In this document: in pieces, positions 1-64,000 of the stretch
How the letters are laid out: each line of letters starts with the position of its first letter
Position numbering within the stretch: the stretch's first letter is position 1
NCBI GenBank assembly: GCA_015272395.1
Contig: JACYLQ010000005.1
Coordinates: forward strand, 62,001 to 126,000
Direction: 5' to 3'
DNA: 64,000 nucleotides
Source of the DNA: Calothrix sp. C42_A2020_038
Lineage (GTDB): Bacteria > Cyanobacteriota > Cyanobacteriia > Cyanobacteriales > Nostocaceae
Translations under genes and position numbers: made by a program
The notes under the pieces: generated by a model
Seen by the model: the letters and a program-made list of their open reading frames with translations, nothing else
The model's database searches: none
What the model was told of the DNA's origin: nothing

Positions 1-89
1 TGATTTTCGTTTTGCAATGTAGGGCTTTGCTCGGTTTGCCCAATATATTCAACAATTGTTTCTGGGTTTTGAGATTCTTCTGGACTCAT
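1..89 (-). CDS. N-terminus of an unidentified protein (partial)
   Basis: An open frame reads leftward from an ATG at 87-89 to the window edge without a stop. It begins MSPEESQNPETIVEYIGQ and is rich in Glu, Gln and Pro, so the visible part looks disordered. Only about 29 residues are inside the window, and the product cannot be named from them. In other cyanobacteria DUF3119 and MlaE-like genes often sit near a DUF3086 gene, so that is one possibility, based on context alone. No clear Shine-Dalgarno sequence precedes the ATG. Confidence 0.5.
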   Translation of the reverse strand, partial: MSPEESQNPETIVEYIGQTEQSPTLQNEN

Positions 90-269
90 ATAATAGCTAA
101 TAGTTAATGACTAGTAAATACAACACAACTGTAAAATTATTGATATTAAACTAATCAAAGTCAAATTTTTGATGAATTGTACAATCAAATAATCAAACTA
201 AAAAATTACTGCTGCCCATCATTACAGCATACAGCATACAATAATGGGCGTGAAATATATCAAGTTTGA

Positions 270-653
270 TTATGTTCTAGGACAACGCTGTTCTAGACAA
301 GCTTTCAGAGTATTGGAGTCAAAGATTATAGGTAAAAAGTGAATACTTTTAACTTCTTTAAAGTAAAACAGAATTGGGACGCGGTTCCAAAAAATTCGCC
401 AGTTCTGCCATTCAGAGTAAGGAAAACTGCGAATTCGAGTTTCACCACGGTAAACGTCTAAATCTGTGGCTGTAAATTGCAAGCGCACTGTTACTGCTTG
501 CAACATCAGAAATAAACCAAGTATTGCACAAAAGCCTGCAAGCCAGGGTTGTATGAACAGCAGTGGAATTGCCGTAATCACCAAAACCAGAGGGATATTG
601 TAACTTGGTTTAAGTTCAACAGTAGATAGTCTATCGGCTGTTGTTGGAGTCAT
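270..653 (-). CDS. DUF3119 family membrane protein
   Basis: A 127-residue protein with a polar N-terminus, a hydrophobic hairpin at about residues 18-58 (two membrane segments), and a soluble C-terminal half containing the conserved run SEWQNWRIFW followed by VPILFYFKEVKS and HFLPIIFD. This pattern matches DUF3119, a family confined to cyanobacteria and plastid-bearing eukaryotes. Its biochemical role is unknown. The ATG at 653 is preceded directly by an in-frame GTG, so one extra residue is possible. It lies downstream of, and on the same strand as, an MlaE-like permease gene, with about 175 bp between them. That suggests a link to membrane lipid transport, which is inference only. Confidence 0.85.
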   Translation of the reverse strand: MTPTTADRLSTVELKPSYNIPLVLVITAIPLLFIQPWLAGFCAILGLFLMLQAVTVRLQFTATDLDVYRGETRIRSFPYSEWQNWRIFWNRVPILFYFKEVKSIHFLPIIFDSNTLKACLEQRCPRT

Positions 654-828
654 CACGGTTTACATCCTGATTTGTTTATATTTATATCTTAGGAGATTAG
701 AGGTTAGAAGTTAGGAGTCGAGGGAAGCGAAACGCGGTGTGGATACTCCTCCCGCGTTATTTCTGCTGCGTGGCGCCATCACAAATCTCAAAGTCAGTAG
801 AAGTAATCTGTTCGCGTCACGTACCTGA

Positions 829-1626
829 CTAAAATCCTTGTTGAAACGCGCTACCTTGTCCTTGGAACATTAGCGCAGATAGGAAGAAGTTAAACACAAA
901 TATTAGTAGTAAAGAAGTTACTACCGCAGTTGTGGTTGATTGTCCTACACCTTTGGCGCCTCCTGTGGTTGTTAGTCCCCAGTTACAGCCAATTACGGCA
1001 ATCAAAATCCCAAAACAACTTGCTTTAATTAGCGAACTCAAAATATCCCATGTTGAAAGAAAGGTACGGGCAGAGTCTAGGAATACAGTGTCGGCTAAGT
1101 TATATACATTGGTTGCTATAATCAAACCTCCTAACATTCCTGTAACTAACGATAGCAATGTTAGAATTGGCACCATTACCAAACAAGCAATAACACGAGG
1201 AATAACAAGATAGTCAATAGGATCGGTTTTTAACATTAACAGCGCATCGATTTGTTCCGTGACACGCATAGTACCGATTTCCGCTGCAAACGCTGAACCG
1301 ACTCTTCCAGCTACAATAACCGCCGTTAACACAGGTGTTAACTCCCGTGTCAGCGCTAATGCTAGTACTCCACCAACTATATTTCCTGCCCCAAAGTTAA
1401 TGAATTCCCGCGCGACTTGAATTGTAAACACCGCACCTACAAACACAGCCGTTATTAGAGCAATAAACAGCGAGTCGGGTCCTACTGCTGCCATTTGTTC
1501 AAGCGTGTTGCGCTGATGAATTTTTCCTCTTAACAAGTGAACTATCACTTGTCCAGCGAGGAAAATCGCCGATATTAACCGTTGACCCCACGCTCCTAAA
1601 CCTGAATTAGATATAGTTCCGCTCAA
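829..1626 (-). CDS. mlaE: MlaE/TGD1-type lipid ABC transporter permease
   Basis: A 265-residue permease of the MlaE (YrbE/TGD1) family, which forms the membrane part of ABC importers moving phospholipids between outer and inner membranes (plastid envelope in plants). Family hallmarks visible: FTIQVAREF near the first amphipathic segment, ALTRELTPVLTAVIVAGRVG, and AAEIGTMRVTEQIDAL, the coupling-helix region that contacts the ATPase. About five hydrophobic segments follow. The start is a TTG at 1624-1626; the next in-frame Met is about 40 residues in and would cut off conserved sequence, so TTG is preferred. The partner ATPase and MCE substrate-binding protein are not in the window. A same-strand DUF3119 gene follows. 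Confidence 0.9.
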   Translation of the reverse strand: MSGTISNSGLGAWGQRLISAIFLAGQVIVHLLRGKIHQRNTLEQMAAVGPDSLFIALITAVFVGAVFTIQVAREFINFGAGNIVGGVLALALTRELTPVLTAVIVAGRVGSAFAAEIGTMRVTEQIDALLMLKTDPIDYLVIPRVIACLVMVPILTLLSLVTGMLGGLIIATNVYNLADTVFLDSARTFLSTWDILSSLIKASCFGILIAVIGCNWGLTTTGGAKGVGQSTTTAVVTSLLLIFVFNFFLSALMFQGQGSAFQQGF

Positions 1627-1999
1627 TGTTTACAAGTATGGCTAAGTAACTGCCGTCATCATAGCGAATTTATGTATATTTTTTGGTATTTGGCAAAGAT
1701 GATCAAAAATTTAGTATTAACTTCAGTTAAAACCATTCTCATAAATTTAAACTTCTTAATCTAGCCTCGTCATTTTCCGCAAGAGGGTTCAAACCCTTAT
1801 AGCCCTTTACATATCAAGCATTTATGAAGTTCATACAGCCCAAGGATGAACCAAATCCTGAGAAAAAGTATGTACCTATTTTAATGAAAACTTAAGATTT
1901 TTGAATTATTGCCAGATCATGAGCAATCCAAATTATTGTAGTAAGTGACGGACTAGGAACTTTACCTGTTTGTATTCAATCCCACGGAGCCTATCAGTC
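1627..1999. other. Intergenic region, no gene seen
   Basis: This AT-rich stretch separates the divergent mlaE-like gene (left, minus) from a small membrane protein gene (right, plus), so it should hold two promoters. A GGGTTCAAACCC sequence near 1785 resembles a tRNA T-arm, but no acceptor or anticodon arm can be built around it. A Shine-Dalgarno-like GGAG at 1986-1989 serves the downstream gene. No other feature was recognised. Confidence 0.4.
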
Positions 2000-2296
2000 A
2001 TGAATCTCTTAATTAGCTTTCTCCGTTCGTTGCTGCTGACCATTATCTTTAGTTTCACGGCGCCCATGATTTTCGTTGGCGCCTTACTAGCAAGCTTCAT
2101 GCTAGTTGGATATATTCCCGGTCTACAAAACGCTGCCAGTGCTGTCGCTAACCTCATTTTGGATTTTCTCGCCACTTTTGGTAATGGTACACCTATACGC
2201 GGACTAATCACAATTGCTCTCACTTGTAGTTTTGTTGCTGTATTGTTTGATACTTATGTTCATTATCGTTACCAAATACTCAGACTTGATTCCTAA
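2000..2296 (+). CDS. Small hypothetical membrane protein
   Basis: A 98-residue, strongly hydrophobic protein of unknown function. Predicted membrane segments lie at about residues 8-35 and 62-85, separated by a loop with the Gly/Pro-rich stretch GYIPGLQN, and the C-terminus is short and charged (HYRYQILRLDS). The ATG at 2000 is chosen because GGAG lies about 10 nt upstream; an in-frame start at 1970 would add ten residues without a clear ribosome site. It stands alone between an MlaE-like permease on the other strand and sppA 410 bp downstream. I do not recognise a named family, though the composition resembles small conserved cyanobacterial membrane proteins. Confidence 0.65.
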   Translation: MNLLISFLRSLLLTIIFSFTAPMIFVGALLASFMLVGYIPGLQNAASAVANLILDFLATFGNGTPIRGLITIALTCSFVAVLFDTYVHYRYQILRLDS

Positions 2297-2707
2297 ATCC
2301 TGTATCTGAGTTACAATTGTATTGCTTAGTGCGCTTGTATACTAGTGGTGATAGTATTTTGAAGTGGCTTCGAGTCAAAATCGTAGTCAGTTAAGACTTT
2401 TCGACTGATTTGTAAATTGAAATTTACCTTTGAATACAAAATAATTAACTGTCCGCAACTTTTTGGTTTGTGGGTAAAACTTAAAAGAAAAATACATACA
2501 CACAAAAAATAAAAAGTCAATTAAGATTGTATTATTGTTGATAGTTGATGATTAATAATTTCTAAGCTGAAAAGGTTTGTCGTAGCATTGGCATCTTGCT
2601 AGATGTCAGGTTGAGTTTATAGTCAGCCGACTTAAATGTCGATACCAAAAAGCGAGTGATTATTAGGGATTAACTATATATTTATACTTAAGGTTTTTTG
2701 ACTGCTC
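2297..2707. other. Intergenic region upstream of sppA
   Basis: About 410 bp of AT-rich sequence. A short minus-strand reading frame at 2326-2520 has no ribosome site or recognisable domain and is not called. No hairpin terminator or operator was identified. The right end presumably holds the sppA promoter. Confidence 0.35.
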
Positions 2708-3529
2708 ATGGTTTGGCCGTTTAAGCCTAGATTTAGCAAACAGATTGCTCGAATAGAAGTTACAGGTGCAATTGCAAGCGCCACACGTAAGCGAGTCTTG
2801 GAAGCTCTCAAAACTGTTGAAGAGAAAAAATTCCCAGCCCTTCTACTCCGTATTGATAGCCCAGGTGGAACCGTTGGAGACTCGCAGGAAATTTACAGCG
2901 CGCTCAAACGTATTAGCGAAAAAATCAAGATTGTTGCAAGTTTTGGTAATATTTCTGCATCTGGTGGCGTTTATATTGGCATGGGCGCCCAACATATCAT
3001 GGCTAACCCAGGTACAATAACTGGTAGCATCGGCGTAATATTGCGTGGGAACAACTTGGAAAGGCTTCTGGAAAAAGTAGGGGTTTCGTTCAAAGTGATC
3101 AAATCTGGGCCATACAAAGATATTTTGGCCTTTGACCGTGAACTCACCGAGCCTGAACAAGGAATTTTACAGGAACTGATTGATACAAGCTATCAGCAAT
3201 TTGTGAATACAGTTGCTCAAGCGCGCAATTTATCACCCGAAACTGTTAAAAGTTTTGCCGATGGTCGCATTTTTACAGGACAACAAGCTGTAGAACTGGG
3301 CGTTGTAGACCGTTTAGGCACCGAAGAGGACGCGCGTCGCTGGGTGTGCGAACTAGTTGGACTGGACGCGGATAAAACTCCTTGCTTTACTATTGAAGAG
3401 CGTAAGCCATTATTAAATCGTGTTTTATCGGGAAATCAACTAAAAAATGGTCTAATCTCTAACGGAATAGATTGGTTAGAATTTGAAGTGTCAACTAGTG
3501 GCTTGCCCCTATGGTTATATCGACCGTAA
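2708..3529 (+). CDS. sppA: Signal peptide peptidase SppA (short form)
   Basis: A 273-residue serine protease of the SppA/S49 family, which degrades cleaved signal peptides in the membrane. The single S49 domain contains LLLRIDSPGGTVGDSQEIY (about residues 45-64). The catalytic serine is Ser85 in NISASGGVYI, followed by GTITGSIGVI. The likely catalytic lysine is Lys137 in SGPYKDI, giving a Ser/Lys dyad. The length matches the short single-domain form rather than the ~600-residue double-domain protein, and there is no obvious N-terminal membrane anchor. The ATG lies next to an AT-rich leader. A short inverted repeat (ATTCATA...TATGAAT, about 3543-3561) follows the stop. Confidence 0.93.
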   Translation: MVWPFKPRFSKQIARIEVTGAIASATRKRVLEALKTVEEKKFPALLLRIDSPGGTVGDSQEIYSALKRISEKIKIVASFGNISASGGVYIGMGAQHIMANPGTITGSIGVILRGNNLERLLEKVGVSFKVIKSGPYKDILAFDRELTEPEQGILQELIDTSYQQFVNTVAQARNLSPETVKSFADGRIFTGQQAVELGVVDRLGTEEDARRWVCELVGLDADKTPCFTIEERKPLLNRVLSGNQLKNGLISNGIDWLEFEVSTSGLPLWLYRP

Positions 3530-3615
3530 AATTGTCACTTGTCATTCATAATTTATATGAATGTCAAACTATTGAATATAGTGGATAACCTACGGCACTT
3601 AAGGAGGATATTTTC

Positions 3616-4023
3616 GTGGAGTTAGAGTGGCGGATGCGGGCGATACGCGGTGCAACTACAGTATCATCTAACACTGTTGAAGCAATGAGTGAAGCGGTTA
3701 CAGAACTTCTTGATGAACTCGAAGAACGTAATCAATTGAATCCTACCGATATTATTAGTGTTACTTTTTCGGTGACACGTGATTTAGACGCTACATTTCC
3801 AGCCGCAATAGCCAGAACTCGTCCTTACTGGGACTGTGTACCAATGCTTGACGTACAACAAATGTATGTTGAAGGAAGCTTGGAACGCTGTATTCGATTT
3901 CTAATCCACGTATATCTTCCTACCTCAACCCCGGTTTATCATACTTACCTACGACAAGCTGCTAATTTAAGGCCTGACTGGAGTTTTCCTAAGTCATTAC
4001 ATCCATCACACAAGTTAAGATAA
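3616..4023 (+). CDS. aroH: Monofunctional chorismate mutase, AroH class
   Basis: A 135-residue AroH-type (trimeric, Bacillus-like) chorismate mutase that converts chorismate to prephenate for phenylalanine and tyrosine synthesis. Family signatures are RAIRGATTV near the N-terminus (an active-site arginine), ISVTFSVTRDLDATFPA and a CIRFLIHVY segment. The start is a GTG at 3616, supported by a perfect AAGGAGG Shine-Dalgarno sequence at 3601-3607, eight bases upstream. That is one of the strongest ribosome sites in the window. It follows sppA by 86 bp on the same strand and could be co-transcribed. A long basic tail after the core (FPKSLHPSHKLR) is slightly extended relative to the Bacillus enzyme. 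Confidence 0.93.
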   Translation: MELEWRMRAIRGATTVSSNTVEAMSEAVTELLDELEERNQLNPTDIISVTFSVTRDLDATFPAAIARTRPYWDCVPMLDVQQMYVEGSLERCIRFLIHVYLPTSTPVYHTYLRQAANLRPDWSFPKSLHPSHKLR

Positions 4024-4264
4024 CTAACTTATAGGTTGGGTGGAACAGAGTGTAAACCAACGTTTACGCCTTTGTTTCAATAGCAGATGCTACAACGGAT
4101 AATAACCCCGCAATGCACTGACCCTCAACCTACGTCATACCATTTTGGATTTTAGAAAAGTCGCTTGACAATGAATGGATTTGAAAAAGTTTAAACAGTA
4201 ATACTTTCCAAAATCTATCTGTCGCATTTATTTTTCAAATTGGTATCAGAACAAATCAAAGGTT

Positions 4265-5440
4265 TCAGCCTTGAGTTCTTAGTGTTTGTGCCGCCAGATA
4301 AACCTTTGTCCATTCACCCATAGCTTGATGTACTTTCAGTTTCACTTTGGGGGCAATAGCTTCAATAGACTCCCCTGCTTTACGTAACTCCAGGATTTGT
4401 TTCTGGATCGGGGTTAACTTTTGCAACAATTGCTCCCATTGAGCAGGTACTAGTCCAAAGTTGTGTTCGGATAGCGAAGTTCCTAGCCAAGTATCGACTA
4501 GTTCTGGTTTGTTTTTGAGTGCAAAAACACGTACAGCATGGTAGCTGATTTTTTCTCGCAGTCGATAGATTTCTTTAATTGGTTTATCTAATTTCTTGGC
4601 AATGGCATCTTGCGACTTACCTTGTAAGTACATCCGTAGCCACTGAACAGCATCTTCTCCAAGGTTTTCTTTTAAATAATTTTCAAATTCCTGTTTAACA
4701 TCGCTTCGTAAGCTCTGCTGCTCTTCTAATTCTTGAGCTTCTTGGTAGTCAGCAATTGCCTGATTATCTGCCAAGTTAACTCGGTTATCATTATCGTCAG
4801 TTAAAACTTCTTCTGATACTAATTTTACCAAATCGCTGGTGGGAACTTGTGTTAAACCACCGCGCGAAGTACGACGCAGGTAGTTTACAAATCGATATAC
4901 CAGCAGCGGTTGATTACGTATTGGACGCAAGCAGTATTCTTCAACGCTAGCGAATAAGAGCGCGTTCTTCAACCTAGGGTCGTTGGTAAACTGGGCAATA
5001 CAAGCCATTTGCGACAACATATAATTGTCACTTTGCAGCAACTCTTGAATTACTTCCTGTAAAACATCAACTACAGAACGCTGACGGTCACGGCTTAAAG
5101 ACACCCAAGTTTGAATTCTATTGCGTAAGGTTACTAAACCACTCAAACGAGTAATTAAGTTACGGTAAGCAACATCTCGACCTTTACCTAAGTAACGTTG
5201 GTGTAAGATTCTCCAGCGGTATTCCATTGCTTGCTTGGCAATGTCTAAATCTCTGGCGCCTAATTCTTTGTAACGATCTTTGTCACTTCCAAGCAACCAA
5301 CTAACGATACTTTCTCGAATTGCTACACTTGTATCTGGGCACTCCGCAGCTATACGTGAGCGCCAATCATTCGCTAATTTTTCCGCAATTGGTTCCATTG
5401 CGAAATTACACTCCTCAGAACCCTGTCTTAAAGTTTGCAT
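4265..5440 (-). CDS. HetZ-related protein
   Basis: A 391-residue, largely helical cytosolic protein with no signal peptide or membrane segment. The run VTLRNRIQTWVSLSRDRQRS (about 100-120), QPLLVYRFVNYLRRTSRGGL (about 175-195) and the C-terminal helix-turn-helix-like stretch GKSQDAIAKKLDKPIKEIYR (about 275-295) fit the HetZ-related proteins of filamentous cyanobacteria. HetZ itself is a DNA-binding regulator of heterocyst differentiation. This looks like the paralogue commonly called HetZ-related protein 2 rather than HetZ, and its function is not established. A second possible HTH-like segment lies near the C-terminus (LRKAGESIEAIAPKVKLK). The ATG at 5440 is well placed. The gene is monocistronic. 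Confidence 0.65.
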   Translation of the reverse strand: MQTLRQGSEECNFAMEPIAEKLANDWRSRIAAECPDTSVAIRESIVSWLLGSDKDRYKELGARDLDIAKQAMEYRWRILHQRYLGKGRDVAYRNLITRLSGLVTLRNRIQTWVSLSRDRQRSVVDVLQEVIQELLQSDNYMLSQMACIAQFTNDPRLKNALLFASVEEYCLRPIRNQPLLVYRFVNYLRRTSRGGLTQVPTSDLVKLVSEEVLTDDNDNRVNLADNQAIADYQEAQELEEQQSLRSDVKQEFENYLKENLGEDAVQWLRMYLQGKSQDAIAKKLDKPIKEIYRLREKISYHAVRVFALKNKPELVDTWLGTSLSEHNFGLVPAQWEQLLQKLTPIQKQILELRKAGESIEAIAPKVKLKVHQAMGEWTKVYLAAQTLRTQG

Positions 5441-6098
5441 TACAACCCCCTGTTATCCCACTGAAAGTCCTTTAACTGGCAGTTGCACCCAACCAGAGAT
5501 AATCTTCATTCTCAAATTTGCCACTACACTTTTATTACGTTTCAATTTGTGTTATTTATGCAGTTTGTTTCGGAAATTTATATTTTTTTCTCCTTTACGC
5601 AAGTCTAAATAAGATTCATTCCTGTATGTTTTAGCCATTTGCGGCTAGTTTAAGTTTTGTAAACACCTTCTTTATAATTGTATAAATATATTATGAATAT
5701 CAAATTTGGCTGATGTATTAGCTACCAAGAAAGCAAGTACCCTCAAGCCAAAAATCAGCTTCTGGAATTATGACGAGATTTCAGAGCTAATGGTTTCACA
5801 AAGTTTTGACTTGCGTAAACACAAAAGTTTCAGATAGCTTTTATACTATATAGGTATTATGCGGTCAAGTGCCATTAATTTACAAAGATTTAGTAAATGG
5901 ATTTTGCGCCTGATATCTAGTCCAATTTCCGCGAAATAATGTCTAAATCAGATAAAAACGATTTTTAAAAAAAAGCCTATACTTTAAAAGTACCCGTAAG
6001 GGTACTTTTGGTGACTTAGTCAAATTAAGACACACAACAGTTGTTGCGATGAAGTCGAAAATTTAACTATGGGAATCAGACTAACCGCTTACTGCGTT
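5441..6098. other. Long intergenic region between hetZ-like gene and ccmK4
   Basis: About 660 bp without a credible gene. The left part must contain the promoter and leader of the minus-strand HetZ-related gene. Near the right end a perfect 10-bp stem hairpin (5986-6009, listed separately) probably terminates the ccmK transcript. No riboswitch or RNA gene was recognised. Confidence 0.4.
5986..6009 (-). terminator. Hairpin terminator downstream of ccmK4
   Basis: A perfect inverted repeat, AAAAGTACCC-GTAA-GGGTACTTTT, makes a 10-bp stem with a 4-nt loop and runs into T-rich sequence on either strand. It lies 90 bp after the ccmK4 stop in the direction of transcription, so it most likely ends the ccmK3-ccmK4 transcript. 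The symmetry means it could also work for transcripts arriving from the left. Confidence 0.6.
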
Positions 6099-6440
6099 TT
6101 AAGTTCTACGTACTATAGGATTTTCTACAGATAGTCGGTACTGTTCAACTTGGTCGGTGTAGGCAATGGGCAGAACTGCTTCGACATTTTCATGAGGACG
6201 TGGAATAATTACCCATGATTCTAAAGTACCCCCATGACAGCTTTCGGCAGCTTCAATACCCGCAGCCATTGCCGTTTTGACTTCCGACACATCCCCACGA
6301 ATATTAACTGTAAAGCGCGCGCTACCAACTCGTATGTAACCAACAAGGGTGACTCGTCCAGCTTTTACCATCGCATCTGCTGCCGCAAGTACAGCAGGAA
6401 ACCCCTTGGTCTCGAGCGATCCAACTGCCTGTAGTGGCAT
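6099..6440 (-). CDS. ccmK4: Carboxysome shell protein CcmK4
   Basis: A 113-residue single-domain bacterial microcompartment (BMC) protein forming hexameric tiles of the beta-carboxysome shell. The BMC fold is clear: AVGSLETKGFPAVLAAADAM, the pore loop GYIRVGSARF with an R-V-G-S pore motif, NIRGDVSEVK and VIIPRPHENVEAVLPI. The pore motif and the ~10-residue C-terminal extension favour CcmK4 over CcmK1/K2. The start is firm: AGGAGA lies about six bases upstream of the ATG. It follows ccmK3 by 130 bp on the same strand, the usual satellite ccmK3-ccmK4 arrangement away from the main ccm operon. CcmK4 is thought to tune shell permeability. Confidence 0.92.
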   Translation of the reverse strand: MPLQAVGSLETKGFPAVLAAADAMVKAGRVTLVGYIRVGSARFTVNIRGDVSEVKTAMAAGIEAAESCHGGTLESWVIIPRPHENVEAVLPIAYTDQVEQYRLSVENPIVRRT

Positions 6441-6570
6441 TGGTAATCTCCTATATAAATAAACGTATCTAGCGTTAGAAATTTATTGTACAGCGATGAG
6501 TGCTAAGTTTTGAGTTAGGAGTTGTGAGTTAGTGTTCAACACCTTTTGCTTTAAACTTCTAACTTTGTGC

Positions 6571-6882
6571 TTAAAAGACGCGGAAAGGTTCCGACTTGCT
6601 TGTGAAGTGAATTGGCAAAACAGTTTCTATGTTTTCTGGAGGGTTTGGAACTACGTAATATGTAATAACTTTTCCTCCATTAGATTGATTGCCTGCTTCG
6701 ATACCTGATTCTACAGCACGCTGAACTTCGGCAACTTGTCCGCGCACCACTACTATTAGGCGCCCGCTTTCTGCAATACCATAATAAACAATAGTTACTT
6801 CAGCAGATTTAACCATTGCGTCTGCTGCTGCCAACACAGCGGGAAAACCCAGTGTTTCAATTGCTCCAACCGCTTGAGGCAT
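6571..6882 (-). CDS. ccmK3: Carboxysome shell protein CcmK3
   Basis: A 103-residue BMC-domain shell protein. It starts at the ATG at 6880-6882 (MPQAVGAIETLGFPAVL), chosen because GGAGAAGG lies just upstream and because the longer in-frame extension is not homologous to shell proteins. The core is typical, but the pore loop reads YYGIAESGRL instead of the K/R-I/V-G-S motif. This is characteristic of CcmK3, which in studied strains does not make stable homohexamers and instead mixes with CcmK4. The C-terminus ends shortly after NPPENIETVLPIHF. It is first in the ccmK3-ccmK4 pair and divergent from an alpha/beta hydrolase gene 121 bp away. Confidence 0.92.
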   Translation of the reverse strand: MPQAVGAIETLGFPAVLAAADAMVKSAEVTIVYYGIAESGRLIVVVRGQVAEVQRAVESGIEAGNQSNGGKVITYYVVPNPPENIETVLPIHFTSKSEPFRVF

Positions 6883-7003
6883 CGTAGCCTTCTCCACAAC
6901 GAAAAATGAGGGTGAGATAATTATACGCGCTTTGTATAGATAAATAACAGCTAACGTGATAGAATTAGTGCATAGTTGATATACGCACGTGCTTTTACCT
7001 TTA

Positions 7004-7924
7004 ATGGCTTCTTTTGGTGTAGAGCAATTCCCAAAATTTTTACCCGCCACAGTTCAGCAATTAGTCGAGTCGGCTTCAATTGCTACAGCACAAAAAATTC
7101 AGCAAGCAGAAATTTCTACTCCTTTGAGTAACCAACCAATTACAACTGCGTATGTGCATCAGGGTAATGGTGGAACTCCTTTTTTATTAATTCATGGATT
7201 TGATAGTTCAGCCCTAGAGTTTCGGCGCCTTTTACCACTTTTGAGTGCAGAAAACGAAACTTGGGTAGTAGATTTATTAGGGTTTGGATTCACCGATAGA
7301 CTTACAGGTGTTAAATTTAGCCCCACAGCGATCAAAATCCACTTATATCACTTTTGGAAAGCTTTAATCCAAAAACCCGTAATCCTAGTCGGTGCCTCAA
7401 TGGGTGGCGCCGCAGCACTCGATTTTACTCTAACTTATCCCGATGTCGTAGAAAAACTGGTCTTAATCGATAGTGCAGGTTTAGTAGGTGGTTCACCATT
7501 AGTCAAATTTATGTTTCCACCTTTAGATTCTTGGGCTGCTGAGTTTTTGCGCAACTCCAAAGTTCGTCAAAATATCTCTCGCGCAGCTTACAAAAATAAA
7601 GAATTAGCCTCAGTAGATGCTCAACTTTGTGCTGCGCTACACCTCGAAATGCCAAATTGGAACACTGCTTTGATTGCATTTACTAAAAGCGGTGGATACA
7701 CAGCATTTAGATTCAAGAAATTATCACAAATTCACCAGCCAACACTCATACTGTGGGGAGATTCTGACAAGATATTGGGTACAAAAGATGCTCCTCGATT
7801 TAAACGCGCGATTCCCAATAGCAAATTAATTTGGATTCAAGATTCTGGTCATGTTCCGCACCTAGAACAACCCCAAATCACAGCCCAACATTTATTAGAA
7901 TTTAGGAATAAGGATTTTAAGTAA
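7004..7924 (+). CDS. Alpha/beta hydrolase
   Basis: A 306-residue alpha/beta-fold hydrolase. The oxyanion region is LLIHGFDSS (about 61-69), the nucleophile elbow GASMGG places the catalytic serine at Ser132, the acid is probably Asp255 in WGDSDKI, and the histidine is His283 in SGHVPHLEQP. The triad is complete, so an active esterase or related enzyme is expected; the substrate cannot be inferred. The ATG at 7004 is preferred to an in-frame GTG at 6989. There is no signal peptide. The gene is divergent from ccmK3. Homologues near carboxysome genes may be simple neighbours and no functional link is claimed. Confidence 0.85.
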   Translation: MASFGVEQFPKFLPATVQQLVESASIATAQKIQQAEISTPLSNQPITTAYVHQGNGGTPFLLIHGFDSSALEFRRLLPLLSAENETWVVDLLGFGFTDRLTGVKFSPTAIKIHLYHFWKALIQKPVILVGASMGGAAALDFTLTYPDVVEKLVLIDSAGLVGGSPLVKFMFPPLDSWAAEFLRNSKVRQNISRAAYKNKELASVDAQLCAALHLEMPNWNTALIAFTKSGGYTAFRFKKLSQIHQPTLILWGDSDKILGTKDAPRFKRAIPNSKLIWIQDSGHVPHLEQPQITAQHLLEFRNKDFK

Positions 7925-8155
7925 CTTTACCTTTTTCTCTTGCATCTGGATATATTTCTTTGGTCTGATAATCTGATGGCGCCTGTTTCCCCACTTTTTC
8001 AGCAAGCCGTAATTAAAAACTTAGCACGTTATGTACGAAAGGATCATAATTACTCAGATTTTTGTGGCAAACACAGCCAGAAGATTTACTGTTACAGTAA
8101 TATTAGGGGCAGTTTATTCAGCTTTTAAACTTGCCTGTTTAATATACCGAAGTAT

Positions 8156-9130
8156 ATGTCAAAAGCAAGTAATAAAGAAACCTTAACTTTAATTTTATCT
8201 CTGCTGATTACAGGTGGGTTAGCAGCAGGTAGTTTGTGGTACTTCCGAAGTAATTTTATCTCGAACAACAGCATACCGACAATTGAAGATAATCAAAATC
8301 GGGCAAATCAAAATTCTACGACTCAAAATATTGGAACGTCTAGTTTAGACACCAGTTTGCCTAACCCCAGTGTCTTGACTATTGATGGTAGTGTGACAAT
8401 GGTAGCTGCAATTAAGCAGTTACAGATTGCTTTTTCATTGTTGAATCCATCTTTGCCAACAACTTACGGTGTACCCGATGGTAAGCCAAATGGAACTAAT
8501 GCGGGGATCAGAAATTTAATTGATGGTAAAGTCTCGATGGCTGCTTCTTCTAGAGGACTTAAATCAGATGAGCTTCAAGCAGGTCTTGTCGGGATTCCGA
8601 TTGCAAAAGATGCCATAGCTGTAACGGTAGGAATTAATAATCCCTACAAAGGGGGATTGACAATGACCCAACTGAAGGGAATTTTCCAAGGAAGAATTAC
8701 GAACTGGTCGGAAGTGGGGGGACCTAATTTGCCCATCAGAGTACTTAACCGTTCTCGCGATAGTGGTACTTCTACCTTCTTCCAAGATGTAGTTCTTTTA
8801 GGAAAGCCATTTGCTCCTGATGGGGCAAATTTCACAACGTTTAAACGAGATGAAACGACACCAATTTTACGCGCGTTAGGGAAAGATGGTATTAGTTATA
8901 GCACTGTAACCCAAATTGAGAACCAAAAAACCGTTCGTGTCGTTCCTATTGAAGGAATATCTCCTACTGATCAAACCGCAATTAACAATGTCTCCTATCC
9001 AATTAGTCGAGTAGTTTACCTAGCGGTACCGAAACAAACCAGTCCAGCAACAAAACAGTTTATAGACTTTGCCTTATCTCCCCAAGGACAACAAGTTATC
9101 AAAAGAACAGGTTTTCTTCCCATCCAGTAA
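8156..9130 (+). CDS. PstS-like phosphate ABC transporter substrate-binding protein
   Basis: A 324-residue periplasmic-binding-protein-fold protein. A basic N-terminus is followed by a hydrophobic segment (LTLILSLLITGGLAAGSLWYF, split by a few residues) acting as signal or membrane anchor, then a low-complexity Asn/Gln/Thr linker to about residue 70. The binding domain starts at LTIDGSVTM and contains NGTNAGIRNLIDGK, GVPDG, LKGIFQGRITNWSEVGG and RDSGTSTFFQDV, which are classic PstS-like motifs for oxyanion binding. No pstCAB genes are adjacent, so it could be an orphan phosphate-binding or sensing protein. The ATG lies four bases after an AGT-rich leader with no strong ribosome site. Confidence 0.85.
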   Translation: MSKASNKETLTLILSLLITGGLAAGSLWYFRSNFISNNSIPTIEDNQNRANQNSTTQNIGTSSLDTSLPNPSVLTIDGSVTMVAAIKQLQIAFSLLNPSLPTTYGVPDGKPNGTNAGIRNLIDGKVSMAASSRGLKSDELQAGLVGIPIAKDAIAVTVGINNPYKGGLTMTQLKGIFQGRITNWSEVGGPNLPIRVLNRSRDSGTSTFFQDVVLLGKPFAPDGANFTTFKRDETTPILRALGKDGISYSTVTQIENQKTVRVVPIEGISPTDQTAINNVSYPISRVVYLAVPKQTSPATKQFIDFALSPQGQQVIKRTGFLPIQ

Positions 9131-9200
9131 ACGCTTGCCCTTCCCCTTACTAAGAGTAGGGGTCAGTAAACAGTAAACAATTATACAAAAATTGAAATCA

Positions 9201-9659
9201 ATGCAGCAGTCAACAAGCCAGCCAATTGTAGAGAATTTGTGGTGGGTAATTCCAGACAAAATAGCGGGTGTTCGTAAACCAACTTTAGTAGAAATAAGTG
9301 AACTTAAAGCTGTAGGAATTAGTGCGTTTGTTTCAGTCTTGCATGATCGCTCTAACTTAGATTTATATGAGCAGCTAAGTATCCCTTACCTTTGGCTACC
9401 TATTGATGTAGGTTCCTCACCAAGTCGAGAACAGATTGAGGAATTACAAAGTTTTGTTGATATTCAAAATTCTCTTGGTCATGCTGTAGCAGTTCATTGT
9501 ACAGGTGGAGTACATCGTACAGGAACCATTCTCGCTGCTTACCTAATTTTTCATGGCTTGTCTTATAGCGATGCTATGCAGAAAATTCAAAATATTAACC
9601 CTTCTGTTCATCTGGAAGAAGCTCAAAGTCAATTTTTACTTTCTTTGTCAGGTGAATAA
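9201..9659 (+). CDS. Dual-specificity/tyrosine phosphatase family protein
   Basis: A 152-residue phosphatase of the cysteine-based superfamily. The signature loop HCTGGVHRTGT gives the CX5R motif (Cys-Thr-Gly-Gly-Val-His-Arg), with a candidate general-acid aspartate in the upstream LPIDVGSSPS loop. The architecture is a single compact domain without a signal peptide, as in small bacterial dual-specificity phosphatases. Its substrate is unknown. The ATG at 9201 is preferred to an in-frame TTG three codons upstream. It lies 70 bp after the PstS-like gene on the same strand and converges with ilvE. Confidence 0.82.
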   Translation: MQQSTSQPIVENLWWVIPDKIAGVRKPTLVEISELKAVGISAFVSVLHDRSNLDLYEQLSIPYLWLPIDVGSSPSREQIEELQSFVDIQNSLGHAVAVHCTGGVHRTGTILAAYLIFHGLSYSDAMQKIQNINPSVHLEEAQSQFLLSLSGE

Positions 9660-9719
9660 TGGTGTGGAGGTTTCAGATATCCGACTTGTTAGAAAAGTCA
9701 GGCATCTGGTACATGATTA

Positions 9720-10634
9720 CTATTTAATAGAAATTGGATATACCCATTCTTGATATTGCGGGTCACGGTTTTCGGTGACTGCTGTGAACTTTTGCCGTAA
9801 TTTTTCAGTAATTGGTCTACTTTCAGGTAATTTAAAGTTTTCGATGCGGGTAACTGGTAGGACTTTTGCAGCAGTACCACACAAAAAAACTTCATCGGCA
9901 ATAAATAGCTCAGATTTGTCAATAGGTCTTTCAATTACCTTAAATCCCAAATCTTGAGCTAATCTCATTACACTATCGCGGGTAATACCTTCCAAAATAT
10001 CTTGATCAAATCCAGGGGTAAATATTTGTCCGTTTCTGACAATAAAAATATTCATCCCCGAAGCTTCGCTAACTTTACCTTGCGAATTCATCAAAATGGC
10101 TTCATCAAAACCAGATTCGACAGCTTCAGTTTTTGCTAGTGATGAAGTGATGTAAGCTGCACTGATTTTACCGCGTAATGGAAAACTTACATCATTTTGA
10201 CGATACCACGAACTAATTCGACAGCTAACACCTGTAGGAGATGAATATTCTCCTAGCTCTAATCCGTAAATGAAAAAGTCTTTTTTAATATTATGTAATC
10301 GTGGTGCTATACCCAAATCAGCGGTATAGACAAAAGGACGAATATAAAACGAAGTTGAGGGTCGATTTTTCTGAACAAAATCAATAATAGTTTCTTGAAT
10401 CTTTTGGGCAGATATTTCGTAATGAATAAATCTGGCACTTGCACTTAATCTTTGGCAGTGGCGATCTAGTCTAAATAATAATATTTGTGTCGGGTCTTGT
10501 GGGTCTGGAATACCACGTAATCCTCCTAATGCACCAGTCCCATAGTGTAGAGCATGGGTTGCTACAGAAATTTTAGCTTCAGAAAAAGGTACAAATTTAT
10601 CTTCAAAGTAGGCAATTGGTAGGAAATTGTACAT
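9720..10634 (-). CDS. ilvE: Branched-chain amino acid aminotransferase
   Basis: A 304-residue class IV PLP-dependent aminotransferase that makes the last transamination in valine, leucine and isoleucine synthesis. Motifs: VATHALHYGTGALGGLRG near the N-terminus, the PLP lysine Lys156 in PLRGKISAAY, EAILMNSQGKVSEASGMNIF and DEVFLCGTAAKVLPV. The length is normal. D-amino acid aminotransferase and aminodeoxychorismate lyase share the fold, but the N-terminal motif and overall length favour IlvE. The start at 10634 follows the only HIP1-type octamer (GCGATCGC, about 10628-10640 region) I noticed in the window. There is no obvious ribosome site. Confidence 0.93.
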   Translation of the reverse strand: MYNFLPIAYFEDKFVPFSEAKISVATHALHYGTGALGGLRGIPDPQDPTQILLFRLDRHCQRLSASARFIHYEISAQKIQETIIDFVQKNRPSTSFYIRPFVYTADLGIAPRLHNIKKDFFIYGLELGEYSSPTGVSCRISSWYRQNDVSFPLRGKISAAYITSSLAKTEAVESGFDEAILMNSQGKVSEASGMNIFIVRNGQIFTPGFDQDILEGITRDSVMRLAQDLGFKVIERPIDKSELFIADEVFLCGTAAKVLPVTRIENFKLPESRPITEKLRQKFTAVTENRDPQYQEWVYPISIK

Positions 10635-10883
10635 GGGAGCGATCGCGATTGATAAAAAAGTGCTGAGTGAGTTGTGCTGAGTAATTTTTGTACCTTAGCT
10701 GAAGGCAAAAGTAGACAAGTTACTTATTGCCTTGCATCAAGACAAATTTGATGCCTCGATTTGCAAGGCTCTCAACATTAAAGTTACACTGTCAATTGTA
10801 TATTCAGAATAGTATAGCTTACTTTCAGTAACGCCACTCGCAACAATGGGGAACGATAGCTTTTTTGCACAAACAGCATTATG

Positions 10884-11560
10884 TTAGTCGAGTAACCACA
10901 TTGGCGCCGACGTATCAGAAGAATGTGTTTGCTCTGCGGCAGGTTGAACTTGCAATTTTCCCACTACTCCGTATGATTTTTTGTAAGAAACTGGCGCCTT
11001 AGTAAGTGCAGGTTTTTCCTTAATTGGCTTTTGTTGTATAGTTTGTTTCTCTTGTAGTTGAGCGTTTGCTTGTTTTAAGGAATTTATTTCTTCTGTTAGC
11101 TCTGAATTTGCTTGCGCTAACTGTACAGCAGCTTTTTTAGCTTCTTGCAGTTCTTGATCAGAACGCTCTAATTTTGTTTGCTGTTGAGATAAAGCTTTTT
11201 TAGCTTCTTGAAGTTCTTGTTCTGAATACTCTAATTTTGCTTGCTGTTGAGATAAAGCAAATTGTAACTTTTCAACTTCTTGGTTTAAATTGGCTTCGTT
11301 GTGACGAACTTGTGCTAAAAGTTCGTTTAACTCTTGAACCGTTACTTCTAGATCAGCTTTAGTGAGATGAGTATGTTTTGAACTAGTTTGCTCCTGTTTG
11401 CTATCGTTTTCAGGTTCAGCTTCTGCACTATCCTTTTTGTCCAAAGAATCTTCTACAGGTGTTGCAGTTACATCTATTACAGATGGTGCAGAATCTTGAG
11501 CAGATGTTGTGTTTTTGTTTGCTTCTTCTTGTACCAAGTCAGCAAGTCGTCGTTTAGCCA

Positions 11561-11561
<1 letters not shown>
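10884..11561 (-). CDS. mcdB: Coiled-coil partner of ParA-like ATPase; candidate McdB (type 2)
   Basis: A 225-residue protein with a basic N-terminus (MAKRRLADLV), an acidic disordered stretch to about residue 65, a long Gln/Glu/Lys-rich coiled coil (about 68-170) containing two near-identical units around LSQQQ(A/T)KLE, and a disordered tail ending APMWLLD with a tryptophan at residue 222. A basic N-terminus, Gln-rich coiled coil, low complexity and a near-terminal Trp are the features described for McdB, the carboxysome-binding, phase-separating partner of McdA. The ATG overlaps the upstream ATPase stop (TAATG), implying translational coupling. With ccmK3/ccmK4 about 4 kb away, McdB is the best guess; a generic ParA adaptor remains possible. 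Confidence 0.6.
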
Positions 11562-12262
<701 letters not shown>

Positions 12263-12337
12263 TTAAGATTTCCGATAAATTCACTACGAAGTGTTCATTA
12301 ATATAATGAAAAAGGGGACTAACTTTGAGTTTGTAAT

Positions 12338-13717
12338 ATGACACTGACTTTTAACTTACCTGAATCACCAAAAACGCAACCAAGGTTACGTGTAATGAAG
12401 TTAGTTTTCCAACCCATCAAGTATGTGGAAGACTATGCAAAGGCATATGGTGATGCTTTTACTTTATTAAACAAGAGCGGCAACCACATCGTTTACTTTA
12501 GCCACCCTCAAGCACTACAACAAATTTTTGCTGCTGATGCCAGCCATTTTGAAGCAGGTAGAGGCAATTCGATTTTGAAGTTTTTGGTCGGCGCCAATTC
12601 GTTGCTGCTTTTAGATGGCTTACGTCACTCTTCTCAACGTCAACTGCTCACACCTCCGTTTCACGGTGATAGAATGCGCTCGTATGGAGATACAATCCGT
12701 GAAATTACAGTTTCAGTGATAGATAAATGGCATATTCACAACCCTTTTGACATTCGTTCGTCAATGCAAGAAATTTCCCTGCGAGTCATTTTGAGAGTTG
12801 TATTTGGTTTAGATGCAGGACAGCACTTAGAAGAACTACAACGAAGATTAACTTCGCTCTTGGATTTTATGGGTTCTCCACTGATGTCGAGTTCGTTATT
12901 CTTCACTTTCCTACAAACAGATTTGGGTGCGTGGAGTCCATGGGGTTGGATGAGGCGCGAAATTCAAAAAATTGATGAGCTGATCCATACTTTAATTGCC
13001 CAGCGGAAGGCAGAAACCGACTCAAATCGCCAAGACATTTTAAGCTTGATGATGTCCGCGCGATACGAAAACGGTGAGCCAATGTCTGATGTTGAGTTGC
13101 GTGACGAACTCATGACGCTGTTAGTTGCTGGACACGAAACAACAGCATCAGCATTAACATGGGCATTTTACTGGCTTGATATGCAGCCCGAAACGCGAGA
13201 TAAGTTATTAACAGAACTAGATACACTTGATAATCAGGTAGAATCAACAGCGATTGTGAAACTACCTTTTCTGACAGCTGTATGTCAAGAAACGTTGCGA
13301 ATTTATCCAATTGTTATGACAGGTTTTGTCCGAGTTGTTAAAACTCCGATTGAAATTATGGGTTACAATCTACCCCCAGGTACCCGTGTTGTTCCAAGCA
13401 TTTACCTAGCTCATCACCGTGAAGAAACTTATCCACAAGCTGATAAATTCAAACCTGAACGTTTTCTAGAAAAGCAATTTTCTCCCTATGAATATCTACC
13501 TTTTGGTGGTGGTAATCGTCGTTGTATCGGGAATGCGTTTGCAATGTATGAAATGAAAATTGTGTTGGCTACTGTTTTATCTAAATATCAACTATCACTT
13601 TTAAGTAAACGTCCAGTAAAACCTGTACGTCGTGGTTTAACACTTGCAACACCGTCGGGAATGAAAATGGTTGCTTCACCAGTTGTTAAATCTGTCAAAG
13701 CTACTCTTCCTGTGTAA
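12338..13717 (+). CDS. Cytochrome P450, CYP110-like
   Basis: A 459-residue P450 mono-oxygenase. Hallmarks: the I-helix oxygen-binding motif LVAGHETTASAL, the K-helix ExxR in CQETLRIYP, the PERF-type region KFKPERFLE, and the heme loop PFGGGNRRCIGNAFA with the cysteine ligand at about residue 396. There is no N-terminal membrane anchor, as is usual for bacterial forms. The overall length and the GNAFAMYEMKIVLAT run resemble CYP110 enzymes of heterocystous cyanobacteria, which act on long-chain fatty acids or terpenoids. The substrate here is unknown. The ATG follows a short leader about 140 bp from the divergent mcdA-like gene. No terpene cyclase or ferredoxin gene is adjacent. Confidence 0.92.
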   Translation: MTLTFNLPESPKTQPRLRVMKLVFQPIKYVEDYAKAYGDAFTLLNKSGNHIVYFSHPQALQQIFAADASHFEAGRGNSILKFLVGANSLLLLDGLRHSSQRQLLTPPFHGDRMRSYGDTIREITVSVIDKWHIHNPFDIRSSMQEISLRVILRVVFGLDAGQHLEELQRRLTSLLDFMGSPLMSSSLFFTFLQTDLGAWSPWGWMRREIQKIDELIHTLIAQRKAETDSNRQDILSLMMSARYENGEPMSDVELRDELMTLLVAGHETTASALTWAFYWLDMQPETRDKLLTELDTLDNQVESTAIVKLPFLTAVCQETLRIYPIVMTGFVRVVKTPIEIMGYNLPPGTRVVPSIYLAHHREETYPQADKFKPERFLEKQFSPYEYLPFGGGNRRCIGNAFAMYEMKIVLATVLSKYQLSLLSKRPVKPVRRGLTLATPSGMKMVASPVVKSVKATLPV

Positions 13718-13763
13718 ATAGATAAAGCGCTGGCAAACTGTGTCAATAAATATGATGGGCTTG

Positions 13764-13860
13764 TTTGCAACGGATGTAACGGATAAATCATTTGTGATCA
13801 ATCAGGTCTAGCTATTTAAAACTACTCATTCGTTACATCCGTCGATCATCCGTTGCCAAT
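13764..13860. repeat. Dispersed hairpin repeat, copy 1
   Basis: A left arm TTGCAACGGATGTAACGG (about 13765-13782) faces a right arm containing CGTTACATCCGT and ATCCGTTGCCAAT (about 13830-13860), giving an imperfect long hairpin with an AT-rich centre. Related copies lie near 23.4 kb and 57.5 kb, also in intergenic gaps just after a gene stop. No transposase is associated, so a miniature inverted-repeat element or transcribed hairpin is likely. Confidence 0.65.
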
Positions 13861-13893
13861 ATTCCCACTCTCCAAAACTTTTGACACAAACCA

Positions 13894-14319
13894 CTAAGTC
13901 AATATGATGGCGCCAAGTTGTGTCTCTAATTGCTCTAATAGTGTATCTACATCTTGCCCTAGCTGTTCAAAACTATCAGGTGGCGCCATTTCTGGTTCAA
14001 AGTAAATTAATTTTACCTGGTCTTTACCAATGCCTATCATTAAAACTTCAACTTCAGGTTTATGATGTGCAATAAGTCCTAAGATTTCCTGAAGACGGTT
14101 TTCTACTTGATGGTTGAATTTTTCAACTACCGTGGTTGGACAGTATACAAAGTGTGGCTTTGGATATAAATCTATACCGATTGTTCCTTGACTGTTACCG
14201 TTTTCTAACCATAGCCCCCATGATAGAGCTGCTAGTTCTTGTTTATGATTCTTGACAAACCTGTCTAGCTGATGGCGCCATTCGTTTGCTTCGGTTAATG
14301 TTTGAGAGTTGGTGAACAT
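13894..14319 (-). CDS. Conserved cyanobacterial protein; candidate carboxysome assembly chaperone CcmS
   Basis: A 141-residue soluble protein starting at the ATG at 14319; an in-frame GTG at 14361 would add 14 residues and has no better ribosome site. Conserved-looking stretches are EWRHQLDRFVKNHKQEL, LSWGLWLENGNSQGTIGIDL, PHFVYCP and VEVLMIGIGKDQVKLIYFEP. I associate this pattern with CcmS, a small cyanobacterial protein reported to bind the CcmK C-terminus during beta-carboxysome assembly. The identification is from memory of the family and from context (ccmK3/ccmK4 and an McdAB-like pair within 8 kb). If wrong, it is a conserved hypothetical protein. Confidence 0.5.
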   Translation of the reverse strand: MFTNSQTLTEANEWRHQLDRFVKNHKQELAALSWGLWLENGNSQGTIGIDLYPKPHFVYCPTTVVEKFNHQVENRLQEILGLIAHHKPEVEVLMIGIGKDQVKLIYFEPEMAPPDSFEQLGQDVDTLLEQLETQLGAIILT

Positions 14320-14564
14320 GATGATTTGATTTGAGTTGCTTGAAAATTTTTTGAAATTCACGCCGCGTTAGTCTAAGTTAAATCGTTAGGGCAGATGTAC
14401 TGAACCAGTTAACCCTTGAGATGTCATAAAATATTTTGATAGCGTCACCACAGCGATTCGTCGAAGTGTGGATTTGATCTTACTACGTTTGCTTTACCAA
14501 AGCACAACTTATATGTTGACGTGTAAGTCTATAGACAGAGGCAGGAAATACAACAGGAGGGGAA

Positions 14565-15413
14565 TTGAAAAATCTGCAATCTGGCAGTTGGCAAAGCGCT
14601 GCAATTGGTGTGTTTGTATCTTTACTTTTGATTCTTGGTCTAAATTCCTTTATCATAATTAATCCTGGACAGGCAGGGGTCATTAGTATATTAGGTAAAG
14701 CTAGAGATGGAGCATTGTTAGAGGGTATTCACCTTAAACCACCTTTTATATCAGTAATAGATGTATATGACTTAACAGTTCAAAAATTTGAGGTACCAGC
14801 AGAAAGCTCTACCAAAGACTTACAAACGCTTTCTGCAAGATTTGCTATCAACTTTCAAATCGATCCCACACAAACAGTAGAAATACGTAGAAAACAGGGT
14901 ACGTTGGAGAACATTGTTGCAAAAATAATTGCCCCACAAACTCAGGAATCATTTAAAATAGCAGCTGCGCGTAGAACAGTCGAAGAAGCTATTACTCGAC
15001 GTAGCGAACTCAAAGATGACTTTGATGCCGCATTAAGCCAGCGACTAGATAAATATGGAATAATTGTCTTAGATACTAGCGTGGTGGACTTAACTTTTTC
15101 TCCCGAATTTGCACGAGCTGTAGAGGAGAAACAAATTGCGGAACAGCGGGCACAACGAGCAGTCTATGTCGCTAGAGAAGCTGAACAAGAAGCTCAAGCA
15201 GAAATTAATCGCGCCAAAGGTAAAGCCGAAGCTCAAAGACTTTTAGCTGAAACATTGAAAGCTCAAGGAGGACAGTTAGTATTGCAAAAAGAAGCTATCG
15301 AAGCATGGAAGACTGGTGGCGCCCAAATGCCTAAAGTTCTTGTGATGGGGAGTGATAAGACAAGCAGTGTGCCATTTCTATTTAATTTGGGCAATATTCA
15401 ATCATCTCCCTAA
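14565..15413 (+). CDS. Prohibitin/SPFH-domain membrane protein
   Basis: A 282-residue SPFH (stomatin/prohibitin/flotillin/HflK) protein. A TTG start at 14565 is supported by AGGAGG at 14555-14560, though the spacing is short (4 nt). One N-terminal membrane segment (about 12-32) is followed by the PHB domain with INPGQAGVISILGKA, SARFAINFQID and ITRRSELKDDFDAAL. After it comes a long helical region rich in Ala, Glu and Arg (EREAEQEAQAE-like, about 190-250) that drives oligomerisation. Prohibitin-type proteins form large membrane rings that organise microdomains and modulate proteases. No neighbouring NfeD or FtsH gene is present. Confidence 0.88.
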   Translation: MKNLQSGSWQSAAIGVFVSLLLILGLNSFIIINPGQAGVISILGKARDGALLEGIHLKPPFISVIDVYDLTVQKFEVPAESSTKDLQTLSARFAINFQIDPTQTVEIRRKQGTLENIVAKIIAPQTQESFKIAAARRTVEEAITRRSELKDDFDAALSQRLDKYGIIVLDTSVVDLTFSPEFARAVEEKQIAEQRAQRAVYVAREAEQEAQAEINRAKGKAEAQRLLAETLKAQGGQLVLQKEAIEAWKTGGAQMPKVLVMGSDKTSSVPFLFNLGNIQSSP

Positions 15414-15480
15414 CTTTGTTTAACTCGGCAAATTCTATCTCAGCAACATAGCACACAACCAGTCAGTAATAAGCAGGTAT

Positions 15481-15897
15481 ATGACAAGCCAACATCAAAG
15501 CAACCTCACACTCCAAGACGCAAAAAAAATTCTGAACAAGTTTAACTGCATTGATATCGCTCCGATAGTCAAAAGTTCAGAAAAAGCGTTAATTCGTAGA
15601 GCTTTACTCGCTGTTACGAAGCTTTCAGACTATCAAATATTAGGTATTTGTGCTGATAAAGCCGAAGATGGTTTAGCTGCCATGAAAGGTTACTCGTTAG
15701 CGTTTGGTTACGAACCACCAAGCAACTTGCCTGTGATTGAAGGGCCTGTTTATATCAAGTTAAATGGTAAGAATGGTTTGTGCTACCTTGATTCCTATTC
15801 AGGACACCATCGGGGTGTTTTGGTATCTTGTCAATCTTACAGTCAAGGTGGAATTAATGAGATGTACGGGCATTTGCCCTTAGATTTGTTTGATTAA
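15481..15897 (+). CDS. DUF1824 family protein
   Basis: A 138-residue soluble protein of the cyanobacterial DUF1824 family; a member of this family has a solved structure but no known function. Conserved-looking segments are ALLAVTKLSDYQILGICAD, GLAAMKGYSLAFGYEPP, GPVYIKLNGKNGLCYLDSY and GHHRGVLVSCQSY. There is no signal peptide or membrane segment. It begins with ATG 68 bp after the SPFH gene on the same strand and may share its transcript. No catalytic motif is evident. Confidence 0.85.
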   Translation: MTSQHQSNLTLQDAKKILNKFNCIDIAPIVKSSEKALIRRALLAVTKLSDYQILGICADKAEDGLAAMKGYSLAFGYEPPSNLPVIEGPVYIKLNGKNGLCYLDSYSGHHRGVLVSCQSYSQGGINEMYGHLPLDLFD

Positions 15898-16175
15898 CCC
15901 CACCCCCTGCACGCTAACAGAGCTATCGTGTATACACATCTCATCAAGCAGGGAGGCAGGGGTACCAGCTCACTGCGTCACAGTTTTTTTTCTAAAAAAC
16001 GGTGAGAGGCAAGGTGGACAAGGGTGGAAAGTGGGCTTAGGTTGAAAAAACCTACCTTGTCTACTTTTCTTCCTGTCTACCATATCTGGGATGCGAAGCG
16101 CAAAAAATCTACCCTTGTGAGGCACCCCCTATCCCCAAAGCTTCCCCTGCCTTTTTATTGTGAATTCCCTGAAAT
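15898..16175. repeat. Intergenic region with imperfect inverted repeats
   Basis: This gap contains G/C-rich repeated words, including AAGGTGGACAAGGGTGG (about 16012-16028) opposed by CCTACCTTGTCTAC (about 16052-16065) around a TTGAAAAAACC spacer, giving an imperfect hairpin. A second pair, GCAGGGAGGCAGGGG against CCCCACCCCCTGC, lies at the left end. These look like the dispersed palindromic intergenic repeats typical of filamentous cyanobacteria. No gene was seen. Confidence 0.4.
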
Positions 16176-18113
16176 ATGAGTCTTGTTACTTTACAGTCTG
16201 TTAAAAAAGATTTTGGCATTAAAGAAATCTTGAAAGATGCCAGCTTTAGCATAGATGCGAATGATAAGGTTGGTTTAATTGGTACCAATGGTTCGGGTAA
16301 ATCAACCTTACTCAAGATGATAGCTGGCATTGAACCAATCGATGGTGGACAAATTTTAACGAATTCCGGCGCCAAGGTTATATATTTACCGCAGCAACCT
16401 GATGTTGATGAAAATCTAACTGTTATAGAACAGGTTTTTGCCAACAGTGGTGAACAAATGATGTTGGTGCGTGAGTACGAGGAGGTATCTGAAAAATTAG
16501 CTCACTCTCCTGAAGATGGTCAGTTGATGTCGCGTTTGTCAACGGTGATGCAACGTATGGATACAACTGGCGCCTGGGAATTAGAAACAAATGCTAAAAT
16601 TATTCTCACTAAGTTAGGAATTACTGACTTTAATGTTAAAGTTGGTACATTATCTGGAGGATATAGAAAGCGCATTGCTTTAGCAACAGCATTACTTTCT
16701 GAACCAGATTTATTATTAATGGATGAGCCAACTAACCATCTTGATGCCTTATCAGTTGAATGGTTACAAAGCTATTTGAATCGTTATCGCGGTGCCTTAT
16801 TATTGATTACTCACGATCGGTATTTTCTCGATCAAGTTACTAACCGTATTATCGAAATTGACCGAGGTGATATTTTCACTTATTCGGGTAATTATTCTTA
16901 TTATCTTGAAAAGAAAGCTTTGGCTGAAGATTCTATTGCTAGCACACAGCGTAAGTTTCAAGGTGTATTGCGACGCGAACTCGAATGGTTGAAGCGTGGA
17001 CCCAAAGCACGTAGTACTAAACAAAAAGCTCGTATTCAACGTATCGAAGTGATGCGCGAAACCGAGTTTAAACAAGCACAAGGTAAAGTCGATATTTCTA
17101 CTGTCAGTCGTCGTATTGGTAAGAAAGTTATCGAGTTAGAGAAAGTATCTAAAGCATATAACGGGCGAACGCTAATCAAAAATTTTACCTATGGATTTAG
17201 TCCCGAAGACCGTATTGGGATAATTGGTGGTAATGGAGCGGGTAAATCGACTTTAATGAATATTATCACCGGACGAGTAGAACCAGATTCCGGTACTGTA
17301 GATATTGGTACCACGATTCATATTGGTTATTTTGACCAACACTCGGATGATTTATTAGCTGCTTTAAATGAAAATCAACGTGTTATTGATTACATTAAGG
17401 AAGAAGGAGAATTTGTCAAGATATCGGACGGTACCCAAATTACCGCTTCCCAAATGCTCGAACGGTTTCTATTCCCAGGAAATCAACAGTATGCACCGAT
17501 ACATAAACTTTCAGGTGGAGAAAAACGGCGCCTATTCTTACTGCGTGTCTTAATTAGCGCACCGAATGTTTTGATACTGGACGAACCGACAAATGACTTG
17601 GATGTACAAACGCTGGCAATATTGGAAGAATATTTAGAAGATTTTACAGGTACTGTAATTGTGGTTTCCCACGACCGCTATTTTCTCGACCGTACTGTTG
17701 ATACGATTTTTGCTCTCGAAGAAGGTGGAAATATTCGTCAATACCCTGGTAATTACTCTGTTTATCTTGATTATAAAAAAGCTGAAGAAGATTCACAACA
17801 AACTTTAGCTGTCAAAGAAAAACCCCAAGATAGTCAAACAGAAGTCAAAAAAGTCAACAGTCAAGTGGCGCCTAAAACTGCACAACCGAAAAAGCGTAGA
17901 CTTTCAACTTGGGAAAAACGTGAATTTGAACGACTCGAAAGTAAAATTGCTCAATTAGAGATAGATAAAGCTGAAGCTGAAAAAGCAATGGTTAACGCTC
18001 CTCCTGGTAATTATACCCAAGTACAACAATTGTATGACCAAGTTGAGGAACTTAAACGCGCCATAGACCAAGCGACTGAACGATGGATGGAATTAGCAGA
18101 AATTGAGAGTTAG
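16176..18113 (+). CDS. ABC-F family ATPase (Uup/EttA-like)
   Basis: A 645-residue protein with two ABC ATPase domains in one chain and no membrane domain, the ABC-F layout of ribosome-acting factors. Domain 1 (about 1-240) has GTNGSGKSTLLK, LSGGYRKR and LLLMDEPTNHLD. The linker (about 240-310) is charged (KARSTKQKARIQR). Domain 2 (about 325-540) has GGNGAGKSTLMN, LSGGEKRRL and VLILDEPTNDLD. A C-terminal coiled coil (about 580-640) follows a KVNSQVAPKTAQPKKRR linker and resembles the Uup C-terminal DNA/ribosome-binding domain. Roles reported for Uup-like proteins include rescue of stalled ribosomes and suppression of transposon excision. A strong terminator follows. Confidence 0.92.
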   Translation: MSLVTLQSVKKDFGIKEILKDASFSIDANDKVGLIGTNGSGKSTLLKMIAGIEPIDGGQILTNSGAKVIYLPQQPDVDENLTVIEQVFANSGEQMMLVREYEEVSEKLAHSPEDGQLMSRLSTVMQRMDTTGAWELETNAKIILTKLGITDFNVKVGTLSGGYRKRIALATALLSEPDLLLMDEPTNHLDALSVEWLQSYLNRYRGALLLITHDRYFLDQVTNRIIEIDRGDIFTYSGNYSYYLEKKALAEDSIASTQRKFQGVLRRELEWLKRGPKARSTKQKARIQRIEVMRETEFKQAQGKVDISTVSRRIGKKVIELEKVSKAYNGRTLIKNFTYGFSPEDRIGIIGGNGAGKSTLMNIITGRVEPDSGTVDIGTTIHIGYFDQHSDDLLAALNENQRVIDYIKEEGEFVKISDGTQITASQMLERFLFPGNQQYAPIHKLSGGEKRRLFLLRVLISAPNVLILDEPTNDLDVQTLAILEEYLEDFTGTVIVVSHDRYFLDRTVDTIFALEEGGNIRQYPGNYSVYLDYKKAEEDSQQTLAVKEKPQDSQTEVKKVNSQVAPKTAQPKKRRLSTWEKREFERLESKIAQLEIDKAEAEKAMVNAPPGNYTQVQQLYDQVEELKRAIDQATERWMELAEIES

Positions 18114-18140
18114 AGAAGTGAAATTGAGAATTTTTATCAG

Positions 18141-18178
18141 ATTCCCGACTGGTTTTACACACGTCGGGAATTTTTTTT
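18141..18178 (+). terminator. Rho-independent terminator after the ABC-F gene
   Basis: The 9-bp perfect stem ATTCCCGAC / GTCGGGAAT, with a 13-nt loop, is followed at once by a run of eight T residues (18171-18178), 28 bp after the ABC-F stop codon. This is a textbook intrinsic terminator on the plus strand. Confidence 0.88.
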
Positions 18179-18359
18179 CTAATGGCAGTATTCCAGCTAG
18201 TGGTTCATCCGACTGGGTGAATACACATGACCCACTCAGCATTTAATCTAAGAATTAGGAGTTAAAAAATAGAGGTAAGCAAATCTTAAAAAATACTAAT
18301 AATTATATTATGGACGATTAAACGTGATATTCCCTCTATGATAGGTAAAGGTTTGCAGA

Positions 18360-20492
18360 GTGAATGAAACTGTGAAAGCACAATCGTATTCTTACATTTG
18401 TAAATCATCTCTACTGGAGAAAGTCGCTGCCAGTTTACCTGGAGTAATTTTTCAGGTTATTCAATCTATTAATAACACTTATATTGTTAATTATCTCAGT
18501 TCGGGCTGTCAAGATTTATTTGAGTTAGAACCTGAAACTATACAAGCTGATTTTCTAGTCTTGCGTAATCTGATCTATCCACAGGATATTCAAACTTTTA
18601 CAAAATTACTTTTAGTATCTATTAATACTATATCTCCTTTAGGTTGGGAAGGTCGAATTGTGACACCAAGCAACAAACTAAAGTGGGTACAAGTTACTTT
18701 ACACCCAGAACAACAAGCAAATGGAGATATTCTTTGGGAAGGTTTGGTTATGGATGTTACTACCCGCAAGTTAGCGGAGGAAAATTTGCGCGCTTCTGAA
18801 GCACGATATAAAGCAATTATAAATGCTATTCCTGATTTGATATTTAGAGTTAGTGGTAGTGGTGAGTATATAGATGTTAAAGGAGAAGGCGCTAATATTT
18901 CGATTTCACGTGAACAAATTGTTGGTAAAAAGTTGTGGGATGTACTACCAGAAGATGTTGCAAACAGCAGTTATGCTGCGATTTGTCAAACTTTGACCTC
19001 ACGAAGCGTACAGACCTGTGAGTATCGACTACCAACTCCTTTCGGATTAAGAGATTACGAAGCGCGTTTGGTAGTTAGTGGACCGGAAGAAATTTTGGCA
19101 ATTGTCAGGGATATTACTGAACGTAAACAAGCAGAAACACATTTGCATTTAACTTCATTACGTAATCGCTTGTTAGCTGAAACTCTGGGTAGAATTCGCA
19201 GGTCGCTTAATCTCGACGACATTTTGCAAACTACTGTCACTGAAGTCCGAAATTTTCTCCAAGCTGACCGAGTGTTTATTGCTTTAAATAACAGTAAAGC
19301 CCAATCTAAGATTTTAGCAGAGTCAGTAAACGCTGACTACCCATCAGTATTAGACTGGAAGCAAGGTTGTAATGATGAGTCTGTATTTAATGAGTTAAAA
19401 GCTTTATTACTAATCAATAGCGTTAGAGTCATAGAAGATGTTGCACAAACTCCTGCATCTCCAAGTTTGAAAGCTCTTTATCAGGCATTTCAGACTCAGG
19501 CAACTTTGGCTGTACCAATTTTACTAGGTAATGAATTATTCGGCGCCTTAATTGCCAACCAATGTTCCGGGCCGCGTTATTGGCAACCAGTAGAAATCGA
19601 TCTACTTCAACAAATATCCGAACAGTTGGCAATTGCCATCCAACAAGCAAAACTTTATCAAGAATTAGCACAACTTAATCTTAATCTCGAAGCACAAGTT
19701 GAAGAACGAACTATTCAATTACAGGAAAAAGTTCAGGAGATTCAAGAGCTTAACCGTATTAAGGATGTTGTACTGCATACAGTCTCTCACGATTTGCGTA
19801 CATCCGTGATGGGAAATTTAATGGTGTTGAATAACCTACTCCAACACAAAAAGCATAACAAAGGAGATACTCCTTTAACTCCTAACTCACTCTCTCCTAT
19901 TCCTGTTAATAGTTCGATTCTAGAACGAATGATTCAAGGTAATGAACGTCAGTTAGGAATGATTAATTCTTTACTAGAGATTAATTCTAGCGATGCTAAG
20001 GATATGATTATACATCTAGAAGTCGTGTGTTTTAACACATTAATTGCGGCAATAGTTCAAGACTCAACATCGTTACTAACTCGCTATCAAGCAAGATTAA
20101 ATACATATTTTCATTATTCAAACCGTAAAAATACCGCTGTAGTTAAAGCTGACCAAGAATTATTACGTAAGGTTTTTGTCTCTTTATTAACTTATAGTTG
20201 TCAAAATAATGAACCCGGACTAAATTTTATTATAAAAGCTAAGATGGATGGAGATAAAATCCGATGCATTATTCAAGATGATGGTGTCGGTATAAGTAAA
20301 TCAGAGTGCGATAGCTTTTTCGATTTACATGTCCGTCACCCCCAAAATCGTTTATCAACTAGTTTGGGTTTGAAGCTTTATATGTGTCGGCAAATTATGA
20401 AAGCACACGGTGGTGAAATTGGTGTCACTTCTAATCGAAAGCATGGAGTAACTTATTGGTTTACTTTACCTCTCGATATACAACACGAATGA
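18360..20492 (+). CDS. PAS-PAS-GAF histidine kinase-like protein with degenerate ATPase boxes
   Basis: A 710-residue soluble sensor protein. Order: PAS-like domain (about 15-140), second PAS (about 145-255, ending in DITERKQAE), GAF domain (about 275-435), coiled coil, HisKA-like segment with the phospho-acceptor in TVSHDLRTS, and HATPase_c (about 590-705). The N-box reads VSLLTYSCQNNEPG where its tandem neighbour has SNLIANAVKHNPPG, so the Mg-binding asparagine is gone. The G2 box is SLGLKLYMC instead of SLGLGLYLC. The G1 box (IIQDDGVGIS) remains. It may therefore bind ATP poorly and act as a pseudokinase partner. The GTG start at 18360 is uncertain. The downstream kinase begins 84 bp after the stop. 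Confidence 0.82.
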   Translation: MNETVKAQSYSYICKSSLLEKVAASLPGVIFQVIQSINNTYIVNYLSSGCQDLFELEPETIQADFLVLRNLIYPQDIQTFTKLLLVSINTISPLGWEGRIVTPSNKLKWVQVTLHPEQQANGDILWEGLVMDVTTRKLAEENLRASEARYKAIINAIPDLIFRVSGSGEYIDVKGEGANISISREQIVGKKLWDVLPEDVANSSYAAICQTLTSRSVQTCEYRLPTPFGLRDYEARLVVSGPEEILAIVRDITERKQAETHLHLTSLRNRLLAETLGRIRRSLNLDDILQTTVTEVRNFLQADRVFIALNNSKAQSKILAESVNADYPSVLDWKQGCNDESVFNELKALLLINSVRVIEDVAQTPASPSLKALYQAFQTQATLAVPILLGNELFGALIANQCSGPRYWQPVEIDLLQQISEQLAIAIQQAKLYQELAQLNLNLEAQVEERTIQLQEKVQEIQELNRIKDVVLHTVSHDLRTSVMGNLMVLNNLLQHKKHNKGDTPLTPNSLSPIPVNSSILERMIQGNERQLGMINSLLEINSSDAKDMIIHLEVVCFNTLIAAIVQDSTSLLTRYQARLNTYFHYSNRKNTAVVKADQELLRKVFVSLLTYSCQNNEPGLNFIIKAKMDGDKIRCIIQDDGVGISKSECDSFFDLHVRHPQNRLSTSLGLKLYMCRQIMKAHGGEIGVTSNRKHGVTYWFTLPLDIQHE

Positions 20493-20512
20493 TACGGATT
20501 TCACGGACATAG

Positions 20513-20568
20513 ATAATCTAAAATCCATAATCTAAAATCCATAATCTAAAATCCATAATCTAAAATCC
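20513..20568 (+). repeat. Four tandem copies of a 14-bp repeat before a histidine kinase start
   Basis: ATAATCTAAAATCC occurs four times head to tail without mismatch (20513-20526, 20527-20540, 20541-20554, 20555-20568). A fifth partial unit (AAAATC) leads into the ATG at 20577. The array replaces the usual ribosome-binding region of the downstream kinase gene. Cyanobacterial genomes carry many such short tandem repeats, and copy-number change here could alter translation. Confidence 0.9.
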
Positions 20569-20576
20569 AAAATCAA

Positions 20577-22748
20577 ATGGCTGACGTACTTAGAACCGTA
20601 CAACGGAGATGGAGACAAGCCTTTTCTACATATATCTTACCTAAAACTGATATCTTAACTCTTAAATATGAAACTTGGCGCCGTCACTTTTTGTGGCAGC
20701 GTTTACAGTTATGGTTATGGTTGGCACTTCTATGTATTTTTAGTTTTATTATTCGCGATATCTATAACTTTTTTTTCCCACTTAAGGAACTCGCTGTTAT
20801 CCCAAAGCAGTTAACTGGTCATTCGGTACTTATTAACGGAGCTATTTTATTAAGTATTAGTGTCTCGCTATTAGTTCATCCTACCAGGTTTGGGCGCCGT
20901 CACCCCGGAGCGCTTTTTCTGGCTTCTTCATGGTCTATCAGTCTCGGTCAGCAAATTTTTAGTACTTTTAAAGGTTTTGCTGTTCCCGATATTGTAACTT
21001 GGTCACTGCTGTTTCTTAGTCAAGCAACTTTTATGCCAGTGCGATGGTCACTACATCTGTGGTCACAAGTTGTACTTCTGATTTACTACTTTGGTGTCAA
21101 TTCTGCCCTCGGTTTACAAGTACCAGCTCCGTTAAATCAACAACGACCTATATATAATGTCACTTTTCTCCTTTATCTATTTTGGTTCTGCGCTATATCC
21201 GATTTTAGCGTTTACTTGTATGACCGACTCCAATCACGCGAATTTGACGCACGTAAACAATTGGAAAAAACTAATAATAAGTTGAAAATCGCAGAAGCTA
21301 AATACCGTAGTATTTTTGAGAACGCTGTTGAAGGCATTTTTCAAAGCACACCCGATGGACGCTATATTACAGCGAATCCCGCACTCGCTCGAATTTTCGG
21401 TTTTTCAACACCCGAAGAAGTTATCGACTACTACACTGATATTGGTAAACAGCTTTATGTTATTCCTAATCGACGCGCTGAATTTGTACGATTAATTGAA
21501 GAGTATGGCAGTGTTTCCGAGTTTGAGTCGCAAATTTATCGACGTGATTCTTTTTCTGACCAACATCATAGTGTTGTTTGGATTTCTGAAAAAGCATATG
21601 CTGTTCGCGATGCTCAAGGCAATATTCTATATTATGAAGGAACTATCGAGGATATCACTCAACGCAAACGCGCCGAAGAAGCTTTGCAAGAACAATTTAA
21701 TTTTTTACAAGTTTTAATCGATACAATTCCTACACCAGTATATTATCAAAATGCACAAGGAATATATGTCGGTTGCAATAAGTCTTTTGAAGCATCTATT
21801 GGATTAAGTCGAATTGATATTATTGGTAAAACTGTGTTTGAAATCGCACCAAAAGAATTAGCTGATAAATATTATAAAGCAGATATTAAGCTACTAGAAC
21901 AGCATGGAGTTCAAACTTATGAAAGCTCCGTTGTTTACGCTGATAATAAAAAGCATGATGTCATATTTTATAAAGCGACTTTTACGAAAGTAGGTGGCGC
22001 CATCGGTGGTATAGTTGGTGTAATTTTAGATATTAGTGACAGGAAACGTACTGAAGAAGCGTTACGAGTTTTTATTCATGCTGTCTCCCACGATTTACGT
22101 AACCCTGTTTTAGGGACTTTGATGGTATTGAGTAATTTACTTGGGGATAAGGAAGATTCTCCATCTTCGATTCCAGTTGCTCGGACAATTCTCGAACGAA
22201 TGCGACAAAGTAGCGAACGACAGTTGAATTTAATTAATTCGCTGATGGAAGCACATGTTAGTGAAGTACAAGGTATGACATTACAGTTACAGCCTGTACA
22301 GATATATCAAATCGTTGAAGATGCGATTGCTGATTTACAACCAACCCTGACAGAAAACGAAGCAACTCTGATTAATTTAGTTCAACCAGATTTACCGCTA
22401 ATCAACGCTGATATTACTCAACTTTGGCGTGTTTTTTCTAATTTAATTGCTAATGCTGTTAAACACAACCCTCCTGGATTGAATATTACTCTTAATGCGA
22501 CTTTTGATGGCGCCAGTCATATTTATTGTACTGTTGCTGATAATGGAGTCGGGTTAACACCACAACAATGTGAGCATCTATTTGACCTTTACTTTCGTGG
22601 TACTAATGCTCGTAGCTCCCTCTCATTAGGACTGGGGTTATATCTATGCAAACAAATTATTAAAGCACACGGTGGTGAAATTGGTGTGAAAAGTACTCCT
22701 AATGCGGGCGCCACTTTTTGGTTTACTTTGCCTGTGATTCAAAACTGA
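20577..22748 (+). CDS. Membrane-bound PAS-PAS sensor histidine kinase
   Basis: A 723-residue kinase. Five or six hydrophobic segments span about residues 40-215 as an N-terminal membrane sensor, and a short coiled coil (EFDARKQLEKTNNKLKIAEA) leads into two PAS domains (about 245-365 and 370-490). Next come HisKA with the acceptor His in HAVSHDLRNP and HATPase_c with an intact N-box (SNLIANAVKHNPPG), G1 box (VADNGVGLTP) and G2 box (SLGLGLYLC). All catalytic elements are present, unlike in the preceding gene, with which it shares a similar C-terminal half. No response regulator is adjacent. The tandem 14-bp repeats sit immediately upstream of the ATG. The two genes probably form one transcript. 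Confidence 0.9.
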   Translation: MADVLRTVQRRWRQAFSTYILPKTDILTLKYETWRRHFLWQRLQLWLWLALLCIFSFIIRDIYNFFFPLKELAVIPKQLTGHSVLINGAILLSISVSLLVHPTRFGRRHPGALFLASSWSISLGQQIFSTFKGFAVPDIVTWSLLFLSQATFMPVRWSLHLWSQVVLLIYYFGVNSALGLQVPAPLNQQRPIYNVTFLLYLFWFCAISDFSVYLYDRLQSREFDARKQLEKTNNKLKIAEAKYRSIFENAVEGIFQSTPDGRYITANPALARIFGFSTPEEVIDYYTDIGKQLYVIPNRRAEFVRLIEEYGSVSEFESQIYRRDSFSDQHHSVVWISEKAYAVRDAQGNILYYEGTIEDITQRKRAEEALQEQFNFLQVLIDTIPTPVYYQNAQGIYVGCNKSFEASIGLSRIDIIGKTVFEIAPKELADKYYKADIKLLEQHGVQTYESSVVYADNKKHDVIFYKATFTKVGGAIGGIVGVILDISDRKRTEEALRVFIHAVSHDLRNPVLGTLMVLSNLLGDKEDSPSSIPVARTILERMRQSSERQLNLINSLMEAHVSEVQGMTLQLQPVQIYQIVEDAIADLQPTLTENEATLINLVQPDLPLINADITQLWRVFSNLIANAVKHNPPGLNITLNATFDGASHIYCTVADNGVGLTPQQCEHLFDLYFRGTNARSSLSLGLGLYLCKQIIKAHGGEIGVKSTPNAGATFWFTLPVIQN

Positions 22749-22935
22749 ACTTGCTCGGTTATCCATACGCTTTCAGAACGGGAATTCCTGCATTCTCTGT
22801 TATAAATATTGTTTAAGATTATTGTTTAAGATTATTGTTAAGATATACGAAGATAAAACTAATAATCCAAGTTAGCGTTGCAGTTATTGGCGCCGCCCGT
22901 ATTGTAGCGCTGATTCTTAATTGAGAGGGGACGAT

Positions 22936-23346
22936 ATGACAGCTTCTAATCAAGAAAAGTACGAAGTCGTTAAAACAGATACAGAATGGCAAAGTATTCT
23001 AACACCTGAACAGTACCGTGTATTAAGAAAACACGGTACCGAAAGGGCTGGAACCAGTCCACTAGACAAAGAATACGGGGAAGGTACTTACTATTGTGCT
23101 GGATGTGGGCAAGCTTTGTTTACGTCTGATACAAAGTTTAACAGTGGAACTGGGTGGCCGAGTTTCTTTCAGCCGATAGAAGGTGCAATCGCAACAAGCG
23201 TTGATAAATCGTTGTTTATGACGCGCGTTGAGGTGCATTGCAGTCGTTGTGGTGGACACTTAGGACATGTATTCAACGATGGTCCTCAACCTACAGGTCT
23301 GCGGTATTGTATGAACGGTGTATCCCTGAAATTTGAACCAAGGTAG
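22936..23346 (+). CDS. msrB: Peptide-methionine (R)-S-oxide reductase MsrB
   Basis: A 136-residue MsrB that repairs methionine-R-sulfoxide in proteins. Zinc is held by two CxxC pairs (Cys54/Cys57 in YYCAGCGQ and Cys102/Cys105 in HCSRCGGH). The SGTGWPSFF and GHVFNDGP motifs are intact, and the catalytic cysteine is Cys125 in [11 protein letters not shown]. The ATG at 22936 is chosen over an in-frame TTG at 22921; GAGAGGGG just upstream supplies the ribosome site. Length and motifs are typical. The gene stands alone and is followed by a copy of the dispersed hairpin repeat. Confidence 0.96.
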
Positions 23347-23357
23347 TGGTTCGTGTC

Positions 23358-23447
23358 ATGGCAACGGATGATGAACGGATGTAACGGTGAGACCAGACTA
23401 AATCTTGTTTGTAACAAAGAACCCATCCGTTACATTCTTTGCCAATG
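23358..23447. repeat. Dispersed hairpin repeat, copy 2
   Basis: The left arm, starting TGGCAACGGATGATGAACGG and running on through ATGTAACGGTGAGACCAG, is opposed by a right arm with GTAACAAAGAACCCATCCGT, TACATT and TTTGCCAATG. It lies directly after the msrB stop codon. The element shares its arm sequences with copies at about 13.8 and 57.5 kb. The CGGATG/CATCCG pair here is CAGATG/CATCTG in the third copy, a compensatory difference. Confidence 0.7.
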
Positions 23448-23606
23448 ACTAAGAGGGTGTTTAACGAGTTTTCGGGCATTTAAAACGAAGTTAGATAAGT
23501 AATAAAAGTAATATAAAATTTTTTGTGTAATTTTTTTGCGTGATTAAGCCTAGTTGCTCCGAATAGATATTTCAGTTAAGAGTAATAATGGAGAGATTCA
23601 CGCAAA

Positions 23607-23846
23607 ATGCAAATACTGATTGATTGGAAATATTTAATCATTGCGTTATTTGTAACACAATTGCTCATCCTGAATTTAATGAATAGGATACCAGAGGAAA
23701 AGCTAAGTAGCAGACACTCATTTGTCACACAGGTGATTGTCTTGCAAACTAACTTTAATCCACCCAAAAAGGATAAACCCAAAGGTTCATCTGGTGCTGG
23801 TTCTCGTCGTTTTACCATTGAGAAAAGTCAGAAAGAAAATATCTAA
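23607..23846 (+). CDS. Small hypothetical protein with an N-terminal membrane segment
   Basis: A 79-residue protein: a hydrophobic N-terminal segment (KYLIIALFVTQLLILNLMN), a short hydrophilic stretch, and the motif FNPPKKDKPKGSSGAGSRRF near the C-terminus. A PP-x-G/K-P...GAGSR pattern is the usual opening of DUF928 domains, which in cyanobacteria are found with CHASE2 and CHAT proteins. Here the rest of that domain is missing, so this may be a truncated relic or a small protein in its own right. A GGAGAG lies about 11 bases before the ATG. It converges with the CHASE2 gene, 45 bp away. A competing antisense frame has no recognisable motif. Confidence 0.5.
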   Translation: MQILIDWKYLIIALFVTQLLILNLMNRIPEEKLSSRHSFVTQVIVLQTNFNPPKKDKPKGSSGAGSRRFTIEKSQKENI

Positions 23847-23890
23847 CAAAAGATGGTTTCATATAAAATATGAATTATCTTTTTGATGAA

Positions 23891-26629
23891 CTAAGATTTT
23901 TCTCGCAGTATCTTGTCTATCAGTATTTGATTTTCTTTACTTTCAGCTTGTTTGAGGTATTCAATCGCAATTTGTCCAGCAGTAGATTGTCCTTCGGTAA
24001 ATGCAATTAGTAACTTCACTGTTTGACTGAGTTGAATTATCTCTAATTGTTTGGCAATGACTATAGGTAAACTAAAAGCAGCAACAATTAAGCCAACTAG
24101 CGGTGGAATAATTGGAATCCACCAACCTAATAGAAAAGCAAGGTAAGCAATAATCGTTAGTGTTCCCCCCATTGCTGTAGTAATGACTACTAGAAGTTTA
24201 AGTGACTGAAAATACCAACTAAGTGTTGTTCCCACTCCACAAGACAGTAAAATCCACATCCACTCAACCCCAGGAGACCATACTTGTAACATTGGGCGCC
24301 CATCTAATGCCCCATTTAAAATTTGACTGGCAATATTAGCATGGACTACGACTCCCGGCATTTGTTGAGGGTTATCAAATACTTTACTACTATAGGGTGT
24401 TTGAAAGAAGTCATTAATACTTTCTGCTGTTGCACCAATTAGAACTATACGATTACGTACTGCATCAGGGTGTACTTTTTTCTCTAATACATCTGTAATC
24501 GAAATAGCTTGAAATTGCTTTTGAGTTCCGTAATAATTGAGTAAAATTTGATATCCTCCCGCATCTGCTCCAACGTATCCCCCAAAATTCGATTCAAAGG
24601 GAACAATTAGTGCTTTTCCTATTTGTATACGATTATTGGGCAGGTATTTAGGGGTAATGCCTTGAGTTTCTAAATAGCTCAATGCTAACCTTAAACCCAA
24701 ATTCAAACTCAGCTTACCGTTACGTCGAATAGATAATAACGCGCGACGGACTTTACCATCTCCATCTAGCACTTGGTCTGCAAGTCCAACCTGTTGGAGT
24801 TCAGCTAAAACAGGTGGTGGGGCAATTGGACTACCCACCCCCTTTTCTACACCAATTAGATTTGGAGTGGTTTTATACAGTTGCGTTAATTCCTCAGAAC
24901 CAGGTTCTACTGGTAAATCTCGATACAAATCTAGGCCAATAGCTTTTGGATTATAGCTTTTTAATGTCTGCAAAGCTTGTGCTAAAACCATGTCTGACAT
25001 CGGGTATTGGCCAGTTTTTTGAATATGTAGTTCATCAATTGCAACAATTACAATGCGAGGGTCAATTTTGGCAGATGGACGTGCTTGAAAAAATCTATCC
25101 AGCATTGCCCACTCCATTCCCTGGAAAAATCCTGCTAAACGCAAAATAATTACTGCGCTAGCAACAATAAGAGTAATCAAACCCACCCAACGCTTTCCTA
25201 GACGTAATTGGGCATTCTTTTTAGCTATTTTACGTGCTTGGGCTAAAAAATGCTGTGCTAGTTTTGCAGATTCAAGAGCAAATTGTGATTTTTCTTGCTC
25301 TATTTGTCTTGCTTGTTTTTCTAATGCTAAATCTTTTTCTATTTCTCGTTTTGCAAGTTCTTGACTCGCACTTAAAAAACGATAATCTTGATCAGTGAGT
25401 TTTTTATTATATGACCAAGCAAGTGCAGTTTCTAACGCTGTACCTCTGAGCAAATAAGATGAGTCTTTTTGGTTGGAGACTATCCAAGCTTTCAAATTTT
25501 GCGCGTAGGGTCGTAGATGTTCAATTTGTCTTGTTACCCACGCTAAATCAAAAACTTCTTGATAAATTAAATTTTTGACCTTGAATTTGCCTTGTGAATT
25601 TACAACTAGTCCTGAGAGTAGTAGTTCGATAGTTTCGCGACTATCATCGCTAATAATATCTTCTCCTAAAAGAATTGCTTGATATATCTCTAAGTTACGC
25701 GCGGCAATTTCTTCATTTAATAGAATACGGTCGCGAATAGTTCGTAAATGCTGGGGTTCATCTTGAAACTCCCATCTATTAATAATATACTTTTTGACAA
25801 TGCTTTCTACCCAAATTGCTTCTTGTCCGGAAGGAATTTCCGATGTTTGCGATTGATACAAATCAAATATTAGTTGACAAAGTTTATGGGTAAGAAAAGG
25901 TTGTCCGTTTGTCCATTTTAACACTTGCCTCATAATTTCTTTTGTATCACTATCTTTAATTATTAACCCGTCAGCTAATGGTTGGATATTATCTAATATA
26001 AAACCTTCTAAGTGTATTGATTTACCAATGTTAAATGGTGTACGTCGCTTGTCTTGGATTAAATCAGATGGTGTTGCAACTCCAAAAATAGCAAATGTTA
26101 AACGATTATACTCTGAATTGACCGCGCGCTGGTTATAACAAAAGCGAATCAATGCAAAAAAATCATCCACAGGAAAATTTAGAGTTAAAATGCTATCAAT
26201 TTCATCAATAAAAATAACAATTTGCTCTTGTTTGAATTCAACTAAAAGTACTTCTGCAATAAATCGACTCAACTTTTGCAGTAGAGAGATATCCTCTTGT
26301 TCTTGCCACCAAGCTCGAAAATTAATTTTTTGAGATAATTTTAATCCTGATAATAAATCAGTAACTAACCCTTTATACCATTGAAGTGGAGTTATATTTT
26401 CACTGCCTATATTTGTCAAGTCAACTACACTACATTTAAACCCTTCTTGTCGTAAACGGTGACTTGTTCTAACTAAAAGGGAAGATTTTCCCATCTGTCG
26501 AGAATTTAGAACATAGCAAAACTCACCTCTTTTTAAAGCTGTATACAATTCTCCATCACATGCACGTTCTACATAGCTCAGAGCATTACTTTCTAGACTG
26601 CCACCGACTTGATATCTGTAACAGTTCAT
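23891..26629 (-). CDS. AAA_35 ATPase-CHASE2 membrane sensor protein
   Basis: A 912-residue protein starting at the ATG at 26629 (MNCYRYQVGG); an in-frame GTG 12 codons upstream is possible. An N-terminal AAA-like (AAA_35) P-loop domain spans about 1-330, with Walker A in NSRQMGKSSLL and Walker B in IVIFIDEIDSI. A helical, Gln/Lys/Glu-rich linker (about 410-475) leads to a membrane segment near 485-505, an extracytoplasmic CHASE2 domain (about 510-790; RIVIVAIDELHI, NRIVLIGATAESINDFF, PGVVVHANIASQIL) and three closely spaced membrane helices (about 795-870). CHASE2 senses unknown signals. ATPase plus CHASE2 fusions are common in multicellular cyanobacteria, but their output is undefined. Confidence 0.85.
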   Translation of the reverse strand: MNCYRYQVGGSLESNALSYVERACDGELYTALKRGEFCYVLNSRQMGKSSLLVRTSHRLRQEGFKCSVVDLTNIGSENITPLQWYKGLVTDLLSGLKLSQKINFRAWWQEQEDISLLQKLSRFIAEVLLVEFKQEQIVIFIDEIDSILTLNFPVDDFFALIRFCYNQRAVNSEYNRLTFAIFGVATPSDLIQDKRRTPFNIGKSIHLEGFILDNIQPLADGLIIKDSDTKEIMRQVLKWTNGQPFLTHKLCQLIFDLYQSQTSEIPSGQEAIWVESIVKKYIINRWEFQDEPQHLRTIRDRILLNEEIAARNLEIYQAILLGEDIISDDSRETIELLLSGLVVNSQGKFKVKNLIYQEVFDLAWVTRQIEHLRPYAQNLKAWIVSNQKDSSYLLRGTALETALAWSYNKKLTDQDYRFLSASQELAKREIEKDLALEKQARQIEQEKSQFALESAKLAQHFLAQARKIAKKNAQLRLGKRWVGLITLIVASAVIILRLAGFFQGMEWAMLDRFFQARPSAKIDPRIVIVAIDELHIQKTGQYPMSDMVLAQALQTLKSYNPKAIGLDLYRDLPVEPGSEELTQLYKTTPNLIGVEKGVGSPIAPPPVLAELQQVGLADQVLDGDGKVRRALLSIRRNGKLSLNLGLRLALSYLETQGITPKYLPNNRIQIGKALIVPFESNFGGYVGADAGGYQILLNYYGTQKQFQAISITDVLEKKVHPDAVRNRIVLIGATAESINDFFQTPYSSKVFDNPQQMPGVVVHANIASQILNGALDGRPMLQVWSPGVEWMWILLSCGVGTTLSWYFQSLKLLVVITTAMGGTLTIIAYLAFLLGWWIPIIPPLVGLIVAAFSLPIVIAKQLEIIQLSQTVKLLIAFTEGQSTAGQIAIEYLKQAESKENQILIDKILREKS

Positions 26630-26998
26630 ACTATTTAACCTATAATTTGAATTTGCCAAAATCACTGCTTGTATTTATTTCGATTAGCGATGATTATGTA
26701 ACATTGCTGTTTTTTTTGAAAGTCTTTGTTTAGAATACTTAACATACAAAAATTACTTTTATTACTTGAAATATTATAAACAATATAGAAAAAGTAAATT
26801 ATCTAATTTAGTAAACAAAAGGAATTGAATATTTATTAATAATTAGTAATGAAAATCATATAGTTTATAATTATAAATTAAAAGTATTTTTTTGACAAAA
26901 TATTAAGCAGAATGTTCGCTATTTGACTTACGTAGTTTGAATAGACAAGTTAGTATAATTTTATTATTTTTATACTTTTAGGAGTGTTGTAATTATCA
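26630..26998. other. AT-rich intergenic region between divergent signalling genes
   Basis: About 370 bp of very AT-rich DNA between the minus-strand AAA_35-CHASE2 gene and the plus-strand GGDEF gene. It should hold both promoters. AGGAGT at about 26980 lies some 14 bases before the downstream ATG. No hairpin or conserved element was recognised. Confidence 0.35.
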
Positions 26999-27652
26999 AT
27001 GATGGATTTTGACATGCTTGATGAGACTTCTCAAAATTTTGACGATTTATCTTTTCTCAGCCAGATTCAACTGTTGCAAATACAAAATAAACATTTAGAA
27101 AATCTGTGTTATACAGATGATTTAACCAAACTTCGTAACAAACGTTATTTTTGTTTTTGCTTAGAACAATGCTGGAAAGAGCTAGCTTGCCATCAGGCGC
27201 CACTATCACTGATTTTTTTAGATATTGATAATCTGAAAATATATAATTTAACACAGGGAGAGCAAGCAGGAGATAAATGTGTATGCCAAATTGCGGATGT
27301 GGTTTCTCGATGCGTAGATAAAACTGGCGCCTTGTCGGTGCGTTATCAAGATGATACATTCGCTGCTATCCTTCCCAACATCACAACTAATAATGCGCTA
27401 GAACTTTCCGAAACCATCCGGGAAGAGGTGAAAAACTTGGGTATCAAACATGCAATTTCTAGACTTGGTGGATTAAAAGTCCCTGTTGTCACCGTCAGCT
27501 TAGGAGTTGCTTGTACAATTCCCAAGTTAGAGCAATCTTCTAGTGTATTAGTTGATGCAGCGTTACGCGCGCTTAACCGTGCGAAAAAATTGGAGGGAGA
27601 TTCTAGTTGCGTTAGTACTAGTTTTCAATATGGGTTCATCAATCCAGACTAA
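26999..27652 (+). CDS. Stand-alone GGDEF-domain protein with degenerate active site
   Basis: A 217-residue protein consisting of a short N-terminal helix (FLSQIQLLQIQNKHLENL) and one GGDEF domain (about 40-205). The first metal-site motif is kept (LDIDNLKIYN), but the signature loop reads VRYQDDTFAAIL instead of RYGGEEFAVIL, so both glycines are lost. Diguanylate cyclase activity is therefore unlikely, although nucleotide binding may remain. It resembles the C-terminal GGDEF domains of the two AAA_35-GGDEF proteins that follow, which points to local duplication. Its stop lies only two bases from the convergent neighbour's stop. Confidence 0.8.
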   Translation: MMDFDMLDETSQNFDDLSFLSQIQLLQIQNKHLENLCYTDDLTKLRNKRYFCFCLEQCWKELACHQAPLSLIFLDIDNLKIYNLTQGEQAGDKCVCQIADVVSRCVDKTGALSVRYQDDTFAAILPNITTNNALELSETIREEVKNLGIKHAISRLGGLKVPVVTVSLGVACTIPKLEQSSSVLVDAALRALNRAKKLEGDSSCVSTSFQYGFINPD

Positions 27653-27654
27653 TG

Positions 27655-29529
27655 CTACACACTGACTCGATTACGTCCCTGTCTTTTGGATTGAATCATC
27701 GCTTGTTGAGCAGCAGCAATTACTGTGTCAGGATATAACTGCGAATTTGGCTGGATAGTCGCTACCCCTAAACTCATAGTTAAAACCCCTGTGGAAAATT
27801 CTTCTGACTCTGCTTGTGTACGAACTGTAATTCCCAATGCTTGAACACGAGTCCGAATATTTTCTGCTATTTCCACTGCATTATCTGTATCTATTTTAGG
27901 TAATACTACAACAAATTCCTCAACATTATGTCGCGCGATGAAAGCAGCTTGATATTTTACACAATCACACACCGTACTCGTAATTTGCTGCAAAGCTGTA
28001 TTTCCAGCGCTTAAACCATGATATTTGTTGTACGACTTAAAATAGTCAATGTCACACCAAATCAATGATAATGGTAATGATTGTTGCATCCACTGGCGCC
28101 ATTCAGTTTCTAAATATTGCCGAAAGTAGCTGTATGGAGCAAAGTTGTTTATATAAGATTGTCTAAACGGGTCGAATAAAGAATTTTCCTGTTCTAACTG
28201 ACTTTGAAAATATAAACGATACAATTCGCAAGTAATTGAAGCTAGGTTTCCATCCAGTTCTACTAACCCCATGCTTTCCAACTTGTATGCTGCTAATGCA
28301 TCAAGAAAAACACCATCATTACTTTTCAAAACTTGTTGTAGAAAAATAGCTAACTCTGGTTCCTGTTGTAGGATTGCTAAATGACCTCGTAAATGGTCAC
28401 TGTAAATACCAGCTAATGTTGGAGCTTCTAGTAGTAACTTTTGTAAAGGTATCCGTTCTACACACAAGTGATAAAAAGCAAGATTAATTAGATAAGGATG
28501 TCCACCTACCATTGACATTAACTCTTGAATTTGCTGGTCATTCATCCAGTCGATTTGATAGCAAGCAGCTAATAACTTGACTTGCTCATTAGTAAACTGA
28601 GGTAACTTAATCGCTAGTCCAACGTTAAAAGGAGATTGATGCAGTTTTAAAGGAATATATACTTCTGTAGAATGAGCAATTACTAAACGCAATTTTTGCC
28701 AAACTTCATCAACGCGCGCGATTTCATGCCAAAATCGTAGCATTGGTAAAAACTCAGAGGCGATATGCGGATGTTCAAAAACACAATTCACCTCGTTTAG
28801 CACTAAAACTAACGCGATATCGATTTGATTGAGCAAATACTCTTGAAAATAAACCTTACAACTAACCTTGCTACCAATATCTTCATCCCAATAATCATCT
28901 AATCTTGGATTCAGGTTTAATTGTCTGCTGATAAAAGTGCAAAACCAACGTAAAAACTTATCAAGATTGCTAAATATTGCTTGGTCTGCTTCCTGAAAGT
29001 CTAGATAAGCAATTTGATAGTTGTAAGTTCTGGCACTTTTGACTATCTGATTAATAAGGGAATTTTTCCCCATTTTTTTTGGAGCTTTAATTCGGACGAC
29101 ACAACCTGGTTTTGCTATTTCCGCACGAACAAGTTCTTCAATGGGAGGACGGTTGATGTATAAAGCGGAATTTTCTAACAACGGACTATTGGGAAACTCG
29201 ATTTGCCTACTTGCAACTACATCTTCTGTCGGGAGAACCAAATTATCGCGAGTGCTATCTACTACCGCTAAGTTTCGATTTTGTAAATATTGAGTAAGTA
29301 TTAATTGTATGTTTTTTTTAGTAATTTTTTGCCCAACTACGTTAGAAATGTTATTCCACAAGTCAAAACCAATAACCTTGAGATAGTTACTAGAATAATT
29401 AATATTTTGTGCCATGTCGTCATAGCTCTTGCCTATCCAAGATTGACGTATTATGAGTTGCTCAATTGGGCTAAGTTGCCGTGATAGCACAATTTTCTCT
29501 ATAATTTCTAAAGCACTGTCGGCATTCAT
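27655..29529 (-). CDS. vMAP-type HTH, AAA_35 and GGDEF fusion protein
   Basis: A 624-residue signalling protein. Residues 1-85 match the vWA-MoxR-associated-protein N-terminal HTH domain (RQLSPIEQLIIRQSWIGKSY). An AAA_35 P-loop domain follows (about 120-400), with a Walker A-like PKKMGKNSLIN in which the usual Thr/Ser after Lys is Asn, and LVLNEVN at the Walker B position. The C-terminal GGDEF-like domain (about 455-624) has WCDIDYFKSYN but ARHNVEEFVVVL at the signature loop. Both the ATPase and the cyclase sites are thus altered. It is a divergently transcribed paralogue of the next gene. Such conflict/signalling proteins are enriched in multicellular bacteria. Confidence 0.8.
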   Translation of the reverse strand: MNADSALEIIEKIVLSRQLSPIEQLIIRQSWIGKSYDDMAQNINYSSNYLKVIGFDLWNNISNVVGQKITKKNIQLILTQYLQNRNLAVVDSTRDNLVLPTEDVVASRQIEFPNSPLLENSALYINRPPIEELVRAEIAKPGCVVRIKAPKKMGKNSLINQIVKSARTYNYQIAYLDFQEADQAIFSNLDKFLRWFCTFISRQLNLNPRLDDYWDEDIGSKVSCKVYFQEYLLNQIDIALVLVLNEVNCVFEHPHIASEFLPMLRFWHEIARVDEVWQKLRLVIAHSTEVYIPLKLHQSPFNVGLAIKLPQFTNEQVKLLAACYQIDWMNDQQIQELMSMVGGHPYLINLAFYHLCVERIPLQKLLLEAPTLAGIYSDHLRGHLAILQQEPELAIFLQQVLKSNDGVFLDALAAYKLESMGLVELDGNLASITCELYRLYFQSQLEQENSLFDPFRQSYINNFAPYSYFRQYLETEWRQWMQQSLPLSLIWCDIDYFKSYNKYHGLSAGNTALQQITSTVCDCVKYQAAFIARHNVEEFVVVLPKIDTDNAVEIAENIRTRVQALGITVRTQAESEEFSTGVLTMSLGVATIQPNSQLYPDTVIAAAQQAMIQSKRQGRNRVSV

Positions 29530-29984
29530 AATTTAAATTGTGACTGTATAAACTGGACTGGTTTTTCTAAGGCGAATTGATTTACCTTACTCTCCATCAC
29601 CTCTATGGTTAATCATTCAGCATTCAGACATTATATAACTCTTTGCACAAGAATACATAAATGACGGTAATAATTTGAATATGTTTTTGACGGCAACAAA
29701 TATCAAAGTTACTTAATATAGCTATAGAGACTTTCATTCAAATTATGACTGAGATATCTATTGTATAATTTTTCTGAAATTGTGATAGAAATGGCTGTAT
29801 CTACCCAAAGATAGATGTTACAATCTCCAAAGCTAGTTTGATTCCCTCCGTGTTCTAAGTATTTGCAAGAAGTAACAGTCTCTGTTAAGTTACCTGGTCA
29901 ATCTGAAGGAATACACGGTTTTGATTCTGTTCTATAGTTCGTAATCGATAGTGAACATCCTTCTAAGTAAAAAAAATTACCACA
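29530..29984. other. Divergent promoter region between two AAA_35-GGDEF genes
   Basis: A 455-bp AT-rich gap between two divergently transcribed paralogues, expected to contain both promoters. No ORF, terminator hairpin or recognisable operator was found. The plus-strand gene has no clear Shine-Dalgarno sequence before its ATG. Confidence 0.35.
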
Positions 29985-31622
29985 ATGGAGAAAATAGCTA
30001 AAGAGCTTCCTTCTGAACCAGTTAAGCTAGGTTCTGCTTTGTATATAGAACGTCCACCTGTTGAAGCAAAGGTTTGTCAGGAGATTACTAAAGAAGGTTG
30101 TATTATCCGTATCAAGTCACCTCAAAAAATGGGCAAGACTTCTTTAGTGTTGCGATTAATCGAACAAGCAATAAAACTTAATTATTTTACTGTATACATA
30201 GATTTTTTACAAGCAGACGAAGAGATTTTTAGCTCTAATGATAAATTTTTACGTTGGTTTTGCGCTAATATCAGCAAACAGTTGCAGCTAGAATCAATGA
30301 TAAATGATTACTGGGATGCAGAGATTGGCAGTAAGGTTAACTGCACTTTCTATTTAGGGCACTACATATTACCAAAAATTAAGACTCCTTTAGTATTAGT
30401 TATCAATGAATTAAGTCGTATTTTTGAATATTCGACCGTTGCCAGTGATTTTTTAGCTTTACTGCGTTCTTGGTATGAAAGTGCCAGATATGACAGCATT
30501 TGGCGCCAGCTTCGGTTAGTACTGGTTTACTCTACAGAGGTTTATATTCGCTTAAATATCAATCAATCTCCATTTAATGTTGGTTTATCAGTTGAGTTAC
30601 CTGAGTTTACGGTAGAACAGATACAAGAATTAGCGTTGCGTCATCACTTAGATTGGTTTGGACAGGCGGGTAAACGTTATGCTTTTGAGTTAAAGTCTTT
30701 GTTGGGAGGACATCCTTATTTAGTAAGAGTTTTTCTTGACTTTTTGGTTAATAATCATGATATCAAATTTGAGAAGGTGTTGGAAGATGCTCATACGATG
30801 ACAGGAATTTATAGCCATCATCTACGTAGTCTGTTAACAGCAGTTATTAAGCATCCAGAGTTAGTATCTGCACTGAAAGAGCTAATTTATAATACTAAAG
30901 TAACTTTTAATCCGATTATTGCATATAAGTTAGAAAGTTTAGGTTTGGTGAAGCTTGATGAATTCCATTGTACTTTTGCCTGTGAGCTTTATCGAAAGTA
31001 TTTTACTGCCCAAAATTTAGACCAACTTAGTGTTTGGCAGTTTATGAAAAAGTTGCAACAAGAAAATGAAGATTTAAAAAAGACCACAAATACAGATGAA
31101 ATTACTTTACTGAGTAATCGACGCTATTTTGATACTGCCCTGAATCTGTTATGGTTGATGTTGCTTGATGAAGAGGCGCCAATGTCGATGATTTTACTAG
31201 ACATTGACCATTTGAAAATTTACAATCACAGTTATGGACACAAGGCAGGAGATGATTGTTTAAAAAAAGTCGGAAATGTCATTAAAAAAGTTGTGAGCAA
31301 TTTCTCGCAACGTGGTTTATATCAAATTAAAGTTGCTCGTTACAGTGGGGGAGAATTTGCAATATTGGCGCCGGGTCGAACAGTTGATACAACTTTAGAT
31401 ATTGCAGAATCAATTCGCAAACAAGTTAAAGATTTAGGTATCCAGCAAACTCAGAGAGTTTTTGGACTTGCAGCTTCTGTAGTCACTGTGAGTTTGGGCG
31501 TTGTTTGCACGATACCGAGCGAAGATAAATCTCCTTCGATATTGATGGAAATTGCCCGTCAAGCTCTTCATGAGTCCAAGAATAATGGACGAAATTGCAC
31601 TTCTGTTCGATTGATTAATTGA
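29985..31622 (+). CDS. AAA_35-GGDEF fusion protein
   Basis: A 545-residue protein that aligns by eye with the AAA_35 and GGDEF parts of its divergent neighbour but lacks the vMAP HTH. Here the Walker A is canonical (SPQKMGKTSLVLR), and LVLVINELSRIF lies at the Walker B position. The linker (LQQENEDLKKTTNTDE) leads to a GGDEF domain with LLDIDHLKIYN and ARYSGGEFAIL. The signature is SGGEF, close enough to GGEEF that some cyclase activity is conceivable. Among the three GGDEF proteins of this island it is the most intact. Its role is unknown; NTP-dependent signalling to a local effector is an inference. Confidence 0.82.
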   Translation: MEKIAKELPSEPVKLGSALYIERPPVEAKVCQEITKEGCIIRIKSPQKMGKTSLVLRLIEQAIKLNYFTVYIDFLQADEEIFSSNDKFLRWFCANISKQLQLESMINDYWDAEIGSKVNCTFYLGHYILPKIKTPLVLVINELSRIFEYSTVASDFLALLRSWYESARYDSIWRQLRLVLVYSTEVYIRLNINQSPFNVGLSVELPEFTVEQIQELALRHHLDWFGQAGKRYAFELKSLLGGHPYLVRVFLDFLVNNHDIKFEKVLEDAHTMTGIYSHHLRSLLTAVIKHPELVSALKELIYNTKVTFNPIIAYKLESLGLVKLDEFHCTFACELYRKYFTAQNLDQLSVWQFMKKLQQENEDLKKTTNTDEITLLSNRRYFDTALNLLWLMLLDEEAPMSMILLDIDHLKIYNHSYGHKAGDDCLKKVGNVIKKVVSNFSQRGLYQIKVARYSGGEFAILAPGRTVDTTLDIAESIRKQVKDLGIQQTQRVFGLAASVVTVSLGVVCTIPSEDKSPSILMEIARQALHESKNNGRNCTSVRLIN

Positions 31623-31779
31623 AGTTGGGTGCGCTCTTCAAAGGTCTAAAATGTGAACCACGGTTCACATAAGAACTTCAACCTTAGACTTTTAATGACG
31701 AAGCTTTGTTTTCTTAATTGTGATTTTCTGTCTAAAGAACGATACATTAAATATGGTGTTCCGTTGGCTCACGATAAAC

Positions 31780-33762
31780 ATGTGTATCGATTTTGGGCGA
31801 GAAATCTGTGGTCATCTTGAAACTGCAGAAACTAGGGAATGGCTGGTGACGAATGGTATTGGTGGTTATGCGTCGGGAACTGTAGCAGGTTTGTTGACTC
31901 GTCGTTACCACGGGTTATTAGTCGCAGCACTCAGACCCCCACTTGGTCGAACTTTATTGCTCACAAAACTCGATGAGACAGCTGTATACGATAACCACAC
32001 TTACCAGCTACACACTAACCGTTGGGCAGATGGTATTGTTAGTCCACAAGGTTTTCGCTACATTGAACGTTTTACACTTGAAGGTAGTATTCCGACATGG
32101 CGGTTTGCTTGTGCTGATGCTTTATTAGAGAAACGTGTCTGGATGCAGCATGGAGAAAATACAACATATATTCAATATAATTTGCACCGCGCAACTCAAC
32201 CATTGAAATTAACCCTGAAAGCAATGGTTAATTATCGTGATTATCATAGTGATACTAAAGCTGATGGTTGGCAAATGGCTGTTGAGCAAATTTTAGGGGG
32301 AGTTCGTATCGAAGCATATCCCGGTGCGGCGCCGTTATATCTCTTAACTGAGGGTGCTAATGTGTTACTGGTTCACAATTGGTACTATGGGTTTGATTTG
32401 GCAGTAGAACGTTACCGAGGATTAAACGATAGGGAAGACCATCTCCATGCTGCAACGTTTCAAGTTAGTCTTAATCCAGGAGAGTCATTGACATTTGTTG
32501 CAAGTACTAAACATTTAGACCAATGTGATGGAGAGACTGCGTTGAAATCTCATCGTCAAAGTGAGAGTAAATTACTTGGACTATGGAAAAACCAACATCC
32601 AAAGTTAAAAGATTCTCCAGCATGGGTAAAGCAATTAGTACTAGCAGCAGACCAGTTTATCGTTGAACGTCCAGCGCCTGATGAACCTCATGGAAAGACT
32701 ATCATTGCAGGTTATCCCTGGTTTAGTGATTGGGGACGCGATACAATGATTAGTCTACCAGGGTTAACGCTTGCGACAGGAAGACCAGAAATCGCACGTT
32801 TAATTTTGCGTACCTTTGCTAAATACATAAGCCAAGGAATGTTACCAAACCGCTTCCCTGATGCTGGTGAAGTTCCAGAATATAACACTGTTGATGCAAC
32901 GCTATGGTATTTTGAAGCATTACGCGCTTATTATCATGATACCGAAGACGATGATTTAATCGAAGAACTGTTTTCTGTGCTTGCAGATATTATTGACTGG
33001 CATTGTCGTGGAACTCGTTACAATATTCACCTCGATGCTGCTGATGGGTTGTTATATGCTGGAGAAGCAGGAACACAATTAACTTGGATGGATGCCAAAG
33101 TCGATAACTGGGTAGTCACACCACGTATCGGTAAACCAGTGGAAATTAATGCACTTTGGTATAATGCTTTGCGAACAATGGCGAAGTTTGCTCGTAGTAT
33201 CAATAAACCGCACCAAGAATATACAGCAATGGCTGACCGAACTCAAATGCGTTTCGCGCGCTTTTGGAATTCGGACAAAAGCTATTGCTATGATGTTTTA
33301 GATACACCAAACGGAGATGATGCAACACTACGTCCAAACCAACTTTTTGCTGTCTCATTGCCCGAACCTTTACTATCGCAGGCACAACAGCGTTCAGTTG
33401 TCGATATTTGCGCTCGTCATCTGTTAACTTCTTATGGTTTACGTTCCTTGAGTCCAGATGATCACAAATATCAGGGTAATTACGGGGGAAATCAGTATCA
33501 AAGAGATAAGGCATATCACCAAGGAACAACTTGGGGATGGTTGCTAGGTACATTTGTTTCAGCACACCTACGGGCGTATGAAAACCACACATCTGCGCGC
33601 GAATTCCTGGAACCAATCGCCAATCATCTTCGTGATCATGGAGTCGGTAGCTTAAGCGAAATATTTGACGGAGAGGCGCCTTTTACCCCACGAGGATGTA
33701 TCGCTCAAGCTTGGACAGTTGCAGAGATATTAAGGATGTGGGTAATAGTTGGAAAGTATTAA
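31780..33762 (+). CDS. Amylo-alpha-1,6-glucosidase (glycogen debranching enzyme), paralogue 1
   Basis: A 660-residue enzyme of the bacterial glycogen-debranching family, which hydrolyses alpha-1,6 branches. The N-terminal beta-rich domain (REWLVTNGIGGYASGTVAG, LTRRYHGLLVAA) precedes an (alpha/alpha)6 catalytic domain with GYPWFSDWGRDTMISLPGLT, LPNRFPDAGEVPEYNTVDA, LTWMDAKV and RPNQLFAVSLP. The ATG at 31780 (MCIDFGREICG) fits the family start; 20 extra codons upstream look non-homologous. A second, diverged copy lies on the opposite strand about 11.5 kb away. It is probably cytosolic and acts on glycogen turnover. Confidence 0.92.
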   Translation: MCIDFGREICGHLETAETREWLVTNGIGGYASGTVAGLLTRRYHGLLVAALRPPLGRTLLLTKLDETAVYDNHTYQLHTNRWADGIVSPQGFRYIERFTLEGSIPTWRFACADALLEKRVWMQHGENTTYIQYNLHRATQPLKLTLKAMVNYRDYHSDTKADGWQMAVEQILGGVRIEAYPGAAPLYLLTEGANVLLVHNWYYGFDLAVERYRGLNDREDHLHAATFQVSLNPGESLTFVASTKHLDQCDGETALKSHRQSESKLLGLWKNQHPKLKDSPAWVKQLVLAADQFIVERPAPDEPHGKTIIAGYPWFSDWGRDTMISLPGLTLATGRPEIARLILRTFAKYISQGMLPNRFPDAGEVPEYNTVDATLWYFEALRAYYHDTEDDDLIEELFSVLADIIDWHCRGTRYNIHLDAADGLLYAGEAGTQLTWMDAKVDNWVVTPRIGKPVEINALWYNALRTMAKFARSINKPHQEYTAMADRTQMRFARFWNSDKSYCYDVLDTPNGDDATLRPNQLFAVSLPEPLLSQAQQRSVVDICARHLLTSYGLRSLSPDDHKYQGNYGGNQYQRDKAYHQGTTWGWLLGTFVSAHLRAYENHTSAREFLEPIANHLRDHGVGSLSEIFDGEAPFTPRGCIAQAWTVAEILRMWVIVGKY

Positions 33763-33785
33763 ATCAAAAGGGCATAAATAATGTC

Positions 33786-33960
33786 ATGGACGAGCTACGT
33801 TCTAATCCTGAATTAGCGAAAAAACGGCTTCATTGATTAAGTTTTATCCAAAAGCTGCTATAGAAAGAGTTTTTTGTTTAGCTCCTCAACAGTCTTTCCG
33901 ACGAAGAATTAGTTAAAATGTTGTCACCATTAGCAGAGGCTATTGAAAAACTTTACCTTT
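33786..33960 (+). pseudogene. Decayed gene fragment
   Basis: After the debranching gene, short coding-like peptides appear in changing frames: MDELRSNPELAKKRLH in one frame, then FYPKAAIERVFCLAPQQ two bases out of phase, then LLNSLSDEELVKMLSPLAE back in the first frame, with stops between them. Their composition looks like real protein, and the order suggests one small gene broken by at least two frameshifts. The original function is not recognised. Confidence 0.35.
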
Positions 33961-34004
33961 CCCCTCTTTTCATAAGAGAGAGGAAAGGGAGAGATTTTAA
34001 ATTT

Positions 34005-34739
34005 CTATATAATCATACTTTCATTTTCAGATTCTTGGCTGGCATCAATCAACAAAGGCATACCTAATTTTTCTAAATACATTAAACTTGCATGGATTTG
34101 CTGCAATTTACCCCATATTTCTAATTCAAATAAACCATCGTGACATGCATTATCTGGTAAAATTGCACTAGTAATATTAATTGTTAAGCTGAAATCAGAA
34201 ACTAATTTGGATATGATTGGCTGGCGCTGATATCTTTTTAAAATACCTAACTTCAACTTTAATCGTGCGGTTTGATTATGTTCTGTTTCTGGCGTGACTT
34301 GGCCAGATTTGGTATTAGATAAATATTCATACCATTTTTGGGTGATATCATTTTGTGACTGAAGTAGTTGGTATTGATATTGATAATCAAGTTGATGACT
34401 TATAACTATTTGTTCATAATTTATAGTCTTTTGTGGATTACTTTTAATAGTACTTGAATTTGTCAAAATTTCGGATACTTGACTTGGTTTGAGTTGGTTT
34501 GCAATCTCTACTTGCACCAAATCTACACCTAGTACTTGCAAGTAAGATAGACTGTTAGTTAGTTTTTCAGGATTTCCTGATAGTTCGATATTAAACCAAC
34601 CTTCGTTACTGGCGCCCAATGGTGAGGATGCAGCAGTGATATTGAAGATTAAGCCATAACGTGATGTTAATCTAGATATCACAGGTTGTTTGTGATATTT
34701 TCCTGGTAGTCGAATTTGGGTTTGAACTGGTGCTGCCAT
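34005..34739 (-). CDS. Tandem NIL-domain protein
   Basis: A 244-residue soluble protein with two copies of the NIL domain, the small ferredoxin-like fold first seen at the C-terminus of methionine ABC transporter ATPases. Copy 1 (about 7-85) reads QIRLPGKYHKQPVISRLTSR...EGWFNIELSG...YLQVLGVDL. Copy 2 (about 155-240) reads KLGILKRYQRQPIISKLVSD...DGLFELEIWG...YLEKLGMPL. A Gln/Tyr-rich linker joins them. In stand-alone form the domain probably binds a small ligand or mediates dimerisation; nothing shows which. The ATG at 34739 (MAAPVQTQIRL) is preferred to an upstream GTG. Confidence 0.8.
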   Translation of the reverse strand: MAAPVQTQIRLPGKYHKQPVISRLTSRYGLIFNITAASSPLGASNEGWFNIELSGNPEKLTNSLSYLQVLGVDLVQVEIANQLKPSQVSEILTNSSTIKSNPQKTINYEQIVISHQLDYQYQYQLLQSQNDITQKWYEYLSNTKSGQVTPETEHNQTARLKLKLGILKRYQRQPIISKLVSDFSLTINITSAILPDNACHDGLFELEIWGKLQQIHASLMYLEKLGMPLLIDASQESENESMII

Positions 34740-34884
34740 AACGAACCACAAAATAATAAAGTTGAGTGGAATTTTAACCACTTAACACTTATTATACTAC
34801 CAGCCACTTAATTGATTTTTATCTTAAACACTACAGTACTAATGCACTGTTGAGAGCAGAGATAATTTATTTAATTGAGAAAAA

Positions 34885-35055
34885 TTATGACCCTGTTTGC
34901 AGTAATGCCGCACAAACAGCAATCATGAAACAAACAAAAGAATATTTTACGCCTGTTTTATTTTGAGTTATGGCTGCCTTTAACCCCATAAATACAGAAC
35001 CAGCAACCATAACAGCACAAGTTAAATACTGCCAATGCTGTGTAAAAAATATCAT
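34885..35055 (-). CDS. Possible small two-helix membrane protein
   Basis: A 56-residue frame from the ATG at 35055 to the TAA at 34885-34887. It has two hydrophobic segments, YLTCAVMVAGSVFMGLKAA and YSFVCFMIAVCAALLQ, separated by a short charged loop (TQNKTGVKY). The alternation looks like a genuine small membrane protein, and the overlapping plus-strand frame has no such structure. There is no strong Shine-Dalgarno sequence and I recognise no family, so it is tentative. Confidence 0.4.
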   Translation of the reverse strand: MIFFTQHWQYLTCAVMVAGSVFMGLKAAITQNKTGVKYSFVCFMIAVCAALLQTGS

Positions 35056-35224
35056 ATTCAAGAACTCAATATTTATTTATATATCCACAGACTCAATATA
35101 TGCTTGGCCATGTGTGCGCGTCTTCCATCGAATGAATGAATTATATCTAATGCTTTTTGTCATTCATGGCGACTTAGAGGATGTTTGGAAAGTATCAATG
35201 TTAACGCTCAAACCTAACACCTAA

Positions 35225-35248
35225 CCCCTTCCCTGATGCGGGAAGGGG
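35225..35248. repeat. C4/G4 palindromic repeat
   Basis: CCCCTTCCC and GGGAAGGGG form a perfect 9-bp stem around a TGATGC loop. The same kind of hairpin occurs at 60009-60033 and, within a gene, at 39053-39075. These are typical dispersed palindromes of filamentous cyanobacteria. Confidence 0.75.
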
Positions 35249-35431
35249 AACAAGAAAATAAGAAAATAATGGTTTCAAAGCCTCTCCCCGATACGAGGAG
35301 GGGTTTAGCAGAGGGGTCTGGTGTACATTTTTAGACTTTTCAATCCTCTAAACCCTGGCTTGACTTTTTCTCATTAAAGCAACAGATGGTTGTGACTGGC
35401 GCCAGCCAAAACCATATAAACGTCATAAACG

Positions 35432-36316
35432 TCACAATTTTGTTAACAACTCTTGTGTTAACTGCACAAAAGATTTGGAACCAGAAGACTGAGGATTATT
35501 CAAAACCACGGGCATAAAACTATCAACAGCTTTGGCAACATTCATATCCATAGGTATTTGGCTGCTAAAAACTTTTCTGTCACCAAAGTCTTGATAAACA
35601 CGGTTCATTACCTGCTTATAATATCGACCACTAAGCAAATTACCGCTGTACATTGTGAACACGATACCTAGCATCTGAATATCAATCTTTGCTTCTTGTT
35701 CGTGACTATCTTTGAGTTGGGCAATGCGTCTTTCTAACAATTGAATACCAACTATTGATAGTGGTTCTGGTTTGGCTGGCAAAATATAATAGTTACTCGT
35801 TGCCAGTGCGCTGCGCGTTAATAAAGTATAACCGGGAGCGCAATCGAAAATAATAAAGTCATACTCATCACGCACTGGTTCCAATATTTTACTCAGCAGA
35901 ACCCGTTCAAATCGATTCCAAATCGTTTCAAAATCTTTCTCACCCAAAGTTACTGCCTGCTGATGTAACAATTCGGACACCACAAACTCATCGTACAAGT
36001 CGATATCTCCTGGTAACATATCCAAACCCTGTACACCACAAACTTGCCTTTGAATCACATCTTGAATTGTATGACTAGGCGCCTCTTCAGGAGTCATAAT
36101 TTGGTCGATAAGATATCGAAACGTTTTGCCCTGTTTACGACGATTTGCGAACTCAACAGGTGACATGAGACTGAGAGTCGCGCTGATTTGCGTATCTAAA
36201 TCAAGTACCAAAACCTTTTTACCGTGATTTTTTGCCAAACACGTTGCCAAGTTAACGGTGAGAGTTGTTTTACCCACCCCACCCTTCATATTCGCAGTCG
36301 CAATTACACATCCCAT
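35432..36316 (-). CDS. ParA-family ATPase
   Basis: A 294-residue deviant Walker ATPase. The P-loop is KGGVGKTT at residues 11-18, after CVIATANM. The switch region VLVLDLDTQISATLSLM and Walker B YDFIIFDCAPGYTLLTRSAL are intact. The C-terminal half (YYILPAKPEPLSIVGIQLL, LGIVFTMYSGNLLSGRYYK) is longer than in the McdA-like protein elsewhere in the window, closer to Soj/ParA of plasmid and chromosome segregation. No parB-like gene follows. It lies downstream of, and on the same strand as, the FtsK-fusion operon (190-bp gap), so a role in positioning or co-regulation with that operon is conceivable but unproven. Confidence 0.85.
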   Translation of the reverse strand: MGCVIATANMKGGVGKTTLTVNLATCLAKNHGKKVLVLDLDTQISATLSLMSPVEFANRRKQGKTFRYLIDQIMTPEEAPSHTIQDVIQRQVCGVQGLDMLPGDIDLYDEFVVSELLHQQAVTLGEKDFETIWNRFERVLLSKILEPVRDEYDFIIFDCAPGYTLLTRSALATSNYYILPAKPEPLSIVGIQLLERRIAQLKDSHEQEAKIDIQMLGIVFTMYSGNLLSGRYYKQVMNRVYQDFGDRKVFSSQIPMDMNVAKAVDSFMPVVLNNPQSSGSKSFVQLTQELLTKL

Positions 36317-36505
36317 TGGTCAACCCTTCAAATAACGCATTCCCAATCTAATTAGCGTAAAGTCCCGTTATCAGTCGCAAATTTTTGCTTGATTTAAGAT
36401 TCGTCCTTTACATTTACTTACGACAATGCTACCTAACTTATTCTTGATGATATGGACGCGCGAGTCAAAGCGCTTCAACGTAAAAAGCTTTTACCTAAAG
36501 CGTGA

Positions 36506-39259
36506 CTAGTTGTTAAATTTTATATTTGTAGCAAACAAACTTTGTAAACGATGTAAATAGGCGCCTGCTTGGTAAAGTAAATCACCTTTCCCTAATAAAT
36601 ACGCTGCGGAATTTTGTTTCCCACCAAAAATAATCATTGAGTCAGCTTCACTTGCAGTTCGCAAAGCTACTCTTCCTGGTAAATTTGAACGGATGATAGG
36701 AGTAACAATACCTGCTTCAGGACGTTGAGTAGCAATTATAAGATGAATACCAGCAGCCCTTGCCATCGCTCCCAAACGTTTAATACTTTGTTCTAAAGCT
36801 TTGCGAAGTTCTTTTTCAGCCATAAAATCAGCGTACTCATCGAAAATACAAACTATACGCGGTAACGGTGTTTGAGAACGCTGGTTGTAGCTACTTAAGT
36901 CATTACATCCAGTTTTTTCAAACTGCTGATAGCGTTTCTCCATTTCTCCAACTAGACTTTCCATTAATTCAATAGCGGTTTCACCATCTTTAACAACAGG
37001 AGAGTATAACCACTTCATCCCCTCAAATTCAGGGAAAGTAACACGTTTAGGGTCTACTAGGACTATTTTCAAATTTTGTGGGGAATGACGAACAAGAAGA
37101 CTAAGAAGAAGCGCGCGTAAAAACTCACTTTTTCCACTGCCAGTTGTACCACCAATTAAAAAGTGGCATGTGTTAGGGTCTGATAAATCAGCCTCCAGCA
37201 ATTTTCCTTCTAAATTTACTCCTATAGCAATTTTGACTGCTGCGGTTGCTGGTAAGATTTGCGACTCAACATAATCTTGAAATTTAGCAACTTGTCTTTG
37301 TGTGCGAGGTAAGTCAATACTGACATAACCAGCTTGAGGAGCAATTAAAGGTGGACTCAGTAAACCCATTTGCACTTGCAAATCCGCAGATAGTTTCAGC
37401 AATGCGTTAATTTTTACACCAAGTTGTGGTTTCAGCTTGACTCGAATAAAAGCAGGTGCCACAGCCACACCGAGAAAATCTACACCAATACCAAAAGATT
37501 GCAAAGTAGTAACTAAATTTTCTCCAATAGCATCAGCATTACTTAATTGCTCATCCTGTCCTGTGGAATATTCTGTAGAATGGAGTCTTGCGGGATGGGT
37601 ATCCTGCCCATCCCCTAAATTCTGAATATCTTGAATTTGACCATCAACAACAAAATAACTTTGACACTTTTTTTGCTGTGGGCAAATTTTACATAAATGT
37701 GGCTGAGTAGTAGCAGGAGGTGGGTTTGGAGATGGTGGTGCCCAACTCAGCCATTCCTGCATTTGTTGTAACTTATAGGGAATTAACTGATGAACAGTGT
37801 TCTGTAACTGTTCCCAAGGATAATAATATTCTTTAAATTCTGGCAAAACACAATAAACCGCCGAATCAATGGGTGAGCCGACCAGTGGTGTCGGTTTCCG
37901 TCCCGTTGGACTGGCGAACCCGGAGGGCGCCTTTTTCTTGTGCCACATCATATAACTATAAACAGCAACTTGTGCTAATTGTGCTGATGGGTCAACAGGT
38001 TGATAAGTTTTAAATTCAATCACACATAAATGCTTAGTTTCAAAATTAAAAACTAAGCAATCAAATCTACCTGCAACTCTTTGTTGCGAATTATTAGGTA
38101 AAGTGAAGTAATGTTCTAACTTACGGTCTTCGGCGATAAAAGTTTCACGAATAACGCTTTCTGCATTACAATAGCGTCGATTAATTACCAGTAGCTCTGC
38201 AAAGCGTCTGATTAGTCCTTGTAATCCTTGCCAAACTTTAAATAATGGTTGGGCTAGACTAGAATCTTTAATTGTTAACTTTTGTAAATAAGAATAGAAT
38301 ATTTGATTGTAATAAAGCTGTTGTATACTATTGGCGACTTCCTCTAAAGTTAAATCTGGTGTAGATGATTTCAATATATCTGTATGTGGTCTACTAACTA
38401 ATAAATTAATAAGTTCATCTGCCAAATCATGAAAAATTTGACCAATTCCAATAGCGTTCTCTGGTGGTAAAAATAAAGTATTACCCCCAAAATGCTCTTT
38501 TAGATAGAACAAGCGAGGACATTCAAACGCTGTTCGTAACTTAGTAGGTGTTAAAGACGAAGATTGTGGTTTTTCTGGTGACTGCCCTGATATTGGCGCC
38601 ATATCAAAAATAGAATTTATTATATTAGATTTAGAAAATGGTAATAAAGCTTGATGTACAGCAGCTAAGTAAACCGTATCCATAGCAGCATATTGTAGCT
38701 GCTTTTGAGAGAGTGGACGGCGCCCCCAGTCACTTCCTTGCTCTTCTTTATCTACATCTGAAAATTTGCATAGCTCGACAGCTAAGGTTTTCAACTGTAA
38801 ATTAGAAACTCGTAAAACAGTTTTGGTAATCTTTTGAGCTATCTTGAAAGTGCAGGTTACATTTTGAGCAGACTTGCCACCAAGATATTTTAAATCAAAG
38901 CTAGCATTATGAAAGACTTTTTCGATTTGAGGATTAATCATGATTTGCTCAATAAAGTAAGAAGCCAAATCATGTTTATCCAACACATCTAAAATATACA
39001 CAGACTGACTTTTTACATCATTTTGACAACCTAACCCCCCTGTATGTTTGCTCCCCTCTCCGATGTTGAGAGGGGTCGGGGGAGAAGTTCTTAACATACT
39101 GTGAAAATTTGTATCAGTATTAACTAAAACTTGTATTAAAGAAAGCCTAGGATAATTAGTACTCCAGTCAGCAATTTCTGTATCTAACCATAGTGTTTTA
39201 GCAAAAGCCAGTTCATCAATCTTTTTGATAATTTCTTGGTTTTCTATTAAATATTCCAT
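36506..39259 (-). CDS. RNase D-like exonuclease + Cas4/AddB-like nuclease + FtsK translocase fusion
   Basis: A 917-residue fusion. Residues 1-208 are a DEDDy 3'-5' exonuclease like RNase D (LDTEIADW with Asp26/Glu28; HNASFDLKYL with Asp122; QYAAMDTVYL with Tyr190/Asp194). Residues about 236-540 form a PD-(D/E)xK nuclease with Asp400, Glu415 and Lys417 (GRFDCLVF, CVIEFKTYQ) and four cysteines set as in AddB/Cas4 Fe-S nucleases (Cys247; Cys523, Cys526, Cys532 in CKICPQQKKC). Residues about 590-910 are an FtsK/SpoIIIE motor (Walker A GTTGSGKS 704-711; Walker B IVCIFDEYAD). There is no membrane segment. Three repeat-derived in-frame inserts lie at about residues 58-81, 443-464 and 545-568. It is last in a three-gene operon. 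Confidence 0.85.
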   Translation of the reverse strand: MEYLIENQEIIKKIDELAFAKTLWLDTEIADWSTNYPRLSLIQVLVNTDTNFHSMLRTSPPTPLNIGEGSKHTGGLGCQNDVKSQSVYILDVLDKHDLASYFIEQIMINPQIEKVFHNASFDLKYLGGKSAQNVTCTFKIAQKITKTVLRVSNLQLKTLAVELCKFSDVDKEEQGSDWGRRPLSQKQLQYAAMDTVYLAAVHQALLPFSKSNIINSIFDMAPISGQSPEKPQSSSLTPTKLRTAFECPRLFYLKEHFGGNTLFLPPENAIGIGQIFHDLADELINLLVSRPHTDILKSSTPDLTLEEVANSIQQLYYNQIFYSYLQKLTIKDSSLAQPLFKVWQGLQGLIRRFAELLVINRRYCNAESVIRETFIAEDRKLEHYFTLPNNSQQRVAGRFDCLVFNFETKHLCVIEFKTYQPVDPSAQLAQVAVYSYMMWHKKKAPSGFASPTGRKPTPLVGSPIDSAVYCVLPEFKEYYYPWEQLQNTVHQLIPYKLQQMQEWLSWAPPSPNPPPATTQPHLCKICPQQKKCQSYFVVDGQIQDIQNLGDGQDTHPARLHSTEYSTGQDEQLSNADAIGENLVTTLQSFGIGVDFLGVAVAPAFIRVKLKPQLGVKINALLKLSADLQVQMGLLSPPLIAPQAGYVSIDLPRTQRQVAKFQDYVESQILPATAAVKIAIGVNLEGKLLEADLSDPNTCHFLIGGTTGSGKSEFLRALLLSLLVRHSPQNLKIVLVDPKRVTFPEFEGMKWLYSPVVKDGETAIELMESLVGEMEKRYQQFEKTGCNDLSSYNQRSQTPLPRIVCIFDEYADFMAEKELRKALEQSIKRLGAMARAAGIHLIIATQRPEAGIVTPIIRSNLPGRVALRTASEADSMIIFGGKQNSAAYLLGKGDLLYQAGAYLHRLQSLFATNIKFNN
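37556..37627. repeat. In-frame palindromic insert 3 in the FtsK-fusion gene
   Basis: A GGGATGGG/CCCATCCC hairpin (37592-37599 and 37607-37614) next to the palindrome GGAATATTC encodes residues about 545-568 (GDGQDTHPARLHSTEYSTGQ). The composition is unlike the surrounding protein and typical of an intergenic cyanobacterial repeat. It falls in the linker between the nuclease and translocase domains. Confidence 0.6.
37868..37933. repeat. In-frame palindromic insert 2 in the FtsK-fusion gene
   Basis: The DNA contains GGTGTCGGTTTCCGTCCCG and ACTGGCGAACCCGGAGGG, matching the intergenic module at 57531-57580 (GGTGTCGGTTTGGGTCCCG...ACTGGCGAGACCCGAAGGG). In the gene it encodes APSGFASPTGRKPTPLVGSP, directly after the PD-(D/E)xK core strand region. 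No stop or frameshift is introduced. Confidence 0.65.
39016..39088. repeat. In-frame palindromic insert 1 in the FtsK-fusion gene
   Basis: CCCCTCTC (39053-39060) and GAGAGGGG (39068-39075) form a perfect 8-bp stem. In frame it encodes SPPTPLNIGEGSKHTGGLG, a peptide often seen when C/G-rich cyanobacterial intergenic repeats are read through. It interrupts the RNase D-like domain between its first and second motifs. Confidence 0.6.
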
Positions 39260-39289
39260 GAATTAATAGCATTTATCCCATTTTTAAAT

Positions 39290-41284
39290 TTAGTTTGCAA
39301 CTAAACAAACTAACTGTTCTTCTAGTTTTGCCTTTGGATTCATAACTTTAAGTCGATTTTCATCACACAACAAGTTAAACAACTGCTTGACATCTCTATC
39401 ACTAACATCAGGAAACTGACTACTAGCATGTGAGAATAAAGTTGGAATCCCCATAAAATTTTGAGTTGTAACAAGATTTAGTAAAAAAGCTTTAACAGGT
39501 CGCAAATCTTTTTCCCTACCTATCTTTTCTATTACATCTTCTTTAGGAACAATACCCAAATCTTGTAATAAAGGACACTTTGCTAGAATTTTAGATTTAC
39601 GAATTAAAGATTGTAGCTCCGATACATTAATAGTTTTACCAAGAATAACCAATTCTTGGCTAATTGCAGAGTTTACCAAGTTCTGATATGTTAAAAGAAT
39701 ATGAACAGATTGTAAGTTAGGCTTAATATGGATATTTTTTGTACCTGTAAAAATTTGGTGATACAGTTGATAACCTTTAAGCTTTGTATCTCCAACACCA
39801 GCCATCCTAATTAAATATATTTTTTGACAAAGATTTTGCTGAATGACTTTATGAGTAGCATTCATAATGTTGAAAAAACTTGTCATGTTAACATCTTCTG
39901 TCCAAATGACTCCTATTTTTCCGGTTTTATCATGTTGATAACTTAAAGAGTAATTAGCATATTTACCGCTAAGTAATTTAAGCTTTACAGACTGTAACTG
40001 CAATGCTTCTAATGATAGCTGCAATACTTGTATTAATTGATTAGCAGGTATAAAAGTTATTTTATTAATTTTTTTCTGAGTTTCTTTAATCTCTTTTTGC
40101 CACAATAATTCAAAAGCAGCTTGTTTTTTTTCTTCGTCGGTAGTTGTATCTACTCGACTGCCATTTATAATTTTTTTATATTCGTCGTATTTATCTTTTC
40201 CCAAATTAATAGCATGTCGTGGATAAGTTTTTCCACCAGGGAAATTTTCCTCCAATACCTGCCGAGTTAATGGAAAGATAGGAGAGTTAGGTTTTGGATT
40301 TGCTTTCTCATGTAGTAATCTTAATTGATGATTCCAAATAGCTTCTGCCTGGTCTAATGTAATGCTTTTTAACTTAACTACTTTATGAATTCCGGCTTTA
40401 TCAGCCTGCTGAATGTTTTTTAGGTTAATATTCCATGTATTGGTAATAATACTAATAACTACCAGAAAATTTTTTAAGTTTTCACCATGTATAGTTGTAT
40501 TGACATCAAAAAAAGGTTGTATATTTAGTAAGCCATCAGCTAATTTAGGCATTGTGTCTAAATTATCAAAGCACAAAACTATTGGTTGTGTCTCTTTAGA
40601 AATTTTCCCTAAGTTAGCCAAGATGTTTTTGGCAGCATCTTCTGTATCAATGCAACTTCTAATTCTTAATGCTTGCATGGACTCTTGACTTAAGTCGTCG
40701 CCTCGTAACCACTCGCAAGCTATGGAATATAGGTCAGGATTGGTGAGGTCATGTAAGACTCCAAAGAAAATATCAGCATTATATAGGCGTGCTTGTTTAT
40801 AAGTATCCTTAAGATGCTTGATAAATTTTTGCCTATCGTTGTGTAGTAGATTCCAAATGCTAAGGTTACATTTGGTGAATGCTGACAAACTTTTTAACCA
40901 CAGTATTAATTGAGATTCCTCCTGACCTTCTGGTACTTGAATTAAACTGTCAACGGTATAACGCAGGATATGGCGCCAAATGTAGTCATCTGACCAATTA
41001 CAAAGAATATACGCAAAAAATGCTTTAGAATTTAAGGTTCGTTTAAGCCGACCTAGTAGATAACTTTTACCAGAACCTGGGTCTCCTACAAGTAATACAG
41101 TACGGCTACGATGAGTTGTAGCTACTAGGTTTAACTCTCTTTCAATATCAACGATTGCTTCTTGATGAATTGAATTAACTGTAAATTCAGAGTCTTGTTT
41201 TTCATCCCAAAAATTCATGGGTTTAATATTTACTAGGTCAAAAGGATTAACCTCACTTCTGATAATATCTTCTATGGTAGCCAT
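39290..41284 (-). CDS. ORC/Cdc6-like AAA ATPase
   Basis: A 664-residue protein. The N-terminal AAA domain (about 30-330) has Walker A GDPGSGKS at residues 67-74 and Walker B PIVLCFDNLD near 234-243, followed by a sensor-like VVISIITNTWN. The spacing resembles ORC/Cdc6- or BREX-type ATPases rather than transporters. The C-terminal ~300 residues are not recognised; the last 80 (LRPVKAFLLNLVTTQNFMG, DVSDRDVKQLFNLLCDEN) look like a winged-helix fold, so DNA binding is plausible. It sits between a winged-helix-like gene (58-bp gap) and the nuclease-translocase fusion (30-bp gap), clearly one operon. A role loading or switching the translocase is inference. Confidence 0.7.
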   Translation of the reverse strand: MATIEDIIRSEVNPFDLVNIKPMNFWDEKQDSEFTVNSIHQEAIVDIERELNLVATTHRSRTVLLVGDPGSGKSYLLGRLKRTLNSKAFFAYILCNWSDDYIWRHILRYTVDSLIQVPEGQEESQLILWLKSLSAFTKCNLSIWNLLHNDRQKFIKHLKDTYKQARLYNADIFFGVLHDLTNPDLYSIACEWLRGDDLSQESMQALRIRSCIDTEDAAKNILANLGKISKETQPIVLCFDNLDTMPKLADGLLNIQPFFDVNTTIHGENLKNFLVVISIITNTWNINLKNIQQADKAGIHKVVKLKSITLDQAEAIWNHQLRLLHEKANPKPNSPIFPLTRQVLEENFPGGKTYPRHAINLGKDKYDEYKKIINGSRVDTTTDEEKKQAAFELLWQKEIKETQKKINKITFIPANQLIQVLQLSLEALQLQSVKLKLLSGKYANYSLSYQHDKTGKIGVIWTEDVNMTSFFNIMNATHKVIQQNLCQKIYLIRMAGVGDTKLKGYQLYHQIFTGTKNIHIKPNLQSVHILLTYQNLVNSAISQELVILGKTINVSELQSLIRKSKILAKCPLLQDLGIVPKEDVIEKIGREKDLRPVKAFLLNLVTTQNFMGIPTLFSHASSQFPDVSDRDVKQLFNLLCDENRLKVMNPKAKLEEQLVCLVAN

Positions 41285-41342
41285 GCTGTAAATGTACTAA
41301 AAAAGTAAAAGGATTCTTATATAAAAAACTATTTGGTAAGCC

Positions 41343-42179
41343 TCAATTTACGCTTATAAAGAACAATGAGCCGCCAATATTTTGAGCAATTCCAGCGTCA
41401 ACTTGTTCTGGAGTGTAAATACTAGCTTCTTGTAAAGTACTTAGCTCTATCTGGTCGCTTGCCTGCAGACGATAAAGTGCTTTATCTAATTCATCGCGCG
41501 TTAATGGTGGTTGTAACTTTTGCCGTAGGTGGAATATTGGCAAATAATTGTCATTACCAAGCTCTCTGTCTAATTTCCGGATAGTTTCTAAAATTTCTTC
41601 ATCGGTAATATTAGTAGCTTTTTTAACTGATGGCTCAACCGGAGTTATTGGTGAAGATACTGCTTCTGAATAACTTCGTAGAGTTTTTCGCATGAAGCGC
41701 AGGTAGTTATTGAGTAAGTCTAAGCTGATATTCGCGGTGCCTTTGGGAACATAATCATCCCGCAAATATTCTGTACCACGTTTAGTAAGCCAAATCTCGC
41801 CTGTCTTCTTGATTTTTTCTTCAGACTCAATTAATCCCCTCTCTGTTAAAGTCTTTAATATCTCGTTCCGTTCGCTGGCTTTTGGCGAAGTGATTTTTCC
41901 TGGGCTAATTTTCCCAGATTTACTAATCTTTTCTAATACCCGACGTTCTTTCTCCGTTATTGGTATCTCTTTTGTATCAAGTTTGAGTAAACCTTGACCT
42001 GCTGGTAAAATCTTGACTGTAGCAATTTCACGGGTGTAGTCTATAATTTCTTGCTGCCCTAAAGAATGGCAAATTTTGTCTTTACCCTTAAAAGAGTTAA
42101 AAACACTGGCACCATAGCTAGAACGATAATCACTACACCCCAGTAACTTGAGGAGAAACTTTAGCTCATTTGTATCCAT
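41343..42179 (-). CDS. Winged-helix-like protein, first gene of the FtsK-fusion operon
   Basis: A 278-residue protein of unknown family. The segment ITEKERRVLEKISKSGKISP, with LKTLTERGLIESEEKIKKTG and WLTKRGTEYLRDDYV, looks like a winged helix-turn-helix (about 75-145). A second possible wHTH lies near 195-255 (TDEEILETIRKLDREL, LTRDELDKALYRLQASDQIE). A Ser/Pro/Thr-rich linker joins them. No catalytic motif was seen. The tandem winged helices suggest a DNA-binding or protein-interaction subunit. The start codon is ATG at 42179, with a ~400-bp gap upstream that should hold the operon promoter. Confidence 0.65.
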   Translation of the reverse strand: MDTNELKFLLKLLGCSDYRSSYGASVFNSFKGKDKICHSLGQQEIIDYTREIATVKILPAGQGLLKLDTKEIPITEKERRVLEKISKSGKISPGKITSPKASERNEILKTLTERGLIESEEKIKKTGEIWLTKRGTEYLRDDYVPKGTANISLDLLNNYLRFMRKTLRSYSEAVSSPITPVEPSVKKATNITDEEILETIRKLDRELGNDNYLPIFHLRQKLQPPLTRDELDKALYRLQASDQIELSTLQEASIYTPEQVDAGIAQNIGGSLFFISVN

Positions 42180-42586
42180 GCGCGTAATCTTACCTAGACT
42201 TAATTTAGCAATGCCCTAGCTTCAGGAGCAATAATTTACACACCCTTCTCATCTTAGCAAGAATTTGTTCCTATAAACAATTGACACCTACGCGAACGAT
42301 AAAAATTTTAGGTTTACGTAAATCACTGAAGCTGTACTTGCATAGTTTTGTGGAAGTCCTGGCAGTGTATCTTGTTCCCAAAGCTTTGTGTAAAACCACC
42401 AGTTACTATAACAATAAATCAATTTTTCTTGATTTCAATAATGTTACTACTATATCTTAAACTTAACGAAATAGGAAGTAATTCTGCCGCATGAGTTTGT
42501 GGATTTTTGATACAGACAGCGATAGCGATAGGTTCTGAAAAAGCACGTTCAGAACTAATTATTAGCCCAATGGAGAGGGGTTATTT
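42180..42586. other. Intergenic region upstream of the FtsK-fusion operon
   Basis: About 400 bp between two minus-strand genes, so the right part follows a glycosyltransferase and the left part should carry the operon promoter. A plus-strand frame starting at 42507 overlaps the glycosyltransferase and has no support. No clear terminator hairpin was found. Confidence 0.35.
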
Positions 42587-43534
42587 TTATCCTTTTACTT
42601 TTCGCACTGCTTCAAATGCCATCGGACGCATCCCAACTGGTAGCAGTGACAAACCTAAACCTGTCCAGGCTTTAGCGGGAGAATGTGATTTACCTGCTAA
42701 TACTAATTTTCTTCCTTGCTGTGTTTCACCTTTCTCTATTAATCGTAATCCTAATAATAACTGTGTTTCGGTCAGGCGCCCTTTCCGTATTTTCTCTAGT
42801 TTCTCTGACTCAAATTTATAGTTTTCTAAGTACTGTATTTTATCTGATAAATAGCGAATCGCGCGGTCTTTATTTTGCTGTTCCGCGTGGTAGCGGTATT
42901 CCATTAATAGTTCTGGTAAGAAATACCCTTGTTTCCCTGACAATGCTAACCGTACAAATAAATCATTGTCTTCGCAGTTTTGCCAGTTGGGTTGCATGAA
43001 ACCTATTTCTGTTAACACTCGGCGCCGAAACAATGTGGCGCCTATTTGAAAGCTTTGTTGAACGAAGACGACTTCGAGCAGGTTTTCCACTATTCCTTCT
43101 GTTAAGGCATCTCTTCCCCAAATGCGGGAGTTATATTTGGTTTGGGCTTCGTCGCGTTGGTTATTAATATCTATTATCCAATGGTCGGTGCCAACAAAGT
43201 CTACCGATGGGTTATTTTCTAAGACTAATGCTGTTTTTTCGAGAAATTCTGGTGTTAACCTGTCGTCATCGTCAAATTTAATGAAGTATTCTCCAGTTGC
43301 TGCTTCAAAACCCGCACACATGTTATTGCTTTTACCAATATTTTGCGGATGATGGATGTATTTGATACGGTTGTCGGTGTATTGCGACATTAAGTTGGGG
43401 GTTTCATCGCGCGAACCATCGTCACAAATGATTAGTTCAAAGTTTTGGTACGTTTGTTGCAGTACGCTTTCGATGGCGAAAGGTAGTAGGTTAGCACGGT
43501 TGTAGGTGGGGATGGTAATACTTATTTTGGACAT
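42587..43534 (-). CDS. Family 2 glycosyltransferase
   Basis: A 315-residue GT-A fold glycosyltransferase. The nucleotide-sugar binding start SITIPTYNRANLLPFAIESV, the ICDDGSRDET motif, and the FIKFDDDDRLTPEFLEK metal-binding region (DDD, a DxD-type motif) are intact. NCEDNDLFVRLAL serves as the likely catalytic-base region. The C-terminus has a helical extension without membrane helices. Donor and acceptor are unknown; cell-surface polysaccharide or protein glycosylation is typical. It is divergent from a GT4 glycosyltransferase across a 330-bp gap. Confidence 0.9.
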   Translation of the reverse strand: MSKISITIPTYNRANLLPFAIESVLQQTYQNFELIICDDGSRDETPNLMSQYTDNRIKYIHHPQNIGKSNNMCAGFEAATGEYFIKFDDDDRLTPEFLEKTALVLENNPSVDFVGTDHWIIDINNQRDEAQTKYNSRIWGRDALTEGIVENLLEVVFVQQSFQIGATLFRRRVLTEIGFMQPNWQNCEDNDLFVRLALSGKQGYFLPELLMEYRYHAEQQNKDRAIRYLSDKIQYLENYKFESEKLEKIRKGRLTETQLLLGLRLIEKGETQQGRKLVLAGKSHSPAKAWTGLGLSLLPVGMRPMAFEAVRKVKG

Positions 43535-43864
43535 TTTTTTTAACGAGCCACAAAAGACCCAAAGGAAGAGAAAATAGGAAACATCCCCCGCTCCCTTATT
43601 CCCTCACCCTTGTAAAGGGAGGGTTAGGGTGGGGTAAGTATAAATACATTTATATATTTCCCTAAATCTTTATCAACGTAACATTTTCGGCGCCACTACA
43701 TTATTCAAACGCTACGTTTACTATCAGCCAAGTTGCTGTTTAATTTTTGTCGTCGAAAATTAAGTTGATGCTAACTGATATAAAATATCGGGGATATTGG
43801 CGATGACATTTGAATTGAAGAACCATTAATTTTATATTTACATATGGCTGTATAATTACTTAAA
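43535..43864. other. Divergent intergenic region with C/G-rich repeat
   Basis: The gap between two divergent glycosyltransferase genes. It contains a C/G-rich palindromic repeat near 43585-43635 (CCCTCACCCTTGTAAAGGGA and GGGTTAGGGTGGGG), of the same general type as other dispersed repeats here, and one GGCGCC. No ORF was recognised. Confidence 0.4.
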
Positions 43865-45082
43865 ATGCATATACTAATGTTATCTTCCACTTTTCCTTTT
43901 CCTCCAACTCGTGGAGGTACGCAGGTACGGACTTTTAATTTATTAAATTATCTCAGTCGGCGCCATACGGTAACTTTAGTAACGCAACGAGAAGCTGATG
44001 TTAGTGATGTAGATATTTCAGGTTTGAGAGAGTGTGTTAATAATTTAGTTGTATTTGACCGTCCTAGCGATAAAAGTAATGGTTTAGCTGGTAAAGCTAA
44101 ACGGTTTGTCACCTTTTTAGCAACCTCCACTCCCCCAAGTGTATTAAACCGATATTCTCACCAGATGCAAAACTGGATTGATGATTTTGTTGATGGGGGT
44201 AAATGTGATGTTGTTACCTGCGAACACAGCGTCAATGAGATTTACATTAGACCACATTTTCAACAAAAAGTAAAAACTGTGGTTAATATTCACAGTTCCG
44301 TATACGGTAGCTGTCGTAATCAACTCGAAACGGGAATTTCTGAAAATCAACTCCGCGATAGAATTAACTTACCACTACTGCGTCGCTACGAACAAAAGTA
44401 CTGTCAGAAATTCTCAGATATTGTCGTTACTACCGAAGAAGATAAAATTCAACTTCTGGAATTTAAACCCGATGCCAAAATTCCTGTTATTCCTAACGGT
44501 GTAGATTTAGTATCGTTTCCTTATCGTACCACTGACCCAGGCGGGCGCCGGATAGTTTTTGTTGGCGCAATGGATAATTTAGCCAACATCGATGCAGTAT
44601 GTTTCTTTGCTAACGAAGTTTTACCAGAAATCCAAAAACTTTACCCTGACACTACTTTTGATATTGTAGGTTCACGTCCGGCGCCGGAAGTGCTTGGACT
44701 GCAAAATCAACCAGGTGTAAACGTTACAGGTCGCGTTCCTTCAATGGTAGAATACTTACATAAAGCAACCGTTTGTGTAGTCACAATGCGAACAGGATTT
44801 GGAATTAAAAACAAAACCCTGGAAGCAATGGCAGCGGGTGTACCTGTAGTTGGAACTGACCGTGGTTTAGAGGGGTTAGCTTGTGACTCATCAGATGTAC
44901 CACTAAGGGCAATACGTGCGAATCAAGTCAGTGAATTTATTCAAGCAATTAGTCAACTATTTGATAATACACAACTGCGTGCGGAGTTATCTCACAACGC
45001 TAGACAGTATGTAGAAAGCAAATTTACATGGGAAGGCGCTGGACAATATTACGAACAAGTATGTTTATCCAACTTTGGATAA
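43865..45082 (+). CDS. Group 1 (GT4-type) glycosyltransferase
   Basis: A 405-residue GT-B fold glycosyltransferase. The N-terminal domain opens HILMLSSTFPFPPTRGGTQV with a Gly-rich loop, and the C-terminal domain has VIPNGVDLVSFPY, IVFVGAMDNLANIDAVCFF, TFDIVGSRPAPEV and TGFGIKNKTLEAMAAGVPVV, the last carrying the EAMAxG-type donor-binding motif. It resembles glycosyltransferases of exopolysaccharide clusters. No signal peptide or transmembrane segment is present. It is not adjacent to a wzx/wzy locus here, so the glycan is undefined. Confidence 0.9.
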   Translation: MHILMLSSTFPFPPTRGGTQVRTFNLLNYLSRRHTVTLVTQREADVSDVDISGLRECVNNLVVFDRPSDKSNGLAGKAKRFVTFLATSTPPSVLNRYSHQMQNWIDDFVDGGKCDVVTCEHSVNEIYIRPHFQQKVKTVVNIHSSVYGSCRNQLETGISENQLRDRINLPLLRRYEQKYCQKFSDIVVTTEEDKIQLLEFKPDAKIPVIPNGVDLVSFPYRTTDPGGRRIVFVGAMDNLANIDAVCFFANEVLPEIQKLYPDTTFDIVGSRPAPEVLGLQNQPGVNVTGRVPSMVEYLHKATVCVVTMRTGFGIKNKTLEAMAAGVPVVGTDRGLEGLACDSSDVPLRAIRANQVSEFIQAISQLFDNTQLRAELSHNARQYVESKFTWEGAGQYYEQVCLSNFG

Positions 45083-45329
45083 ATATTAAATATTGATGCT
45101 GATGGTTGCAATCCTTGAAATAATTTGGATTCATTTAGAAAAAATTAACGTTAGCCAACCGACTGCGAGCAGCCACCTGACAATATGCATTTTTTTCTCC
45201 GAGACTTGACTAATCATCACCCCATAGCCTCTATGAATCTACAAATGAGTATCTATGCAAGCATAGTTTAGAGATTCTCGAAAAACTAGTATAAAAAGAG
45301 ACTGAAAACTGAAAAAATAAGATTAAACT

Positions 45330-47285
45330 TTAAAATAAACATCGCATAATTTCAGCTACAGATTTAGCTTGTGCAATTGCTCCTCTAGGTGTATGTGGTT
45401 CATCACCGTCGAAAATTTCAGAAATTGAACCCATACAACTAGATGACATAAAATGTTCGAGTAAAGACGAAAAAGAAAATGGCGGTGATGTTTCAGGATA
45501 AAATCTTTGCCAAGCTCGAATAAATGCGCCAATCAACCAGCACCATACTGTACCTTGGTGATAAGCGTAATCACGTTGTTGTTGATTGCCTGCATATTTG
45601 CCAACATAATTAGGGTCTAGTGGATCCAAACTACGAAGTCCATAGGGTGTTAGCAAACGTACACTTGCTAATTCAAGTATCTGTTGTCCTTGTAACTGTG
45701 TAAATCCGCAATGAGCGAACGAAAGTGCTAGTACAGCATTGGGACGTATTTGTGAATTACGGCGGTCATCAGGCTCAATCGTATCGTAAAGATAACCTAA
45801 GTTGGAATTCCAAAACTTTTGGAGCGAAAACTTCACTGCTTCTGCTTGCATTGCATAGCGTCGAGATTGTTTGGCAAAACGTCCTTGTTCTGCTATTTCG
45901 ACACTGGGAAACTCGCTTAAAATTTCTGCCCATCGCGAAGCCCAACATAGTGCAGAATACCACAGTGCATTTACTTCCACAGGTTTTCCTCGACGAGGTG
46001 TTACTGGGCGCCCATTAACTAAAGCATCCATCCATGTTAATGCAACACCTTGGTTATCCCAACTGATTAATCCATCAATTGAATCCACATGAATATTGTA
46101 GCGAGTGCCACCAATATAAGCTTTATAAATCTTTTGTACTATTGGATACTGTAATACTAAAAATTCCCAATCTTGGGTTGCTTCTAGATAAAGCCCAAGG
46201 GTTTCAATCCACCATAAAGCGATATCTACATTACTATAAAATGCTTCACTATTACTACCTGGTAACTGATTTGCAATCAAACCATAACGACAATATTTAC
46301 CGAAAGTACTTAAAATTTCCTTCGCCAGTTGATAACGTTTTGAAACCAATAATAAACCTGGCAATGCAATCAAAGCATCGCGCGCCCCATCATCAAACCA
46401 ATGGTATCCAGCAATCACTGTTGGACTATTAGTAGATTGTCGATAAGCAATAAATTGATCACTAGTTTTGATTAATATATTGTTTCCTATTTCCAACAAT
46501 CGTTTTCGTTCATCTTCCACAGCTTGAGCAAAAGTTTCTTCGTTGAGACTATCTTGATAACTTTCGGGGAAACCAACTCTTGCCTCTAAAGTCACCCTAT
46601 CCCCTGGTTGCATAGCTACACTCAAATAGCCAGGACTATATAAATCTTCTTTATCACCCAAACCCCGTGCAGTCTCTTCTAGCAAACTATAATTCCAGTA
46701 CCAAACAGCATCTTCCTGATATTCTCCGCGCGTCCAGCGCAAATGCCAAGGCGTACCCATCCCATTCTTATCAGCCTGTAAGCAAACTTGCTGTACTCCC
46801 AACATTTGAGAAAATTTTAAATCTGGCGCCTGTATTTGCTGATCATGAAAATTTCGGTCAGCCACCAACAACCTTAATCTTAAGATGACAGGCTTTACCC
46901 CTTGATAACAATACTCAATCAACAAACGATGCAAGAGTTGAGGTGACGTGTGTGGCATTACCAAACGTCGAGATAGGCGCCAATCCCCATTCCCCCATTC
47001 CCATGTCGGTACCGGATTAATATCAAAACTACGTAGTAGCTGACACCCCGTTGGTTTAATCTCACCCGTTCCCCAATAATTTGTCCCTAATGCTATTGTG
47101 TGGTCAGGTAACTCTAAACTTGCCTCCAAATGGGATAGCAATAAAAAACGCTCCTCTGGCGGTTTCAAGGCCGCAAACAACCAACCGTGGTAACTTCGGG
47201 TGCGGATATCCGTAACTGTTCCACTCGCAAAGCTTCCCAAACCATTAGTTAATAACCATTCCCGCCGATCTAAATTATTTAGCAT
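45330..47285 (-). CDS. Amylo-alpha-1,6-glucosidase, paralogue 2
   Basis: A 651-residue paralogue of the debranching enzyme at 31.8 kb. The same blocks appear in order: REWLLTNGLGSFASGTVTD, TRSYHGWLFAALKPP, GYHWFDDGARDALIALPGLL, LPGSNSEAFYSNVDIALWW, LTWMDALVNGRPVTPRRGKP, RPNAVLALSF and SISEIFDGDEPHTPRGAIAQ. Several motifs have drifted (DWGRDTM in paralogue 1 is DGARDAL here), so specificity may differ. Start is ATG at 47285 (MLNNLDRREW). It is divergent from a 2-Cys peroxiredoxin gene. Confidence 0.9.
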   Translation of the reverse strand: MLNNLDRREWLLTNGLGSFASGTVTDIRTRSYHGWLFAALKPPEERFLLLSHLEASLELPDHTIALGTNYWGTGEIKPTGCQLLRSFDINPVPTWEWGNGDWRLSRRLVMPHTSPQLLHRLLIEYCYQGVKPVILRLRLLVADRNFHDQQIQAPDLKFSQMLGVQQVCLQADKNGMGTPWHLRWTRGEYQEDAVWYWNYSLLEETARGLGDKEDLYSPGYLSVAMQPGDRVTLEARVGFPESYQDSLNEETFAQAVEDERKRLLEIGNNILIKTSDQFIAYRQSTNSPTVIAGYHWFDDGARDALIALPGLLLVSKRYQLAKEILSTFGKYCRYGLIANQLPGSNSEAFYSNVDIALWWIETLGLYLEATQDWEFLVLQYPIVQKIYKAYIGGTRYNIHVDSIDGLISWDNQGVALTWMDALVNGRPVTPRRGKPVEVNALWYSALCWASRWAEILSEFPSVEIAEQGRFAKQSRRYAMQAEAVKFSLQKFWNSNLGYLYDTIEPDDRRNSQIRPNAVLALSFAHCGFTQLQGQQILELASVRLLTPYGLRSLDPLDPNYVGKYAGNQQQRDYAYHQGTVWCWLIGAFIRAWQRFYPETSPPFSFSSLLEHFMSSSCMGSISEIFDGDEPHTPRGAIAQAKSVAEIMRCLF

Positions 47286-47426
47286 TAGTTACTCAAAATC
47301 GTTATGAGTATGATATATTCGTAACAGTTCGTAATTAAATAGTAAAACGCAGAGTGTCAATTGGTGCGAAAGCAGCCAAAGTTCTTTGCGGCATCAAAAA
47401 TGTATAAGCACGAGGGAGAATTATAT

Positions 47427-48020
47427 ATGACAGAATCAATTCGTGTAGGTCAAACAGCTCCAGACTTTACAGCAACAGCTGTTGTGGATCAAGAATTTAA
47501 GACAGTAAAACTTTCTGATTATCGCGGTAAGTATGTAGTACTTTTCTTCTACCCATTAGACTTTACCTTCGTTTGCCCAACTGAAATTACAGCTTTCAGT
47601 GACCGCTACGAGGAATTCAAGAAAGTTAATACTGAAGTACTTGGTGTTTCTGTAGACAGCGAATTTTCGCACCTGGCTTGGATTCAAACAGACCGTAAAT
47701 CTGGTGGTGTAGGTGACCTTAACTACCCATTGGTTTCTGATATCAAAAAAGAAATCAGTACTGCTTATAATGTTCTCGATCCGTCAGCAGGAGTCGCTTT
47801 ACGTGGTTTGTTCATCATTGATAAAGATGGCACAATCCAACATGCAACTATCAACAACTTAGCATTTGGCCGTAGCGTTGATGAAACATTACGAACACTA
47901 CAAGCGATTCAATACGTACAATCGCACCCCGATGAGGTTTGCCCAGCTGGCTGGCAACCTGGCGACAAAACTATGAACCCAGACCCAGTTAAGTCCAAAG
48001 TATATTTTGCTTCGGTATAG
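47427..48020 (+). CDS. 2-Cys peroxiredoxin
   Basis: A 197-residue typical 2-Cys peroxiredoxin that reduces peroxides using thioredoxin. The peroxidatic cysteine is Cys50 in [10 protein letters not shown], and the resolving cysteine is about Cys172 in [10 protein letters not shown]. The family motif [13 protein letters not shown] (GGLG-like) and a C-terminal helix make it a floating, overoxidation-sensitive form. ATG at 47427 is chosen over a 22-codon upstream extension because GGGAG lies just upstream and the family begins [14 protein letters not shown]. It is the main peroxiredoxin type of cyanobacteria. Confidence 0.95.
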
Positions 48021-48312
48021 GCAAATAATAGGCAAGCTCCAACAATTTCCGTTGGAGTTATAGCAATACATATACATACAATTAATCACTGAATAACCAC
48101 AGATAAACACGTATAGTTTCTGACTTTATTTTTACCCAACTTGGGCAAAATTTATAGGTTAAGGAATACAAAATGTTCAAAACCGTGTTTAGCTGTGGTT
48201 TTTAGTTACTGAACTAGAGACAAAAGTTTATATTTGTTAAAGTTTATTTATGTTCATATATATAAAATTAAATTAGCAGTTATCAATTAAATCAGTAATT
48301 ATATACTATACT

Positions 48313-48849
48313 ATGGCAATTTCTACAGATTTTAGAGGTTTATTTAACGAGCGTTTCGGGCGTAATTTTTTACCAATTCCCGCGCACGATAAACTTCTAC
48401 TTGGTTTTTTGACACCAGATTTTCAATTACCGGATATTACGAACGGTAAAGTTGTAAAATTATCAACATATCGGAATCAGCAGCCTGTTTTGCTTGCTTT
48501 TACCCGTATTTTCACAGAAAAGCAGTATTGTCCGTTTTGTTTCCCACACATCAAAGCTTTGAATGAAAACTACGAGCAATTTACCAGTCGTGGGATTGAA
48601 GTATTAATGATAACGAGTACTGATGAACGTCAAAGTCAAATCGTAGTTAAAGACTTAGGTTTAAAAATGCCATTACTGAGCGATTCCAGTTGCAGAGTAT
48701 TCCGAACATATCAAACTGGACAGGCATTAGGCGCCCCATTACCTGCACAATTTTTATTAGATATTGAAGGTAGATTACGCTATCGGCATTTGTTCTCGTT
48801 CTTAGACCACAATGCGAGCGTGGAAAAATTGTTGGAATTTGAGTTGTGA
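48313..48849 (+). CDS. Peroxiredoxin-like (AhpC/TSA) protein
   Basis: A 178-residue thioredoxin-fold protein. The active-site region is QYCPFCFPHIKAL, with a CxxC pair instead of the single peroxidatic Cys context of the previous gene. GFLTPDFQLPDI, VLMITSTDERQSQI, PLLSDSSCRVF and PAQFLLDIEGRLRY fit the AhpC/TSA family. Cyanobacterial proteins of this type are poorly characterised and may be atypical peroxiredoxins or redox sensors. It follows the 2-Cys peroxiredoxin by 292 bp on the same strand. A palindromic element follows the stop. Confidence 0.82.
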   Translation: MAISTDFRGLFNERFGRNFLPIPAHDKLLLGFLTPDFQLPDITNGKVVKLSTYRNQQPVLLAFTRIFTEKQYCPFCFPHIKALNENYEQFTSRGIEVLMITSTDERQSQIVVKDLGLKMPLLSDSSCRVFRTYQTGQALGAPLPAQFLLDIEGRLRYRHLFSFLDHNASVEKLLEFEL

Positions 48850-48876
48850 GAGGCGGAATAATACTCCACACTTTTA

Positions 48877-48903
48877 TAGAGACGCGATTAAATCGCGTCT
48901 CTA
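48877..48903. repeat. 13-bp-arm palindromic repeat (GAGACGCGATT type)
   Basis: TAGAGACGCGATT-A-AATCGCGTCTCTA is a perfect 13-bp inverted repeat in the gap between two convergent genes. The word GAGACGCGAT is a widespread cyanobacterial intergenic palindrome. Its position 28 bp after one stop and 13 bp after the other makes a two-way terminator role possible. Confidence 0.85.
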
Positions 48904-48915
48904 CGGAAGTGGATC

Positions 48916-50739
48916 CTAATTTTTCTTAGGTTCAGGTTTTTTGTATTTGCCTGGGTACTTTTTCTGGAAGTATTCTTGCATGATTTCTAAAGCCATCGGC
49001 GCCGCAACGCTACCACCACCACCACCGGAGTGTTCGGCAAAGGTAACTACGAGAATTTCTGGTTTGTCAGCAGGAGCATATCCACCAAACCAAGCATGGT
49101 TTTGTTTTACGCCTTTTTTCCAAGCTTCAGCGGTACCAGTTTTTCCAGCAATTGGCGCCACAGTCGGTGAATTTAAAGCTTTTGCAGTACCCTCAGTAAT
49201 AACTTTACGTAAACCATCGCGTAAAATTTTAATTGTTTCGGGCTTCATTCCCACTGATTGGCGCCAGGTTTTAGCTTCTTCGTTGTCTTTGAGTATGTGT
49301 GGTTGTACGCGATAACCACCATTAGCAGGTACAGCAAACATGACTGCAACTTGCAAAGGAGTTGTCAATAAGGCGCCTTGACCAATAGACATATTAATAG
49401 TGTGCCCAATAGTCCAAGGCATTTTTAAAACTCTTTGAGTCCACTGCTCGTCTGGTACCAAACCTCTAGATTCTTCAGTAACAAACTCAAACCCTGTTTT
49501 CTTACCAAACCCAAATTTGCGCGTCCAATCAATCATTGTCTGACCACCCACACCTCTACCAATTTGGTAGAAGAAAGTGTCACTACTCATTGCCATCGCA
49601 CCAGTAAAACCTAAAGGTCCAAACCCAGCATGGTTCCACTCACCAAAAGTCACACCGCCAATGTTAAGTGACCCATAAGTTTGTAGAATTGTATTCGGTT
49701 TGAATTTGCCCGACTCTAATCCAGCAGCAGTAGTCACGATTTTAAATGTACTTGCTGGAGGGAATGCACTCAATGCACGATTGACCAACGGGTGTTCTGG
49801 ACCTTGTAACACGTTTTGCAGATCTTTTTGCTTGGGGTTTTGCTCCGAGAAAATATTCGGATCAAAGGTAGGGTGAGAAACCATTGCTAAAATCCCACCA
49901 TTATTAGGATTCATCACCACAATCGCACCATTTTTCCCCTTCAAAGCTCTTTCTGCAACTTTTTGCAGGTCTAAATCTATGGTTAAACGTATATCTTTCC
50001 CTGCTTTCGCTTGCACTTCTCCTAATGTCTTCAACGGGCGCCCACGACCATCAACTTCAACTTCTTGACCACCCCATTCTCCGCGCAAAGTTTTTTCAAA
50101 GGCTTTTTCCACACCCATTTGCCCAATCACATCACCCAGGCGATAACCTTCCTGTTTTCTTCGCTTCAATTGCTCTGGTGTTAATTCACGAGTATAACCC
50201 AGCACATGTGCTAATTCTTGCTTGTGCGGGTAAAAACGCACTGCCTCGGTATGAATTTCAACTCTAGGAAGCTGGTGATGATATTCCTTGAGTGCTGTTA
50301 TTTGTTCCACGCTCAAATCACGAGCAATGCGAACCAGCGATGAAGAATTGGGGCCAGACTCTTCCAGCTTGTTCTCAATTTCCTCTTGGGGTATATTCAG
50401 AATTTTAGATAAACGGGGACCAATAGTTTCATCCCAACCAGGTTGAGTATGTGCCATCGGCCATAAGTATACAGAACGCGGGTAGCGAGTTGTAGCTAGT
50501 AATTTGCCGTTGCGGTCAAAAATATTACCCCTTTCTGGTTGTTTGGGAATAACTCTGACTCGGTTCGACTGCGCGCGTTCGCTATACTTTTTACCTTCCA
50601 GCACTTGCAAGTAGGCTAAACGGGCACTCATTGCCGTGATTGAAGCCAGTGTAACTATTATTAAAAATAATGATTGAAGACCATTGCCAACAGTGCGGGT
50701 CTCCTTTTTTTTACTAAATTGAGAATCTAATGATGCCAT
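48916..50739 (-). CDS. mrdA: Penicillin-binding protein 2 (peptidoglycan transpeptidase)
   Basis: A 607-residue class B penicillin-binding protein of the MrdA (PBP2) type, which cross-links peptidoglycan during cell elongation. An N-terminal membrane anchor (about 20-42) is followed by the dimerisation domain with the RGNIFDRNGKLLATTRYPRS motif. The transpeptidase domain carries the Ser-x-x-Lys motif in PPASTFKIV, the Ser-x-Asn/Asp-type segment MSSDTFFYQIG, and IAGKTGTAEAW. The C-terminus ends in a Lys/Pro-rich tail. The start is ATG at 50739. No rodA/mreBCD genes are adjacent. Confidence 0.93.
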   Translation of the reverse strand: MASLDSQFSKKKETRTVGNGLQSLFLIIVTLASITAMSARLAYLQVLEGKKYSERAQSNRVRVIPKQPERGNIFDRNGKLLATTRYPRSVYLWPMAHTQPGWDETIGPRLSKILNIPQEEIENKLEESGPNSSSLVRIARDLSVEQITALKEYHHQLPRVEIHTEAVRFYPHKQELAHVLGYTRELTPEQLKRRKQEGYRLGDVIGQMGVEKAFEKTLRGEWGGQEVEVDGRGRPLKTLGEVQAKAGKDIRLTIDLDLQKVAERALKGKNGAIVVMNPNNGGILAMVSHPTFDPNIFSEQNPKQKDLQNVLQGPEHPLVNRALSAFPPASTFKIVTTAAGLESGKFKPNTILQTYGSLNIGGVTFGEWNHAGFGPLGFTGAMAMSSDTFFYQIGRGVGGQTMIDWTRKFGFGKKTGFEFVTEESRGLVPDEQWTQRVLKMPWTIGHTINMSIGQGALLTTPLQVAVMFAVPANGGYRVQPHILKDNEEAKTWRQSVGMKPETIKILRDGLRKVITEGTAKALNSPTVAPIAGKTGTAEAWKKGVKQNHAWFGGYAPADKPEILVVTFAEHSGGGGGSVAAPMALEIMQEYFQKKYPGKYKKPEPKKN

Positions 50740-51272
50740 AGATATATATAGATAAAAGTTCTACTAAGTTAAACCTAAAATAATCTGTATTTATATACAG
50801 ACCCAAAAAGACATTATCGGTACCATTACATCAGTCCCGACAAGATATTTGATTTGTAAATCACAAGTAATCTTAAAATAAGATGATTTTTTATATTCGG
50901 TCTATCAGCATAACTACATTAAGATAGATTTTGCATAGTTTATTCTAATGGTGACTATAGTTAATTGTCTATATATTTTAGACACAGCTGCTTTACTTAT
51001 TGTTATGTACTGTAATCTTCTCAGTAACGTGCGTAAGATTTGAAACATTAGCACTTAATCCTGGAGAGTTAATATAAATTTTAGGTTTATTTTACTTTTC
51101 TTTGTATCCCCCGTGCTGTTATAGTTCTTTTTTGACTAAAAAGTAGCTTAATACGTAGAGGAAGCACTACTAAAAATATAGCTAAAATAGTTTATAGCTA
51201 TTGTAAATTTTTCGTGAAGAGTTAAATTCCTAACTTAGTAAGAATTACTGGGAATTAGCAATATATATAATA
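50740..51272. other. Divergent intergenic region upstream of feoA
   Basis: About 530 bp of AT-rich DNA between the minus-strand PBP2 gene and feoAB. An inverted repeat ATAGCTA/TAGCTAT (about 51178-51201) lies some 75 bp before feoA and could be an operator. I could not identify a convincing Fur box by eye. No gene was seen. Confidence 0.4.
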
Positions 51273-51518
51273 ATGTCAAAAATTGAACTTGCCTTGTTAA
51301 AACCTCTAGATAGTGGTATAATCACCGAACTTTCGGCGGAAGCTTGCTTGCAGCAGCGTTTGTTGGCACTTGGCTTCCGTGTCGGGCGAAAAATTACAAT
51401 GCTGCGAAAAGCTCCTTTCAATGGCCCAGTTCACATTCGTATCGGAACTACAGAAGTGATGTTGCGTCGTCGTGATGCACTATTTATCCATGTCATGAAA
51501 ATATCGGAGAAATCATGA
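51273..51518 (+). CDS. feoA: Ferrous iron transport protein FeoA
   Basis: An 81-residue small SH3-like protein of the FeoA family, needed for Fe(II) uptake by FeoB. The family pattern LGFRVGRKITMLRKAPFNGP followed by VHIRIGTTEVMLRRRDA is clear. It begins at an ATG preceded by AT-rich DNA and overlaps feoB by four bases (ATGA), implying translational coupling. Confidence 0.95.
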   Translation: MSKIELALLKPLDSGIITELSAEACLQQRLLALGFRVGRKITMLRKAPFNGPVHIRIGTTEVMLRRRDALFIHVMKISEKS

Positions 51519-53374
51519 CCCATTGCAACACATGTAACCCTTCTGACAATCAAATAGTCGAGGGAGTCAAGCAAATAGCTGTTTTAGGAATGCCGAATAC
51601 AGGCAAGTCTACTTTTTTTAATCGTTTAACAGGCGCCTCGGCCAGTGTAGGTAACTGGCCCGGTATTACAGTTGACTTGATGAAGGCAAACATAAAAATC
51701 AGTGGTCAAGAGACACAGGTTGTGGACTTGCCAGGTATATATGATTTACGAGGTTTTTCCGAAGATGAAGAAGTAGTCAGGAAATTTTTAGCGACGACAC
51801 CAATTCATCTTATAGTTATCATTCTCAATTCAGTTCAACTTGACCGTCAAATTAGTTTAGCTTTACAAATTAAAAGTCTACAGGTGCCAGCAGTATTGTT
51901 ACTGAACATGGCAGATGAGGCGCCTGCTTTTGGTGTGGAGATAGACCATAAGAAAATATCTGAACATTTAAAGATGTCTGTTGTACCGTTCAGTGCAAAG
52001 TTCGGTCAAGGATATGGTGAAGCATATAAAACAATTCGAGATGAACTAGCCAAGCAAAATCAGTCAGTAACAGTTGGGAATATTGAAGATAAATTGCCCA
52101 ATGAAGTTGAAATAGTGGCTGAGATAGAAAACTTGTTGCAGGATGCAGTGAGTACTTGTGGGGACATTGAAGAAAACTTAACAACTCGTTTAGATAATAT
52201 TTTGCTGCATTCAGTATTGGGGTTACCACTATTCTTTGGCGCCATGTATTTAATGTTCCAGTTTATTTACGCTTTGGGTATACCCATGCAGGATAAACTG
52301 GCTGAAGTATTAACTTGGTTCAAGAATACAGCAATCGAACCGATATTAATTAGATTAATCGATTTTGGAACATGGGGAAAATTCTTCCATGACTTTTTGA
52401 TAGATGGTCTTTATGAAGGAATAGGAACGGTAGCTGCATTTATACCTGTGATTTTCTTATTTTTCATTTGCATGGCAGTTATCGAAGATAGCGGTTATTT
52501 ATCACGTTCAGCGTATCTGATGGATGCGTTTATGGAACGGTTGGGATTAGATGGTCGTTCTTTTGTCATGTCACTAATGGGGTTTGGGTGCAACGTTCCA
52601 GCAATTATGGGGTTACGAGTCATGCGTTCTCCTGCGTTACGAATGCTGTCAATGCTAGTAATTCCTTTTTCCTTGTGTTCCGCGCGCTTAAATGTGTTTG
52701 TTTTTATGACAACTGCGCTGTTCACTCCAAAAGTAGCACCTGTGATTTTATTTAGCTTATATATATTCAGTTTTTTAGCAGCAATACTAACGGCAGTAGT
52801 ATTCAAAGGTAAATTTCCCAATACAGAACCTTTGATATTAGAACTACCACCCTACCGTTTTCCAACATTTAAACAAATGATATTGCGTGCTTGGCGCGAA
52901 GCAACGCACTTCTTATTTTGGTCGCGACGATTTATAATCTTTGGAGTCATTGCGATCTGGTTTTGTAATAACTTTCCCACCAACGTACCACCAGCTAGTC
53001 CGCAAACAATTTCCGGTATACTAGGACAAGTAACACAGCCGATATTATCCCCTCTGGGAATCAATCCTCAACTTGCAGTCGCATTAATATTTGGTTTTAT
53101 TGCCAAAGAAATAGTACTAGGTGGTTTGGCAGTAATATATGCAACACAAGAAGACAATTTAGGAACAGTAATTGCTCAACAAATTGATTGGGTGCAAGCA
53201 TACAGTTTCATGCTCTTTACTCTACTTTACGTTCCATGTCTTTCAACAGTAGCAGCTATCAAAACCGAATCCAAAAGTATAAAATTCACATGGATGTCTA
53301 TAGTGTGGTCAGTAACTTTAGCCTGGGTTAGTAGCTTCCTTTTTTATCAAAGTGCCAGAGCTTTTGGCTTGTAG
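51515..53374 (+). CDS. feoB: Ferrous iron transporter FeoB
   Basis: A 619-residue FeoB, the membrane Fe(II) transporter. The N-terminal G domain has the P-loop GMPNTGKST (residues 25-33), the G2/switch region GNWPGITVDL and the G3 DLPGIYDLRG. NMADEA sits where the G4 N(K)xD motif belongs, as commonly in FeoB, and SAKFGQG acts as G5. The membrane part has paired gate regions, including MGFGCNVPAIMGLR and FIAKEIVLGGLAV. The protein is shorter than the ~770-residue enterobacterial form, mainly through the absence of C-terminal additions. It overlaps feoA. The mbnP-like gene follows after 87 bp, suggesting a metal-handling gene group. Confidence 0.95.
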   Translation: MTHCNTCNPSDNQIVEGVKQIAVLGMPNTGKSTFFNRLTGASASVGNWPGITVDLMKANIKISGQETQVVDLPGIYDLRGFSEDEEVVRKFLATTPIHLIVIILNSVQLDRQISLALQIKSLQVPAVLLLNMADEAPAFGVEIDHKKISEHLKMSVVPFSAKFGQGYGEAYKTIRDELAKQNQSVTVGNIEDKLPNEVEIVAEIENLLQDAVSTCGDIEENLTTRLDNILLHSVLGLPLFFGAMYLMFQFIYALGIPMQDKLAEVLTWFKNTAIEPILIRLIDFGTWGKFFHDFLIDGLYEGIGTVAAFIPVIFLFFICMAVIEDSGYLSRSAYLMDAFMERLGLDGRSFVMSLMGFGCNVPAIMGLRVMRSPALRMLSMLVIPFSLCSARLNVFVFMTTALFTPKVAPVILFSLYIFSFLAAILTAVVFKGKFPNTEPLILELPPYRFPTFKQMILRAWREATHFLFWSRRFIIFGVIAIWFCNNFPTNVPPASPQTISGILGQVTQPILSPLGINPQLAVALIFGFIAKEIVLGGLAVIYATQEDNLGTVIAQQIDWVQAYSFMLFTLLYVPCLSTVAAIKTESKSIKFTWMSIVWSVTLAWVSSFLFYQSARAFGL

Positions 53375-53461
53375 GGTGTATGGCGCCATGTATCTAATTC
53401 AAAACTTTCCCAGCTTCGATTATTGCTGCAACTCTGAAAACTGCCTAATTTTTGTAAAATT

Positions 53462-54376
53462 ATGAAACCATTGGTAAAATCTTTAGCAATTACTGTAACT
53501 TTAGTAACCTTTTCATTTTTAGGTAAAAGTTACTCTCAAGCACCGAGTAATGAGTCAACTGAAGAGGTGACGATTAAATTTGCTGGCAGAGTTAATAATC
53601 AAACTTTCGCTTGCGGTCGCTATTACAACCTAGGTAAACCTGCTACTAATGTTACTCCTTTGGACTTTCGCTTTTATGTTTCTGATGTTTCTCTCATTAA
53701 TACTAAAGGGCAAGCTGTTCGTTTAAACTTGACTCAAGATGGAAAATGGCAATATCAAAATGTGGCATTAATTGACTTTGAAAACAAAACAGGTGCCTGT
53801 GTCAATGGTACAGTTGAAACGCGCGATATCGTGACTGGCACGGTTCCCAAGGGAAACTACAAAGCATTAAGATTCACAGTGGGCGTACCAGAAAATCTTA
53901 ATCACGAAGATTCGACACTGGCGCCTTCGCCGCTTAACCTAACATCATTATGGTGGAATTGGCAATTTGGTTATAAGTTTGCTCGTATTGACTTTACATC
54001 TCAACTTTCTAGTACTAGTCAAAAACAGCACTCGCATCATGACGAAGCCAAATCTCAAGCTTTTTTCTTTCACTTGGGCAGTACAGGTTGTCAATCTGAA
54101 ACAACTAGTCAAAAGCCGAAAACAGCATGTAGCTATCCGAACAGAGCAACTATTACATTGAATAATTTCAATCCCAGTAAAAATATAATTGTTGCTGATA
54201 TTGCAAAATTACTGGCGAATAACAATTTAAGCCGTAACCAACCTGGAACGGCGCCGGGATGTATGGCAGAACCTAATGACAAGGACTGCACTGGCATAAT
54301 GAAAAATCTTGGGATACCCTTTGGTAGTCAAACCTCGAAACAAACCCCAAAACAAATATTTTTTAGTGTCAAGTAA
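53462..54376 (+). CDS. mbnP: MbnP-family copper-binding protein
   Basis: A 304-residue secreted protein. The signal peptide is about residues 1-26 (ending SYSQA). The mature part has the features of the MbnP family (metallo-mystery pair, four-Cys motif): FACGRYYNLG, FRFYVSDVSLINT, a GACVNG cysteine, VPENLNHED, the aromatic LTSLWWNWQFGYKFARIDF with the tryptophans near the copper site, and a C-terminal PGCMAEPNDKDC. In studied members the partner diheme enzyme MbnH oxidises a tryptophan to kynurenine, which then helps bind copper. It is six bases upstream of the mbnH-like gene. A His-rich patch (KQHSHHDEAK) is an added metal-binding candidate. Confidence 0.88.
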   Translation: MKPLVKSLAITVTLVTFSFLGKSYSQAPSNESTEEVTIKFAGRVNNQTFACGRYYNLGKPATNVTPLDFRFYVSDVSLINTKGQAVRLNLTQDGKWQYQNVALIDFENKTGACVNGTVETRDIVTGTVPKGNYKALRFTVGVPENLNHEDSTLAPSPLNLTSLWWNWQFGYKFARIDFTSQLSSTSQKQHSHHDEAKSQAFFFHLGSTGCQSETTSQKPKTACSYPNRATITLNNFNPSKNIIVADIAKLLANNNLSRNQPGTAPGCMAEPNDKDCTGIMKNLGIPFGSQTSKQTPKQIFFSVK

Positions 54377-54381
54377 TACAC

Positions 54382-55542
54382 ATGATTTTGAATTGGAAAC
54401 GCTGGTTCAGCTTAATAGTAATTTTTGCCTTGACTTTTTGTGTATCAACCAGTTTGAGTCAAGCATTGTCGGCGCCAACCCCAAGCAATGATTATACATG
54501 GAATATCCCAGCTTGGATGCCAAAACCAGTAGTTCCTGCTGATAACCCAATGACCAAAGAAAAAGTAGAACTGGGCAGACACTTATTTTATGAAAGGCGC
54601 CTTTCTGTAACTGGCGAATTTTCCTGTGCTTCATGTCATATTCAGGGGTTTGCATTCTCGGAACCAAAACCTGTTTCAGTAGGAGCAACCGGAGAAAAAC
54701 ATCCTCGTAGCTCGATGAGTTTAGCCAATATTGCCTACAGTTCTGTACTGACTTGGGCACATCCGGGTATGAAAAAGCTAGAAGTACAGGCTCTGGTACC
54801 AATGTTTAGTGAACGTCCAGTAGAATTAGGATTGTCAGGAAAAGACAAAGAAGTATTAAATAAGTTACGTCAAGACCCTAATTATCAAAAATTATTTGCT
54901 GCTGCCTTCGGTCAAGGAGAAAGTAATATTAATCTGAATAATATTACTAAAGCAATAGCATCGTTTGAGCGGAGTTTAATATCTGCAAATTCACCCTATG
55001 ACCGTTACCGTTATGGTGGAGAAAAAGGTGCCATCTCAGCAGCAGCAAAACGAGGCGAAGCACTATTTAACAGTGAACGTTTAGAATGTTTCCATTGTCA
55101 CTCAGGCTTTAACTTCAGTGACTCGATCAAACATGAGCGTTTAAAGTTTGAAGAAATAGCTTTTCATAACACAGGACTTTACAATATAGACGGAAAAGGA
55201 GCATATCCACCCAATAATACAGGAGTACATGAAATTACCCGTAAACCAACAGATATGGGACGTTTTAAGGCTCCGACATTAAGAAATATAGAATTAACTG
55301 CTCCTTACATGCATGATGGTAGCATTGCCACATTAGAAGAGGTTATTGATCACTATGCACAAGGAGGTCGAACTATCAAAGCTGGTAAATATGCAGGAGT
55401 AGGAAGTAAAAACCCACTCAAAAGTCATTTTGTCTCAGGTTTCCAAATAACTCCCCAGGAAAAGCAAGATTTAATAGAGTTTTTGAAATCTTTGACTGAT
55501 GAATCATTTATTAAAAATCCTGCCTTTAGTGACCCATCATAA
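54382..55542 (+). CDS. mbnH: MbnH-family diheme enzyme
   Basis: A 386-residue secreted c-type diheme protein of the MauG/MbnH superfamily. After a hydrophobic N-terminal signal segment (about 8-31), the first heme motif is CASCH (Cys82, Cys85, His86) and the second CFHCH (Cys236, Cys239, His240). Supporting motifs are GRHLFYERRLSVTGEFSC, SLANIAYSS and APYMHDGSIATLEEVIDHY. In the known system MbnH forms a bis-Fe(IV) state and oxidises a Trp on MbnP. The gene is tightly coupled to mbnP. Other diheme peroxidases are the alternative, but the pairing decides in favour of MbnH. Confidence 0.9.
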   Translation: MILNWKRWFSLIVIFALTFCVSTSLSQALSAPTPSNDYTWNIPAWMPKPVVPADNPMTKEKVELGRHLFYERRLSVTGEFSCASCHIQGFAFSEPKPVSVGATGEKHPRSSMSLANIAYSSVLTWAHPGMKKLEVQALVPMFSERPVELGLSGKDKEVLNKLRQDPNYQKLFAAAFGQGESNINLNNITKAIASFERSLISANSPYDRYRYGGEKGAISAAAKRGEALFNSERLECFHCHSGFNFSDSIKHERLKFEEIAFHNTGLYNIDGKGAYPPNNTGVHEITRKPTDMGRFKAPTLRNIELTAPYMHDGSIATLEEVIDHYAQGGRTIKAGKYAGVGSKNPLKSHFVSGFQITPQEKQDLIEFLKSLTDESFIKNPAFSDPS

Positions 55543-55670
55543 AAATTTGAAAATACTTTGACTACATGGTGCCTTTCTGGGATAGTAATTTACCGTTTAG
55601 GGATAGACTTGGGTCTAGGGGAAATACTACAATTAGCGTATTTTACAGAATTAGGCTGTAATTGCTGTCT

Positions 55671-57446
55671 ATGACAACTAAACCCCACCCTCTCCAACGT
55701 CTGCTTAACTATGCGCACGCATATCTTTCGGAAATTTACCTTGCTACTACATGCTCTATCCTCAATTGTATTTTTGACCTGGCGCCACCTTGGTTAGTTG
55801 GTGTTGCTGTGGATATTTTAGTTAAGCAACAAGATTCAACATTAGCTAATCTTGGAGTCAAAGATGTTTTTTCACAGTTTATTCTGCTTTCTTTAATCAC
55901 TATAGTTATTTGGATTCTCGAATCAGCATTTGAATATGCTTATGATAGACTTTGGCGCCACTTAGCGCAGGGTATTCAACATACTATACGTTTGGAAGCT
56001 TATAGTCATATACAGCAATTAGAATTAGCTTATTTTGAAGACACTAGTACAGGTGGTTTACTGTCAATTCTCAATGACGATATTAACCAGCTTGAAAGGT
56101 TTTTGAATGGAGGGGCTAATCAAATTATCCAGATTACTACATCGATGATAATTTTAATTGGTGGTGCTTTTTTTATCTTACCTCCAAGCATCACGATTGC
56201 GGCAATGTTACCAATGCCTTTGATTTTGTGGGGTTCGTTGACTTATCAAAGGCGCCTGGAACCAGTTTATGCTGATGTCAGAGAAAAAGTTAGTTTGCTT
56301 AACACCAGATTAGCAAATAATATCAGCGGAATCATGACAATTAAAAGCTTTACCGCTGAAGAATATGAAAACTCTAGATTAAAAACTGAAAGCGAAGCAT
56401 ATAGAAGAAGCAATAATAAAGCAATTAAACTGTCTGCGGCTTTCGTTCCATTGATTAGAATGTTAGTTTTAGCTGGGTTTACAGCAATACTATTTATGGG
56501 AGGAATGGCAGCATATTCTGGCAGAATATCTATTGGAAATTACAGTGTTTTACTCGTTTTAGTGCAGCGCTTGCTTTGGCCACTTGTCTCTTTGGGTGAA
56601 ATATTTGACGAATATCAACGTGCGATGGCTTCTGTAAATCGAGTCATGGATTTATTAGATACGCCAATTCATATTTTAACAGGTGATATACATTTGGATA
56701 ATGTTGATACGCGCGGGGAAATTGAGTTTAAAAATGTCAGTTTTAGTTATCAAACACAATATCAACCAATCATCAAAAATCTATCCTTATATATTGGTGC
56801 AGGCAAAACCATCGCCATTGTTGGTTCCACTGGTTCTGGAAAAAGTACCATAGTTAAACTCTTACTTAGATTCTACGATGTGACTTCTGGAACAATTACA
56901 ATTGATGGTATTAATATTCAAGACTTGGATTTACATGATTTACGTCGCAGTATTGGTTTAGTTAGCCAAGATGTCTTTTTGTTTCACGGTACAGTTGCAG
57001 AAAATATCGCATATGGAAGCTTTGGTGCTAGAGACAAGCAAATCATCAACGCTGCAAAAATAGCTGAAGCACACGACTTTATCATTCAACTTCCTCAAGG
57101 TTATGAAACAATAGTAGGGGAAAGAGGTCAAAAACTATCAGGTGGACAGAGACAAAGGATTGCTATTGCCAGAGCAGTACTAAAAAATCCACCTATCTTA
57201 ATTTTAGATGAAGCTACATCTGCCGTAGACAATGAAACCGAAGCTGCAATTCAACGCTCCTTAGAAAAGATTACAGTAAACAGAACCACAATCGCAATTG
57301 CCCACCGACTTTCTACTATCCGTAATGCTGATTGCATATATGTCATGGAATACGGACAGTTAGTAGAATCAGGAAAACACGAAGAACTGTTAGAAAAAAA
57401 TGGAGTTTATGCAGGTTTGTGGAGAGTACAATCAGGAGCAAGGTAA
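55671..57446 (+). CDS. ABC exporter, fused membrane and ATPase domains
   Basis: A 591-residue half-transporter of the MsbA/multidrug type. Six membrane helices span about 20-310, and the ATPase domain about 340-580 has VGSTGSGKSTIVK (Walker A), the Q-loop VSQDVFLFHGTVAEN, the signature LSGGQRQRIAIARA, Walker B ILILDEATSAVD and the H-loop IAHRLSTIR. It would act as a homodimer exporting a lipid or hydrophobic molecule; the substrate is not evident. ATG at 55671 is chosen over an in-frame TTG three codons earlier. A dispersed hairpin repeat follows the stop. Confidence 0.92.
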   Translation: MTTKPHPLQRLLNYAHAYLSEIYLATTCSILNCIFDLAPPWLVGVAVDILVKQQDSTLANLGVKDVFSQFILLSLITIVIWILESAFEYAYDRLWRHLAQGIQHTIRLEAYSHIQQLELAYFEDTSTGGLLSILNDDINQLERFLNGGANQIIQITTSMIILIGGAFFILPPSITIAAMLPMPLILWGSLTYQRRLEPVYADVREKVSLLNTRLANNISGIMTIKSFTAEEYENSRLKTESEAYRRSNNKAIKLSAAFVPLIRMLVLAGFTAILFMGGMAAYSGRISIGNYSVLLVLVQRLLWPLVSLGEIFDEYQRAMASVNRVMDLLDTPIHILTGDIHLDNVDTRGEIEFKNVSFSYQTQYQPIIKNLSLYIGAGKTIAIVGSTGSGKSTIVKLLLRFYDVTSGTITIDGINIQDLDLHDLRRSIGLVSQDVFLFHGTVAENIAYGSFGARDKQIINAAKIAEAHDFIIQLPQGYETIVGERGQKLSGGQRQRIAIARAVLKNPPILILDEATSAVDNETEAAIQRSLEKITVNRTTIAIAHRLSTIRNADCIYVMEYGQLVESGKHEELLEKNGVYAGLWRVQSGAR

Positions 57447-57490
57447 CAATTTTTATTGGTCTGTGTCATTAATTTTGGGTGGTAGAAAGA

Positions 57491-57641
57491 TTGGCAACGG
57501 ATGATGAACAGATGTAACGGTGAGACCAGGCAGCGCGGTGTCGGTTTGGGTCCCGCCAAACTGGCGAGACCCGAAGGGATAATTGATTTTAAATAACTGG
57601 ACTTTGTTTGTAACCAATAATTCATCTGTTACCAAGCAACC
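57491..57641. repeat. Dispersed hairpin repeat, copy 3, with nested module
   Basis: The left arm contains TTGGCAACGGATGATGAACA, GATGTAACGG and TGAGACCAGG, and the right arm TTTGTAACCAATAATTCAT followed by CTGTTACC. The CAGATG/CATCTG pair differs from CGGATG/CATCCG in copy 2 but still pairs. Between the arms sits an extra module (57531-57580) with GGTGTCGGTTTGGGTCCCG and ACTGGCGAGACCCGAAGGG, the same module found in frame within the FtsK-fusion gene. Confidence 0.7.
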
Positions 57642-57665
57642 CAACAAAACTTATGACATGGACTA

Positions 57666-58178
57666 CTAGGTGTTGGTAAAAATACCATTGAGAATAATTT
57701 GTTCAGGTGACATGTCGTAAGACATTAAAAAAGATACTTGTTTCCAAGTTGCGGTGCCAACTATACCATCGGCAGTTAGTTTTGACGCTCTTTGGAATTT
57801 GATGACAGCTGCTTTAGTGTTGGCGCCGAATATACCATCTATTTTGGTAATACCAAAATCACCTTGATCAATTTCAATGGCGCCTTTGAGTAAACCTTGG
57901 AGATTTCTAACTTCTTGTCCTTGCGAACCTTCTCTTAATGTGGGTCGTCTAGATATCCACATTTGACGTCTAATTGCAGATTCGGTTTCGTAACCAACAA
58001 TGCCATCAACAATTACTGCATTTTGTTGTTGAAATTTCATCACAGCATTTTTAGTATTAATACCAAATATACCATCAATCGCACCTGTGTAATATTTGAG
58101 AGTTGTTAAATTTTGTTGTAGTTGGCGAACAGCGGCACCTGTAGAACCTTGTTTTAATGTAACAAATGTAGTGGTCAT
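57666..58178 (-). CDS. Peptidoglycan-binding domain protein
   Basis: A 170-residue protein with two PG_binding_1 repeats. The first (about 5-68) reads LKQGSTGAAVRQLQQNL...GIFGINTKNAVMKFQQQN...GIVGYETESAI. The second (about 80-155) reads LREGSQGQEVRNLQGLL...GIFGANTKAAVIKFQRAS...GIVGTATWKQV. There is no enzymatic domain and no obvious signal peptide, so export may be unconventional or it may be cytosolic. It probably binds cell-wall glycans. It lies opposite the dispersed repeat element and is divergent from the JAMM-like gene. Confidence 0.9.
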   Translation of the reverse strand: MTTTFVTLKQGSTGAAVRQLQQNLTTLKYYTGAIDGIFGINTKNAVMKFQQQNAVIVDGIVGYETESAIRRQMWISRRPTLREGSQGQEVRNLQGLLKGAIEIDQGDFGITKIDGIFGANTKAAVIKFQRASKLTADGIVGTATWKQVSFLMSYDMSPEQIILNGIFTNT

Positions 58179-58344
58179 GATTATTATTTTGAATGTGTTT
58201 ACTTACATGCCATGACTACATACAATATTTTGGCAGTTACGGAAATTATTGTGATATTTGTAGTTTTTTTCCCAACTTGCATATTCTGACGGCAGTCAAC
58301 ATAACAGTATATATAAATACAAGCAAAAGTCAAAGTGAACGTTA

Positions 58345-59907
58345 ATGAAAAAGTTGATTGTAATGTTTATGACAAGCTTGTTATTGGTGACAGCCTTACC
58401 AGCACAAGCTCAATTTCGCATCCCAATTAGGAAACCTTCTATACCTGTTCCTTCAATACCAACTCCAAGTTTACCAATTCCCGATGTCAGGAAACTTCTA
58501 GAAGGAGAACCACCTATTAGTACCAGTTTTGCTGATGCCGGTAAACAGAATACAATTCCTGATAATTTTCCCACAAAGACTTTCAAACCACTTACAGACT
58601 TACCGCGCGGACACAAAGGTGGCTTTTTATTACGTCCTGGTTTTTTTGAGTTATTAGTACAAAGCTATTGTTTGAGACCTGGAACTTATGGGCCAAGTAA
58701 AGGGAGAGGATATCTCAATGCGCCTTTAAAAGGTTCCAAAGCAAAAATTGTTCGTAAAATTTTACAAAATTCTGTTCTTTATCCAGAAATTTCCCAAAAG
58801 GATATTCAAGTACTGTTATGGGCAATAATTGCTCGAACAAAAGTAAGCGATATGCAACCGAGAATACAAAAAGTTGCAGCCAAGCTATTGACAGGGGATG
58901 AAATTTTTCAACTGAATGGTGGTGCGTTAGGATTAATACCACCACAAGCATTTGCTCAGGCAACAGCAAGTTTACCATCCTCTGTCCGTAAGGTATTAGA
59001 AGCAGAAGCAAGTATTCGCAAAATGTTGACTCAAAGTGGTGGAACAAGTTTTCAAGAGTTGGAGAGAATAGCTGTTTTGGTTGGAGAACTACCCAGAGAA
59101 GGTACAGAAGTACCATCACAGCGTTGGTCACTTCATCCCCAAGGGTTTTATGTGCGCTATCTACCTTCTGGATATAGTAAAACCTTAATTCAGGTTTACG
59201 TACCGGAAAACTTCAACAACAGAAGCAAAAATACTAAAATTCTGTTGGCTCAAAATACAGAAGCAGAGTATGACCCATCAGGTGATGTTGCAGTCCCTGC
59301 GAACACCAGCAGTCAACGCTTAGGAATGTCCGGTCGTCCTGTGGATGGTGGAACTCCGACTTATCGAGATGCAGGGACTGATCGTCAACAGCAACCACCA
59401 CCACCAACACCTCCTAGAACAGGTAACACCCTTACTGAAATACCTAACGCTCCCACAAAAAGAACGATATTCTGTAACCCAACTGTGAGAGAAGTTCTTG
59501 ATCGAGATTGGGCGGCAACTCGTAGTGATAATAAAGAAAGAGCGAGATGGGTGTTTTGGAACAGTGTTACTGGAGAATTTACAGTTTCAAATGTCATAGT
59601 TGGAGAAGAAGCGGAAGTTAACCCAGGCGCCACACCACCAGATCGAGACGGTATTTATGTGGTAGGTGTTTATCATACACATCCGCCAATAAATAATGAA
59701 CCGGGTACACTTCAGCTACGTGGACCTAGTGTTTTTGGCGATATTATGTTTTCAGAGGGCAGGAGAATTCCAAGTTTAGTAAGGGACTATACAGATAATT
59801 CTCTCACCCAAGTCCAAGACACCGTTTATGGACCGGAAAGAAGAGGAGAAACGCAACCAGGAGAATCACTTAGAAACAACACGTATCCTTTGCGATGTGG
59901 TAGTTGA
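58345..59907 (+). CDS. Secreted protein with C-terminal JAMM/MPN-like domain
   Basis: A 520-residue exported protein. The signal peptide is about residues 1-22 (LLVTALPAQAQ). A Pro-rich stretch follows (SIPVPSIPTPSLPIP), then a conserved-looking region (about 75-270) with LRPGFFELLVQSYCLRPGTY, GYLNAPLKG and DIQVLLWAIIARTK. A disordered Pro/Gln/Thr linker (about 325-380) leads to a C-terminal domain with GVYHTHPPIN (His444, His446) and GPSVFGDIMF (Asp466), a plausible His-x-His...Asp metal site like JAMM peptidases or DUF4329-type domains. The upstream glutamate of the JAMM set is not certain. The function is unknown; an extracellular hydrolase or toxin-like effector is possible. Confidence 0.65.
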   Translation: MKKLIVMFMTSLLLVTALPAQAQFRIPIRKPSIPVPSIPTPSLPIPDVRKLLEGEPPISTSFADAGKQNTIPDNFPTKTFKPLTDLPRGHKGGFLLRPGFFELLVQSYCLRPGTYGPSKGRGYLNAPLKGSKAKIVRKILQNSVLYPEISQKDIQVLLWAIIARTKVSDMQPRIQKVAAKLLTGDEIFQLNGGALGLIPPQAFAQATASLPSSVRKVLEAEASIRKMLTQSGGTSFQELERIAVLVGELPREGTEVPSQRWSLHPQGFYVRYLPSGYSKTLIQVYVPENFNNRSKNTKILLAQNTEAEYDPSGDVAVPANTSSQRLGMSGRPVDGGTPTYRDAGTDRQQQPPPPTPPRTGNTLTEIPNAPTKRTIFCNPTVREVLDRDWAATRSDNKERARWVFWNSVTGEFTVSNVIVGEEAEVNPGATPPDRDGIYVVGVYHTHPPINNEPGTLQLRGPSVFGDIMFSEGRRIPSLVRDYTDNSLTQVQDTVYGPERRGETQPGESLRNNTYPLRCGS

Positions 59908-60581
59908 TTGGTATTACAAAAATTGACAAAAAATACAGGATGGCACCTTTGATTCACACATAACGGTATTTCTGACTTTTTAGGTTATGTGGAAAACCTA
60001 ACCCCTAACCCCCTTCCCTACGAAGGAAGGGGGAAATTCATTCTCTCTTCTTTCTGACGGTTGAAAAGGTTTGGGGGAGAGGCTTTTAACCCAAGCGTGA
60101 AAGTCAGAACGCTATCTTAGGTCAAATCACACTGAACTCACCCCACGGATAAACCCGGGAGGTTCCAACTCACTACATGAGTTTCGTCTACCCTTGCAGA
60201 TTCCGACTTTGAACGAGCTATTGGATTACGGAAGACCCACTCTATCCCACTGCCATCAGTAGGAGACTTTGAACGAGTCAGATTGATTAGTATTCCGATT
60301 GATCAAACCTTCCGCAAGGACTGTTCCATACCAAACTAGGTATTCTAGTTGCTCGATCAAGTTTATTCGGAATACTTCCTGCTCAATCAATAAGCAAAAA
60401 CTTTAACTGAATTTAGTAGCACTTCCAGCCAACAGTCTTGGTCGAAACCTTATACAAAAAATGTTGATATTAGTTATTATAACATAACAGCGATTAAAAT
60501 CGCGCCCCGGCTTACCTCCATAAATAAAATTTAGGGGCTACCCCGCCGTTACGACGAAAAAGACTTTATTAACCCTATAGA
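59908..60581. other. Structured non-coding stretch left of the CRISPR array
   Basis: About 670 bp without an ORF. From 60009 to 60033 lies a C5/G5 palindrome. From about 60130 to 60560 the DNA is rich in inverted repeats: AGTATTCCG/CGGAATACT arms, a twice-repeated GACTTTGAACGAG, and GGGGCTACCCC near 60533. Read leftward, the end (GAACCTCCCGGGTTTATCCG then TGGGGTGAGTTC) resembles the right-end hairpin of IS200/IS605 TnpB elements. A non-autonomous element derived from such an IS is the best guess; a structured RNA is the alternative. The last ~20 bases abut the first CRISPR repeat. Confidence 0.35.
60009..60033. repeat. C5/G5 palindromic repeat
   Basis: CCCCCTTCC and GGAAGGGGG form a perfect 9-bp stem around a CTACGAA loop. 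It is the same class of dispersed palindrome as the one at 35225-35248. Confidence 0.75.
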
Positions 60582-61806
60582 GTGATCAACACCTAACGGT
60601 ATCTAAGGTTAAAGCGCGATATACAGATTTAGCAACAAGTGAAAATGACGATGGTGATCAACACCTAACGGTATCTAAGGTTAAAGCGCCAACTGGACTC
60701 ACCAATTGAACTAACTGAGCCAACTGGTGATCAACACCTAACGGTATCTAAGGTTAAAGCGCGGGAATGGTGCCGTTTTTTTGCAACGCTCTGACTATGT
60801 GATCAACACCTAACGGTATCTAAGGTTAAAGCGCGTATGTCAAATGCTGATGTCGCTGCTGCTATTGGGTGATCAACACCTAACGGTATCTAAGGTTAAA
60901 GCGCTAGGACTGTTGGAGATGACAATGAATTCGATATTGGTGATCAACACCTAACGGTATCTAAGGTTAAAGCGCGAACAAAAGGTATCAAGTGAGGTTT
61001 TCCTTTTTCTTACCTGCAACACCTAACGGTATCTAAGGTTAAAGCGCGAACTGGGTCAAGTTGGAGTGGTACTACGCCGTCGAGCATGCAACACCTAACG
61101 GTATCTAAGGTTAAAGCGCGAACCCAGCTAATCTACGAAGTATTTCTTTTAAATTGGTTTTGCAACACCTAACGGTATCTAAGGTTAAAGCGCGAACCGT
61201 TTCATGACTAAAACAACGATTAATAACCAACGAGTGTGGTACTACGCCGTCGAGCATGCAACACCTAACGGTATCTAAGGTTAAAGCGCGAACCCAGCTA
61301 ATCTACGAAGTATTTCTTTTAAATTGGTTTTGCAACACCTAACGGTATCTAAGGTTAAAGCGCGAACCAATGAACGGATGGAAGCGGTTTTTGAAGACCC
61401 CTAGGCAACACCTAACGGTATCTAAGGTTAAAGCGCGAACGCACGAGTGGATCTAACTGTTCTAAGTCGTCTGTGCGCAACACCTAACGGTATCTAAGGT
61501 TAAAGCGCGAACTCTGCCAGGGCATTAACCTTGTCCAAAGTTAGATATGTGCGCAACACCTAACGGTATCTAAGGTTAAAGCGCGAACCTTTTTATTGAT
61601 ACACCACGCCAACAAAAATGGTGAGCAACACCTAACGGTATCTAAGGTTAAAGCGCGAACATCCATGTAACTAGCACCCATAACACCCATGTGTGGGAGC
61701 AACACCTAACGGTATCTAAGGTTAAAGCGCGAACTTAAGCATCCGCATTGTGCAAATAGCGTAGTAGAAGGCAACACCTAACGGTATCTAAGGTTAAAGC
61801 GCGAAC
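60582..61806. CRISPR. CRISPR array, 17 repeats and 16 spacers, with a repeat-phase shift
   Basis: Seventeen 36-nt repeats share a 31-nt core (CAACACCTAACGGTATC then TAAGGTTAAAGCGC). Repeats 1-5 (from 60582, 60654, 60727, 60799, 60869) add GTGAT at the left. Repeats 7-17 (from 61016, 61088, 61162, 61258, 61332, 61405, 61477, 61553, 61625, 61699, 61771) add a left G and right GAAC. Repeat 6 (60940-60979) has both flanks. Spacers are 34-40 nt, except spacer 9 (60 nt). Spacers 8 and 10 are identical. A 5-bp stem (ATACC-GTTA-GGTGT) forms on the minus strand, leaving about 8 nt 3' of it, so leftward transcription from a leader on the cas side is favoured. Confidence 0.97.
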
Positions 61807-62716
61807 TGCGTGGTTTGAAATCTTTGTTGTAAGCGCTTCTCTATCTAATTTTACAAGCACCTCTTGCAAAGAGATAAGTATGAATCGGCAAAACAGATGA
61901 AACAAGACTTTTTAGTAAAATAGATAATTGCTGTAATCTATATATTATAAGTAATTCAGCGATTTTGCAAGCACCTCTAGTTATTTTTTCCAAGCTCAAA
62001 TACCTATCAAATAAAACTTACGACTAATTTTGTTTGGCAACAGGGTTTCACAAACAGGGGTGCTTGTAATTTGATATGGGCAGGACTTACGATGTTACTG
62101 CAATTGGTTGTTGATGCATGACCCTACAAGTTTTTGTATGCCAGTTCACTAAGTCATAGCAGAAAAACCAATGGATTTTAAGTTATTATTTTCTTGTATG
62201 TAAAAAACTCTGATGCCGTTAGGCTTGGAATAAGGCAAGTCTTTGGCGTTGATCACTTTAGTGTTTAAAAGGTGTAGAACCTGCTGGTGATGCAGGGCAG
62301 GTGGGTCTAATATTACCCTTCTTGCTTATGACCTATGATGCCGTTAGGCGATAAATAATTTGCACAAGGGCTTGACAATTTGAAATAGATGTGCATAAAA
62401 TTAATTTATTACAATGTTTAGTGTCTATAAGGTAAAGCCAATTTAATTCAATTTGACTTGGGAAGATGATGTATTAACTACAGGAAGCTAACCTGTGGCA
62501 AAGCTAATGCAAGCGTCGCTTCTTATACTGTTTCATGAAACCTTGATACGAATACAGCCCCGTAAAGACAAGGTTCAATTGAGTCTTTATAAGATTCGTT
62601 TGTACTGCCATTAATGTGAAATGGTATTACCTCAGATGCCGTTAAGGTTTTGAAAATTTTTAGATATCTGGATAAGTACCCGAATATTTGAATAATTGGA
62701 ACAGGGGAATTCTGAA
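61807..62716. promoter_or_regulatory. Leader and regulatory region between CRISPR array and cas6
   Basis: About 900 bp without a gene. The motif ACAAGCACCTCT occurs near 61850 and, as GCAAGCACCTCT, near 61967, and inverted (GGTGCTTGTAA) near 62058, so it may be a leader or protein-binding element. Repeat-like fragments are at 62212-62224 (GATGCCGTTAGGC), 62245-62256 (GGCGTTGATCAC), 62337-62350 (GATGCCGTTAGGCG) and 62635-62647 (GATGCCGTTAAGG). A short ACCTGC/GCAGGT hairpin lies between the second and third. The array leader should occupy the left part and the cas promoter the right. Confidence 0.6.
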
Positions 62717-63379
62717 ATGGTCGCATCTGTAGGTTTGTCTATGTCTCGATGTGCAAGTAGTGGACTTGAGCCATTCGTTGAGTTATGTTTTCCTGTACGA
62801 GGAAAATATTTACCAGCAGATCATGGTTATGCGCTTTTTGCTGCCTGCGTTCACCTCAATCCGGAAATACGTCAGCAAGATACTCTTAGTATTTTGACGA
62901 TTCCTGGTTTTCCTGATAAGCAAGGAAAAATAATTTTGACTGAACAGTCTTGTTTACGAATTCGCGTACCCATTCCATTAATACCTTTAGTTTATAAATT
63001 TGCTGGAAAGTCCATGCATTTAGGAGTACATGAGATTCAAATTGGTATACCCGAAATATTTACTTTAAAACCAGCGGATAAACTTAATTCCAGAATTGTT
63101 GTAATTAAAGGATATAGTGAACCTGAATCTTTTTTAAAGGCAGCACAACGTCAGCTTAATGAGTTGGAGATTTCCGCTCAAGTTTCCATTCCCAAAGATA
63201 GACGAGGTGAATTGTGTCGTAAAACAATTAAAGTTAAGCGGTACACGGTAGTTGGTTTTACGACAGAAGTTTGTGGTTTAAATGAAGAAGATTCTCTGAA
63301 ATTACAGCAATGGGGAATTGGTGGTAAAAGACACCTTGGTTGTGGCTATTTTATACCTTCTCGAAGAGGTAAAAATTAA
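62717..63379 (+). CDS. cas6: CRISPR endoribonuclease Cas6 (Cmx6-like)
   Basis: A 220-residue Cas6-type crRNA-processing nuclease. The segments VELCFPVRGKYLPADHGYAL, MHLGVHEIQIGIP, NSRIVVIKGYSEPESFLKAA and LQQWGIGGKRHLGCGYFIP match my memory of the Cmx6 family (Cas6 of the Myxococcus dev-like, 'type I-MYXAN' systems), including the C-terminal Gly-rich loop typical of Cas6. The ATG at 62717 is preferred to an upstream TTG because AGGGGA precedes it by about nine bases. It should cleave the array transcript at the base of the repeat stem. The cas3 gene begins three bases after its stop. Confidence 0.85.
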   Translation: MVASVGLSMSRCASSGLEPFVELCFPVRGKYLPADHGYALFAACVHLNPEIRQQDTLSILTIPGFPDKQGKIILTEQSCLRIRVPIPLIPLVYKFAGKSMHLGVHEIQIGIPEIFTLKPADKLNSRIVVIKGYSEPESFLKAAQRQLNELEISAQVSIPKDRRGELCRKTIKVKRYTVVGFTTEVCGLNEEDSLKLQQWGIGGKRHLGCGYFIPSRRGKN

Positions 63380-63381
63380 AA

Positions 63382-64000
63382 ATGTTTAAAACTTTACTGG
63401 CTAAATCTATATCTATTCAAGAGGAGAATAATCCCAAAGCCAAAGGAGCAGCAAAATATACTGGTCACATTAGTTTAGTGATGCAAGCTGCTGATGTTTT
63501 GGTAAATAAATTAGGAGCGTCTATTCTCAAACAATTGGGTTTAGAGCATGTTGATTTGAGTTGCTTTAAGGCCACAGTTAGGTTGGGTGCATATTTACAT
63601 GATTGGGGTAAAGCTAATCAGCATTTTCAGGAAATGGTTTATTTGAAAACCATCGACGCGAAATCACCAGATCCAAAAATGCAAGAGTGTAGAAAGAGGA
63701 TTAATGATTTTGCAAAAGCGCATTCAAACAAGCAAATGTTACGTCATGAAGTGATTAGTGGCATTTTAGCTTTACAAGTGCCTAGTTTTCGAGCATGGCT
63801 AGAACAATGTCCCAATACAAATCTGATGATTGCTGTTTGGGCTGCAATGGGACATCATTTAAAAATTGGAATAGGTAAAGATGAAAAACCATCAGGTTGT
63901 ATTGCGGAAATTCTTTCTGAATCAGGAGATCAATTACAGATATATACTAAGCATTGTGATTTTCAAGCTGTTTTAAAAATGGGTAGTCAAGCTCTGGGTT
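63382..64000 (+). CDS. cas3: CRISPR-associated Cas3, N-terminal HD nuclease part (partial)
   Basis: An open frame of 206 codons runs from the ATG at 63382 off the window edge. It has the HD-nuclease pattern of Cas3: an early histidine in TGHISLVMQAADVL, the HD pair in GAYLHDWGKANQHF (about residues 73-74), RHEVISGILA and a double histidine in AAMGHHLKIGIG. The helicase part lies beyond the window. Its presence next to cas6 makes this a type I interference locus with DNA-degrading ability. The start follows cas6 by two bases, so the genes are co-transcribed. Confidence 0.9.
   Translation, partial: MFKTLLAKSISIQEENNPKAKGAAKYTGHISLVMQAADVLVNKLGASILKQLGLEHVDLSCFKATVRLGAYLHDWGKANQHFQEMVYLKTIDAKSPDPKMQECRKRINDFAKAHSNKQMLRHEVISGILALQVPSFRAWLEQCPNTNLMIAVWAAMGHHLKIGIGKDEKPSGCIAEILSESGDQLQIYTKHCDFQAVLKMGSQALG

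Follow-up and report, generated by a model that had tools for sequence, protein, structure and literature searches.

A 4-nt change of repeat register in both CRISPR arrays of a Calothrix type I-MYXAN locus, probably caused by displacement of the first repeat

Introduction

The CRISPR locus described here raises the question of how the boundary of a repeat can slip by 4 nt within a single array, and whether it was the adaptation machinery or its substrate that changed. The original prediction, made for one array, regarded the slip as a record of a changed cut site of the adaptation machinery or of two Cas1-2 complexes sharing the array. The window, i.e., the whole stretch of 64,000 nt of DNA that was analysed, is part of contig C38 in a 6.5-Mb genome of 50 contigs that belongs to the same genus as Calothrix sp. 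PCC 7716 (G001).

Register Change and Hybrid Repeat in Array 1

Array 1 contains 17 exact copies of the 31-nt core CAACACCTAACGGTATCTAAGGTTAAAGCGC at positions 60587-61802 (plus strand). Copies 1-5 carry GTGAT before the core and varying bases after it, copies 7-17 carry G before and GAAC after the core, and copy 6 (60940-60979 including flanks) has both flanks, GTGAT before and GAAC after, amounting to 40 nt; the boundary slip and the single hybrid thus proved base-exact as originally noted. That the leader lies on the cas side, a condition set in the original prediction, is borne out by its alignment with the leaders of relatives, and copies 1-5 are therefore the older ones. Read in crRNA sense from leader to tail, the array consists of eleven repeats of the form GTTC + core + C, one 40-nt hybrid (GTTC + core + ATCAC) and five 36-nt repeats (core + ATCAC), such that the older half carries the tag TTGATCAC and the newer half TTGC, again as predicted. 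The parts of the array and its leader are as follows:

60582..60939, minus strand: older section of array 1, with five spacers and five repeats still in the original register (crRNA sense, GCGCTTTAACCTTAGATACCGTTAGGTGTTGATCAC)
60940..60979, minus strand: 40-nt hybrid (GTTC + core + ATCAC), interpreted as the repeat that adjoined the leader at the onset of the shift
60980..61806, minus strand: newer part of array 1, eleven shifted repeats (GTTC + core + C) with newer spacers
61066..61368, minus strand: 133-nt duplication (61066-61198 and 61236-61368) around a new stretch of 37 nt, read as an insertion with the far cut in the next repeat-spacer unit
61803..61806, minus strand: the 4 additional nt (GTTC, crRNA sense) that separate the original start of the repeat (61802) from the canonical end of the leader (61807), giving a motif distance of 58 instead of 54 nt
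61807..61860, minus strand: 54 nt at the array end of the leader, including the conserved motif GTGCTTGTAAAAT at 61848-61860

In crRNA sense, neighbouring repeats of the newer part have 4-5 flank bases before the core in common at all 11 steps (5 nt in four pairs, as expected by chance, and 4 nt otherwise), and the four steps between old repeats have 0, 1, 0 and 0. The interval after copy 9 measures 65 nt. Folding did not distinguish old from new repeats, both of which keep their hairpin (z-scores -0.4 to -1.6).

The Same Shift in a Second Array of a Type I-MYXAN Locus

Adjacent to array 1, the window contains the first genes of a cas operon:

62696..63379, plus strand: cas6 (Cmx6, type I-MYXAN; TIGR02807, E 2.4e-68)
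63382..64000, plus strand, running past the window (807 aa in total): cas3, the first of the remaining cas genes

After cas3 follow cas8a1, cas7, cas5, a short gene without NCBIfam match, a cas4-cas1 fusion, cas2 and array 2 (L024:12223-16758). The short gene (L024:9103-9672, 189 aa, between cas5 and cas4-cas1) presumably resembles Uma2/DUF820. The locus shares with type I-MYXAN (NCBIfam cmx/dev) the cas6 of the Cmx6 type, cas8a1 (Cmx1), a DevR-like cas7, the DevS cas5 and a Cas1 MYXAN domain fused to Cas4. All signature genes of this type (cmx6/cas6, cas8a1/cmx1, DevS cas5, Cas1 MYXAN) are present, with scores above the cut-offs for TIGR02807 (230 bits, cut-off 98.85), TIGR03485 (316, 80.85), TIGR02586 (151, 111.5) and TIGR03983 (577, 358). 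The Cas proteins, including those for interference, align over essentially their full length with their counterparts in PCC 7716.

Array 2 lies 3' of cas2, beyond the window, and comprises 62 repeats, i.e., 44 old repeats, one 40-nt hybrid and 17 shifted ones, the 4-nt shift being GCAT here. Repeats 19-62 are CTGTCCAAACCTTTGATACCGTAAGGTGTTGATCAC (36 nt) with varying flanks, repeat 18 has GCAT in front and ATCAC behind (40 nt), and repeats 1-17 are preceded by GCAT and continue after the core with ATCATTCT, ATCC, AATGCTCA, AATAC or AGAAT. The leader end of array 2 differs from that of array 1, and each of the two exhibits a 4-nt shift and a single hybrid. That both arrays gained the same number of bases may point to a common cause. 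Among the old spacers, those at repeats 26 and 33 (L024:14148 and L024:14651) are identical but for one base, which would fit two acquisitions from variants of the same invader.

The second array also bears on the quality of the assembly. In a draft genome of 50 contigs, internally duplicated arrays are hard to assemble, and two arrays with different repeats might have been merged into one, an objection that the original prediction had itself raised. It would have to account for one hybrid and the same shift in each of two separate arrays and for 4 extra nt that adjoin the leader sequence at both ends, which is not expected from a collapse, and we regard such an artefact as extremely improbable. 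Two further candidates were rejected. Origin of the terminal C of the repeat from the PAM, proposed because this base is constant in 17 of 17 array 1 repeats, is at odds with the newer repeats of array 2, which drop the C, and in array 1 the C could have been handed down from repeat 11. The other candidate, a single slip of the first cut into the array 1 leader, does not agree with the present cut at the canonical leader distance, nor with the same shift in array 2.

Leader Distance in Relatives

For comparison, 54 loci with relatives of the Cas4-Cas1 protein were fetched and supplemented with further loci from genome searches, yielding 66 repeat groups with at least 3 repeat copies each, distinct leader ends and 1,408 copies altogether; the set includes a few small degenerate groups, and groups at the end of a locus are partial. 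The downstream side of the relatives' repeats was judged from consensus columns. Their units measure 36 nt, or 35 nt in L054 and L061. The usual end is TTGA[GT]CAC, some ending in G, T or otherwise, and many share the end TTGATCAC with the old repeats of our arrays. The comparison with related arrays that had been recommended at the outset set the two arrays apart: none of the 66 groups (1,408 repeats) contains a run of upstream-shifted repeats, in contrast to the 4-nt shift in both arrays studied here. The longest run of neighbours with the same three upstream bases is 3 in relatives (5 groups) as opposed to 12 in array 1 and 18 in array 2, and the shared flanks in both arrays are therefore not due to chance.

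With up to 4 mismatches allowed, the leader motif GTGCTTGTAAAAT was detected in 56 of the 66 groups (it was not found in 10), and in 51 of these 56 its distance to the repeat is 54 nt. In both arrays of our genome it is 58 nt. The five exceptions among relatives lie at 53 nt (explained by a repeat of 35 nt), 55, 55, 56 and 60 nt, the last with a degraded first repeat. In the nearest relative, Calothrix sp. PCC 7716 (L029), all 50 repeats are in the normal register, and its leaders align by eye without gaps to ours and end where the extra 4 nt start. Since this alignment extends to the start of the PCC 7716 repeats, the extra 4 nt separate the leader from the repeat, and cutting has taken place at the ancestral site since the shift.

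An exact-pattern scan of 217 genomes of the family returned 12 junctions in 11 genomes, of which 11 measure 83 nt and only our own 87 nt. In a second such scan of the 217 genomes seven matched, six with 83 nt and the seventh (89 nt) with a degraded first repeat. As the patterns matched just 11 and 7 of the 217 genomes, the family was sampled thinly. Two observations on congeners may be added: in G002 (L112) the first half of the leader-adjacent repeat of one array is degraded, and in array 1 of PCC 7716 (L029:1062-2933, minus strand) the three oldest repeats end in C and the 22 newer ones in G, which we read as another inherited tag change.

Taken together, we consider it likely, with a probability of roughly three in four, that the shift in both arrays is explained by a displaced first repeat and an integrase that measures from the leader. 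According to this explanation, the leader-side cut stayed in place, and it was the first repeat of each array that became separated from its leader by 4 extra nt. The integrase would set its first cut by leader distance, 54 nt from GTGCTTGTAAAAT, and would thus cut 4 nt upstream of the repeat; those 4 nt would be copied into every new repeat, and the repeat adjoining the leader at that moment would be left behind as the single 40-nt hybrid. We infer from the conserved spacing that the integrase measures from the leader. The change in the cut site of adaptation originally proposed holds insofar as the new units are cut differently. It does not hold for the leader-side cut, which is unmoved at 54 nt from the motif as in nearly all relatives, the first repeat being 4 nt too far away. 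The 4-nt insertions might conceivably be scars of failed insertions. One relative (L066) has a distance of 56 nt and no shifted repeats and therefore counts against the explanation by displaced repeats; either a longer distance need not shift the register, or the change in L066 postdates the last spacer or sits elsewhere in the leader.

A Probably Inaccurate Far Cut

The position of the far cut was estimated by comparing each newer repeat with its older neighbour, taking the length of the copy past the core, small values of which include chance matches. From old to new, these lengths are 0, 2, 2, one long event, then 1, 1, 6, 1, 3 and 1 nt in array 1, the long event reaching through one whole further unit to 23 nt inside the next spacer (the 133-nt duplication). 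In array 2 they are 4, 12, 3 and 1 nt, a long event into the third repeat (8 nt), 8, 3, 5, 24, 1, 5, 5 and 5 nt and a long event into the second repeat (5 nt). Old repeats share stretches of 5-7 nt past the core, i.e., 5 nt plus chance. By this reading of the copies, there would have been 10 leader-end events in array 1 and 14 in array 2, some 24 rounds. In each of the three long events the copies are separated by a new stretch of 33, 36 or 37 nt, which is the length of a spacer, and insertion with a displaced far cut therefore fits better than plain recombination. In addition, a 35-nt spacer was inserted in array 2 across a repeat-spacer border with an exact duplication of 36 nt; it corresponds to an array 1 spacer in opposite orientation. 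On the evidence of this insertion, the exact 36-nt duplication is taken to give the length of the ruler.

With a displaced first repeat, the second cut would receive conflicting cues and become inaccurate. In array 1 it would mostly fall about 36 nt from the first, and the crRNA tag would thereby lose its ATCA; in array 2 the second cut would wander, most often to the old repeat end (40-nt units), and the last repeat bases would then stem from the neighbouring spacer. As each altered unit would serve as template for the next, such errors would be inherited.

The crRNA Tag and a crRNA-like Guide Upstream of cas6

An 8-nt tag of the type TTGA[GT]CAC at the end of repeats of constant length is found in the old repeats of both arrays and is missing from the 11 and 17 newer ones; this feature, like the leader distance, was drawn from the relatives compared here and not from a definition of type I-MYXAN. 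If the shifted units are cut 8 nt ahead of where the old repeat ended, TTG plus five other bases would remain, i.e., TTGC plus four spacer bases in array 1 and TTGAGAAT, TTGAATAC and others in array 2, where the tag TTGATCAT of three repeats comes close to the normal one. The newest units of array 2 regain a tag length of 8 nt (TTGAGAAT), and crRNAs from them may work.

With regard to the tag that works in this system, two elements upstream of cas6 are informative:

62245..62256, plus strand: crRNA-like element, handle GGCGTTGATCAC, which keeps TTGATCAC; its guide starts at 62257
62414..62436, plus strand: target of the crRNA-like guide, ATG followed by 20 nt matched at 16 of 20 positions, upstream of cas6; the matched site lies 160 nt on from the guide

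The crRNA-like element has thus kept the TTGATCAC that was lost from the newer repeats. The scan covered our own locus plus 40 relatives in which cas6 was matched, and a handle was found within 700 nt upstream in 14, 12 of which (our own and 11 relatives) were kept by eye; L036 and L044, with best matches of 12 and 13 of 20 and no ATG, were left out. ATG precedes the target in all 12 kept cases. The target follows at 159-166 nt in nine of them, at 121 nt in L058 and at 99 nt in L082, and in L054 it is on the other strand. Type I effectors tolerate a mismatch at every sixth base. Guide mismatches in the 12 cases number 10 at position 6, 4 at position 9, 6 at position 12, 10 at position 18, 7 at position 19 and 5 at position 20, and there are none at positions 1-5, 7, 8, 10 and 11, bearing in mind that the scan tolerated no more than one mismatch among the first eight bases, which limits positions 1-8 as a group and not which of them differs. 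The guides support TTGA[GT]CAC as a candidate working tag and ATG as a candidate PAM. The element is a candidate CreR-like Cas-regulating guide, in accordance with its handle and a guide that matches a PAM-adjacent site upstream of its own cas operon. In the 11 relatives guide and target co-vary, and type I-MYXAN systems of cyanobacteria appear to regulate their own cas operon in this way.

Self-Matching Spacers Are Confined to the Newer Parts

Exact matches to the own genome outside the arrays were found for 4 of 24 distinct post-shift spacers and for none of 49 pre-shift spacers (Fisher p 0.0098). Distinct spacers were counted by hand with duplicates dropped (number 9 of array 1 and numbers 1, 14 and 15 of array 2), and the pre-shift set consists of 44 spacers of array 2 and five of array 1, none of which matched at E 0.01. 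The four self matches span 36-38 nt at 100% identity, the next best non-array match having E 0.04. Going by the translations of the matched genes, spacer 10 of array 1 corresponds to a GumC/Wzc-like exopolysaccharide gene (contig C5), spacer 6 of array 1 to groEL (C40), spacer 6 of array 2 to a kinase-like gene (C7) and spacer 9 of array 2 to a gene for 405 aa (C24). The AGAAT end common to repeats 1-5 of array 2 first appears in repeat 6, inside the self-matching stretch. Of the four matches, one is immediately preceded by ATG, one has ATG at spacer bases 1-3, one has it at bases 4-6 and one has none nearby, which is too few to judge. None of the spacers in the 48 intervals of the two PCC 7716 arrays matches exactly elsewhere in its genome; one interval of 195 nt contains a dispersed repeat, and there is one 30-nt match with 90% identity. 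When both arrays were searched against phages, no match appeared, and matches in plasmids (66-86% identity) look like related arrays. A search of viral contigs with four spacer pieces, of some 73 distinct spacers and three of them post-shift, yielded no protospacer.

If the first repeat is displaced, new crRNAs with a wrong tag or an out-of-register guide would be inactive, and spacers matching the own genome exactly could persist. Judging from the altered units, the post-shift crRNAs are probably inactive and the newer memories non-functional; adaptation is most likely ongoing with defective products. Alternatively, the self-matching spacers could persist by lack of a correctly placed PAM.

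Adaptation Proteins and Other cas1 Genes

The original prediction had advised a search for two cas1 genes or a cas1 mutation. The genome has six cas1 genes, and its Cas4-Cas1 departs at positions 28, 76, 99, 340 and 353 from residues that are 90% conserved in 43 relatives, none of these positions being E, H or D in the relatives. The nearest relative shares all of these departures except the one at position 28. At this position our protein has H in place of the P found in 42 of the 43 cyanobacterial relatives and the R found in one (L038), and three distant relatives have E. The neighbouring C27 is presumably a cluster cysteine. Cas2 exhibits no change unique to our genome at conserved positions.

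It is conceivable that the adaptation proteins themselves changed, by mutation of Cas4-Cas1 or loss of a host factor, and that both cuts moved in both arrays at once. The involvement of both arrays, the sloppy far cut, the unique H28 beside C27 (42 of 43 relatives having P and one R) and the restriction of exact self matches to post-shift spacers agree with this. On the other hand, the leader-side cut is at the canonical distance, and extra DNA at both leader ends is required anyway. Position 28 varies elsewhere, too (R in L038, E in three distant relatives), and the lack of a unique change in Cas2 does not help the case, such that a change in the adaptation proteins appears unlikely. Far less probable still is that another Cas1-Cas2 of the same genome captured both arrays and imposed its own register. 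Six cas1 genes would offer the means, but the post-shift cuts occur at this system's own leader position, the five arrays found near other cas1 genes have different repeats with a unit that is fixed at consensus level, and the 36-nt duplication of the internal insertion equals the length of the locus's own old repeat. Two Cas1-2 complexes sharing one array, as once envisaged, are not needed, given insertions at the own leader position and the fixed units of the other arrays. From the arrays themselves we conclude that both carry a real, inherited register change, which displaced repeats explain better than a changed leader-side cut would.

Discussion

In ruler experiments with the type II-A system of Streptococcus thermophilus, altered repeat lengths left the leader-side cut exact, displaced the far cut and led to copying of neighbouring spacer bases and to spurious sites (PMC6895254). 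There, indels were engineered inside repeats, whereas here the extra bases precede the repeat and have passed through about 24 natural rounds by our reading. Ectopic insertion, with a spacer placed away from the leader end, is reported for Streptococcus thermophilus in two publications (PMC5338259, PMC7999890). The internal insertion reported here differs from these in that it crosses a repeat-spacer border with an exact 36-nt duplication and is accompanied by a register change at the leader end. Self-matching spacers beside altered repeats are considered ineffective through PAM or repeat defects in a review that cites Stern 2010 (PMC6990116). In contrast to those cases, our arrays have a repeat defect that affects the units systematically and in order along the array, and all four exact self matches came after it. 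Type I-G Cas4/1 fusions function in prespacer processing and orientation and favour an overhang of about 7 nt (PMC10504553), which does not explain a 4-nt insertion. The portions of the open-licence literature covered contained no report of a natural register shift. Compared with the type I-MYXAN relatives, it is this shift by which the locus stands out. Repeat rulers have reportedly also been studied in Haloarcula and in Pyrococcus.

We tentatively suggest, as a rather less secure step than the displacement as such, that one event or lesion shifted the first repeat of each array by 4 nt and uncoupled adaptation from interference, with about 24 rounds of unreadable memories, including such of own genes, and with the error as a heritable state of the array. 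If displacement of the first repeat is the true reading, it would be the leader rather than the repeat that determines the first cut, and the second cut would depend on the agreement of both. The two arrays would then constitute a natural experiment on measuring by the CRISPR integrase, with the before and after preserved inside each array, and could be used to test if autoimmunity requires the crRNA tag. Repeat boundaries as delivered by array software can mask newer memories that may not work.
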